DNA from: Planctomycetota bacterium
GTDB taxonomy: Bacteria; Planctomycetota; UBA1135; UBA2386
NCBI GenBank assembly: GCA_016873195.1
Contig: VGXW01000007.1
Location: 1 to 41,038 of the forward strand
Length of the DNA stretch: 41,038 nt
Direction of reading: 5' to 3'
Below are positions 1-41,038 of the stretch, one piece after another. The notes below the pieces were generated by a model that was not told where the DNA came from, searched no databases, and was given only the letters and a program-made list of their open reading frames with translations. Positions within the stretch are counted from its first letter, which is position 1; each line of letters begins with the position of its first letter. The position numbers and the translations under genes are program-made.

Positions 1-53
1 GACACCTGCGCTGGCCGCGCGCGGAGCCCGAGCGGGGGAAGTGAGGTCGCGCG

Positions 54-230
54 TCAGCGTGCCGGCTCGACGGCGATGCGGATCGGCTCGCGCGACGGGG
101 CCAGCGACTCGACGTGGAACACGGTGGCGAAGCGGTGGTCGCTGTCGGTCGGTCTCGCAGCGTCACCGATGCGCACCGAACGCACCTCGTCCCCCCCTTG
201 ACGCCCTGCGGCCCCGTCCCCACCATCCAT
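54..230 (-). CDS. Small hypothetical ORF, possibly a remnant of an EEP-type hydrolase C-terminus
   Basis: A 58-residue frame starts at an ATG (228-230) with a good AGGAGG ribosome site 5 nt upstream on the minus strand. Its second half (residues about 17-58) has normal protein composition and contains TDSDHRFATVF. That resembles the closing SDHRP-type motif of endonuclease/exonuclease/phosphatase family enzymes, where the Asp-His pair is catalytic. The first 16 residues are Gly/Ala-rich and look non-conserved. It is far too short to be an enzyme, so it is either a remnant of a larger gene or a chance frame with a lucky start. It is divergent from the small membrane protein at 314. Function is unknown and even the coding status is uncertain. 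Confidence 0.3.
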   Translation of the reverse strand: MDGGDGAAGRQGGDEVRSVRIGDAARPTDSDHRFATVFHVESLAPSREPIRIAVEPAR

Positions 231-313
231 CGACACCTCCTCCCCCGGGAGAGTCCCTGCGCCACCGCAGACCCCACCACGCGATGCCGTGCCGAGCACG
301 GCGGAGGACGCGC

Positions 314-493
314 ATGCTCGCGGTTGCCGGACGGAAATGGACCTCTTGCCGCGGGGCGCGCGCCGTGCTGCTTCGCTCGCTGCTGCCGATCGCGGCGACG
401 CTGCTGCTGCTCGCGACGATCTGGATCGGCCCCGTCGGTTTCGCCGTCGCGAGCCTCCTCTTCTGGCAGGCCGTGGGCAGGATCCGGCTGTGA
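314..493 (+). CDS. Small membrane protein coupled to a desaturase
   Basis: This is a predicted 59-residue protein. The start at 314 is chosen because a perfect GGAGG lies 6 nt upstream; an earlier in-frame ATG at 284 has no such site. After a basic N-terminus (Arg/Lys around residues 7-16) there are one or two hydrophobic segments (about 21-37 and 39-54), which suggests a membrane hairpin. Its stop codon overlaps the GTG start of the desaturase gene (GTGA at 490-493), so the two are probably translationally coupled and may work in the same membrane process. I do not recognise a family. The overlap and the strong ribosome site are the main support for it being real. Confidence 0.55.
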   Translation: MLAVAGRKWTSCRGARAVLLRSLLPIAATLLLLATIWIGPVGFAVASLLFWQAVGRIRL

Positions 494-1332
494 GCACGGT
501 GCCCTCGGCTGCGAAGCGGCGGCTCCTCGCGCATCCGAAGGACGCGCACTGCGTCGTCTACCATCTCGCCACCGTCGCGGCCTACGCGGTGGCGTTCTGG
601 CTGTGGCTGCACCCGGAGGTCTCTGGCCTCGACGGCTTCTGGCCGCGCGCGCTGTTCACGCTCGCCGCCGCACCGCTGCTCGGCTGGATCGCCGGCATCG
701 ACGTCGGCGTGAACTTCCACAACCACGCACACCGGCCGATCTTCACGAGCCGCCTGCTGAACCGCTGGTTCGCGCGCTGCTGGACGCCCGTCGGCGGCTG
801 GCCGGCGGCCTGGTGGCAGTACCTGCACGTGAAGGTGCACCACGCGCACCTGCTCACGGAACGCGACTGGACGCTGCCGCACCGCGGGGCCGACGGTCGC
901 TTCGAGTCGAGCCCGTCCTACCAGCTGCGGCACTGGCCGTGGCGCACCGCAGTGCACTTCTGCCGGGACCTGCGCGCCGGGCGGTTCGCGCGCGGCCGCG
1001 CGCTGCGCGAACTCGGCTGGTTCCTCTTGTTGTGGTCGATCCCGTTCTGGATCGACCCCGTGATGGCGCTCTGCCTGTGGCTGCTGCCGCACTGGTGCGC
1101 GAACGTGATCACGCTGAACCGCGGCATGTACGTGCAGCACGCCGGCTGCGAGGCGTTCCCCGCGGACCTTGGCGCGCGGCACTCCAACGACTTCCTCGAG
1201 CCGTTCTACAACCTGACGATGTTCCACATCGGCTACCACGCCGAACACCACGACCATCCGGGGGTGCACTGGTACGAGCTGCCGGAGCTGCACGAGCGGC
1301 GGCAGCGGGAACGTGCGGAACGCTGCGCCTGA
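490..1332 (+). CDS. Membrane fatty acid desaturase family protein
   Basis: A 280-residue integral membrane protein with the three histidine clusters of di-iron membrane desaturases and hydroxylases. These are HNHAH (77-81), HVKVHHAH (113-120, an HxxxHH box) and HIGYHAEHH (246-254, an HxxxHxxHH box). Hydrophobic segments lie around 25-41, 53-72, 177-188 and 190-200. Enzymes of this family use a di-iron centre, O2 and a ferredoxin or cytochrome electron donor to desaturate or hydroxylate lipid acyl chains or carotenoids; the substrate cannot be read from the sequence. GTG is taken as the start because it overlaps the stop of the preceding small gene. Upstream in-frame codons would add a Gly/Arg-rich segment unlike the family. 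The length is on the short side but normal for compact desaturases. Confidence 0.8.
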   Translation: MSTVPSAAKRRLLAHPKDAHCVVYHLATVAAYAVAFWLWLHPEVSGLDGFWPRALFTLAAAPLLGWIAGIDVGVNFHNHAHRPIFTSRLLNRWFARCWTPVGGWPAAWWQYLHVKVHHAHLLTERDWTLPHRGADGRFESSPSYQLRHWPWRTAVHFCRDLRAGRFARGRALRELGWFLLLWSIPFWIDPVMALCLWLLPHWCANVITLNRGMYVQHAGCEAFPADLGARHSNDFLEPFYNLTMFHIGYHAEHHDHPGVHWYELPELHERRQRERAERCA

Positions 1333-1554
1333 GCCGGGACGGCCTCACTCCGGCAGCAGCCCGCGCAGGAAGTCGCCGAGGCCCGCATCCCAGCAGCGCG
1401 CGAAGCCGCGCTCGGCGAACGAACGCGCCGCGAGCCAGAAACCAGCATCGGCACGTCTGCTGGCCGGCGATGCCCATTCCCTTGCCCCGGCCCGATACAG
1501 TGCATCCGCCCCCGATTCCCCTCCCCACGCAGCCAGTCGCTGCAGGAGTGCGCC

Positions 1555-4041
1555 GTGCACAGTCCGCACCGGGCTCGCCCTACGTTCCTCCACCTGGCGG
1601 CCCCCCTCGTCCGCCACTCGATCGCCGCCGGCGCGCTGATCGTGGCCCTGAGCGGCCTCGCCGTCGATGCGCGCGCGCAGTGCGCCACGCACTGGCTCGC
1701 CGGCGATGCGGTCCGCGGCGTCGACAACACCGTGTCCGCGTCACTCGAATGGGATCCGGACGGCGCGGGCCCGGCGGCCCCGGTGCTCGTGGTCGGCGGC
1801 GGGTTCACCGCGGCCGGAGCCGTGCTCGCATCGCGCCTCGCGCTCTACGACCCGGTGCTCGACAGTTGGTCGGCGTTCGGCTCGGGCATGGACGGTTGGG
1901 TCAAGGCGCTGGCCGCGCTGCCGAACGGCGACCTGATCGCCGCCGGTGGCTTCTTCACGGCGGGCGGCGTCGCCGCGACGCGCATCGCCCGCTGGAACGG
2001 CACGACATGGACGGCACTGGGCGCGGGGACCAACAGCTGGGTGAACGCGCTGGCCGTGCTGCCGAACGGCGATCTCGTCGCGGCCGGCGAGTTCACGATG
2101 GCGGGCGGTGTGGCCGCGAGCCGCATCGCCCGGTGGAACGGCACCGCGTGGTCGCCGTTCGGCGCGGGGCTCGACGGCGTGGTGCACGCGCTGGCCGTGC
2201 TGCCCAACGGGGACCTCGTCGCCGCCGGGCGGTTCACCACCGCGATCCTGGGCAACGCGGAGTGCATCGCGCGCTGGGACGGGACTTCGTGGTCGGCCCT
2301 CGGTGCTGGGCTGCAGGGGCAGGCGATCCACTCGCTCGCGGTGCTCGCCAACGGCGACCTCGTCGCCGGCGGCGGCGCCTTCATGTCCGGCGGTCTCTAC
2401 GTCTACGGTGTCTGTCGCTGGGACGGCTCGTCGTGGAGCGCACTCGGCCTGCCCGCACCCAGCCTCGCACTCACGCTCCTTCCGCTGCCGAACGGCGACC
2501 TCCTCGCCGGCGGCGACCTCGGGAGCTTCCTCGGCCTCGCCCGGTGGGACGGCACTGCGTGGTCGGAGTGGGGCTCGGGTCGCGGCATCGGTGGCCGCAG
2601 CGTGCGCACGATCACGCGCCTGCCGAACGGCGACCTCGTCGCGGGCGGTTCGTTCAGCGCCCTCGGCGGGGTCGGGGTCGCCAACGTCGCGCGCTGGAAC
2701 GGCAGCGCCTGGTCGCCGCTCGGGCGCGGCTCGACGTTCGACGTGCTCGCCGTGGCCGCGCTGCCGAACGGCGACATCGCCGCCGGGGGGTCGTTCCTCG
2801 CGGCCGGCAACGTCGCGGCGAACCGCGTGGCCATCCGCAGCGGCTCCTCGTGGTCGGCGCTCGGCGCCGGCTCGGCCACGGCTGTGAACGCCCTGACCGT
2901 GCTGCCGAACGGCGACCTGGTCGCGGGCGGCAGTTTCACGGTGGGCGGGGGTGCCGTGGCGATCGCGCGCTGGGACGGTTCGGCGTGGTCGGCGCTCGGC
3001 GCGGTCCCGGTGGGGACCTGCCTCGCGCTGGCGGCGTGCCCCGACGGCACGGTGGTCGCCGGCAGCTACTACTCCGTCGTGCGTTGGGATGGTTCGACCT
3101 GGACCCCGCTCGGCGGGAGCTCGGTGGGAATCGTCAAGGCGCTCGCCGAGTTGCCGAACGGCGACCTCGTGGCGGGCGGCTCGCAGGGCGTGCTGCGCTG
3201 GGACGGCACGGCGTGGACGTCGCTGGGCCCGGTCGTGAACGGCGAGGTGCTGGCGCTCGCGGTGAGGTCGAACGGCGACCTGATCGCGGGCGGCCACTTC
3301 ACGTATGCGGGGTCCGTCGCCGTCGCTCGCATCGCCCGCTGGGACGGTTCCGCGTGGTCGCCGCTCGGTTCCGGGATGGACTTGCACGTCCGCGCGCTCG
3401 CGGTGCTGCCCGACGGCGACGTGGTCGCCGGCGGGCCGTTCACCACCGCGGGTGGGATCGCGGCGGCCGGCATCGCGCGGTGGAACGGCACCTCGTGGGC
3501 CGCGGTCGACGGCGGCACGAACCAGCCCGTGCACGCGCTCGCGCTGCACCCGGGCGGCGACCTGATCGCCGGCGGAGCGTTCACGATCGCCGGCGGCAAC
3601 GTCTCGGCCTACGTCGCGCGGCTGACGACGACCTGTCCCGCCACCGCGGTGCCGTTCGGCGCGGCCTGCAGCGGGCCCGCGGGTGCCATGACGCTCACGG
3701 CGAGCAGCCTGCCGTGGCTCGGCGGAGTCTGCCGCACGGACTGCGCGGGGGCGGTCGGCCTGGGCTTCGGACTCGTCGGCTTCGGCTCGCCGAACACGCT
3801 GCTGAGCCAGCTCCATCCTGCCGGCGGTGCTGGTTGTCTCCTGCTGGCGAGCCCCGACTCGATCGAGCTGGTGCTGCCCGCGGCGGGGCGCTTCGGCTGG
3901 CAGCTCGCGGTGCCGCGCAGCGCGGGGCTCGCCGGCGTGCAGCTGCGCCACCAGGTGCTGCAGCTGGTCCTGGACCCCAGCGGACAGATCAGCGGCCTGC
4001 ACTCGTCGAACGGCTTGCTGCTGACGATCGGCTCGATCTGA
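1555..4041 (+). CDS. Secreted repeat protein (14 beta-propeller-like repeats plus Cys C-terminal domain)
   Basis: An 828-residue exported protein. The GTG start has GGAG 6 nt upstream. Residues 1-42 form a long signal peptide ending near DARAQ. About 14 tandem repeats of roughly 45-50 residues follow (about 60-690), each with the pattern LPNGDLVAGGxF, then xxAGGVxxxxIARWDG, then xWxxLGxG. Such repeats are expected to make beta-propeller blades, like Kelch or delta-60 families. Three units are divergent: the ninth reads CPDGTVVAG, and the fourth and thirteenth lose the proline or asparagine of LPNGD. The last 130 residues form a separate domain with paired cysteines (CPATAVPF, CSGPAG, CRTDC), likely disulphide-bonded. 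The gene stands alone between two intergenic gaps and ends at a hairpin. A cell-surface or extracellular role is likely; ligand and function are unknown. Confidence 0.75.
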   Translation: MHSPHRARPTFLHLAAPLVRHSIAAGALIVALSGLAVDARAQCATHWLAGDAVRGVDNTVSASLEWDPDGAGPAAPVLVVGGGFTAAGAVLASRLALYDPVLDSWSAFGSGMDGWVKALAALPNGDLIAAGGFFTAGGVAATRIARWNGTTWTALGAGTNSWVNALAVLPNGDLVAAGEFTMAGGVAASRIARWNGTAWSPFGAGLDGVVHALAVLPNGDLVAAGRFTTAILGNAECIARWDGTSWSALGAGLQGQAIHSLAVLANGDLVAGGGAFMSGGLYVYGVCRWDGSSWSALGLPAPSLALTLLPLPNGDLLAGGDLGSFLGLARWDGTAWSEWGSGRGIGGRSVRTITRLPNGDLVAGGSFSALGGVGVANVARWNGSAWSPLGRGSTFDVLAVAALPNGDIAAGGSFLAAGNVAANRVAIRSGSSWSALGAGSATAVNALTVLPNGDLVAGGSFTVGGGAVAIARWDGSAWSALGAVPVGTCLALAACPDGTVVAGSYYSVVRWDGSTWTPLGGSSVGIVKALAELPNGDLVAGGSQGVLRWDGTAWTSLGPVVNGEVLALAVRSNGDLIAGGHFTYAGSVAVARIARWDGSAWSPLGSGMDLHVRALAVLPDGDVVAGGPFTTAGGIAAAGIARWNGTSWAAVDGGTNQPVHALALHPGGDLIAGGAFTIAGGNVSAYVARLTTTCPATAVPFGAACSGPAGAMTLTASSLPWLGGVCRTDCAGAVGLGFGLVGFGSPNTLLSQLHPAGGAGCLLLASPDSIELVLPAAGRFGWQLAVPRSAGLAGVQLRHQVLQLVLDPSGQISGLHSSNGLLLTIGSI

Positions 4042-4042
4042 C

Positions 4043-4066
4043 CGCCGCGGTGCCGCTGCCGCGGCG
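4043..4066 (+). terminator. GC hairpin after the repeat-protein gene
   Basis: The arms CGCCGCGG (4043-4050) and CCGCGGCG (4059-4066) form a perfect 8-bp stem starting 1 nt after the stop codon. No T-run follows, so it is at best a weak intrinsic terminator or an mRNA 3'-end stabiliser. Confidence 0.4.
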
Positions 4067-4141
4067 CTGCCTGCACCCTGCGCATGGCTCCGCCGCCGCC
4101 GCGCGGTTAGGGTGCGCGCACCCGAACCCGCGAGGTCCCCG

Positions 4142-5830
4142 ATGCCCGCTGCCCTGCGTCTGCTCGCCGAGCTCGAGACCAAGAAGGCCCACTTCGGCGC
4201 CGGCTGCGCCGACCGCAAGTTCGAACTGTTGCGCCAGCTCGACCACCAGAAGCTGCCGACCGCCGCCGCCGTGGCGCGCCTGCACGAGGCCCTGTGCTTC
4301 CTGCGCGCCTACCCCGACGACGCGGCGCTGTTGACCAAGGCCGGCGAGATGCTCGACCGCTTCGACCTGCGCGACGACCTGCTGCGCTGCCATCGCCAGC
4401 TCGCCGACAGCGGCATCGCCGGCACCGTGCTGCGCTACTCGTTCTACGCGAACACCGCGCGCTGGTTGTCGCAGCGCTTCCCGGGCGCACTCGACGTGGT
4501 CTGGAAGGACTACGAACGGGCCGACCTGCTCGCGCAGCGGCTGCCCCTGTTCGCGGCGTGGGCCGAGTCGCCCGGCCTCGACGAGATCGACTGGCCGGCC
4601 GAGAAGTGGGTGCGGCGGCTCGCGGGCCCCGACACCAGCGACGCGGACTTCCTGATCCGGCGCGCCGCGCAGTGCGGCCGCACCGAGGCCGAGCGCGAGG
4701 CCTTCTTCGAGGAACTCGAACTCGACTTCGAGCTGCGCCCGGCGACCTCTGTGCCGTCGCGTTCGCGCGCGGTGCTGCCGGGCCGGCCCGTGCACTTCCA
4801 GACCGAGCCGCTGCGGCGCGCACGGCCCGACCTCGCCGAGGCCGTGAAGTTCCGCGCGCAGGTGAGCGCGGTAGACGAGGCCCAGGGCGCGGAGATCGTG
4901 GCGCTCGCGCGCGAGGCGATGGTGCTGCGCCAACGCGACCTCGACGCGTTCGCGTACGGCGATCCCAAAGACGTGCGCATCTTCGACTGCGGCGAAGGGC
5001 TCGAGTTCGCGGTGATCGGCGTGCTGCCCGAGCGGCGGCTGCTGCTCGAGGCCGTCTACGCCTACCTGACGCTGAAGAACGGCGTGCCGATCGGCTACGT
5101 GCTGACCAGCGGCCTGTTCGGCAGTTCGGAGGTCGCCTACAACGTGTTCGACACGTGGCGCGGCGGCGAAGCGGGGCACGTCTACGGCCGCGTGCTCGGC
5201 GTGACGCAGCAGCTCTACGGCGCCGACACGTTCACGATCTATCCCTACCAGCTCGGCGGCGACGGCAACAGCGAGGGCCTCGCGTCGGGCGCGTGGTGGT
5301 TCTACCAGAAGCTCGGCTTCCGGGCGCGCGAGCCCGAGGTGCTCGCGGGCATGCGGCGCGAACTCGCCGCGATGAAGAAGCGCAAGGGCTACCGCACGCC
5401 GGTGCGCACGCTGGCGCAGCTGGCACAGCACCACGTCTACTGGTCGAGCAAGCAGCCGCGCGACGACGTGATCGGCGTGTTCCCGCTCGCGAACGTGGGG
5501 CTCGCGGTCACCGACTTCCTGGCGAAGCGGTTCGGCGGCGAGCGCGATCGCGCCGAGAAGGTCTGCGCCGAGGAAGCAGCGGAGCTGTGCCTGCTGCGCG
5601 ACTGGCAGAAGTGGGACGAGGGCGAACGGCTCGCGTGGCTGCGCTGGGCGCCGCTCGTGCTGGCGCTGCCGGGGGTGGCGAAGTGGACCGACGCGGAGCG
5701 CAGCGCGCTCGGCGAGGTCGCGCGCAGCAAGGGCGGCCGGCGCGAGTCGGACTTCGTGCGGCGGTTCGACGGGCATCGCAAGCTGCGCGCGGCGCTGAAG
5801 AAACTCGCGGCGAGCGTCAGCGCGGACTGA
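4142..5830 (+). CDS. Conserved hypothetical protein, 562 aa, GNAT-like C-terminal part
   Basis: The ATG at 4142 has GAGGT 5 nt upstream, which favours it over an in-frame GTG 30 nt earlier. The protein is soluble, has no signal peptide, and is rich in charged helices in its first 200 residues. The middle part contains a stretch around residues 310-400 with SSEVAYNVFDTWRGGE and, further on, EGLASGAWWFYQKLGFR. The latter resembles the last strand-helix segment of GNAT acetyltransferases (FYxKLGFR), so an acyltransferase-like domain is possible. That is inference from one motif. I recall similar uncharacterised proteins in Bacteroidota and Acidobacteriota but cannot name a family. It is monocistronic and flanked by hairpins on both sides. 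Confidence 0.7.
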   Translation: MPAALRLLAELETKKAHFGAGCADRKFELLRQLDHQKLPTAAAVARLHEALCFLRAYPDDAALLTKAGEMLDRFDLRDDLLRCHRQLADSGIAGTVLRYSFYANTARWLSQRFPGALDVVWKDYERADLLAQRLPLFAAWAESPGLDEIDWPAEKWVRRLAGPDTSDADFLIRRAAQCGRTEAEREAFFEELELDFELRPATSVPSRSRAVLPGRPVHFQTEPLRRARPDLAEAVKFRAQVSAVDEAQGAEIVALAREAMVLRQRDLDAFAYGDPKDVRIFDCGEGLEFAVIGVLPERRLLLEAVYAYLTLKNGVPIGYVLTSGLFGSSEVAYNVFDTWRGGEAGHVYGRVLGVTQQLYGADTFTIYPYQLGGDGNSEGLASGAWWFYQKLGFRAREPEVLAGMRRELAAMKKRKGYRTPVRTLAQLAQHHVYWSSKQPRDDVIGVFPLANVGLAVTDFLAKRFGGERDRAEKVCAEEAAELCLLRDWQKWDEGERLAWLRWAPLVLALPGVAKWTDAERSALGEVARSKGGRRESDFVRRFDGHRKLRAALKKLAASVSAD

Positions 5831-5872
5831 TCGTCCCAGGTCGGGGCCGGCGACTGCCGAGGCACGGGACAG

Positions 5873-5890
5873 GCGGCACTGCGGTGCCGC
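5873..5890 (+). terminator. Hairpin between the hypothetical gene and the flgG-like gene
   Basis: The perfect 7-bp stem GCGGCAC/GTGCCGC has a TGCG loop and lies 43 nt after the stop at 5830. It is followed by a pyrimidine-rich stretch (gattctcccc) rather than a clean T-run. It is a plausible transcription end before the next gene. Confidence 0.4.
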
Positions 5891-5914
5891 GATTCTCCCC
5901 GCAGAGGTCCCGTG

Positions 5915-6973
5915 ATGGTCCGTTCGTCGGTGGCGTTCACGCTGTCGTTGGTGGTCGGTTGCCAGGTTGCTCCGGCGCCCGTCGCCGTGGCGCCCTGCGC
6001 CTGCCCGTCGCGGCAGGCCAACGACGAGGTGAACCGGCTGATCGCGCAGCTGCAGTTCCAGCGCCTCGGCGACGGCTTCGAGCCCGTCGAGCCCGCCGGC
6101 ACGAGCGAACTCGCCGCGCGGCTCGCGACACTGAACGAGCATCTCGGCGAACTGCTGCTGCGGCTGCCGGGCACAGGCGCGGCCGGGGCCGCGGACGCGA
6201 GTGCGGCGCGCGGGGAGCGCGCGGGGGCCGCCGCGGTCGCGGCGGCCGGCCCCGCCGACCCGGCCGACCTCGACCTGCTGCGTCAGGCGCTCGGCGTCGT
6301 CGAGCAGCAGCGGCGCGTGTGTCTGCAGAACCTCGCCAACGTGAACACGGTCGGCTGGAAGAAGCGCGCGATGTACGTGACCACGGTGATGCACGCGCCG
6401 ACCGGAGTGGAACTGCCCGTGGCCGGGCCCGTGCACATGGTCTGCACGGCGGGCGCGCTCGAGATCACCGACCGAAGCCTCGACGTCGCGATCGACGGCG
6501 ACGGCTGCTTCGCGGTGGTCCTGCCCGACGGCACGTGCGGCTACACGCGCGACGGGACCTTCCACCTGAATGCCGACGGCAAGCTCGTGACGGGTTCGGG
6601 CAACGTGCTGCTGCCCGAGATCACCGTGCCCAACGACACGCTCGAGATCTCGATCGACCCCGAAGGGTGCGTCAGCGGACGCTGTGCCGGCAGCCCCGAC
6701 ACGTCGACGCGGTTCGGCCAGCTCACGCTGCACCGCTTCGTGAACCCGTCCGGCCTGCTCGCGGTCGGCGCGAACGTGCTGCGGCAGACGGAGGCGTCGG
6801 GCCCGCCGATCACCGGCACGCCGGGCAGCAACGGCCTCGGCACCTTGAAGCAGGGCTTCGTCGAGCGCAGCAACGTGCAGGTGTTGGACGAACTCGTGAA
6901 CCTGCAGGCACTCGACCGGCAGCGCGCGGTGCTGGTCCGCGTGCTCGCGGGCTACGGCGTGTTCGTGCGCTGA
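5915..6973 (+). CDS. FlgG-like flagellar rod/hook family protein with a lipoprotein signal
   Basis: A 352-residue protein. ATG 5915 has GAGG 7 nt upstream; an adjacent GTG (5912) is less well spaced. Residues 1-15 form a signal ending in the lipobox VVGC, so the mature N-terminus is probably a lipidated Cys. A low-complexity and helical linker of about 100 residues follows. From about residue 115 the protein matches FlgF/FlgG/FlgE architecture. It has the rod N-terminal helix (LGVVEQQRRV, then NLANVNTVGWKKR), a central beta domain with LDVAIDGDGCFAV and GYTRDGTFHLNADGKLV, and the C-terminal helix SNVQVLDELVNLQALDRQRA. Ordinary FlgG (about 260 aa) is exported through the flagellar type III system and is not lipidated, so the lipoprotein signal is unusual. 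No other flagellar gene is in the window. The last 68 bp are duplicated at 9768-9835. Confidence 0.8.
   Translation: MVRSSVAFTLSLVVGCQVAPAPVAVAPCACPSRQANDEVNRLIAQLQFQRLGDGFEPVEPAGTSELAARLATLNEHLGELLLRLPGTGAAGAADASAARGERAGAAAVAAAGPADPADLDLLRQALGVVEQQRRVCLQNLANVNTVGWKKRAMYVTTVMHAPTGVELPVAGPVHMVCTAGALEITDRSLDVAIDGDGCFAVVLPDGTCGYTRDGTFHLNADGKLVTGSGNVLLPEITVPNDTLEISIDPEGCVSGRCAGSPDTSTRFGQLTLHRFVNPSGLLAVGANVLRQTEASGPPITGTPGSNGLGTLKQGFVERSNVQVLDELVNLQALDRQRAVLVRVLAGYGVFVR
6906..6973. repeat. Direct repeat, left copy (3' end of flgG-like gene)
   Basis: This 68-bp segment, ending exactly at the TGA of the flgG-like gene, recurs at 9768-9835 (offset 2862 bp) with two mismatches (6920 and 6928). The last 45 bp are identical. 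Similarity ends within a base or two on both sides. The copies bracket the three-gene accessory operon, like attL/attR of an element integrated into a gene's 3' end. Confidence 0.9.
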
Positions 6974-7147
6974 GCAAGACCCAGCGTCCCTCGCTGCCAC
7001 CAGCGATTCGGCGCTGATCGCGGGCTCGCCCCTGGCACGTTCGTGGACCAGTTCCGGAGCGGCGCGCCAGCCCTCGTCGCCTGCGCCTTCTCACGCATCC
7101 GGCTCCCCGGTAGCTTGCCGCACGACGTCAGGACCGAGTTGCCACGC

Positions 7148-7945
7148 GTGACCACCCCGCTGCACGAACTCGCAGAGCAAGCCGGTGCCGCGCTGAAGGA
7201 GCGCGTTCGCCAGCTTGGCCCCGATGCGGCCAAGGTCGCGGATGACATCCGCCGACGACAAGCCAGCTCCGTGAACATGAAGCCCAGTGCGCTGCGGGCG
7301 TTCCTGCGCGGCGAACCTTGCCGGAACGTCTTCGAGTGGGCCGAACAGGAGGCATCGCACTCGGGCCGAGACGTGGATGACCTTCTGCGGCAGGAGCTCA
7401 AGGGCTATTACGACCGCCGCCTCGACTTCGAGACGCGCGCGGGCGGCGGCGAGCACTTCCACTACTGCGCGTTGAACATGGGCGGCATGGGCGCACCCCG
7501 CTACGGCAGGTACTGCGTGGTGGATCGGCGCACGGTCGAGGACACGGCTCCGGACCCGGTGTGGGTCGCCGAGGATTCCCTCACCGGTTCGCGGTTCCGC
7601 GACGCGAGCGGCGCTCTTCTCTGGGACCGGCTCGCCGAGTGGGTGGCACCATGCCGCCTCGCGCCGGAACTCGTCGCACTCAAGCTCGCGGGAGAGCCGG
7701 TCGAAGAGTCGCCCTTGCAGGACCGGGTCTGCAGCGACGCGGACTACGTCGAAGGCCTTTCCGTGAAACCACTGGCGGCAGCCGATGTGAGCGAGATCCG
7801 ATCCGAGGAGGACGACGATCTGCAGGCGAGGGCCTTGGGCGCCGCCGTCTTCGGTGCTGGCCCCAGCGAGCAGCTCGACCTTGCCTTGCACGAAGAGGTG
7901 CGTTCCCTCGCCGCCGACCTGGGAATACGATGGGCATCCCAATGA
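7148..7945 (+). CDS. Hypothetical protein, first gene of the KGGLGR operon
   Basis: The frame gives 265 residues from GTG 7148. A GTG at 7043 would add 35 residues of poor quality, and neither has a clear ribosome site, so the start is uncertain. The protein is soluble. Residues 1-95 are helical and charged (HELAEQAGAALKERV). A central segment around 96-150 has aromatic and Gly-rich strands (HFHYCALNMGGMGAPRYG, then YCVVDRR), and the C-terminal 100 residues are acidic. I recognise no enzyme motif or known domain. It overlaps the next gene by 4 nt (ATGA at 7942-7945), so it belongs to one transcription and translation unit with the two genes that follow. In that setting it could be a sensor, effector or adaptor for the ATPase; this is inference from context only. 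Confidence 0.65.
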   Translation: MTTPLHELAEQAGAALKERVRQLGPDAAKVADDIRRRQASSVNMKPSALRAFLRGEPCRNVFEWAEQEASHSGRDVDDLLRQELKGYYDRRLDFETRAGGGEHFHYCALNMGGMGAPRYGRYCVVDRRTVEDTAPDPVWVAEDSLTGSRFRDASGALLWDRLAEWVAPCRLAPELVALKLAGEPVEESPLQDRVCSDADYVEGLSVKPLAAADVSEIRSEEDDDLQARALGAAVFGAGPSEQLDLALHEEVRSLAADLGIRWASQ

Positions 7946-8511
7946 CGCGGTTGATCGCACGCTCTGCGGATGGGTGGGCCGTGGTGGACGCCGACGGCCG
8001 GCGCTGGATGGTCAAGCCGCCCTACCGTGACGACGATCGCCAGCGACTGACCGACGCCCAGGCCGCGCGTGCGCTGCTCGACGAGGACCTGCACCCGGAC
8101 GCGAGGGACTTCGACGGCTGGGGCGACCTGTGCCGCTATCTCGCCGAACAGCGGGTCCTGGAGGCCACTCCCGAGGAGAAGGAACGCGCGCAAGTGGCAG
8201 CCGCGGCCCTTCTGCGCAGAGCCACGCCGGGGCAGCTCGAGGCGCATCTGGCGCAACTGGAGAAGTGGTTGCGCGATGGCCGCAGGGACGGCGTCGCCAG
8301 GGCTCTCAAGGCCATGCGGCAGGCTCCGGCGGTCGAGTCGTCTCCGGCATTGAAGGACCGGATCCTGGAGTTGCTGACCCGTGCCTTGGACGCACCCACC
8401 TGGGTGGACTCGCGCCGCTACTCCATGTGGACCGTCGCCGATGAGGTCTCCGTGCAGCGTTGCGCGACGGAGATCCGCAACCGCAGGTGCATCCTGCTGC
8501 CAGCAGCGTGA
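7942..8511 (+). CDS. Hypothetical protein, second gene of the KGGLGR operon
   Basis: A 189-residue protein is read from the ATG that overlaps the upstream stop (ATGA). An in-frame ATG 12 nt earlier (7930) is also possible and has a slightly better GGGA upstream. The N-terminal 25 residues look like two beta strands (WAVVDADGRRWMVKPPY). The rest is mostly helical, with an amphipathic Ala/Leu/Arg-rich stretch around residues 70-145 (KERAQVAAAALLRRATPGQL), perhaps a helical-repeat or coiled region. There is no signal peptide, membrane segment or recognisable catalytic motif. It overlaps the ATPase gene by 4 nt (GTGA at 8508-8511). Together with its neighbours it is likely one component of a multi-protein complex. 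I do not recognise the family. Confidence 0.65.
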   Translation: MTRLIARSADGWAVVDADGRRWMVKPPYRDDDRQRLTDAQAARALLDEDLHPDARDFDGWGDLCRYLAEQRVLEATPEEKERAQVAAAALLRRATPGQLEAHLAQLEKWLRDGRRDGVARALKAMRQAPAVESSPALKDRILELLTRALDAPTWVDSRRYSMWTVADEVSVQRCATEIRNRRCILLPAA

Positions 8512-9764
8512 AGGTCACGACGTTCTACTCCTTCAAGGGAGGCCTGGGCCGTACCCTGTTGCTGGCCTGGACGGCCCGTGCCCTGGTGGCGAAGGGCAAG
8601 AAGGTCGTGGCGCTGGACCTCGATCTCGAGGCACCGGGGCTGCACTACAAACTCGGCGTTGCCAGCGATGCCGACCTCGGCGCCGGTGTCGTGGGGCTGA
8701 TCACGAGCTTCCAGCGCGGTGACCCGCCGCCCGCGGACCTGCGGACCTGGCTGCGGCCGGTGCCGGGCACCGATCTCCTGCAGCTGTTCCCGGCGGGGTC
8801 ATCCTGTTTCGGCGACTACTGCCGCAGCCTCGCGGACGTTTCGTGGGAAGACCTGTTCTTCGGACCCAATCCGCAGGGCGTCAGGTTCTTCACCTGGTTG
8901 CGCGAGGCCATCGAGCGCGACGTGGGGCCAGATCACCTGTTGATCGACGCGCGCACCGGTATCACCGAGATGGGAGGAGCCGCGCTCGGATTGCTGGCGG
9001 ATCAAGTGTTGGCCCTGGTGGGCACCTCGCCCGAGGGCGTCGATGGCACGAGGGACGTCTTGCGCAGCGTCGTGGCGATGCCCAGGGGCGGGCGAGCGGC
9101 ACCGAGGATCGGGGTCGTTCTGAGCCGCATTCCTGGGTCGCTCGACGCCGACGATCTGCAGCGCATCCGGCGCACGATCCGGGATCACGTCTCGGAGGAG
9201 GCAACACCGCTGACCGCGACGGTCGCCGTCGAGTTGCCTCTGGTCGTGCGCTCGGAACCTGGCCTGCAGGTCAACGAACTCGCTGCACTCGACTCGGACG
9301 ATCTGCGGCTGCACAGCGACTATCGGACCGTGCTCGATTGGGTTCTTGGGGAGGCTGTGCCGACGAGCGCTCCTGGCGACATGCTGGCAACCTCGGCATC
9401 TCATGAGAGCATTCGCGATGTCGTGGCCCTGCAGCGACGGCTCCTCGGGAAGCAGGCCGAGAGGTACCTGCCCGAGGTGGCGAACAGCCTCAGCAGTCTC
9501 GGCGCCAAGCTCAGTGAACTCGGCCGCCGCGAAGACGCGCTTGCCGCCGCCGAGGAGGCCGTAGCGATCACGACCGAGCTGACCGCGCAGCGGCCCCACC
9601 TGCACGCACCGACACTGCAGTGGAGGGCACAGACCCTGCGCACTCTGCTCGAGCAGTCAGGTCGTGCATCCGACTCCAGCTCGCCGCTCACCGCGGCCCT
9701 TGCCTTGTTGGCGGAACTGGGGCCACCGCGCACCGAGCCCGACCCCACCTCGCGCGGCGGGTAA
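8508..9764 (+). CDS. MinD/ParA-like ATPase with KGGLGR deviant P-loop and TPR-like tail
   Basis: A 418-residue protein. GTG 8508 overlaps the preceding stop and places the P-loop at the very N-terminus, as in MinD/ParA proteins. Motifs are FYSFKGGLGRTLL (residues 6-18), DLDLEAPG (37-44) as the second motif, and LLIDARTG (144-151) as Walker B. In ordinary ParA/MinD the loop is KGGVGK[ST]. Here the usual Walker lysine is Arg15, while the signature Lys10 is kept. I recall a family described as KGGVGR-motif variant ATPases that is found with TPR repeats in conflict and defence contexts, and this fits. Residues about 300-385 (RYLPEVANSLSSLGAKLSE, REDALAAAEEAVAI) match a TPR of the type seen in STAND/NB-ARC partners, but only about one to two units remain. 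The tail ends 3 nt before the right direct repeat and may be truncated. Confidence 0.8.
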   Translation: MKVTTFYSFKGGLGRTLLLAWTARALVAKGKKVVALDLDLEAPGLHYKLGVASDADLGAGVVGLITSFQRGDPPPADLRTWLRPVPGTDLLQLFPAGSSCFGDYCRSLADVSWEDLFFGPNPQGVRFFTWLREAIERDVGPDHLLIDARTGITEMGGAALGLLADQVLALVGTSPEGVDGTRDVLRSVVAMPRGGRAAPRIGVVLSRIPGSLDADDLQRIRRTIRDHVSEEATPLTATVAVELPLVVRSEPGLQVNELAALDSDDLRLHSDYRTVLDWVLGEAVPTSAPGDMLATSASHESIRDVVALQRRLLGKQAERYLPEVANSLSSLGAKLSELGRREDALAAAEEAVAITTELTAQRPHLHAPTLQWRAQTLRTLLEQSGRASDSSSPLTAALALLAELGPPRTEPDPTSRGG

Positions 9765-9767
9765 CGA

Positions 9768-9835
9768 AGGCACTCGACCGGGAGCGCGCCGTGCTGGTCC
9801 GCGTGCTCGCGGGCTACGGCGTGTTCGTGCGCTGA
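9768..9835. repeat. Direct repeat, right copy
   Basis: This second copy of the flgG-like gene's last 68 bp has two substitutions (9782 and 9790) and still encodes ALDRERAVLVRVLAGYGVFVR followed by a stop. One change is Gln to Glu and the other is silent. No start codon or upstream part of the gene accompanies it, so it is a fragment, not a gene. It starts 3 nt after the ATPase stop. Confidence 0.9.
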
Positions 9836-9864
9836 ACGCCACGGCGCGCGCCGGACCCCGGCGG

Positions 9865-10638
9865 TCAGCCGCGCCGCGGCGGTTCCTCGGGCGCCACCTC
9901 GAACTGTTCGGCCAGCCGCACGATCGCGCCGCGCAGTCTCGGCAGCAGACCGGCGAGTTCCGTCGGGGGCAGTACCGGTGCCAGTTCGTCGCGCAGCGCG
10001 CGGTCGTCGACGCCGTCGAGTGCCCTGCGGAGTTCGGCGGCCAGTTCGGCCCGCGTCATGTGCTTCCGCCTGGCAAGCTGCGGCAGGCGCGACTCGATCC
10101 GTGCAAGCCGTCGGTCGAGCACGGCGAGGTCGGGCGTCGCGCCGAGGCGTGCAGCGAGGAAGTAGACGTCGTAGAGGTCGCGCAGCAGGCGCCGCTCGTT
10201 CCATGCCGCGAGCTTGTGTGCCAGCGCACAGGCGAGGTCCATCACGCGCACGAGGCGGGAAGGTTGCCCTTGCGCGATGGCGAGACCGGCGGTCGGCACG
10301 GGGATCGACGGACAGTGGAGGTCGACGTTGGCCTCGATCTGCAGCGCCACGCCGTCGACCCGCAGCCGCGCACGCACCATCTTCGAGTGTGCAGCGATCT
10401 GCAGGTCCGCCCCCTCGATCTCCTGCAGCACGCTGCGCATGCGGCCCAGGATGTCGTTCTTCGAGCGGAACGGAACGAACACGTAGTCGACGTCGTTCGT
10501 CGCGCGCGGGCAGTCGTGCAGCCGTAAAGCGATCCCTCCCTTCACGATGGCGTGCTCCTCGAAGACCTCGGCGAAGCGGTGCAGGACCCACAGCAGCAGG
10601 CCGTCGCTGGTGGCGGGACGCGGCAGGGTAGTACTCAT
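9865..10638 (-). CDS. abiEii: AbiEii-family nucleotidyltransferase toxin
   Basis: A 257-residue protein. Its ATG (10636-10638) overlaps the stop of the upstream abiEi-like gene (ATGA). Family motifs are IVKGGIALRL near residue 31, corresponding to the KGGTAL loop of the polymerase-beta-like fold. RATNDVDYVF (about 45-54) holds the metal-binding DxD. LAHKLAAWNERRLLRDLYD (about 145-165) matches the conserved KLaA-R-RDlyDly segment. AbiEii proteins are toxins of type IV toxin-antitoxin systems that act in phage abortive infection; related MenT enzymes modify tRNA 3' ends. The length is normal to slightly short. It converges with the KGGLGR operon, and its stop lies 29 bp from the end of the right repeat. 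Confidence 0.82.
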   Translation of the reverse strand: MSTTLPRPATSDGLLLWVLHRFAEVFEEHAIVKGGIALRLHDCPRATNDVDYVFVPFRSKNDILGRMRSVLQEIEGADLQIAAHSKMVRARLRVDGVALQIEANVDLHCPSIPVPTAGLAIAQGQPSRLVRVMDLACALAHKLAAWNERRLLRDLYDVYFLAARLGATPDLAVLDRRLARIESRLPQLARRKHMTRAELAAELRRALDGVDDRALRDELAPVLPPTELAGLLPRLRGAIVRLAEQFEVAPEEPPRRG

Positions 10639-11234
10639 CGGGAGGCAAGCACGCGTTCGGCGAACGCCACGAACTTCGGGTTGCGGTAGCGTCGCAGGTG
10701 GCCGGCGAGGCGCTGCGGATCCAGACGCGAGTAGTCGACGTCCGAGAAGACGTCGAACGTGTAGCGCCGGCCTCGCAGGTGGAAGTAGAGGACGTCGAGT
10801 GCAGCCTTCTCGGCATCGGCCCACCTCACGCCCGCCACCGAGTGGTGGCCGAAGTCGAGGTGCGGCGCGATGCGCACGTGCACGATCTCGAAGCCCCTCG
10901 CGCGGTAACTGCACGGGCGGCCCACCTTCGCGGCGATCAGCTGGCGGTCGGTCGTCGTGCCGATCAGCAGTTCCTTCGCGAGCACGGTGCCGAAGCTCAC
11001 GTAGGAGGCCGGCGCGAGGCGTTGGCTAAGCGTCGGCAGGTCGAATGGCTCCAGCACGTAGAAACCGCGGCAGAACCGGTGCAGGACGAGGTCGCGTTCG
11101 AGCGCGCGGACGCGGCGACGGAACGCCGCGGGGTGGGGTTCGGCCAACAGGGTCTGGAGGTCGGCCTTCGACAGCACGCCGCGCTGGGCTGCGGCGACGC
11201 GCGCCACGGCGCGCGCGTCCGATGTCGATTTCAT
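10635..11234 (-). CDS. abiEi: AbiEi-family antitoxin / transcriptional repressor
   Basis: A 199-residue protein. Residues 1-60 form a winged-helix-like domain (ARVAAAQRGVLSKADLQ), followed by the strand-turn RFCRGFYVLEP. The C-terminal domain includes YVSFGTVLAKELLIG, FEIVHVRIAPHLDFG and VRWADAEKAALDVLYF, all typical of AbiEi-type antitoxins, which bind inverted repeats at their own promoter. The start at 11234 (MKSTSD) is preferred. An upstream ATG at 11276 would translate through a 58-bp palindrome, and a good promoter places the transcript start only a few bases before 11234. No ribosome site is visible, which is consistent with a leaderless mRNA. It overlaps abiEii by 4 nt. Confidence 0.8.
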   Translation of the reverse strand: MKSTSDARAVARVAAAQRGVLSKADLQTLLAEPHPAAFRRRVRALERDLVLHRFCRGFYVLEPFDLPTLSQRLAPASYVSFGTVLAKELLIGTTTDRQLIAAKVGRPCSYRARGFEIVHVRIAPHLDFGHHSVAGVRWADAEKAALDVLYFHLRGRRYTFDVFSDVDYSRLDPQRLAGHLRRYRNPKFVAFAERVLASR

Positions 11235-11283
11235 GTTGCGGGAAAAGATACAGATCTGTGTCTTTTCCCGCAACATGAAATCG
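11226..11283. promoter_or_regulatory. 58-bp near-perfect palindrome at the abiEi start (candidate operator)
   Basis: Two 29-bp arms meet at CAGATCTG (centre between 11254 and 11255) with a single asymmetric pair, T11249 against G11260. The arms include CGATTTCATGTTGCGGGAAA. The palindrome is markedly more AT-rich than its surroundings. It covers the first codons of abiEi and its predicted promoter. AbiEi proteins autoregulate through inverted repeats, so an operator role is likely. In RNA the odd pair becomes G-U, so the transcript could also form a continuous hairpin. Confidence 0.7.
11245..11273 (-). promoter_or_regulatory. Predicted sigma70-type promoter of abiEi (leaderless)
   Basis: On the minus strand, -35 TTGCGG (11268-11273) and -10 TATCTT (11245-11250) are separated by exactly 17 bp inside the palindrome. 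The abiEi ATG lies 10 nt after the -10 box, so the mRNA would have almost no leader. On the plus strand the same place reads TTGCGG-N17-TGTCTT; the one asymmetric base favours the minus direction. Confidence 0.5.
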
Positions 11284-11321
11284 CGGCGCTGCCGCAGCCC
11301 CGCCCGCCCGCCACCTGCCCG

Positions 11322-12479
11322 CTACAGCGGGAACGCGCCCTCGTTGACGCCGCGCCCCCCGAGCGCCAGCACCTCGGCGAGCTGTTCCTTCAACTGCGGC
11401 GTGACCTGCGCGTAGACGTCGGTCACCAGCGTCTCGTCGGCCGGCGGCCCGTGCTGCTCGGCCGCGGCGATCGCGTCGTTGACGCGCTGCGCGATGCCTT
11501 CCTTCAGCGCCGCCTCCTCGGCGTCGTCCCACAGGCCGCGCCCCACCAGGTACGCGCGGCAGCGGTCGATCGGGTCCTTCTTCTCCCAGGCCACGACCTC
11601 CGCGTCGTCGCGGTAGCGCGTCGGGTCGTCGCTGCTGCTGTGGCCGAGCCGGCGGTAGGTGACCGCCTCGACGAACGTCGGACCCTCGCCGCGCCGCGCG
11701 CGGTCGACGGCCGCCCTGGTCACCGTGTAGACCGCGAGCACGTCGTTGCCGTCGACGCGCACGTAGGGCATGCCGTAGGCCTTGCCCTTCTGCGCGATCG
11801 TCTCGGACGCGCTCTGCTTGCCGATCGGCACCGAGATCGCCCACTGGTTGTTCTGGCAGAACAGCACGCACGGCGCTTGGTAGACGCCGGCGAAGTTCAT
11901 GCCGCAGTGGAAGTCGTTCGCCGAGGTCGCGCCGTCGCCGAGGAAACCGAGCACGACGACGTCGTCGCCGCGCAGGCGCGCCGCCATCGCCGCGCCGACC
12001 GCGTGGCTGATCTGCGTGCCGATCACCGACGACATGCCGTGGTAGTTGCCTTCCTTGAGCGTGTAGTGGCAGGGCATCTGGCGGCCCTTGCAGCGGTCCT
12101 TGCCGTTGCCGATCAGCTGGTTCACGGCCTCCTCGAGCGACAGCCCGCGCATCAGCGCCGCCGCGCCCTCGCGCAGCGCGGGGAACACCCAGTCGCGCCG
12201 CTCCAGCGCCGCGACCGAGCCGATCGTCGCCGCCTCCTGGCCGAGGATCGGCCCGTAGAAGCCGATGCGGCCCTGCCGCTGCAGCATCAGCACGCGGCGG
12301 TCGAACTCGCGGATCTGCACCATCTGCCCGTAGAGGTAGCGCAGCAGCTCGGGCGGCAGGTTCGGGTCCTTGCCCTTCGGCACGGTGCCGTCGTCGTCGA
12401 GCAGGCGCACGAGGCCCTGCGAGGCGGGCGCGGGGGGTGCCGGCTGGTCGGCGGGCGGCGGGGGCGGCTTCTTGACCAT
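11322..12479 (-). CDS. 2-oxo acid dehydrogenase E1 alpha subunit (second copy, distal)
   Basis: A 385-residue thiamine-diphosphate-dependent dehydrogenase alpha subunit (pyruvate or branched-chain 2-oxo acid type). The ThDP motif runs from GDGATSANDFHCG to CQNNQWAIS (GDG to NN), and the phosphorylation-type loop reads YRRLGHSSSDDPTRYR. The first 25 residues are a Pro/Ala-rich extension. ATG 12479 has GGAG 6 nt upstream. It is the last gene of the operon, 22 bp after E2. A close paralogue lies at 14954-16066, sharing PKGKDPNLP-type N-termini, LQRQGRIGFY and VRVDGNDVLAVY. A complex needs only one E1 alpha per E1 beta, so the two copies may give different substrate ranges with a shared E1 beta and E2. 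The substrate cannot be assigned from the sequence. Confidence 0.88.
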   Translation of the reverse strand: MVKKPPPPPADQPAPPAPASQGLVRLLDDDGTVPKGKDPNLPPELLRYLYGQMVQIREFDRRVLMLQRQGRIGFYGPILGQEAATIGSVAALERRDWVFPALREGAAALMRGLSLEEAVNQLIGNGKDRCKGRQMPCHYTLKEGNYHGMSSVIGTQISHAVGAAMAARLRGDDVVVLGFLGDGATSANDFHCGMNFAGVYQAPCVLFCQNNQWAISVPIGKQSASETIAQKGKAYGMPYVRVDGNDVLAVYTVTRAAVDRARRGEGPTFVEAVTYRRLGHSSSDDPTRYRDDAEVVAWEKKDPIDRCRAYLVGRGLWDDAEEAALKEGIAQRVNDAIAAAEQHGPPADETLVTDVYAQVTPQLKEQLAEVLALGGRGVNEGAFPL

Positions 12480-12501
12480 CGCGGGCTCCGGGGCGGAGGG
12501 T

Positions 12502-13806
12502 TCAGCCGAGCAGCAGGCGGAAGGGATGTTCGAGGTGCTGCTTCACGACGTTCATCCAGCGCGCGCCGGTCGCGCCGTCGACGAGGCGGTGGTCGATCGA
12601 CACCGACAGGTACATCTTCTTGCCGACGACGATCGCGCCGTCGCGCACGACCGGCGTGTCCTTGATCGCGTGCACGCCGAGGATCGCGACCTCCGGGAAG
12701 TTGATCACCGGCGTCGCGAACAGGCCGCCGATGTTGCCCGCGTTGGTGATCGAGAACGTGCCGCCCGTGAGGTCCTCGACCGTGACCTTGCCGTCGCGCG
12801 TGCGCGCCGCGAGGTTCTGGATGTCCACCGCGAGCTGGCCGATCGACTTGCGGTCGACGTCCTTGACCACCGGCACGATCAGGCCGTTGTCGGTGTCCGT
12901 GGCGATGCCGAAGTTGTAGTAGCGCTTGACCACGAACTCCTGCGTGGTCTCGTCGAGCGAGGCGTTCATCGTCGGGAACTCGCGCATCGCCGCGACGATC
13001 GCCTTCATGACGAACGGCAGGTAGGTGACGTTGACCCCCTGGTCCGCGAACGCCTGCTTCGCCTCGGCGCGGATGCGCGCGAGATCGGTGACGTCGACGT
13101 CGTCGACGTAGGTGAAGTGCGCCGCACTGTGCTTCGACCGTGTCATCGACTCGGCGATCTTGCGGCGCAGGCCGCGGAACGGGATGCGCTCCTCGCTGCG
13201 GCCCGCGGGGGGCGGGGGCACCGCGATCGGTGCGAAGTGCCTGCCGGAGGCGGGGGCGGAGGCGGGGGCGGGGGCCGGCGCCGCGGCCGCCGGGCGCGCA
13301 GCGGGCGCGTTGGCCAGCGCCTGGAGGTCGTCGTTGGTCACGCGGCCGCGCGGGCCCGTCGCGGTCACCGTCGCGAGGTCGATGCCGAGTTCGCGTGCGC
13401 GGCGGCGCGTCGCCGGCGCGGCGAGCACCTTGCCGGGGCTCGCCGGTGCGGGGGGTGGCGCGGCGGGCTTCGGCGCGGCGGGCGGCGCTGCGGCGGCGGC
13501 CGGGGCCGGCGCGGCTGCCGGCTTCACGGGCGCCGGGGCCGGCGCGGGTGCGGCCACGCCCGCGGCACCGGCCTCGATCACCGCGATCACCGAGCCGACC
13601 GGCACCACGTCGCCTTCCTTGCAGCGCAGTTCGGCGATCGTGCCGGTGAACGGCACCGTGATCGTGACCGTCGCCTTGTCCGTCATCACCTCGACGAACT
13701 CGTCCTCTTCCTTCACGGCCTGGCCGGGCTTGACCTTCCAGCTGACGATCTCGCCCTCGGCGATGCCTTCGCCGATGTCGGGCAGTTTGAATTCCTTGCG
13801 TGCCAT
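12502..13806 (-). CDS. Dihydrolipoyl acyltransferase (E2) of a 2-oxo acid dehydrogenase complex
   Basis: A 434-residue protein. The N-terminal lipoyl domain (1-80) has the lipoylated lysine in MTDKATV (about Lys44). A long Ala/Pro linker (about 82-130) follows, then the peripheral-subunit-binding domain (ATRRRARELGIDL to GPRGRVTNDDL, about 135-170) and a second Ala/Pro linker. The catalytic domain (about 205-434) ends with SIDHRLVDGA, which contains the active-site histidine. The E2 forms the complex core and transfers the acyl group from lipoamide to CoA. ATG 13806 has AGGA about 8 nt upstream. It lies between E1 beta (68 bp upstream) and the second E1 alpha. There is a single lipoyl domain, as is common for branched-chain-type E2. 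Whether the complex serves pyruvate or branched-chain acids is open. Confidence 0.92.
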   Translation of the reverse strand: MARKEFKLPDIGEGIAEGEIVSWKVKPGQAVKEEDEFVEVMTDKATVTITVPFTGTIAELRCKEGDVVPVGSVIAVIEAGAAGVAAPAPAPAPVKPAAAPAPAAAAAPPAAPKPAAPPPAPASPGKVLAAPATRRRARELGIDLATVTATGPRGRVTNDDLQALANAPAARPAAAAPAPAPASAPASGRHFAPIAVPPPPAGRSEERIPFRGLRRKIAESMTRSKHSAAHFTYVDDVDVTDLARIRAEAKQAFADQGVNVTYLPFVMKAIVAAMREFPTMNASLDETTQEFVVKRYYNFGIATDTDNGLIVPVVKDVDRKSIGQLAVDIQNLAARTRDGKVTVEDLTGGTFSITNAGNIGGLFATPVINFPEVAILGVHAIKDTPVVRDGAIVVGKKMYLSVSIDHRLVDGATGARWMNVVKQHLEHPFRLLLG

Positions 13807-13874
13807 GGTTCGGTTCCTGAGTGCGTGACGGAGTGCTGCGGGTCGGGCAGCCGCCGCGGGCGGCGGCCGCGCCG

Positions 13875-14891
13875 TCAGAAGGTGAACGTCCTCTCGATGC
13901 CCGCGACGATGCGCTTGGGATCGGGCATGTAGAGGTGCTCGAGGCTGTACGGGAACGGCGTGTCGAAGCCGGCGACGCGCACGACCGGGCCCTCGAGGTG
14001 CGCGATGCACTTCTCGGCGACCAGCGCCGCCAGTTCGGCGCCGTAACCGCAGGTCTTCGGCGCCTCGTAGACGATCACGCAGCGGCCGGTCTTCCTGACC
14101 GACTCGAGCACGGCCGGCTCGTCGAGCGGCACCAGCGTGCGCAGGTCGATCACTTCGACGCTGCGGCCCGCGGCCTGCTGCGCGTCGTCGGCGGCCTGCA
14201 GGCACAGCGGCACCATCGCGCCGTAACACAGCAACGTGACGTCGGTGCCCGCGCGCGCGAGCCGCGCCTTGCCGAGCGGCACGACGTGCTCGCCGAGCGG
14301 CACCTCGCCCTTGCCGTGGCGGTAGATGCGCTTGGGCTCGAGGAACATCACCGGATCCTCGTCGCGGATCGACGCGATCAACAGGCCCTTGGCGTCGGCC
14401 GGCGTGCTCGGGATCACGACCTTGAGGCCCGGCGTGTGGCAGAAGTAGGCCTCGCTCGACTGGCTGTGGTAGTGGCCGCCGCGGATGCCGCCGCCGTAGG
14501 GCGAGCGGATCACCAGCGGGCAGGTGTACTCGCCGCCGCTGCGGTAGCGCATCTTCGCGGCCTCGCTGACGATCTGGTCGAAGGCCGGGTAGACGAAGTC
14601 GAGGAACTGGATCTCGGCGATCGGGCGCATGCCGTAGACGGCCCCCCCGATCGCGGCGCCGACGATGCCGCACTCGGACAGCGGCGTGTCGAACACGCGC
14701 TTCTCGCCGAACTCGTCCTGCAGGCCCGCGGTCGCGCCGAACACGCCGCCCTTCCTGCCGACGTCCTCGCCGAACACGCAGACGCGGTCGTCGTTGCGCA
14801 GTTCGGTGCGCATCGCGTCGTTGATCGCCTCGAGCAGCGTCATCACCTTGGTGCCCGCTCCGGCACCGCTCTTGGTCTCGGTCGCAGTCAT
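13875..14891 (-). CDS. 2-oxo acid dehydrogenase E1 beta subunit
   Basis: A 338-residue transketolase-like beta subunit. The hallmarks are CVFGEDVGRKGGVFGATAGL near residue 40, with the Glu that activates ThDP, then RVFDTPLSECGIVGAAIG and AEIQFLDFVYPAFDQIVSEA. IRSPYGGGIRGGHYHSQS and the C-terminal GFDTPFPYSLEHLYMPD are also present. It pairs with an alpha subunit in an alpha2beta2 E1 that decarboxylates the 2-oxo acid and acylates the E2 lipoyl group. The ATG at 14891 is the first good start; further upstream the frame becomes Arg-rich and overlaps E1 alpha. It is the only E1 beta in the window, although two E1 alpha genes flank the E1 beta-E2 pair. Confidence 0.92.
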   Translation of the reverse strand: MTATETKSGAGAGTKVMTLLEAINDAMRTELRNDDRVCVFGEDVGRKGGVFGATAGLQDEFGEKRVFDTPLSECGIVGAAIGGAVYGMRPIAEIQFLDFVYPAFDQIVSEAAKMRYRSGGEYTCPLVIRSPYGGGIRGGHYHSQSSEAYFCHTPGLKVVIPSTPADAKGLLIASIRDEDPVMFLEPKRIYRHGKGEVPLGEHVVPLGKARLARAGTDVTLLCYGAMVPLCLQAADDAQQAAGRSVEVIDLRTLVPLDEPAVLESVRKTGRCVIVYEAPKTCGYGAELAALVAEKCIAHLEGPVVRVAGFDTPFPYSLEHLYMPDPKRIVAGIERTFTF

Positions 14892-14953
14892 CGTCGTTCT
14901 CGGATCGGCCGCGGTTGCGGCCGCAGGTCGTTGTCGGGTTCGCTGCGCCGGGG

Positions 14954-16066
14954 TCACAGCGGGAAATGGCCGACGGCGCCGCCGCCGCCGCCCTGGGCCA
15001 GCCACTCGCGCAGTTCCTGCCGTTGCTCCAGCAGCTGCGGCGACAGGTTCATCGTGACGTCGTCGAACAAGGTGTCGGGCTCGGGCATCGGCCGCCCTTC
15101 GGCCTCGTGCACGGCCTGCGCGATGGCGGCCTTGGCGCCCTCGAAGCACTGCTGCTCGAAGGCCTCGGTCCAGAGGTTCTTGTGCTTCAGGTAGAGCTGG
15201 AAGCGCACGATCGGATCCTTCTGCCGCCAGGCCTCGTAGGCCTGGGGATCGCGGTACCGCGCGGCGTCGTCCGAGCTGCTGTGCGAGGCCATGCGGTGCG
15301 TCAGCGTCTCGACCAGCGTCGGTCCCTCGCCCTTGCGCGCGCGGTCGACCGCCTCCTTGCAGACGCGGTAGACGGCGAGCACGTCGTTGCCGTCGACGCG
15401 CACGCCGGGCATGCCGTAGGCCTCGGCCTTGACGGCCATCGTCTCGCTCGCGGTCTGCCTGCCGCTCGGCACCGAGATCGCGTAGCCGTTGTTCTCGCAG
15501 ACGAACACGACCGGCGCCTTGTAGACGCCCGCGAAGTTGAGGCCGGTGTGGAAGTCGTTGCTGCTGGTGCCGCCGTCGCCGCAGAACGTCATGAACACGG
15601 TGTCGTCGCCGCGCATGCGCGCCGCCATGCCGGCACCGGCGGCCTGCGTCAGCTGCGTTCCGATCGGCGAGCTGACCGAGAAGAAGTTCGCCTCGCGGAA
15701 GCTGTAGTGCACCGGCATCTGCCGGCCCTTGCTCGTGTCGCCGGAGTTGCCGAACCACTCGCTGACGATGCGATCGAGCGGCACGCCGCGCAGCAGCAGG
15801 ATGCCGGGCTGGCGGTAGGCCGGGAACAGCCAGTCGCTGTCCTGCAGCGCGTAGGCGGCGCCGAGGTGGCTCGCCTCCTGGCCCGTCGACTGCAGGTAGA
15901 AGCCGATGCGGCCCTGGCGCTGCAGCGCGAGCCCGCGTTCGTCGAGCGCGCGCGTCTGCACCATCAGCCGGTAGAGCTTCTGCAGCTCCGGGCCGGGCAG
16001 GTTCGGGTCCTTGCCCTTCTGGGCCTTGCCGTCCGGGGCGAGGATCGAGAGCGGTTCGGAGCTCAT
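14954..16066 (-). CDS. 2-oxo acid dehydrogenase E1 alpha subunit (first copy)
   Basis: A 370-residue ThDP-dependent alpha subunit with the full motif GDGGTSSNDFHTG to CENNGYAIS. The substrate-loop residues are HSSSDDAARYRDP, and GRQMPVHYSFREANFF lies before them. The ATG overlaps the stop of lipA (ATGA at 16063-16066), so it is translationally coupled to lipoyl synthase. It is related to but clearly diverged from the second E1 alpha (11322-12479). It ends in a glycine run (GGGGGAVGHFPL), while the paralogue ends GAFPL, so the last residues are conserved. Normal length. It is probably the main partner of E1 beta, 62 bp downstream. Confidence 0.9.
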   Translation of the reverse strand: MSSEPLSILAPDGKAQKGKDPNLPGPELQKLYRLMVQTRALDERGLALQRQGRIGFYLQSTGQEASHLGAAYALQDSDWLFPAYRQPGILLLRGVPLDRIVSEWFGNSGDTSKGRQMPVHYSFREANFFSVSSPIGTQLTQAAGAGMAARMRGDDTVFMTFCGDGGTSSNDFHTGLNFAGVYKAPVVFVCENNGYAISVPSGRQTASETMAVKAEAYGMPGVRVDGNDVLAVYRVCKEAVDRARKGEGPTLVETLTHRMASHSSSDDAARYRDPQAYEAWRQKDPIVRFQLYLKHKNLWTEAFEQQCFEGAKAAIAQAVHEAEGRPMPEPDTLFDDVTMNLSPQLLEQRQELREWLAQGGGGGAVGHFPL

Positions 16067-17034
16067 GCGGGGTCGGGGGGCGTGGGCGGTGCCGCACCGC
16101 GCGCGGCGTCGGTGCCGCGGCGCCGGCGGATCGCGGCGGCGAGGAAGTACTCGGCGGCCTTGTAGCTGGACCGCACGAGCGGTCCGGAGGCGACGTAGAG
16201 GAAACCCTTCTTGTGCGCGCGGCGCTCGAGCGCGGCGAACCGCGCCGGCGTGACGTGCTCGCGCACGGGCAGGTGCAGCAGCGTCGGCCGCAGGTACTGG
16301 CCGAACGTGACGACGTCGACCCCGTGCTCGCGCAGGTCGTCCATCGCCTGGTCGATCTCGCGCTCGCTCTCACCGAGGCCGAGCATCAGCGACGACTTGG
16401 TCACGACGTCGGGCCGCAGGCGCCTGGCCGTGCGCAAGGTCTGCAGCGAGCGAGCGTAGCTGCAGCGGTGGTCGCGCACGCGCGGGGTCAGCCGCAGCAC
16501 GGTCTCGACGTTGTGCGCGTAGACGTCGGGCGCCGCCGCGAGCACGGTCGCAACCTGCCGTTCGGTCGCCGCCGGGTCGTCGGCGAGGAAGTCGCCGACC
16601 AGCGCCTCGACGAGGATGTCGGGCTGCCGCAGTTTGATCGCGCGGATCACCTCCGCGACGTGCGCGCTGCCGCCGTCGGGCAGATCGTCGCGGTCGACCA
16701 TCGTCAGCACGACGTAGCGCAGCCCCATGGCGACGCAGCTCTCGGCGACCTTGCCGGGCTCGTCGGGGTCCACCGGGTTGCCGCGGCTGTGCGTCTTCAC
16801 CGCGCAGAACCGGCAGCCGCGCGTGCAGGTGTCGCCGAGCACCATGAACGTCGCCGTGCCCCCGGCCCAGCACTCACCCATGTTGGGGCAGCGCGCTTCC
16901 TCGCAGACCGTGTGCAGCTGCCGCTCGTGCAGCACCTTCTCCACGCGCGCGACCGTGGGCCCCGAGGGGATCGGGACCTTGAGCCAGCCGGGCTTCTGGC
17001 CGGGCGTGATGCGTCTGGAGTGGACGGAGGACAT
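16063..17034 (-). CDS. lipA: Lipoyl synthase
   Basis: A 323-residue radical-SAM enzyme that inserts two sulphurs into protein-bound octanoyl groups to make lipoyl cofactors, here needed by the adjacent E2. Both [4Fe-4S] signatures are present: the auxiliary cluster Cys44, Cys49 and Cys55 (CEEARCPNMGEC) and the radical-SAM Cys70, Cys74 and Cys77 (CTRGCRFC). The C-terminal SSYKAAEYF contains the serine that ligates the auxiliary cluster. ATG 17034 is the first start and has no clear ribosome site. It is the first gene of the minus-strand operon and overlaps the E1 alpha start by 4 nt. The C-terminal 30 residues are an Arg/Pro-rich tail. Confidence 0.96.
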   Translation of the reverse strand: MSSVHSRRITPGQKPGWLKVPIPSGPTVARVEKVLHERQLHTVCEEARCPNMGECWAGGTATFMVLGDTCTRGCRFCAVKTHSRGNPVDPDEPGKVAESCVAMGLRYVVLTMVDRDDLPDGGSAHVAEVIRAIKLRQPDILVEALVGDFLADDPAATERQVATVLAAAPDVYAHNVETVLRLTPRVRDHRCSYARSLQTLRTARRLRPDVVTKSSLMLGLGESEREIDQAMDDLREHGVDVVTFGQYLRPTLLHLPVREHVTPARFAALERRAHKKGFLYVASGPLVRSSYKAAEYFLAAAIRRRRGTDAARGAAPPTPPDPA

Positions 17035-17072
17035 GGGGAGCAGTTCGTAGGCGGCTGCGTGCGAGGGCGGGG

Positions 17073-17102
17073 AAGATAGAGTCCGAGGCGAGCGTGTGCC
17101 AA
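17073..17102 (-). promoter_or_regulatory. Predicted promoter of the lipA-2-oxo acid dehydrogenase operon
   Basis: On the minus strand, -35 TTGGCA (17097-17102) and -10 TATCTT (17073-17078) are 18 bp apart. This would start a leader of about 30 nt before the lipA ATG. The -10 hexamer is the same as at abiEi. Confidence 0.45.
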
Positions 17103-17105
17103 TTG

Positions 17106-17121
17106 GATACTGCGGAGTATC
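17106..17121. promoter_or_regulatory. 16-bp inverted repeat upstream of the lipA promoter
   Basis: GATACT-GCGG-AGTATC is a perfect 6-bp inverted repeat, unusually AT-rich for this genome. It sits 3 bp upstream of the predicted -35 box. It could be a regulator-binding site; its partner protein is unknown. Confidence 0.35.
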
Positions 17122-17183
17122 TGACAGCCGATGACCCCACGTGCCAGGGGTTGACCCCCACTGCGGGCCGTTCCGTGGGGCCG

Positions 17184-18284
17184 CTACTGCTGCTGCTGCT
17201 GCGGCGCCTGGATGCCGAGTTTCTCGCGCAGCGCGTCGACGACGCCCTGGTCCTTGACGAGGTCCAGCATCAGGTCGTCGAAGCCCATGCCGAGCCAGCG
17301 CACGCAGCGCTCGAGCATGTAGGACACGGGGCTGTGCGGCTCGGTCGCGCGCAGGAACTTGATCACGCCCTGCACCGCGCGCGCCGCGTCGTCGCGGCTC
17401 TGGATCGACCCGGGCACCGCCGGCGCGCGCGCCGCGCCGCCGCCCGGCGCGCCGGACCCCGCGTCGGCCGTGGCTTCGGCGCCCGCCTCACCGGCCTGCA
17501 TGCCGCCGCCCTGCTGCATCTCGGTCCGCAGCAGTTCGAGCAGTTCGCCGAGTTTGCCGAGGCCCGGCGCTTCGCCTTCGGGGAACACCGAGGCAGCGGC
17601 CGCCTCGAGCTGCTGCAGCCGCTCGAGGCAGCCGCCCGCCGCCGCCGCGACCTTGTCGCGCGCGTCGATCGGCGCGCCGGCCACCGCCGCGGTCCACGCG
17701 TCCGGCGTCGTCAGCTGCGCCTCGACGAGCCGCGCGTACTCGGTCGGGTTGGCCTGGTAGGCGCGCTGCACGCGCCGCGCGTCGAGCAGGTCGCCGAACG
17801 TCAGCATCCTGCCGTCCCTGCCCGCGAAACCGAGCGGCACCGTCGCCAGGGCCTGCTGCAGGTCGGCCGACGAACCGAGCCACACGAGCCACTTCGCGCG
17901 CAGGGCCGGGTTCGGCTCCGGATCCTCGCTCGACGGCGCGCCCGGGTGCAGCGTCGGCCAGAACGTGCCGAGCAGCCCCGCGGTGACCTCGAGCCCCCGG
18001 TCGAGCCCCTCGAGCCCGTGCTGGCGCACGAGCGCCTCGCACAGGTAGGCCGCGGCCTCGAGGTCCTTGCTGTGGCGCACGAGCAGCACCCGGCAGCCGT
18101 CGAGCACGTTCGGCCAGGCGATCTTGCGCGGCTCCGTGCCGGGCGGCAGGGTCAGGGGATCCTCCTGCCGGCGCTCCTGCCGGATCTTGTCCAGCGGGTG
18201 GTCGGTCAACTGCGCGAGGCGCAGGTCGATGCCCGAGGGTTTGTCGGGCGAGATCGGCTGCAGCAGCGTGGCGGCGTCGAGCAT
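17184..18284 (-). CDS. tssA: Type VI secretion system protein TssA (ImpA family)
   Basis: A 366-residue protein. The N-terminal ImpA domain (about 1-130) has the typical opening LLQPISPDKPSGIDLR and, later, WPNVLDGCRVLLVRHSKDLE and FWPTLHP. A middle helical region and a Gly/Ala/Pro linker (about 265-300) follow. The short C-terminal segment HSPVSYMLERCVRWLGM is the usual end of ImpA-type TssA. TssA recruits the baseplate and coordinates polymerisation of the sheath and tail tube. The gene is divergent from tssB across 141 bp, which suggests shared regulation. A predicted promoter puts the mRNA start at the ATG itself. The Gln-rich end (QAPQQQQQ) is a codon-repeat tail. Confidence 0.88.
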   Translation of the reverse strand: MLDAATLLQPISPDKPSGIDLRLAQLTDHPLDKIRQERRQEDPLTLPPGTEPRKIAWPNVLDGCRVLLVRHSKDLEAAAYLCEALVRQHGLEGLDRGLEVTAGLLGTFWPTLHPGAPSSEDPEPNPALRAKWLVWLGSSADLQQALATVPLGFAGRDGRMLTFGDLLDARRVQRAYQANPTEYARLVEAQLTTPDAWTAAVAGAPIDARDKVAAAAGGCLERLQQLEAAAASVFPEGEAPGLGKLGELLELLRTEMQQGGGMQAGEAGAEATADAGSGAPGGGAARAPAVPGSIQSRDDAARAVQGVIKFLRATEPHSPVSYMLERCVRWLGMGFDDLMLDLVKDQGVVDALREKLGIQAPQQQQQ

Positions 18285-18290
18285 GGGGGC

Positions 18291-18319
18291 GTTCTATCCG
18301 CGGCCGCGGCGGGGCGAAA
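18291..18319 (-). promoter_or_regulatory. Predicted tssA promoter (leaderless)
   Basis: On the minus strand, TTTCGC (18314-18319), a 17-bp spacer and TAGAAC (18291-18296) end only 6 nt before the tssA ATG, so transcription would begin at or next to the start codon. The match to consensus is moderate. Confidence 0.3.
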
Positions 18320-18333
18320 CGGCGGCCTGGGCG

Positions 18334-18361
18334 TGGACACCTTCCCAGGTCGAGCTATCGT
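18334..18361 (+). promoter_or_regulatory. Predicted promoter of the tssB-tssH operon
   Basis: TGGACA (18334-18339), a 16-bp spacer and TATCGT (18356-18361) lie about 65 bp before the tssB ATG. It is back to back with the tssA promoter, so one regulator could control both arms. Confidence 0.4.
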
Positions 18362-18425
18362 AGCGATGCCATCGAGCCGAACCGCACCCCGCGGTTTCCC
18401 GTCCACGCACTGCAGGAGAACGGCC

Positions 18426-18938
18426 ATGTCGGAAAGCATCCAGAAGAAGAAAGAGCGGGTCCGCCCACCGCGCGTCCACCTGACCTGTGAGGTCGAGACG
18501 AACGGGGCGATGGTCCTGAAGGAACTGCCCTTCGTGTCGAGCGTGATCGCCGACCTCGCCGGCGACAAGAAGCGCGACAAGAAGCTGAAGGACCGCGAGT
18601 TCGCCACGGTCGACCGCGACAACTTCGACAGCGTGCTCGCCGGCATCGCGCCCGAGCTGAAGTTCCGCGCCGAGAACACCCTCGCGGGCGACGGCTCCGA
18701 ACTCGCGGTCGAGCTGAAGTTCGGCTCGCTGAAGGACTTCAGCCCCGAGCAGGTCGCGGCGCAGATCCCCGCGCTGAAGGCCCTGCTGGCGACGCGCGAG
18801 AAGCTCGTCGACCTGAAGAGCCGCGCCGACGGCAACGACCGCCTCGAAGAGCTGCTCGACGAGCTGCTGCAGAACGAGGAGCTGCGCAAGAAGGCCGGCG
18901 GCGCCCTGGGCGGCCCCGGCGAGGCACCGAAGCAGTGA
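18426..18938 (+). CDS. tssB: T6SS contractile sheath small subunit TssB
   Basis: A 170-residue TssB/VipA protein (ImpB). The start at 18426 has AGGAG 7 nt upstream. Family features are the conserved RVHLTCEVETNGA strand near residue 17, KELPFVSSVIADLAG, the charged stretch KKLKDREFATVDRDNFD and LKFGSLKDFSPEQVAAQIP. A Glu-rich C-terminal helix that wraps around TssC follows. With TssC it forms the cytoplasmic sheath whose contraction drives the Hcp tube outward. The basic N-terminal helix is the part that ClpV and TagJ contact in other systems. It is first in a seven-gene operon, 11 bp before tssC. Confidence 0.95.
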   Translation: MSESIQKKKERVRPPRVHLTCEVETNGAMVLKELPFVSSVIADLAGDKKRDKKLKDREFATVDRDNFDSVLAGIAPELKFRAENTLAGDGSELAVELKFGSLKDFSPEQVAAQIPALKALLATREKLVDLKSRADGNDRLEELLDELLQNEELRKKAGGALGGPGEAPKQ

Positions 18939-18949
18939 GGCGCTGACCC

Positions 18950-20434
18950 ATGACCAACGGCAAGCAGAAGAAGCAGGCGGCGGTCGCCGATTTCGTCAAG
19001 CTCGAGGGCCAGGACCTGATCGGCGAGATGCTGAGCACCGCGCGGCCGCGCGACGAGGTCGCGCGCGACCGCGTCAAGGACCTGCTCGACGAGTACGTCA
19101 AGCAGCTCAGCGCCGGCATGACGGTGCGCAAGGGCTTCACGCGCACGATCAACGAACACGTCGCGGCGATCGACCAGAAGCTGTCGAAGCAGCTCTCCGC
19201 GGTCATGCACCACGAGAAGTTCCAGAAGCTCGAGGCCTCCTGGCGCAGCCTGCACCGCTTCGTGATGGGCACCGAGACCGGCGAGAGCCAGAAGATCCAG
19301 GTGCTCGACGTCGGCAAGCGCGAACTGCTGCTCGACTTCCAGGCCGCCGCCGAGTTCACCGAGAGTGCCCTGTGGAAGAAGATCTACCAGGGCGGCTTCG
19401 GCCTCGCGGGCGCCGACCCGACCGGCATGCTGGTCGCCGACTTCGAGTTCGACAAGGGACCGGTCGACATCGAACTGCTGACGCACCTGTCCGAGGTGGC
19501 GTCGGGCGCGCACGCGCCGCTGCTGACCGCGGCGGGCCCCGGCATGTTCGGCATGGACAGCCTCGCCGAGATGCCCAACCCGCGCGACCTCGCGAAGATC
19601 TTCGACAAGAACAACCCCGAGAACACCAAGTGGCTGTCGTTCCGCGACAGCGAGGACGCGCGCTACGTCGGCCTGTGCGTGCCGCACGTGCTCGCGCGCG
19701 CGCCGTACGGCGAGGGCAACAAGATCGACGCGTTCGACTTCCGCGAGGACGTCGACGGCGAGACCCACGAGAAGTACCTGTGGGGCAACGCCGCCTACGC
19801 GTTCGCGAACCGCATCACCGATGCGTTCGCCAAGCACCACTGGTGCGTCGCGATCCGCGGCTACGAGGGCGGCGGCAAGGTCGAGAACCTGCCGATCCAC
19901 ACCTTCAACAACCGCGAGGGTGGTCTCGGCGCCAAGTGCCCGACCGAGGTGCTGATCCCGGACGACCGCGAGGCGGAACTGTCGCAGCTCGGCTTCATCC
20001 CGCTCGTCAACTACAAGAACACCGACTTCGCGGTGTTCTTCGGCGCGAGCTCGGCGCAGAAGCCGAAGAACTACACGGACAAGGACGCCAGCGCGAACGC
20101 GTTCCTGTCGGCCCAGCTGCCCTACCTGTTCGCCGTGAGCCGCATCGCGCACTACCTGAAGGTGATCTGCCGCGACAAGATCGGCTCGTTCACCACGCGC
20201 GACGAGTGCCAGAAGTTCCTGAACAACTGGATCTCGCAGTACGTGCTGCTCAACGACGAGGCGACCCAGGAGCAGAAGGCGAAGTACCCGCTGCGCGAGG
20301 CCCAGGTCGAGGTCGTCGAGGACAAGGCGCGGCCCGGCAGCTACCAGGCCGTCGCGCACCTGAAGCCGCACTTCCAGCTCGACAAGCTGCACGTGGCGCT
20401 GAAGCTCGTCGCCAAGCTGCCGACGCGCGGCTGA
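18950..20434 (+). CDS. tssC: T6SS contractile sheath large subunit TssC
   Basis: A 494-residue TssC/VipB (ImpC) protein of normal length. Recognisable segments are KFQKLEASWRSLHRFVMGTE, KKIYQGGFGLAGADPTGMLVG-like (here MLVA) and APLLTAAGPGMFGMDS. Also visible are LSFRDSEDARYVGLCVPHVL, LWGNAAYAFANRITDAF and the C-terminal AQLPYLFAVSRIAHYLKV and NNWISQYVL, all strongly conserved in sheath subunits. It co-assembles with TssB. The GAGG overlapping the tssB stop can serve as ribosome site. It is 48 bp before tagJ. Confidence 0.97.
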   Translation: MTNGKQKKQAAVADFVKLEGQDLIGEMLSTARPRDEVARDRVKDLLDEYVKQLSAGMTVRKGFTRTINEHVAAIDQKLSKQLSAVMHHEKFQKLEASWRSLHRFVMGTETGESQKIQVLDVGKRELLLDFQAAAEFTESALWKKIYQGGFGLAGADPTGMLVADFEFDKGPVDIELLTHLSEVASGAHAPLLTAAGPGMFGMDSLAEMPNPRDLAKIFDKNNPENTKWLSFRDSEDARYVGLCVPHVLARAPYGEGNKIDAFDFREDVDGETHEKYLWGNAAYAFANRITDAFAKHHWCVAIRGYEGGGKVENLPIHTFNNREGGLGAKCPTEVLIPDDREAELSQLGFIPLVNYKNTDFAVFFGASSAQKPKNYTDKDASANAFLSAQLPYLFAVSRIAHYLKVICRDKIGSFTTRDECQKFLNNWISQYVLLNDEATQEQKAKYPLREAQVEVVEDKARPGSYQAVAHLKPHFQLDKLHVALKLVAKLPTRG

Positions 20435-20482
20435 CCGGGGCGCCGGCGCGGTCCCGCCGGGACCGCGCCGCGCCAGACGCCC

Positions 20483-21271
20483 ATGGAAGCCATCCAGCTG
20501 TTCCAGCAGTCGCGGCTCGACGACGCGTTCGCGAGCCTCACCGCGGCGCTGCGGTCCGACCCGGCGAACGTCGACCTGCGCTACCACATGGCGGGCCTGC
20601 TCGCCTTCCGCGGCGAGTTCGACCGGGCGCTGCTGCACCTCGACTTCATCGCCGCCGAACGGCCCGAGCTGGCCGCCGCCGCGGCGATGTACGTGGCGTC
20701 GATCTCCGCCGAGGAGGAGCGCCGGCGCATGCACGGCGAGGGCCACGTGCCCGGCACCGACCCGCAGCACGAGGCCGCGATCCGCGCGCGCGTGCAGCTG
20801 CGCGCCTGCGCCGCGCGCGGCGACCTCGCCGGGGCGGCGGCCGCGGCCGCCGCGATCGCGGCCGAGCCGCCGGTCGCGGCGTCCGTCGACGGCGGCGCCG
20901 CCGCGCCGTTCCGGGACCTCGACGACGGGCTCGGCGGGCTGCTCGAGCTGTTCGTCGGCGGCCGCTGCCTGTGGCTGCCGTGCGCCGGCCTGCGCGCGCT
21001 GCGGTTCACGCCGCCGCGCGGGCTGCTCGACCTGCTGTGGGCGCAGTGCGCGGTCGAGACCGCGCAGGGCGGGCGCTACCACGCCCACGTGCCGGTGCTC
21101 TACGCGGGCACCGCGGGCCGCGCCGATCCGCAGGTGCGCTGCGGCCACAAGACCGAGTGGGTCGACGAGGCCGGCGCCGCGTTCCGCGGCTACGGCCAGC
21201 GCACGTTCCGCGCCGGCGACCGGGAGCTCGGCATCCTGGAACTGCGCGAAGTCCGCTTCGGTGCGGCCTAG
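20483..21271 (+). CDS. tagJ: T6SS accessory protein TagJ (ImpE family)
   Basis: A 262-residue ImpE-type protein. The N-terminal TPR-like helices are MEAIQLFQQSRLDDAFASL and DLRYHMAGLLAFRGEFDRAL, with an Ala-rich stretch in the middle. The C-terminal domain has FRDLDDGLGGLLELFVGGRCLWLP, LWAQCAVET and VPVLYAGTAG, as in ImpE proteins. TagJ binds the TssB N-terminus and is thought to help ClpV recognise contracted sheaths; it occurs in only part of T6SS lineages. The order tssB-tssC-tagJ-tssE-tssF-tssG-clpV is the classical imp order of those lineages. The reading frame is very GC-rich. Confidence 0.85.
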   Translation: MEAIQLFQQSRLDDAFASLTAALRSDPANVDLRYHMAGLLAFRGEFDRALLHLDFIAAERPELAAAAAMYVASISAEEERRRMHGEGHVPGTDPQHEAAIRARVQLRACAARGDLAGAAAAAAAIAAEPPVAASVDGGAAAPFRDLDDGLGGLLELFVGGRCLWLPCAGLRALRFTPPRGLLDLLWAQCAVETAQGGRYHAHVPVLYAGTAGRADPQVRCGHKTEWVDEAGAAFRGYGQRTFRAGDRELGILELREVRFGAA

Positions 21272-21283
21272 GCGCAGGGCGCG

Positions 21284-21790
21284 ATGGCCACCGTGCGGCA
21301 GGGCAGCGGGGAGTTCAAGGAAGTGCCGCCGTCGGTGATCGAGCGGCTCTGCGCCGGCGGGCAGGCCGCGCGCGGCGCGCTGGACCTGCGCGTCGACGTC
21401 GAGGCGATGCGCGCCGAGGTGCTCGAGCACGTGCAGGCGCTGCTGAACACGCGGCTCGCCGAGCCCGAGGGGCTCGAAGGGTTCCCCGAGTGCCGCCGGT
21501 CGCTGCTCGCCTACGGCGTGCCCGACCTCTCGTCCTACTTCCACGGCAGCCAGCAGGACGTGCAGAAGCTGCTCGCGGGCATCGAGCGCGCGATCCGGCT
21601 GTTCGAACCGCGCCTCGACCCGCAGAGCCTGAAGGTCGAGCGCGTGCGCGAGGCCGGCGACACGGGCCTGCAGCTGCGGCTGCGCATCCACGCGGTGCTG
21701 CGCGTGCACCCGTTCCGTTCCCAGGTCGTGTTCGACACGCGCATCGAGGTCGACACCGGCGCCGTGGTCGTGCAGGAGTCCGAAGCATGA
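21284..21790 (+). CDS. tssE: T6SS baseplate wedge protein TssE (gp25-like)
   Basis: A 168-residue protein homologous to phage T4 gp25. Conserved parts are the helix VLEHVQALLNTR, the loop CRRSLLAYGVPDLSSY and IERAIRLFEPRLDPQSLKV (the EPRL-type motif). The C-terminal strands end in HPFRSQVVFDTRIEVDTG. TssE sits in the baseplate and initiates sheath polymerisation. It starts 12 bp after tagJ, and its stop overlaps the tssF start (ATGA at 21787-21790). Confidence 0.92.
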   Translation: MATVRQGSGEFKEVPPSVIERLCAGGQAARGALDLRVDVEAMRAEVLEHVQALLNTRLAEPEGLEGFPECRRSLLAYGVPDLSSYFHGSQQDVQKLLAGIERAIRLFEPRLDPQSLKVERVREAGDTGLQLRLRIHAVLRVHPFRSQVVFDTRIEVDTGAVVVQESEA

Positions 21791-23622
21791 GGGACGAACG
21801 CATCCTGCCCTACTACGAGGCGGAGCTCGCCTGGGTGCGCAAGGCCGCCGAGGACTTCGCGCGGCGGTTCCCGGCGATCGCGGGCCGGCTCAAGCTCGAC
21901 AGCGTGCCGAGCCAGGATCCGCACGTCGAACGGCTGATCGAGGCGTTCGCGTTCGTCGCCGCGCGCATCCACCGGCGGCTCGACGACGAGTACCCGGAAC
22001 TCACCGACGCGCTGCTCGGCATCCTGTACCCGGAGTACCTGGCGCCGGTCCCCTCGGTGCGCATCGTGCAGTTCGACTGCGATCCGCAGCAGCTGCTGCT
22101 GCGCGACGGGCTCCTGATCCCGCGGCACAAGGAGCTGCTGACGAGGCCCGTCGACGGCATCCCGTGCCGGTTCCGCACCGTCTACCCGCTGCGGCTGTGG
22201 CCGCTGGTCGTCGAGGCGGTGGCGCTGCAGCCGGTCGGGGAGAAGGAACTGCGCGGCATCCCCCCGGCGCTGCGCGACGCGCCGAAGCCGCCGCGCGCGG
22301 CGCTGCGCATCGCGCTGCGCACGGCGGGCGGCGAGCCGCTCGCGGACTACGCGATCCCGTCGCTGATGTTCCACCTCGCCGAGGACCCCGTCGTCGCGCA
22401 CGCGCTGTTCGAGGCGCTGTTCCGGCGGCCGCTGGGTTTCCTCGTGCGGCTCGGCGCGCAGGCCGAGTTCCGGCCCGCGGGCGACATCCGACCGGTCGGC
22501 TTCGCACGCGCCGCCGGCCTGTTCGACTACACGAGCACCGGTGCGCTGGGCTACCGCCTGCTGGCCGAGTACTTCGCGTTCCCCGAGAAGTTCCTGTTCG
22601 CCGAGTTCGCGGGGCTGCAGCAGCTCGGCCGCGGCACCACCGAGTCCGCCGGCGAGATCGTCGTGCTGCTCGAGGACCCGCAACCGCAGCTCGAGGGCCG
22701 CCTCGGCAGGCAGCACCTGCGCCTCTCCTGCACGCCGGCGATCAACCTGTTCCGCATGGACGCGACGCCGATCGTGCTCGACCAGCGCCGCCACGAGTAC
22801 CCCGTCGTGCCCGACGACCGCGCGGTGCACCACTACGAGGTCCACTCGATCGAGTCGGTGCAGGCCGCCGAACCCGGCGTCGCGGAGACCGTCGACTTCC
22901 GGCCGTTCTTCGCGATCCGCCACGGCGATCCGGCCGGCGGCTTCCAGGCCTACTACCACACGCGCCGCGCGCAGGCCACGCAGGACGACGCCTCCGATGT
23001 CTGGCTGACGCTGGTCGACAGCAGCTTCGGGCCGGTCTCCCGCGGCCGGTTCGAGGTGCTGCACGTGCGCGCGCTGTGCAGCAACCGCGACCTGCCGTCG
23101 CGCCTGCAGTTCGGCGACCCCGCGGGCGACTTCACGGTCGAGGGCGCCGCCGCGGTGCGGGCGGTGCGCACGCTCGGCAATCCGTCGAAGGTGCTGCGGC
23201 CGAACCTGCGCGGCGAGTCGCGCTGGCGGCTCGTGTCGCACCTCGCGGTGAACCACCTGTCGCTGGGCGGGCCCGACGGCGACGGCCTGCGCGCGTTCCG
23301 CGAGGTGCTGAGCCTCTACGACTTCGCGAACGGCGCCGTGTCGCGGCAGCGCATCGAGGGCCTCGCCGGCATCGAGGCGGACCGCACGACGCGCATCCTG
23401 CCGGGCATCGGTCCCGTGCGCGGCATGCAGGTCACGCTGCAGTTCGACGAGGAGAAGTTCGCCGGCAGCAGCGCCTTCCTGTTCGCCTGCGTGCTCGAGG
23501 TCTTCCTCGGCCTCTACGCGACGATCAACTCCTTCGTGACCGTGCGCGCGCGCACGGTGCAGAACCCGAAGGAGTGGCTGAAGTGCTGGCCGCCGCGCAC
23601 CGGCGAGCGGCAGCTCCTGTGA
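21787..23622 (+). CDS. tssF: T6SS baseplate protein TssF (VasA/ImpG)
   Basis: A 611-residue protein. The start is the ATG that overlaps the tssE stop. The hallmark opening is ILPYYEAELAWVRKAAEDFA, then RRFPAIAGRLKLDS, DPHVERLIEAFAFVAARIHR and LDDEYPELTDALLGILYPEYL, which is diagnostic of TssF. The C-terminal part contains FEVFLGLYATINSFVTV-like sequence (here LEVFLGLYATINSF). With TssG, TssK and TssE it forms the baseplate wedge. The stop overlaps the tssG GTG start (GTGA). Normal length. Confidence 0.95.
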   Translation: MRDERILPYYEAELAWVRKAAEDFARRFPAIAGRLKLDSVPSQDPHVERLIEAFAFVAARIHRRLDDEYPELTDALLGILYPEYLAPVPSVRIVQFDCDPQQLLLRDGLLIPRHKELLTRPVDGIPCRFRTVYPLRLWPLVVEAVALQPVGEKELRGIPPALRDAPKPPRAALRIALRTAGGEPLADYAIPSLMFHLAEDPVVAHALFEALFRRPLGFLVRLGAQAEFRPAGDIRPVGFARAAGLFDYTSTGALGYRLLAEYFAFPEKFLFAEFAGLQQLGRGTTESAGEIVVLLEDPQPQLEGRLGRQHLRLSCTPAINLFRMDATPIVLDQRRHEYPVVPDDRAVHHYEVHSIESVQAAEPGVAETVDFRPFFAIRHGDPAGGFQAYYHTRRAQATQDDASDVWLTLVDSSFGPVSRGRFEVLHVRALCSNRDLPSRLQFGDPAGDFTVEGAAAVRAVRTLGNPSKVLRPNLRGESRWRLVSHLAVNHLSLGGPDGDGLRAFREVLSLYDFANGAVSRQRIEGLAGIEADRTTRILPGIGPVRGMQVTLQFDEEKFAGSSAFLFACVLEVFLGLYATINSFVTVRARTVQNPKEWLKCWPPRTGERQLL

Positions 23623-24743
23623 ACGGCCCCGGCGAGCGCGAACTGCTGCTGCGCCGGCTCGCGGCCCAGGCGCCGTCGTTCGACTTCTTCCAGGCCGTGC
23701 GCATGCTGCTGCGCGGCCGCGGCGGCCTCGAGCCGCGGCGGGCCGTGGGCGCGCCCGATCCGGTGCGGTTCCGCGCCAACGTGTCGTTCCAGTGGAAGGC
23801 CAGCGACGTGCAGTCGATCGCGCCGTCCGCGGCGCCGGACGGCCCGGCCACGGTGACCGCGAACTTCCTCGGCGTCGCGAGCCCGGGCATCGTCGGCTCG
23901 CTGCCGAACTGGTACGCGCAGCGGGCGATCGCCGAGGCGGCCGACCGGGACCAGCCGAACCCGGCGCTGCTCGAGTTCTTCGCGCTGTTCGACGACCGGC
24001 TGCTCGAGTTCTGCTTCCGCGCCTGGCTGCGCAGTCGCCTGCCGGTCCAGTACGAGCTGCAGCGCCACGACCCGGCGGCCGATGCGCGGCTGCTGCCGGG
24101 CGTCGTCGAGCGCATGCTGCTCGGCGTCGTCGGGTTCGGCACGCCCGGCCTCGCGGCGCTGCTGCCGCTCGACCCGCGCGCGCTCGTGCACCGCGCGGCG
24201 ATGCTCGCGCGCCGGCCGGCCACGCCCGAGGCGCTGGCGGACTCGCTGTCGGCGTGGTTCGGCGTGCCGTTCGCGATCGAGCAGTTCACCGAACTCGTCG
24301 TCGACCTCGAGCCCGACCAGCGCTGCCGGCTCGGCGACCCGGCGACGGCGCTGGGCGCGACCACCGTGCTCGGCGACGCCGTGCGCATGCGCCAGGGCAA
24401 GTTCCGGCTGCGCGCCGGCCCGCTCGACTGGCGCCGGTTCGCGGGCTTCCTGCCCGACAGCGACGGCGTCGCGGACGGCGCGATGCTGCGCGAGCTGATC
24501 GCCTGGGTGCGCCAGGCCACCGGCGGCGAATTCGACTACGACCTGCAGCTCGTGCTGCGCGAGGACAGCGTGCCGGTGCTGACGTTCCGGCCCGGCGAAC
24601 CGGAACGTTCGCGGCTCGGCCTGTCGACGTGGCTCGGCGCCCGTTTGCAGGGCGGCGCGGCCACCGATACCGTCGTCCAGGTGTCCGAACTGGAGAGCCG
24701 CCGCACGCACGCGCGGCGCCGGGCCGCCGCTTCCCGCCCGTAG
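23619..24743 (+). CDS. tssG: T6SS baseplate protein TssG (ImpH)
   Basis: A 374-residue protein. The GTG overlapping the tssF stop gives the expected N-terminus (RELLLRRLAAQAPSFDFFQA, then VRMLL). Family motifs are the opening SFDFFQAVRML, the segment with FRANVSF and FLGVASPGIVGSLPNWY, LEFFALFDDRLLEFCFRAW and GRRRLG-type turns near the C-terminus. TssG bridges two TssF copies in the baseplate. It is 12 bp before clpV. The last 15 residues are an Arg/Ala tail. Confidence 0.92.
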   Translation: MNGPGERELLLRRLAAQAPSFDFFQAVRMLLRGRGGLEPRRAVGAPDPVRFRANVSFQWKASDVQSIAPSAAPDGPATVTANFLGVASPGIVGSLPNWYAQRAIAEAADRDQPNPALLEFFALFDDRLLEFCFRAWLRSRLPVQYELQRHDPAADARLLPGVVERMLLGVVGFGTPGLAALLPLDPRALVHRAAMLARRPATPEALADSLSAWFGVPFAIEQFTELVVDLEPDQRCRLGDPATALGATTVLGDAVRMRQGKFRLRAGPLDWRRFAGFLPDSDGVADGAMLRELIAWVRQATGGEFDYDLQLVLREDSVPVLTFRPGEPERSRLGLSTWLGARLQGGAATDTVVQVSELESRRTHARRRAAASRP

Positions 24744-24755
24744 CCCCTTCGAACC

Positions 24756-27398
24756 ATGAAGACCAACCTGAAGTCGCTGATCGGCAAGCTCACCGAGACG
24801 TCGCGGCGCAGCCTGCAGGCCGCGGCCGGCATGTGCCTCTCGCGCACCAACTACGACGTCGAACCGGAGCACTGGCTGCTGGCGATGGTCGACGTCGCCG
24901 GCGGCGACGTGCAGCGGCTGCTCGCCCAGTGCCGCATCGCGCCCGACGTGCTGCACCGCGAACTCGACCACGCGATCGGGGCGTTCAAGACCGGCAACGG
25001 CAAGACGCCCGCGTTCTCGCCCGACGTCGAGGACCTGGTGCGCGACGCGTGGTTGTACGCGTCCACCGACCTCGGCCTCTTGCGCATCCGCTCGGGCGCG
25101 CTGTTCGTCGCCGCGCTCGCGCACCAGACGATCGGCCGGCGGCTGCGCGAGTCGTGCCGCTGCCTGCAGGGGCTCGCCGTCGACGGGCTCGCCGCGAACC
25201 TGCACCACGCCGTGAAGGGGTCCCCGGAGGACGGCGAAGCGGTGGCGGCGGGCGGCGCGGCCGCGGCGGTGGCCGGACCGGCTGGCCCGGGTGGCCCGGC
25301 CGACAGCGCGCACCCGGCGCTCGACCAGTTCACGACCAACCTGACCGAGAACGCGCGGCAGAAGAAGCTCGACCCGGTGCTCGGCCGCGATCCGGAGATC
25401 CGGCAGATCGTCGACATCCTGCTGCGCAAGCGGCAGAACAACCCGATCCTGACGGGCGAGGCCGGCGTCGGCAAGACGGCGGTCGTCGAGGGCTTCGCGC
25501 ACCGCGTCGCGATCGGCGACGTGCCCGAGGCGCTGCGCAACATCGAGATCCACTCGCTGGACCTCGGCCTCCTGCAGGCGGGTGCCGGCGTCAAGGGCGA
25601 GTTCGAGAACCGCTTGAAGCAGGTGATCGAGGAGGTGCGGCGTTCGCCGAAGCCGATCGTCATGTTCATCGACGAGGCCCACCAGCTGATCGGCGCCGGC
25701 GGCGCCGAGGGCCAGAACGACGCGGCGAACCTGCTGAAGCCCGCGCTCGCGCGCGGCGAGCTGCGCACGATCGCGGCGACCACCTGGGCCGAGTACAAGA
25801 AGTACTTCGAGAAGGACGCGGCGCTGACGCGGCGCTTCCAGGTGGTCAAGGTCGACGAGCCCGGCGAAGCGAACGCGATCGGCATGATGCGCGGCGTCGC
25901 CGGCATGCTCGAGAAGCACCACAAGGTCGGCATCCGCGACGAGGCGATCGTCGACTCGGTGCGCCTGTCGAGCCGGTACCTGCCCGCGCGCCAGCTGCCC
26001 GACAAGTCGGTCAGCGTGCTCGACACCGCGTGCGCGCGCATCGCGATCGGCCAGGGCGCCACGCCGCCGGCGCTCGAGGACTGCCGCCGGCGCATCACGG
26101 CGCTCGAGACCGAACTCCGCTACCTGCGCGAGGAGCGGGAGCTCGGCCACGATCACGGCAAGCGCATCGCCGAGGCGGAGGCCGCGCTGGCCGAGGCCAA
26201 GGCGCGCGTGGTCCAGCTCGAGGCCCGCTGGGCCGACGAGAAGAAGCTCGTCGACGAGGTGGTCGCGCTGCAGGTGGAACTGCGCGCCGGCGTCGCCGAT
26301 CCGGCGGCGAAGCAGGCGAAGCAGCAGCGGCTCGAGGCGCTGCGGCGGGAACTGCGCCAGCTGCAGGGCGAGGCGCCGATGGTCTACCCCGAGGTCACGG
26401 CGCAGACCGTCGCCGAGGTGATCTCCGCGTGGACCGGCATCCCGGTCGGCAAGATGGTCGCCGACCAGGTGCTCGCGGTGCTCGAACTCGGCAAGCGCCT
26501 GGGCAACCGCGTGCTCGGCCAGGACCACGCGCTCGACGCGATCGCGCGGCGCATCCAGACGTCGCGCGCGCGGCTCGACAACCCCTCGCGGCCGGTCGGC
26601 GTGTTCCTGCTGGTCGGCCCGAGCGGCACCGGCAAGACCGAGACCGCGCTGGCGCTCGCCGACGCGCTCTACGGCGGCGAACGCAACCTGATCACGATCA
26701 ACATGTCCGAGTACCAGGAGGCGCACACCGTCTCGAGCCTGAAGGGCAGCCCGCCCGGCTACGTCGGCTACGGCGAGGGCGGCGTGCTGACCGAGGCGGT
26801 GCGCCGGCGGCCGTACTCGGTCGTGCTGCTCGACGAGGTCGAGAAGGCCCACCCCGACGTGATGGAGCTGTTCTTCCAGGTGTTCGACAAGGGCCTGCTC
26901 GAGGACGGCGAGGGCCGCGAGATCGACTTCAAGAACTGCGTGATCCTGCTGACGAGCAACGTCGGCAGCGACCGCATCATGCGCATGTGCGCGGACCCCG
27001 AACTGGTGCCCGCACCCGAGGCGCTGACCGAGGCGCTGCGGCCGGACCTGCTGAAGGTGTTCCCGCCGGCCCTGCTCGGCCGCATGGTGACGGTCGGCTT
27101 CTACCCGATCCTGCCGAAGGTGCTCGAGCAGATCGTGCGCCTGCAGCTGAAGCGCATCGCCGATCGCCTGCAGCAGAACCACGGCGTGCCGCTCGTGGTC
27201 GACGAGCAGTTCGTGCGCCTCGTGATCGACCGCTGCAAGGACCCCGAGAGCGGCGCGCGCGCCGTCGACCGCATCCTGACGCAGACGCTGCTGCCGATGC
27301 TGTCGACGCAGATCCTGCAGTTGATGGTGCAGGGCAAGCCGCTGCAGTCGGCGCGCGTCGGCGTCGCCGGCGGCGAGTTCTCCGTCGCGGTGTCGTAG
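24756..27398 (+). CDS. clpV: T6SS sheath-disassembly ATPase TssH (ClpV)
   Basis: An 880-residue AAA+ unfoldase. The Clp N-terminal domain covers residues 1-165. AAA1 has Walker A GEAGVGKT near 234 and Walker B MFIDEAHQ near 303. A coiled middle domain runs from about 440 to 550. AAA2 has GPSGTGKTET near 620 and VLLDEVEKAHPDV near 690. It recycles contracted TssB/TssC sheaths. The T6SS context and the tssA-tssG neighbours separate it from housekeeping ClpB. It is the last gene of the operon and converges on bpt, with only 3 bp between the stops. Confidence 0.95.
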   Translation: MKTNLKSLIGKLTETSRRSLQAAAGMCLSRTNYDVEPEHWLLAMVDVAGGDVQRLLAQCRIAPDVLHRELDHAIGAFKTGNGKTPAFSPDVEDLVRDAWLYASTDLGLLRIRSGALFVAALAHQTIGRRLRESCRCLQGLAVDGLAANLHHAVKGSPEDGEAVAAGGAAAAVAGPAGPGGPADSAHPALDQFTTNLTENARQKKLDPVLGRDPEIRQIVDILLRKRQNNPILTGEAGVGKTAVVEGFAHRVAIGDVPEALRNIEIHSLDLGLLQAGAGVKGEFENRLKQVIEEVRRSPKPIVMFIDEAHQLIGAGGAEGQNDAANLLKPALARGELRTIAATTWAEYKKYFEKDAALTRRFQVVKVDEPGEANAIGMMRGVAGMLEKHHKVGIRDEAIVDSVRLSSRYLPARQLPDKSVSVLDTACARIAIGQGATPPALEDCRRRITALETELRYLREERELGHDHGKRIAEAEAALAEAKARVVQLEARWADEKKLVDEVVALQVELRAGVADPAAKQAKQQRLEALRRELRQLQGEAPMVYPEVTAQTVAEVISAWTGIPVGKMVADQVLAVLELGKRLGNRVLGQDHALDAIARRIQTSRARLDNPSRPVGVFLLVGPSGTGKTETALALADALYGGERNLITINMSEYQEAHTVSSLKGSPPGYVGYGEGGVLTEAVRRRPYSVVLLDEVEKAHPDVMELFFQVFDKGLLEDGEGREIDFKNCVILLTSNVGSDRIMRMCADPELVPAPEALTEALRPDLLKVFPPALLGRMVTVGFYPILPKVLEQIVRLQLKRIADRLQQNHGVPLVVDEQFVRLVIDRCKDPESGARAVDRILTQTLLPMLSTQILQLMVQGKPLQSARVGVAGGEFSVAVS

Positions 27399-27401
27399 CG
27401 C

Positions 27402-28139
27402 TCACGGGGCCGGCGACCAGCGCCCGTGGCGCAGCAGTTCGTGTGGCCGGTAGTCGGCCTTGTAGTGCATCGTCGGGGCCCCCTCGATCCAGAAGCCGAG
27501 GTAGTACCAGGGAATGCCCTGCTGCGCGGCCCAGCCGATCTCGGCGACCACCGAGAAGACGCCGAGGCTGCGCCGCGCCGCTGCGGGGTCGAAGAAGTGG
27601 TAGACGCTCGACACCGAACTGCGGCACACGTCGACGATCGAGACCGCGACGAGCCGTTCGCCGAGCCAGTAGGTCGCTTCGCGCGTGTCGACGACCGGCC
27701 GGTAGAACGACTCGGCGAACGATCCGGCCGTCTCGAGCCCGGCCGAGTCGCCGTGCTGGTGCCGCAGGTAGCGCCGGTACAGCGCGAACCGCTCCGGCGT
27801 GAACTCGGGTGCCGCGACGCGCAGCTGCACGTCGCGGTTGCGCAGCGCCGCGCGGCGCTGGCTCCGGCTCGGCCGGAAGCCCGCGACGGGCACGCGGATC
27901 GGCACGCAGGCGCGGCAGCCGGGGCAGTCCGTGGCGTAGAAGACCGTGCCCGAGCGGCGGAAGCCGCGGTCCATCAGCGACTGGTAGAGCTCCGGGTCGA
28001 GCCGGTCGGCCTCGAACGCCCGGTCGCGCGCCACGCGGCCCGCGAGGTAGGGGCAGGGCCTGGCCTGGCCGCGCGGCAGCAGGCCGCGGTCGACCATGGC
28101 GAGCAGGTTCCGCGCGGATTCTCCGGGGTCGTGCGGCAC
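27402..28139 (-). CDS. bpt: Aspartate/glutamate leucyltransferase (arginyl-tRNA-protein transferase family)
   Basis: A 245-residue N-end-rule aminoacyl transferase, which adds Leu (or Arg) from charged tRNA to N-terminal Asp/Glu of proteins and marks them for ClpAP degradation. Motifs are PCPYLAGRVARDR near residue 28, the Cys cluster DCPGCRACVPIRV near 73, YRRYLRHQHGDSAG and LGVFSVVAEIGWAAQQGIPW. The C-terminal YYLGFWIEG and MHYKADYRPHELL are also present. The called start is GTG 28139; an internal ATG at residue 15 is an alternative, as no ribosome site is obvious. It is not part of the T6SS and converges with clpV. Confidence 0.9.
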   Translation of the reverse strand: MPHDPGESARNLLAMVDRGLLPRGQARPCPYLAGRVARDRAFEADRLDPELYQSLMDRGFRRSGTVFYATDCPGCRACVPIRVPVAGFRPSRSQRRAALRNRDVQLRVAAPEFTPERFALYRRYLRHQHGDSAGLETAGSFAESFYRPVVDTREATYWLGERLVAVSIVDVCRSSVSSVYHFFDPAAARRSLGVFSVVAEIGWAAQQGIPWYYLGFWIEGAPTMHYKADYRPHELLRHGRWSPAP

Positions 28140-28160
28140 GTCGGGTCGGGGCGGTCATCG

Positions 28161-28191
28161 CGCCTGCCGGCGGCCGTGGCGCCGGCAGGCG
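28161..28191 (-). terminator. Strong hairpin between the cytochrome gene and bpt
   Basis: CGCCTGCCGGC (28161-28171) and GCCGGCAGGCG (28181-28191) form a perfect 11-bp stem with a 9-nt loop, 53 bp after the cytochrome stop. No T-run follows in either direction. It is likely the 3' end of the cytochrome transcript, though bpt lies downstream on the same strand. Confidence 0.5.
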
Positions 28192-28243
28192 AGCAGGTGG
28201 TCCGGAACCCGAGGTTCACCCCGGGGTCGCCGCCGCGGCGCCG

Positions 28244-31108
28244 TCACAGTCCGACCGTGATCAGGCCGTGCACGATCAGCACGACCGTGACGATGCCGAC
28301 CGTCAGCGCCACGGCGCCGAAGATCGTCGCGACGCGCACGCCGAACGGCGTCGGCGGGTCGACGAGGTGCTGCTCGAGTTCGCCGCGCTGCACGAGTTCG
28401 TCGTAGAGCCCCGGCTTGTCGGCCTTGAGCTCCTCGACCGTCATGCGGCCGGTGAACACCACGCGGTCCATCGGGAACTTCTCGGGCCGCAGGTGGGTGT
28501 TGAAGAAGTGGATCGTGAAGATGAAGCCGGTCGCGAGCAGCGCCTCCTCGCTGTGGATGATCGTCGCGACGTTGACGGTCCAGCCGGGCAGGAAGAGCGT
28601 GAACGCCTCGGGGAACCACAGGACCAGGCCGGACAGCCCGATCACGCCGACGCCCCAGAACACCGCGAAGTAGTCGAACTTCTCCCAGTAGGTCCACTTG
28701 CCGTACCGCGGGCGCGGGCCGAGGCCGAGGAACCAGCGGAACGTGCCGACCATGTCGGTCACGTCGCTCCACTTCGGGAACATCGAGTCCGGGCCGAGGA
28801 AGAAGTCGACCGCGCTCTTGCCGCTGCGCACGAGCCGGCGCGCGAGGTCGAGCAGGTGCAGCGCGAAGTACAGGAACGTGATCACCGCGCAGACGCGGTG
28901 GATCCAGCCGGCGCCCACGGCGCCGCCGCACAGTTTCGCGAGCACCTTCGCCCACGGCGTGTCCGAGAACTTCAGGGCCATGCCCGTCAGCGCGAGGCCC
29001 AGGAAGCTCACGATGACCATCACGTGCAGCATGCGGTTGTAGGGCGTGAACCGCTGGTACTGCCGGCCCGGCTTCGGCGGCGCGTGCAGCTTGTGCTGGC
29101 GCCGCAGCTGCAGCGACTTCGGCAGCCACGCGATCACGTGGAAGCCGAAGAAGCCGAAGGTGCCGACCAACAGCCACGTCATGGCCATGTAGGCCCAGTA
29201 GAGCTGCGGGTAGCGCTCGCGGTCGGTGTGCGTGGCGTGCGCGAGGAAGCCCGTGAAGCCGGCGTTCGAGCTGGGGTGGCACTTCGCGCACGTGCCGACG
29301 ATGTTCGCTGCGTGCAGCGTCGAGCCCGCCCGGTCCTTCGGCAGGATGCCGTGCGAACCGTGGCAGTCGTGGCAGCGCGCGGCGACGTCGTTGCCGATCT
29401 TGCTCGCCTTGCCGTGGTAGGTGTCGAAGTAGGTGTCGGTGATCTCGGCGTGGCACTTGCCGCACTGCTCGACGATCGAGTGGCGGAACCCGGGCAGGTC
29501 GGTGCGCGCCACCGAGTGCGCCGAGTGGCAGTCGTTGCAGTGGGGCAGCGGCGGCTTGCCGGGGCCGGCCACGTAGTCCTTGTTCGCCTCCTCGCTGTGC
29601 ACGCTGTGGCGCAGCCGCTCGTGGATGCCGTCGTGGCACTTGCCGCAGGTCTGCACGATGTTGCCGGGCGCCACGGTCGACGCGGGGTCCGACGCCGGCA
29701 GCTCCATGTGGGCCGAGTGGCAGTCGACGCAGTTGGCCGACGCGATCAGCCCGGACTCGAGCAGGCCCTTGCCGTGCACGCTCTCGCGGTAGTGCTCGAC
29801 CTTGCCGGGTTCGGCGCCGGGGTTGCGCCGCGTCGCCTTGCCGTCGTCGCGGTGGCACTGCGCGCACAGGGCCGGCACGTTGCGGCGGTGCGTCGGGCCG
29901 CTCTGGATCGCCGCGCGCAGGGCCGCCGGCGCGCCCTCGGGCACCCTGCTCTCGAGGATCGAGTGCGAGCCGTGGCAGTCGACGCAGGTCGGCGCGTCCC
30001 GCTCGCCCCGGGCGGCCAGCGAGCCGTGGATGCCGGCCCGGTGCTGCGCGACCTGGTCCTCGTGGCAGGCGGCGCAGACGACCTTGGTGGCAACCGAACC
30101 GCAGGAACGGCCCTCGGCAGTCGGCCGCACGCCCGAGTGGCACTGCGCGCACGCGACGAGCTTGCGGCCGTGCACCGAGTGCGCGAGGTGGTCGGCGGCC
30201 ACGAACAGCGCCTTGCGGCCGGTGCGCTCGGCGATGCCCTGGTCGCCGTGGCAGGCGAGGCACTCGCGGTCGCTCATGTTCGTGCCGTAGGGCACGGACC
30301 GTTCGGCGTGCGGCTGGTGGCAGTCGACGCACAGCGGCACCGCGCCCGTCTGCGTCCACAGCTCGCGCGCGACGATGCCCTGGTGGATCTCCTCCTTGTG
30401 GCCGTGGCACTGCGCGCAGCCGTCGTTGACGCGGTCCTTGTGGATCGTCGACTTCGGGTCGGTGTGCGGCAGCACCGCGTGGCCCGCGTGGCAGTTCGTG
30501 CAGGTCGGGGCGACCGTGAGGCCCTGCTCGAACAGGCCGCGGCCGTGGATCCTGTCCTTGTAGCGCGCGGCGACCTCGTCGCGCGTCAGCGGGCCCGAGC
30601 GCGCGACCGGCTTGCCCTCGGCGTGGCACTGCGAGCAGGTGGCCGGGATGTTGAGCGGATGGATCGGCGAGGCCTGGTCCGTGCGCCGCGGGATGTGGTG
30701 GCCGCCGTGGCAGTCCTGGCAGCGCGGGGCCTTGCCGTCGCCGGCGGTCGCCTGCTTGCCGTGCGTGCCGTTCCAGTAGGCGGCGATCGGCTCCGTCTCC
30801 GGGTCGTGGCAGCCGCCGCACTCGGCGGGCCGCAGCGGGGAGGCGTGCGGGAAGCTCTTCACGCCGTCGAGGTCGACGTGGCACTGGATGCACTCGACCG
30901 TCGCGTGCACCGAGTTCTTCGCCTTGTCGGCGTCGAAGTGCATCGACACCTTGCGGCCGTTGCGCTCCGCGACCAGTTCGGCGTCGTCGTGACAGCCGAG
31001 GCAGTCCGCCGACTCCTGGGCGCGCAGCAGGCCCGTGGCGAACAGGACGCCGAGGCATCCGGTGCGGGCCAGGCTGGCCCAGGACGAACGGGACGACTGC
31101 CTCTGCAT
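28244..31108 (-). CDS. 19-haem cytochrome c fused to a membrane cytochrome b-like domain
   Basis: A 954-residue protein. Residues 1-30 are a signal peptide (ending LLRAQ). I count 19 CxxCH haem-c motifs between about residues 36 and 580, spaced like cytochrome c3/c554-type repeats, with extra His in CHGSHS and CHSAH contexts. The C-terminal 370 residues have several membrane helices (for example WLLVGTFGFFGFHVIAWL, MLHVMVIVSFLGLALTG, VCAVITFLYFALHLLDLA and ATGFIFTIHFFNTHL). The paired histidines resemble cytochrome b561/formate dehydrogenase gamma subunits. This layout suggests electron passage between the quinone pool and a periplasmic haem wire, the direction being unknown. ATG 31108 has a GAGAGG site about 10 nt upstream. 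It is 44 bp downstream of the NapC-like gene and presumably co-transcribed. Confidence 0.88.
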   Translation of the reverse strand: MQRQSSRSSWASLARTGCLGVLFATGLLRAQESADCLGCHDDAELVAERNGRKVSMHFDADKAKNSVHATVECIQCHVDLDGVKSFPHASPLRPAECGGCHDPETEPIAAYWNGTHGKQATAGDGKAPRCQDCHGGHHIPRRTDQASPIHPLNIPATCSQCHAEGKPVARSGPLTRDEVAARYKDRIHGRGLFEQGLTVAPTCTNCHAGHAVLPHTDPKSTIHKDRVNDGCAQCHGHKEEIHQGIVARELWTQTGAVPLCVDCHQPHAERSVPYGTNMSDRECLACHGDQGIAERTGRKALFVAADHLAHSVHGRKLVACAQCHSGVRPTAEGRSCGSVATKVVCAACHEDQVAQHRAGIHGSLAARGERDAPTCVDCHGSHSILESRVPEGAPAALRAAIQSGPTHRRNVPALCAQCHRDDGKATRRNPGAEPGKVEHYRESVHGKGLLESGLIASANCVDCHSAHMELPASDPASTVAPGNIVQTCGKCHDGIHERLRHSVHSEEANKDYVAGPGKPPLPHCNDCHSAHSVARTDLPGFRHSIVEQCGKCHAEITDTYFDTYHGKASKIGNDVAARCHDCHGSHGILPKDRAGSTLHAANIVGTCAKCHPSSNAGFTGFLAHATHTDRERYPQLYWAYMAMTWLLVGTFGFFGFHVIAWLPKSLQLRRQHKLHAPPKPGRQYQRFTPYNRMLHVMVIVSFLGLALTGMALKFSDTPWAKVLAKLCGGAVGAGWIHRVCAVITFLYFALHLLDLARRLVRSGKSAVDFFLGPDSMFPKWSDVTDMVGTFRWFLGLGPRPRYGKWTYWEKFDYFAVFWGVGVIGLSGLVLWFPEAFTLFLPGWTVNVATIIHSEEALLATGFIFTIHFFNTHLRPEKFPMDRVVFTGRMTVEELKADKPGLYDELVQRGELEQHLVDPPTPFGVRVATIFGAVALTVGIVTVVLIVHGLITVGL

Positions 31109-31152
31109 GGGACGGGATCCTCTCGGTTGGGTGGTGGCTGCGCCGCGGCGGC

Positions 31153-32532
31153 TCACCGGTCGACGAGGCCGAGCTGCTTCAGGATCTCGGGATCCTGCAC
31201 GCGGTCGGCGAGCATCGTGTGGCAGGTGGTGCAGTCGTTCGAGATCGGTTCGCCGTCCGCGTCCATGTGTTCCCCGTCGTGGCAGCGGAAGCAGCCGCCG
31301 TGGCCCTGGAACTGCGGGTAGGTGCCCCAGGTGATGCCCATGTCGGGATGGATGTTGCGGCGCCAGATCGCCGCGATCGCCTCGCTGGCCTTCGCGATCA
31401 ACTCCTGCTGTTCCGCCGTGACCGGTCCGCTCTTCGCGTAGAAGTCCGTGTAGTGCTTCGCGATGCCGGCCGCGGCCGCCTCGCGCGGCCAGACCATCTT
31501 CAGCGCCTCCAGGCCGAGCTTGCGCACGAACGGCAGCTTGCGCGAGACGAGCCCCGCGGCGATCGCCTCGTCGAGGGCGGTGCCGGGGTCCTGGAACTGG
31601 TGGCTCGGCTGGTTGTGGCAGTCGAGGCAGTCCATCGTGCGCAGTTCGCCCGCCGGCGGGTTCTTCTCGTCGACGCCGTCGACCGTGAACACCCGCCGCT
31701 TGCCGGACTCGTCGACGAACTCGACCCACGGGATCTTCGTGCGCTGCTTGTCGCCAGCCACGTAGGTGACCCGGTTGCCCGGGTGCACGTGCCAGTGGAT
31801 GCCCGTCGCCTTGCCGTCGGGCCGCTTGCCGCCGGTCTTCAGCACGAGCGCGGTCGTCTTCTGCGTCGCGGCTTCGTCGTCGTCGAAGTGCGTGCGCACG
31901 ACGAGCCGATCGCCCGAGAACTTGTCCGGCCAGTGGCACTGCTCGCACGTGTCGCGCGCGGGGCGCAGGTCGTGCACCGGCGTCGGGATCGGCCGCTGGA
32001 ACGTGTCGAACGTCACGGCCAGCACCTGGCGCAGGCCGGAGAGCTTCGACTTGACGAACCACGAGGCGCCCGGGCCGATGTGGCAGTCGACGCAGGCCAC
32101 CTTCGCGTGCGCGGAGCCCTGGTAGGCCTCGTAGGTCGGCGACATCACCTGGTGGCACAAGGTGCCGCAGAACTGCTGGCTGTCCATGAAGTGCAGAGCC
32201 TGGTAGCCGCCCGTGCCGACGACCGAGAGATTGACCAGCGTCAGCACGGCGAGCAGGCGGAACAGCCGGATCGGCCTCTCCTGCAGCGCCGCCATGCGGG
32301 CGCGCAGGTGCTTCCTGAACACGAGCCAACCGAACGGCATCATCGCGAGGCCGGCGACGAACAGGCCGGGCAACGCGACGAACACCAGCAGTCCGACGTA
32401 GGGGCCGTGTTCGGCGCCGTACAGCGACAGGTAGACCCACGACGTGACGAACGCCATGAACGACAGCGTCGTCAGCAGGGCGCCGGCCCAGGAGAGCCAG
32501 TTGGATCGCAGCAGCAGGAGGAAACGTCGCAT
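31153..32532 (-). CDS. NapC/NirT-like multihaem membrane cytochrome
   Basis: A 459-residue protein with three hydrophobic segments near the N-terminus (about 8-33, 44-68 and 88-107). The haem part follows: one unusual CGTLCH (CxxxCH) motif, then CVDCH, CEQCH, CLDCH, CFRCH and CTTCH, so five canonical sites plus one odd one. The first two lie in the QQFCGTLCHQVMSP context of NapC/NirT/NrfH quinol dehydrogenases, which use a Met or Asp as haem ligand. ATG 32532 has GAGG about 5 nt upstream. It is first in a two-gene unit with the 19-haem fusion and is likely to pass electrons from quinol to it. The terminal electron acceptor is unknown. Confidence 0.85.
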   Translation of the reverse strand: MRRFLLLLRSNWLSWAGALLTTLSFMAFVTSWVYLSLYGAEHGPYVGLLVFVALPGLFVAGLAMMPFGWLVFRKHLRARMAALQERPIRLFRLLAVLTLVNLSVVGTGGYQALHFMDSQQFCGTLCHQVMSPTYEAYQGSAHAKVACVDCHIGPGASWFVKSKLSGLRQVLAVTFDTFQRPIPTPVHDLRPARDTCEQCHWPDKFSGDRLVVRTHFDDDEAATQKTTALVLKTGGKRPDGKATGIHWHVHPGNRVTYVAGDKQRTKIPWVEFVDESGKRRVFTVDGVDEKNPPAGELRTMDCLDCHNQPSHQFQDPGTALDEAIAAGLVSRKLPFVRKLGLEALKMVWPREAAAAGIAKHYTDFYAKSGPVTAEQQELIAKASEAIAAIWRRNIHPDMGITWGTYPQFQGHGGCFRCHDGEHMDADGEPISNDCTTCHTMLADRVQDPEILKQLGLVDR

Positions 32533-32819
32533 CGGACCTCGGAACGGCGGAGTTCGGGGGTGTCTTTCACCCCACCCGGCGGGGGAACAGGGCCCGCCAT
32601 GGCGCGCGCAGATTCCAACGCGGGGCTGCGCCGTGGCAATGCTCCTTCCGGGTGGGGCCATGGGGGGCATCTTCCGGCTCGACTCCCGACCTAGAGCGTA
32701 GATGCGCCGGGTCGCCGGCGGAGCGGCGGGCCGCCATCGGGGGAGCGCGGCGAGCGGCCGGCCCGCGCCAGGCCCCATCGTTGCGCCACCTGCGCCGCGC
32801 GGCCACACTGCCCGCCCTG
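32533..32819. other. Divergent intergenic region between the cytochrome unit and ileS
   Basis: These 287 bp hold no supported gene. The only clear structure is a 6-bp stem, GGGGTG/CACCCC with loop TCTTT (32557-32573), 25 bp from the cytochrome start, perhaps in its mRNA leader. I found no convincing promoter hexamers for either side. Confidence 0.5.
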
Positions 32820-35800
32820 ATGACCGCGCCGCAGCAGAAGCCCTACCCCGACGTCCCGGCCCAGCCCAGCTACCCGGCGATCGAGGTCGAGATCCTCGCC
32901 CGCTGGCAGGCGCGCGGCACGTTCCGGCGCTCCGTCGAGCAGCGCCCGGCCGGCCACCGCGGCGAGAACGAGTACGTGTTCTACGACGGCCCGCCGTTCG
33001 CCAACGGCCTGCCGCACTACGGGCACCTGCTGACCGGCTTCGTCAAGGACGTCGTGCCGCGCTACCAGACGATGCGCGGCCGCCGGGTCGAACGGCGGTT
33101 CGGCTGGGACTGCCACGGCCTGCCCGCCGAGATGGAGGCCGAGAAGGAGCTGAAGGTCTCGGGCCGCGAGGCGATCACCGCGTTCGGCATCGACAAGTAC
33201 AACGACGCGTGCCGGCGCAGCGTGCAGAAGTACACGGCGGAGTGGCGCAACTACGTGACGCGGCAGGCGCGCTGGGTCGACTTCGAGCACGACTACAAGA
33301 CGATGGACCTCTCCTACATGGAGAGCGTGCTGTGGGCGTTCCAGCAGCTGCACCGGAAGGGCCTCGTCTACGAGGGCCACCGCGTGATGCCCTACTCGTG
33401 GGCGATGCAGACGCCGGTCAGCCTGCACGAGACGCGCATCGACGACGCGACGCGGCCGCGCCAGGATCCCGCGATCACGGTCGCATTGCGGCTGCACCCG
33501 CGCGCCGGCGATCCGGGCGAACTGCGCGTGCTGGTCTGGACGACCACGCCGTGGACGCTGCCGAGCAACCAGGCGCTCGCGGTCGGGCCCGACATCGACT
33601 ACGTGATCCTGCACAAGGAAAACGTGCGCTACGTGCTCGGCGCCGCCACGGTCGGCGGCCTCGCCAGGGAACTCGCGGGGTTCGAGCCCGCCGGCACCCT
33701 GCAGGGCCGCGAGCTCGTCGGCCGCACCTACGAACCGCTGTTCCCGTACTTCGCCGGCAGGCCGGGCAACTTCCGCGTGCTCGGCGCCGACTTCGTCGAC
33801 ACCGCCGAGGGCACCGGCGTCGTGCACCTGGCGCCGGGGTTCGGCGAGGACGACCAGAAGGTCTGCGAAGCGCACGGCATCGAGCTCGTCTGCCCCGTCG
33901 ACGACCGCGGCCGGTTCACCGCCGAGGTGCCCGACTGGCGGGGCCTGCTCGTGTTCGACGCCAACAAGGACGTCGTCAGGGTGCTCAAGGAGCGCGGCCT
34001 CTTGCTGCGGCACGTGACCTGCGAGCACAACTACCCGCACTGCTGGCGCACGCGCGAGCCGCTGATCTACAAGGCGATCCCGGGGGCCTGGTTCGTCAAG
34101 GTCACCGCGATCAAGGAGCGCATGCAGGCGCACAACCGCGAGATCCGGTGGATCCCCGAGCACGTTCGCGACGGCCAGTTCGGCAAGTGGCTCGAGAACG
34201 CGCGCGACTGGTCGATCTCGCGCAACCGCTTCTGGGGCTCGCCGATCCCGGTGTGGAAGAGCGACGACCCGCGCTACCCGCGCACCGACGTCTACGGTTC
34301 GATCGCCGAGCTCGAGCGCGACTTCGGCGTGCGGGTCACCGACCTGCACCGGCCGTTCGTCGACCGGCTCACGCGGCCCAATCCCGACGACCCGACCGGC
34401 CGGTCGACGATGCGGCGCGTGCCCGAGGTGCTCGACTGCTGGTTCGAGTCGGGCTCGATGCCGTGGGCGCAGGTCCACTACCCGTTCGAGAACAAGCAGT
34501 GGTTCGAGGACCACTTCCCGGCCGACTTCATCGTCGAGTACGTCGCGCAGACGCGCGGCTGGTTCTACACGCTCGTGGTGCTCGCGACCGCGCTGTTCGA
34601 CAAGCCGCCGTTCCGCAACTGCATCTGCCACGGCGTGGTGCTCGACGACCAGGGCGCCAAACTGTCGAAGGCGCTGCGCAACTACCCGGATCCGGTCGAG
34701 CTGTTCGAGAAGACCGGCGCCGACCCGCTGCGCTGGTTCCTGATGAGCTCGCCGATCCTGCGCGGCGGCGACCTGCAGATCGGCAAGGACGGCAGGCAGA
34801 TCCACGAGGTCGTGCGCCTCGTGCTGAACCCGATCTGGAACGCGTACTACTTCTTCACCCTCTACGCGAACACCGATGGCGTGCGGGCGCGTCTGCGCCA
34901 CGACCAGCCGGCGGCGCTCGATCGCTACGCGCTCGGCAAGACGCGCGAGATGGTCGAGGGCGTGGCGGCCAGCATGGACGGCTACGACCTCGCCGCGGCT
35001 TGCCAGGTCGTGAAGGAGTACCTCGACGCGCTGAACAACTGGTACATCCGCCGGAGCCGCCCGCGCTTCTGGGGCGAGACGGGCAGCGCCGACCGGCAGG
35101 ACGCCTACGACACGCTCTACACGTGCCTCGTGCTGCTGTGCCGCGCGGCGGCGCCGCTCCTGCCGCTGCTGACCGAGAAGGTCTACACCGGGCTGACGGG
35201 CGAGGAGTCGGTGCACCTCGCGGACTGGCCCGACGTGGCGGCGCTGCCCGCCGACGCCGAACGGATCGCGCAGATGGACCGCGTGCGCGACGCGTGCTCG
35301 GTCGGCCTGTCGCTGCGCGAGGCGCAGAAGTTGCGCACGCGCCTGCCGCTGCCGAAGGTGACCCTCGCCGGCCCGGATGCCGCGGCGATGCGGCCGTTCG
35401 TGCACCTGCTGCAGGACGAACTCAACGTCAAGCAGGTGGAGTTCGCCGCGGAGATCGCCGCGTTCGGCTCGTTCCGGCTGCAGGTCGACGCGAAGGCGCT
35501 CGGGCCGAAGCTCGGGCCGCGGATGAAGGACGTGCTCGCGGCGACGCGCAGCGGCGCGTGGCGGCTCGCCGGCGACCGCGCCGAGATCGGCGGCGTGCTG
35601 CTCGAGAAGGGTGAGTACGTGCTGCAGTTGGTGCCGAAGCCGGGCATCACGGCGGCCCCGCTGTCGACCAACGACGCCGTGCTGGTGCTCGACACCGCCG
35701 TGACGCAGGCGCTCGAGCAGGAGGGTGCGGCGCGCGATTTCGTGCGGCTGGTGCAGCAGGCGCGCAAGGACGCGGGCCTGCACGTCAGCGACCGCATCGA

Positions 35801-35984
35801 CGCGGTCGTGGAGACCGATCCGGCGACGCAGGCGGCGCTGCAGGCGCACGCGGCCTACGTGCAGGAGCAGGTGCTGGCGCGGGAACTCGGGTTCGGCGCG
35901 TTGCCGGCCGGCTGGTCGGCCGGCGAGGGCAAGGTCGGCTCGGGTGCCGGGGCGGCGGTGCGGTTCGCGATCCGCCGGCGGTGA
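32820..35984 (+). CDS. ileS: Isoleucyl-tRNA synthetase, type 2 (eukaryote-like)
   Basis: A 1054-residue class I synthetase. The HIGH motif is HYGH (residues 66-69, inside GLPHYGHLLTG) and the KMSKS motif is KLSK (614-617, AKLSKALRNYPDP). The editing domain (about 200-400) includes VWTTTPWTLPSNQALAVGP. The opening FYDGPPFANGLPHYGH, and RFGWDCHGLPAEME, match the eukaryote/archaea-like type 2 enzyme rather than the common bacterial type 1 (GSIHIGH). The C-terminal zinc-finger cysteines of type 1 are absent. Type 2 enzymes are generally insensitive to mupirocin. No ribosome site is visible before the ATG at 32820, but upstream codons are not protein-like. The gene stands alone. Confidence 0.95.
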   Translation: MTAPQQKPYPDVPAQPSYPAIEVEILARWQARGTFRRSVEQRPAGHRGENEYVFYDGPPFANGLPHYGHLLTGFVKDVVPRYQTMRGRRVERRFGWDCHGLPAEMEAEKELKVSGREAITAFGIDKYNDACRRSVQKYTAEWRNYVTRQARWVDFEHDYKTMDLSYMESVLWAFQQLHRKGLVYEGHRVMPYSWAMQTPVSLHETRIDDATRPRQDPAITVALRLHPRAGDPGELRVLVWTTTPWTLPSNQALAVGPDIDYVILHKENVRYVLGAATVGGLARELAGFEPAGTLQGRELVGRTYEPLFPYFAGRPGNFRVLGADFVDTAEGTGVVHLAPGFGEDDQKVCEAHGIELVCPVDDRGRFTAEVPDWRGLLVFDANKDVVRVLKERGLLLRHVTCEHNYPHCWRTREPLIYKAIPGAWFVKVTAIKERMQAHNREIRWIPEHVRDGQFGKWLENARDWSISRNRFWGSPIPVWKSDDPRYPRTDVYGSIAELERDFGVRVTDLHRPFVDRLTRPNPDDPTGRSTMRRVPEVLDCWFESGSMPWAQVHYPFENKQWFEDHFPADFIVEYVAQTRGWFYTLVVLATALFDKPPFRNCICHGVVLDDQGAKLSKALRNYPDPVELFEKTGADPLRWFLMSSPILRGGDLQIGKDGRQIHEVVRLVLNPIWNAYYFFTLYANTDGVRARLRHDQPAALDRYALGKTREMVEGVAASMDGYDLAAACQVVKEYLDALNNWYIRRSRPRFWGETGSADRQDAYDTLYTCLVLLCRAAAPLLPLLTEKVYTGLTGEESVHLADWPDVAALPADAERIAQMDRVRDACSVGLSLREAQKLRTRLPLPKVTLAGPDAAAMRPFVHLLQDELNVKQVEFAAEIAAFGSFRLQVDAKALGPKLGPRMKDVLAATRSGAWRLAGDRAEIGGVLLEKGEYVLQLVPKPGITAAPLSTNDAVLVLDTAVTQALEQEGAARDFVRLVQQARKDAGLHVSDRIDAVVETDPATQAALQAHAAYVQEQVLARELGFGALPAGWSAGEGKVGSGAGAAVRFAIRRR

Positions 35985-36131
35985 GCCGGGGGCCGTCGGG
36001 GCGGGGGATCGCGAACCTCGCCCGCGCGCTTTCCCGCCGCCGGAGCGGTTGTTATGGTGCCGCCGAACCGTCTCCCCCAGAAGGCCGCGCTCCCGGTCAG
36101 GCGCGCGGCCGCGGCAACCGAGGTCAAGGTC

Positions 36132-36761
36132 ATGGCGTTCCGCTCCGTGCGTCCGTTCCGGCTCGTCGGCTGGTTTGCGTTGGTGGTCCTGGCATCGTGC
36201 CAGACCACGGATCCCGTGACGGTGCAGCCCTCGTTCACCACGTCCCCCGCGCTCGCGGTGCGCCGTCCCGCCGACGTCGCGGTGCTGCCGATCGAGGACG
36301 CCTCGCCCGGCGGCGCGGCGGCGCGGCACCTGACGTTCCTGCGCCAGGAGATCATGCGGCAGCTGGTCGAGCGCAACTACACGCCGCTGACCGCCAAGAC
36401 GGTCGACGCTGCGATGAAGGGCAACGCCGATCTCGCCGAAGCGCGCACGTCCGGCAGGTCGATCCTCGAGCCGGCGGTCGCGCAGAAGCTCGCCGGCCAC
36501 AGCACCGAGGAGGCGATGTTCCTGCTGCGCATCGACGAGTGGGACGAATCGCGCCTGCTGTCGGCGAAGCGGCTCACGTTCCGCTGCCAGGCGGCGCTCG
36601 TGGCGAACGACGGCCAGCAGCTCTGGAGCGGCTCGCTCGGCGGCGAGCTGAAGGCCGGCGGCGTCGGGGCGGCTCCGCGCGACCGGGACGCGATGGCCCG
36701 CAGCTGCGGCGAGATGCTCGTGCGCGAACTCATGGTGCGGCTGCCGCTGCGTCAGCCCTGA
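36132..36761 (+). CDS. Predicted lipoprotein, DUF799/GNA1162-like
   Basis: A 209-residue protein. The ATG at 36132 has GAGGT 7 nt upstream, and an earlier in-frame ATG at 36054 lacks a signal. Residues 1-22 (RLVGWFALVVLASC) form a lipoprotein signal with lipobox LASC. The mature part opens with RRPADVAVLPIEDAS and continues with helices (RQEIMRQLVERNYTPLTAK) and strands (EEAMFLLRIDEWDES). This is the layout of small outer-membrane lipoproteins such as GNA1162/DUF799, some of which help assemble envelope complexes; the assignment is tentative. A weak promoter may lie near 36030-36058. The gene lies between ileS and rpsO and is not obviously part of either unit. Confidence 0.65.
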   Translation: MAFRSVRPFRLVGWFALVVLASCQTTDPVTVQPSFTTSPALAVRRPADVAVLPIEDASPGGAAARHLTFLRQEIMRQLVERNYTPLTAKTVDAAMKGNADLAEARTSGRSILEPAVAQKLAGHSTEEAMFLLRIDEWDESRLLSAKRLTFRCQAALVANDGQQLWSGSLGGELKAGGVGAAPRDRDAMARSCGEMLVRELMVRLPLRQP

Positions 36762-36836
36762 TCGGGCGGGTGGGGCGGCACCGGGGCAGAACCGCTGCCG
36801 TGGACCGGCCGATCTCCGCCCCGGACCAGCGCGCCC

Positions 36837-36864
36837 TTGCGCGCGCAGGCGCCGCCGGTATCCT
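36837..36864 (+). promoter_or_regulatory. Predicted rpsO promoter
   Basis: TTGCGC (36837-36842), a 16-bp spacer and TATCCT (36859-36864) would give a leader of about 100 nt before rpsO. S15 represses its own mRNA through leader structures in other bacteria; I could not identify a specific fold here. Confidence 0.4.
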
Positions 36865-36968
36865 CTGCACCCTTTTCCCCGGAACACTGCCCCCTCGGGG
36901 CCGACCGCGCGGCTGGAATTCCCTGTTCTGGCGCGCTGGTTCTGACGAACGAACGCGAGGACGCAGGG

Positions 36969-37238
36969 ATGACCATCGCCGCCGAGACGAAGAAACAGAT
37001 CATCAGCGACAACAAGCGCCACGAGAAGGACAGCGGCTCGCCCGAGGTGCAGGTCGCCGTGCTGACGGCGCAGATCCAGGATCTGACCCAGCACATGCAG
37101 CGCCATCCGAAGGACTACCACAGCCGGCACGGCCTGCTGCTCAAGGTCAACCGGCGCAACAAGCTGATGGCCTACCTGCGGCGCGTCGATTCGAAGAAGC
37201 ACGCTCAGCTCGCCGAGAAGCTCGGCCTGCGCAAGTAG
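36969..37238 (+). CDS. rpsO: 30S ribosomal protein S15
   Basis: An 89-residue protein, the standard S15 length. Typical sequence includes DSGSPEVQVAVLTAQIQDLT, HPKDYHSRHGLLLKVNRRNK and LMAYLRRVDSKKHAQLAEKL, with the helix 3 residues that contact 16S rRNA h20-h22. It binds early in assembly of the 30S platform. The start at 36969 has GAGG about 8 nt upstream. The rpsO-pnp pair is a conserved bacterial neighbourhood; here 365 bp separate the genes. Confidence 0.97.
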   Translation: MTIAAETKKQIISDNKRHEKDSGSPEVQVAVLTAQIQDLTQHMQRHPKDYHSRHGLLLKVNRRNKLMAYLRRVDSKKHAQLAEKLGLRK

Positions 37239-37305
37239 GCAGCCGGGCGGCGGGCAGCACCGGCCGGACGACCCGGCAGGCTCCCCCCGACCCATGAAGA
37301 CCAGC

Positions 37306-37325
37306 GCCGCCGGCCAGCCGGCGGC
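37306..37325 (+). terminator. Hairpin after rpsO
   Basis: GCCGCCGGC (37306-37314) and GCCGGCGGC (37317-37325) form a 20-bp palindrome with a 9-bp arm, 67 bp after the rpsO stop. No T-run follows. It may end part of the rpsO transcription while some reads through into pnp. Confidence 0.4.
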
Positions 37326-37356
37326 ACCAGGAGGATCGAACCCATCATCACGCGGG

Positions 37357-37374
37357 ACCACGCGCGAGCGTGGT
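37357..37374 (+). ncRNA. Leader hairpin with a GCGA (GNRA) tetraloop upstream of pnp
   Basis: ACCACGC-GCGA-GCGTGGT forms a perfect 7-bp stem closed by a GNRA-type tetraloop, and it can extend outward past one mismatch (GGG/CCC). pnp mRNA leaders in enterobacteria carry a hairpin cut by RNase III for PNPase autocontrol. This one is a candidate for a similar role, from position and shape only. Confidence 0.3.
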
Positions 37375-37603
37375 GCCCGAACGGGCGCACCGCGCCGGCG
37401 CCGCTGCTGCCTTCCCCGGACGGGACGGAGCAGGCGACCGGTGGGCTGCCCGGCGGTGGCGGTGAGCCGGTAGCCGCGCTCGCGGCGCACCGGACGCGGG
37501 CTCCGGCCCGCTCCGCACTCCAGGCCAGGGTCCCATGTAGGGGCAGCCCGGAGCTGCGCAGGACAGACAACGAAACGAGAAGCGAAACGAAGAGAACCGA
37601 GAC

Positions 37604-40600
37604 ATGGCCAGCAAGAAGAAGGCAGAGGATCCGAGTCAAGCGCGCCCGCAGAAGCCGAGGCGGCAGGCGCCGCGCGGCCGCGGTGAAGGCAAGGCGCCCC
37701 CGCACGAGGAGGCCGGTGAACCCGCGGCTCCCGCCGCGGCTCCCGCCCGGCCCACGGGCAAGGTCGTCGTCGAGCGCGACATCGGCGGTCGCACGCTGAC
37801 CCTCGAGACCGGCCGCATGGCGAAGCTGTCCGACGGCGCCTGCACCGTGCGCTACGGCGACACGATGGTGCTCGCGACCGTCAACAGCCAGAAATGCCCC
37901 GAGGGGCTCGACTTCTTCCCCCTGACGGTCGACTACCGCGAACGGACCTCGGCCGCCGGCGTGATCCCGGGCGGCTTCTTCAAGCGCGAAGGCCGGCCGA
38001 GCACGAAGGAGATCCTCGCCTGCCGCCTGATCGACCGTTCGATCCGGCCGATGTTCCCCGACGGGTTCAAGCGCGAGGTGCAGGTGCTGTCGCAGGTGCT
38101 GTCGACCGACCGCGAGAACGACCCCGACGTGATCGCGGCGATCGCGTGCTTCGCGGCGCTCGCGCTGAGTTCGCTGCCGCACGGCCGGTCGCTCGGCATG
38201 GTCCGCATCGGTTTCGCGAACGACAAGCTGGTCGTCAACCCGCTGTGGAGCGCGCTGCAGAGCCCGGAGAACAAGCTCAACCTGACGGTCGCCGGCCACG
38301 ACGAGGCGATCATGATGGTCGAGGCCGGCGCCAAGGAGGTCTCGGAGGAGACGATGATCTCCGCGCTGGAACTGGCGCACGGCGTGGTCCGCACGATCTG
38401 CGGCATGGTCGACGAACTGGTCGCCAAGGCCGGCAAGCCGAAGATGGCGTTCATCCCGCCGCAGCGCGACGGCAAGCTCGTCGAGGCGATCGAGGAGCAG
38501 TTCGGCAGGCTCTTGCGCGAGGCGCCGGTCACGCCGGGCACCAAGCAGGTGCGCAGCGCGGCGACCAAGGCGGCCAAGGAGAAGGCCTGCGCCGCGTTCC
38601 CCGCGCCGGTCGGCTCGAGCGACGCCGAGACCAAGGTGTGGAACGGCACCGTCGCCGAGATCGTCGGCGAGATCGCCAAGGACGGCGAACGGCAGTCGAT
38701 CCTGCGCGGCACGCGCGCCGACGGCCGCGACCACAAGACGGTGCGGCCGATCACCATCGAGGTCGGCGTGTTGCCCCGCGTGCACGGCTCGGTGCTGTTC
38801 ACGCGCGGCGAGACGCAGGCGCTCGGCGTCGTCACGCTCGGCGGCACCGACGACCAGCAGACCATCGACGGCCTGATGCCGGAGCCGAAGAAGCGCTTCC
38901 TGCTGCACTACAACTTCCCGCCGTTCTCGGTCGGCGAGGTCAAGCGCGTCGGCTCGCCGGGCCGCCGCGAGATCGGCCACGGCGCGCTCGCCGAGCGCGG
39001 CCTCGAGGCCGTGCTGCCCTCGCGCGAGGAGTTCCCCTACACGATCCGCATCACCAGCGAGATCCTCGAGTCGAACGGCAGTTCGTCGATGGCGACGGCC
39101 TGCGCCGGCACGCTCGCGATGATGGACGCCGGCATCGCGATCAAGCAGCCGGTCGCCGGCATCGCGATGGGCCTCGTGATGGAAGGCAAGAAGTACGCGA
39201 TCCTGACCGACATCCTCGGCAGCGAAGACGCGTGCGGCGACATGGACTTCAAGGTCGTCGGCACCGGGCGCGGCATCACCGCGCTGCAGATGGACATCAA
39301 GTGCGAAGGCCTGACGCGCGCGATCATGGCCGAGGCGCTCGAGCAGGCCCGCCAGGGGCGGCTGCACGTGCTGCGCGAGATGCTGAAGACCCTGCGCGCG
39401 CCGCGCCAGGAACTCAGCCCGAACGCGCCGCGCCTCGAGTCGCTGACCGTGCCGAACGAGAAGATCGGCCTGATCATCGGCCCCGGCGGCAAGAACATCC
39501 GGGCGCTGCAGGAGCAGTTCGAGTGCCGGATCTCGATCGAGGACGGCGGGCTCAGCACGATCACCGGCCTCAACGCCGAGAAGGTCAAGGCGTGCCTCGA
39601 GCACATCAAGGCGATGACCGCCGAGGTCGAACTCGGCACCGTCTACGAGGGCCGCGTCACCGCGATCAAGGAGTTCGGCGCGTTCGTCGAGATCCTGCCC
39701 GGCCAGGAAGGCCTGGTCCACGTGTCGGAGTTGTCGGACGGTTTCATCCGCGCGGTCACCGACGTCGTGCGCATCGGCGACACGCTGAAGGTCAAGGTCA
39801 TCGCGATCGACGACTTCGGCAAGGTCAAGCTGAGCCGCAAGGCGATCCTGCTGGCCGAGCGCGGCGGCTCGGGCGGGGCCGCGGAGGCGCCAGGCCCGCA
39901 GCAGACCGAGCGGCCGGCGCGGCACGAGCGCCCGGAACGCGAGGAGCGGCCCGAGCGCCCCGAGCGTCACGAGCGCGGCGATCGGTTCGGCGAACGGCGC
40001 CCGCGCGGCGATCGTCCCGACCGGCCGGAGCGGTTCGACCGTCCGGAGCGCCGCGACCGGTTCGAGCAGGACTATCCCGAGCGGCAGGAACGCGGCCCGC
40101 GGCCTGACCGGTTCGGCGACCGGCCCGAGCGCCCCGACCGGCACGAGCGCTTCGACCGGCCCGAGCGCCGTGAACGGCCCGAGCGCGACGAGCGGCCCGA
40201 GCGCGGCCCGCCGCCCGATCGGTTCGGCGATCGGCCGGAGCGCCCCGACCGGCCCGAGCGCTTCGACCGGCCCGAGCGCCGTGAGCGGCCCGAGCGCGAC
40301 GAGCGGACCGAGCGCGGCCCGCGGCCCGATCGGTTCGGCGATCGGCAAGAGCGGTTCGATCGTCCCGAACGCCCGGAGCGCAGTGAGCGGTTCGATCGCC
40401 CCGATCGCCCGGAGCGCGGTGAGCGGTCCGATCGTCCGGAGCGTGACGAGCGCACGCCGCGCGGCGAGCGGTTTGGCGACCGTGGTGGTCGCTTCGAGGC
40501 GGAGGACCGTCCTGCCCGAGAAGAACGCTCCGACCGCGAGGATCGGCCCGCGCGCGGCCCGCGTGGCGATCGCTCCATGCGGCCCGAGCGTCTCGATCGC

Positions 40601-40987
40601 CCCGAACGGCTGGACCGTCCGGATCGTCCCGCGCGGTTCGACCGCCCGGACCGCCCCGAGCGGCTGGATCGCCCGGATCGCCCGGATCGCCCCGAGCGGG
40701 TGGACCGTCCGGATCGCCTGGAGCGCCCGGACCGCAGCAGCCGCGAGGAACGCGGCGACCATGGCCCCCGCGGGGACCGCGGTGGCCGGATGGACCGCTC
40801 CCGCATGCCGATGGCCGAGTTCTCGGACGAACCGGCCAACGAAGAGACTCCGCCGCCGGTGGTGACCCCGCCGAGCAGTCAGCCCCCTCAGGAAGTCGGC
40901 AAGCTCGAGTCGATCGACAGCCTGCTCGGTGACGACGGCCCAGATCGCGGGGAACGCCGCCGCGGTGGGCGCCGCCGCCGCGGCTGA
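37604..40987 (+). CDS. pnp: Polynucleotide phosphorylase with a long Arg/Asp/Glu/Pro-rich tail
   Basis: A 1127-residue 3'-5' phosphorolytic exoribonuclease; the usual length is about 700. A basic, Ala/Pro-rich N-terminal extension (1-50) precedes the first RNase PH domain (VERDIGGRTLTLETGRMAKL; YRERTSAAGVIPGGFFKREG). A helical linker and the catalytic second RNase PH domain follow, with SSSMATACAGTLAMMDAG and ILGSEDACGDMDFKVVGT, whose Asp residues bind metal. The KH domain (IIGPGGKNIRALQEQF, near 623) and S1 domain (GRVTAIKEFGAFVEILPGQE, near 685) are complete. After about residue 755 comes a 370-residue tail of PERFDRPERRERP-like repeats ending DSLLGDDGPDRGERRRGG. The core is intact, so the enzyme should be active. 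It is the downstream gene of the rpsO-pnp pair. Confidence 0.96.
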   Translation: MASKKKAEDPSQARPQKPRRQAPRGRGEGKAPPHEEAGEPAAPAAAPARPTGKVVVERDIGGRTLTLETGRMAKLSDGACTVRYGDTMVLATVNSQKCPEGLDFFPLTVDYRERTSAAGVIPGGFFKREGRPSTKEILACRLIDRSIRPMFPDGFKREVQVLSQVLSTDRENDPDVIAAIACFAALALSSLPHGRSLGMVRIGFANDKLVVNPLWSALQSPENKLNLTVAGHDEAIMMVEAGAKEVSEETMISALELAHGVVRTICGMVDELVAKAGKPKMAFIPPQRDGKLVEAIEEQFGRLLREAPVTPGTKQVRSAATKAAKEKACAAFPAPVGSSDAETKVWNGTVAEIVGEIAKDGERQSILRGTRADGRDHKTVRPITIEVGVLPRVHGSVLFTRGETQALGVVTLGGTDDQQTIDGLMPEPKKRFLLHYNFPPFSVGEVKRVGSPGRREIGHGALAERGLEAVLPSREEFPYTIRITSEILESNGSSSMATACAGTLAMMDAGIAIKQPVAGIAMGLVMEGKKYAILTDILGSEDACGDMDFKVVGTGRGITALQMDIKCEGLTRAIMAEALEQARQGRLHVLREMLKTLRAPRQELSPNAPRLESLTVPNEKIGLIIGPGGKNIRALQEQFECRISIEDGGLSTITGLNAEKVKACLEHIKAMTAEVELGTVYEGRVTAIKEFGAFVEILPGQEGLVHVSELSDGFIRAVTDVVRIGDTLKVKVIAIDDFGKVKLSRKAILLAERGGSGGAAEAPGPQQTERPARHERPEREERPERPERHERGDRFGERRPRGDRPDRPERFDRPERRDRFEQDYPERQERGPRPDRFGDRPERPDRHERFDRPERRERPERDERPERGPPPDRFGDRPERPDRPERFDRPERRERPERDERTERGPRPDRFGDRQERFDRPERPERSERFDRPDRPERGERSDRPERDERTPRGERFGDRGGRFEAEDRPAREERSDREDRPARGPRGDRSMRPERLDRPERLDRPDRPARFDRPDRPERLDRPDRPDRPERVDRPDRLERPDRSSREERGDHGPRGDRGGRMDRSRMPMAEFSDEPANEETPPPVVTPPSSQPPQEVGKLESIDSLLGDDGPDRGERRRGGRRRRG
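39890..40760 (+). repeat. In-frame low-complexity repeats encoding the PNPase tail
   Basis: About 870 bp of degenerate short units encode PERxDRPER-type peptides. A longer unit of about 40 codons, starting near DRFGDRPERPDRPERFDRP, recurs at about 40108, 40219 and 40330 with only a few changes. This points to expansion by slippage or unequal exchange while the frame stayed open. Confidence 0.8.
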
Positions 40988-40995
40988 GGCGCCCT

Positions 40996-41032
40996 GGCGG
41001 AGCCGCCGCCGCGCCATGCTGGCGGCTCCGCC
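40996..41032 (+). terminator. Terminator hairpin after pnp
   Basis: GGCGGAGCCGCC (40996-41007) and GGCGGCTCCGCC (41021-41032) form a perfect 12-bp stem with a 13-nt loop, starting 8 nt after the pnp stop and followed by TACGTT at the window end. It is the strongest intrinsic terminator-like structure in the window. Confidence 0.65.
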
Positions 41033-41038
41033 TACGTT

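Follow-up and report, generated by a model that had tools for sequence, protein, structure and literature searches.

The 58-bp palindrome upstream of the abiEi gene in a stretch of Planctomycetota DNA of 41,038 nucleotides (here termed the window) is very probably the autoregulatory operator of the abiE operon, fused with the operon's promoter and with the start codon of its first gene. This reading is drawn from sequence comparison across 44 distinct abiEi loci. The first-pass annotation of this DNA had proposed that one palindrome could be operator, promoter and start-codon context at once, and the fixed register and covarying halves of the element in these loci argue strongly for that proposal. 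The features discussed are collected in table 1.

Table 1. The abiE operon of the window and the elements of its operator-promoter (positions in the window; relative positions count from the A of the abiEi ATG as 0).
Feature	Position	Strand	Remarks
58-bp palindrome	11226..11283	.	29-nt arms, single mismatch 11249/11260
conserved 50-bp operator-promoter element TTCAT...ATGAA	11230..11279	-	same register in 44 distinct loci; halves covary
mirror box TTCAT, outer box of left half-site	11275..11279	-	without coding or known promoter role
-35 box TTGCGG	11268..11273	-	fixed at -39..-34; TTGACA-like in relatives; overlapped by outer part of left half-site
-10 box TATCTT	11245..11250	-	17 nt from -35 box, 10 nt before ATG
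mirror-image promoter-like boxes TTGCGG (11236-11241), TGTCTT (11259-11264)	11236..11264	+	
abiEi start codon ATG	11232..11234	-	within outer box ATGAA (11230-11234) of right half-site
abiEi, 199-aa antitoxin and winged-helix repressor	10635..11234	-	PADLOC and fold match
abiEii, 257-aa nucleotidyltransferase-type toxin	9865..10638	-	PF08843, 1.6e-15

The operon lies on the minus strand, where an E1-alpha dehydrogenase gene (PF00676), whose 3′ end is at 11322, is followed by the palindrome, abiEi and abiEii; the start of abiEii overlaps the stop of abiEi (ATGA; junction CGATGAGT). The AbiEi protein matches PADLOC model PDLC02241 (2.3e-20) and, weakly, NCBIfam NF047376 (7.1e-07, below its cutoff), with no Pfam match. 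An AlphaFold model built from nine relatives (pLDDT 92.7) has the N-terminal winged helix and C-terminal antitoxin domain of the abiEi family. In a PDB fold search its best match was 6y8q, the AbiEi of Streptococcus agalactiae (E 4.2e-06), followed by 1zel (Rv2827c); global TM-scores reach just 0.42-0.58, in keeping with known differences in how the domains are oriented (PMC7319586). A sequence search of the PDB had returned only a spurious match, which was set aside, whereas the fold search gave AbiEi structures. Downstream, an AbiEii (DUF1814) gene follows abiEi in 24 of 25 loci, locus L031 being the exception. By sequence the operon is assigned to the AbiE type IV toxin-antitoxin systems, with toxicity and neutralisation as predicted activities.

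Two features of the wider neighbourhood are recorded here. The minus strand carries two similar E1-alpha-like dehydrogenase open reading frames (ORFs), 11322-12479 and 14954-16066, in a span of less than 5 kb; the second was judged from its translation only. A 68-bp direct repeat (6906-6973 and 9768-9835, 97% identical) carries the last codons and stop of a flagellar-hook-like gene (5912-6973). Between the repeats lie 2.8 kb that contain two plus-strand ORFs, 7043-7945 and 8508-9764 (ParA/CbiA-like), an arrangement suggesting that an element was inserted at the gene's 3′ end and that its target was duplicated.

The palindrome and its one unpaired position at 11249/11260, as first described, are real, and the boxes lie where they had been placed on both strands. 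Its arms (11226-11254 and 11255-11283) have 29 nt each, abut without a gap and are 97% complementary, the sole mismatch being T11249/G11260. The minus strand reads TTGCGG (11273-11268), 17 nt, TATCTT (11250-11245), TTCCCGCAAC and ATGAAATCG (11234-11226). The plus strand reads TTGCGG (11236-11241), 17 nt, TGTCTT (11259-11264), 10 nt and ATGAAATCG. When at most one mismatch is allowed, the runner-up inverted repeat in the 41-kb window has arms of 14 nt and shuffled windows give arms of 12-14 nt; the palindrome is far beyond chance.

Long perfect palindromes are often mobile repeats, and the element could in principle be a dispersed palindromic repeat, a transposon end or a site-specific recombination site that stands before abiEi by chance. 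Copy number in the genome had been put forward as the check, and an exact search with the core found a single copy in the window's own 5.5-Mb assembly (89% complete); a 17-nt arm query with up to three mismatches added only three weak matches. The dispersed repeat was rejected on this count, and the fixed register of the element relative to abiEi in 44 loci of diverged sequence from five phyla reduces chance placement to a negligible probability.

These loci come from two sources: eight relatives were taken from the genome collection, and the others were obtained by whole-genome searches of Planctomycetota and four more phyla, namely those of the Acidobacteria, 'Proteobacteria', Fibrobacteres and L008 genomes. 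The 44 distinct loci belong to Planctomycetota, Acidobacteria, Krumholzibacteria, 'Proteobacteria' and Fibrobacteres. A first set holds 25 loci, with protein identities to the window copy of 34-77% (28% for L021). A second set holds 29 evaluable new loci, many of them from related Fibrobacteres and a few identical. No relatives were found in viral contigs and plasmids, and a class-level search returned the same genomes as the order-level search, with no added loci.

The 44 distinct loci share one layout, TTCAT, -35 box, 17 bp, TAnnnT, 10 nt and ATGAA, in sequences that differ from locus to locus. The dyad axis falls between 11254 and 11255, at -20.5 from the A of the abiEi ATG. Complementarity about this axis averages 17.2 of 25 positions in the first set, against 5.3-8.0 at other axes, and with 24 of 25 pairs the window copy comes closest of all to perfect symmetry. 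The first set also keeps the key positions of the -10 box (T at -16 in 25/25, A at -15 in 23/25, T at -11 in 25/25), each base of TTCAT at -45..-41 (21-23 of 25 loci) and each base of ATGAA at 0..4 (24-25 of 25). The outer bases of TTCAT are held less strictly than its CAT core: across the 44 distinct loci, exact TTCAT occurs in 28 and CAT in 37. Symmetry ends sharply at TTCAT and ATGAA. Beyond these boxes, the 4 bp at either end of the window copy show no conserved pairing, so these four outer pairs lie outside the conserved element.

The second set was evaluated with axis and boxes predicted in advance. The best axis was exactly -20.5 in 24 of the 29 new loci, and TAnnnT stood at -16..-11 in 24 of the 29 evaluable ones. 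At L051, L061 and L076 the axis is shifted by 0.5-1 bp, as a unit with the boxes; L057 has a displaced axis and an uncertain start codon, L075 has no clear dyad and L073 is masked. In the first set, the axis of L021 is displaced by half a base pair and the other loci keep the common register. Inverted repeats spanning the operon's own promoter, the arrangement expected of an AbiEi operator, are thus found.

Two genomes with several abiEi loci deserve mention. Fibrobacteres genome G511 has three abiEi-like loci (L039, L040 and L041) with an identical operator-promoter layout and different sequences, so that their operators are possibly insulated from one another. In genome G434 (L031/L032) the second abiEi copy is split into two frames, with no recognisable AbiEii just downstream; the operator-promoter of L031 has decayed (13 of 25 pairs, -10 box TGCTTT), a natural contrast to the intact loci.

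A simple sigma-70 scan did not call the minus-strand promoter, since TTGCGG and TATCTT match only 7 of 12 consensus bases by Escherichia coli standards. What argues for a promoter is therefore its conservation across loci.

The two halves of the element change together. At positions 7-19 from the axis there are 205 within-locus pairs, whereas swapping halves between loci leaves 147 ± 9 (none of 20,000 permutations reached the observed value). Half-swap permutations ignore tree structure, a limitation that thinning by identity answers only partly: covariation persists among 11 loci with less than 60% mutual identity (0/20,000) and, weakly, among five with less than 50% (164/20,000). The start-codon box cannot show covariation, as one of its sides is fixed; its mirror TTCAT is conserved without a coding role. 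The link between operator sequence and DNA-binding helix 3 of AbiEi is modest (partial Mantel 0.275, P about 0.005); it exceeds the control with the C-terminal domain (0.188, P about 0.05) only weakly and does not count as proof.

Palindromic symmetry can serve DNA or RNA, and here the mispairs are informative. With three promoter-fixed positions left out, the 44 distinct loci hold 45 G-T mispairs, against 61.6 ± 4.3 expected from swapped halves, and 26 A-C mispairs, against 40.5 ± 4.0. Because G-T mispairs are avoided as A-C mispairs are, the symmetry fits a DNA operator and not an RNA hairpin, whose stem would tolerate G-U. This bears on the proposal that read-through transcription of the E1-alpha gene (stop near 11322) yields an RNA whose very stable hairpin masks the start codon of abiEi or terminates transcription. 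Such a read-through RNA (102 nt) would fold at -59.2 kcal/mol (z -9.2) with its AUG paired, yet the minus-strand stem has no U tract, on which ground an intrinsic terminator was rejected, and a transcript starting after the -10 box holds one arm only and lacks the fold. The symmetry axis, moreover, follows promoter spacing where that spacing varies (L051, L061 and L076). We regard selection for the hairpin as very unlikely; as a side effect of the operator, it is possible that the hairpin insulates abiEi from read-through translation.

The position of the start codon decides whether part of the palindrome is coding. The frame is open from an ATG at 11276, and tblastn alignments of the longer form with relatives extended into the element, so the palindrome might encode the first 14 residues of a 213-aa AbiEi. 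Against this, relatives have in-frame stops inside or just before the element (at -33 in L010 and at -21 in L041) or no upstream start (L014 and L043). Coding by the palindrome was rejected because of these stops, and its probability is close to nil. The inner ATG is the first residue of the 199-aa protein conserved in relatives, and the conserved spacing from the -10 box points to the same codon.

With the inner ATG as start, the operator reading leaves little space for a leader. Between the end of the -10 box and the ATG lie 10 nt, and in none of the 44 loci does this interval contain a Shine-Dalgarno-like motif (AGGA, GGAG or GAGG). A transcript starting 6-8 nt past the -10 box would have a leader of approximately 3-5 nt; the abiEi mRNA is apparently leaderless or nearly so. 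The first-pass annotation had predicted almost no leader for abiEi, and the fixed register and covarying halves in 44 loci argue strongly for that prediction.

Symmetry also places promoter-like boxes on the plus strand. A true two-sided promoter would yield an antisense RNA or small protein from the plus strand, its direction biased by position 11249/11260. Both strands of the window do read TTGCGG-17-TNTCTT-10-ATG, and TAnnnT occurs on both strands in 21 of the 44 loci. The plus-strand -10 box of the window, on the other hand, lacks the key A, and in the first set the match to consensus is higher for the forward than for the reverse direction in 22 of 25 loci, with TAnnnT in 23/25 forward and 9/25 reverse. 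The plus-strand ORF at 11233-11415 is antisense to the 3′ end of the E1-alpha gene, and no conserved gene was found on that strand to partner it. Functional two-sidedness is very unlikely. The plus-strand boxes are probably weak or inactive, a by-product of operator symmetry, and the plus-strand ATGAAATCG is a mirror half-site, not a gene start.

The idea that one asymmetric base sets direction does not hold in general. Apart from the 21 loci with TAnnnT on both strands, L029 lacks the A of the -10 box on both, and the abiEi side is constant in all 44 loci, L029 included. Direction is not set by one base and would instead reflect the sum of the -35 box, the -10 box, downstream context and gene position. 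In the window, by what is generally known of sigma-70 promoters, the G at the second position of the plus-strand -10 box probably weakens that side.

As an autoregulatory operator, the element could work as follows. Two molecules of AbiEi, each through its N-terminal winged helix, would occupy the two half-sites of the 50-bp core. Bound AbiEi would cover the -35 box, spacer, -10 box, transcription start and start codon of abiEi and thereby keep RNA polymerase off (negative autoregulation). With AbiEi in short supply, the minus-strand promoter would become active and give an abiEi-abiEii mRNA whose 5′ end lies only a few nucleotides ahead of the ATG, and abiEii would be translated by coupling across the ATGA overlap. 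Because one stretch of DNA has to be operator, promoter and start codon, the complement of the start codon would recur in mirror position, as the conserved TTCAT ahead of the -35 box. The element itself, its single copy, its fixed register, the coordinated change of its halves, the gene identities and the AbiEi fold are observations; AbiEi binding, repression, the transcript start and weak plus-strand activity are what we infer from them, and the AbiEi of the window is only about 12-14% identical to the AbiEi proteins that have been tested.

It seems likely that these features define a branch of AbiE spread over at least five phyla, in which the antitoxin start codon serves as a specificity box within the repressor site, mirrored by a conserved TTCAT beyond the -35 box, the operon is expressed only from a leaderless mRNA, the same DNA bears three constraints, and the operator drifts with its repressor. 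A full-text literature search for AbiEi and 'leaderless' gave no description of the start-codon-fused layout; related promoters may appear in Supplementary Figure S8 of PMC3985639. Work on AbiEi operators covers two species, and in neither does the layout resemble that of the window element, which is a clear case of start codon, core promoter and repressor site on the same bases. The 44 natural operator-repressor pairs, in one register and with drifting sequences, form a data set for the recognition code of AbiEi. A leaderless toxin-antitoxin mRNA may be translated differently on altered ribosomes (MazF-type damage), and this could bear on when AbiE acts.

A similar design is known outside the AbiE family. 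Operators of the C proteins of restriction-modification systems, such as C.Csp231I, combine a leaderless autoregulator mRNA, palindromic operators over the promoter and a self-regulating bicistron (PMC4824078); C proteins belong to an unrelated protein family, and the window system is not a member. Within the family, Rv2827c of Mycobacterium tuberculosis, a winged-helix antitoxin, binds 23-bp inverted repeats overlapping the promoter of Rv2827c-Rv2826c, arranged as two repeat pairs (IR1-IR4) with 13-bp gaps and bound with negative cooperativity (PMC7319586). The window, in contrast, has one symmetric gapless pair. In S. agalactiae, AbiEi represses abiE via inverted repeats (TGTTGCTTTTATACCACAAATAT-N3-AAAATTGTAGTGTAAAAGCAACA) that span a promoter whose boxes are 17 bp apart, the -35 box TTGCTT lying inside the outer TGTTGC box; transcription begins 26 nt upstream of the ATG, and the transcript has a ribosome-binding site (PMC3985639). 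The window system resembles it in its abiEi-abiEii bicistron with a 4-nt overlap, its promoter-spanning inverted repeats, its 17-bp spacer and a TGTTGC that overlaps the -35 box in the same way. It differs in that TGTTGC and GCAACA span 42 bp instead of 49, and in that its right half-site, with no Shine-Dalgarno-like motif, ends on the start codon itself.
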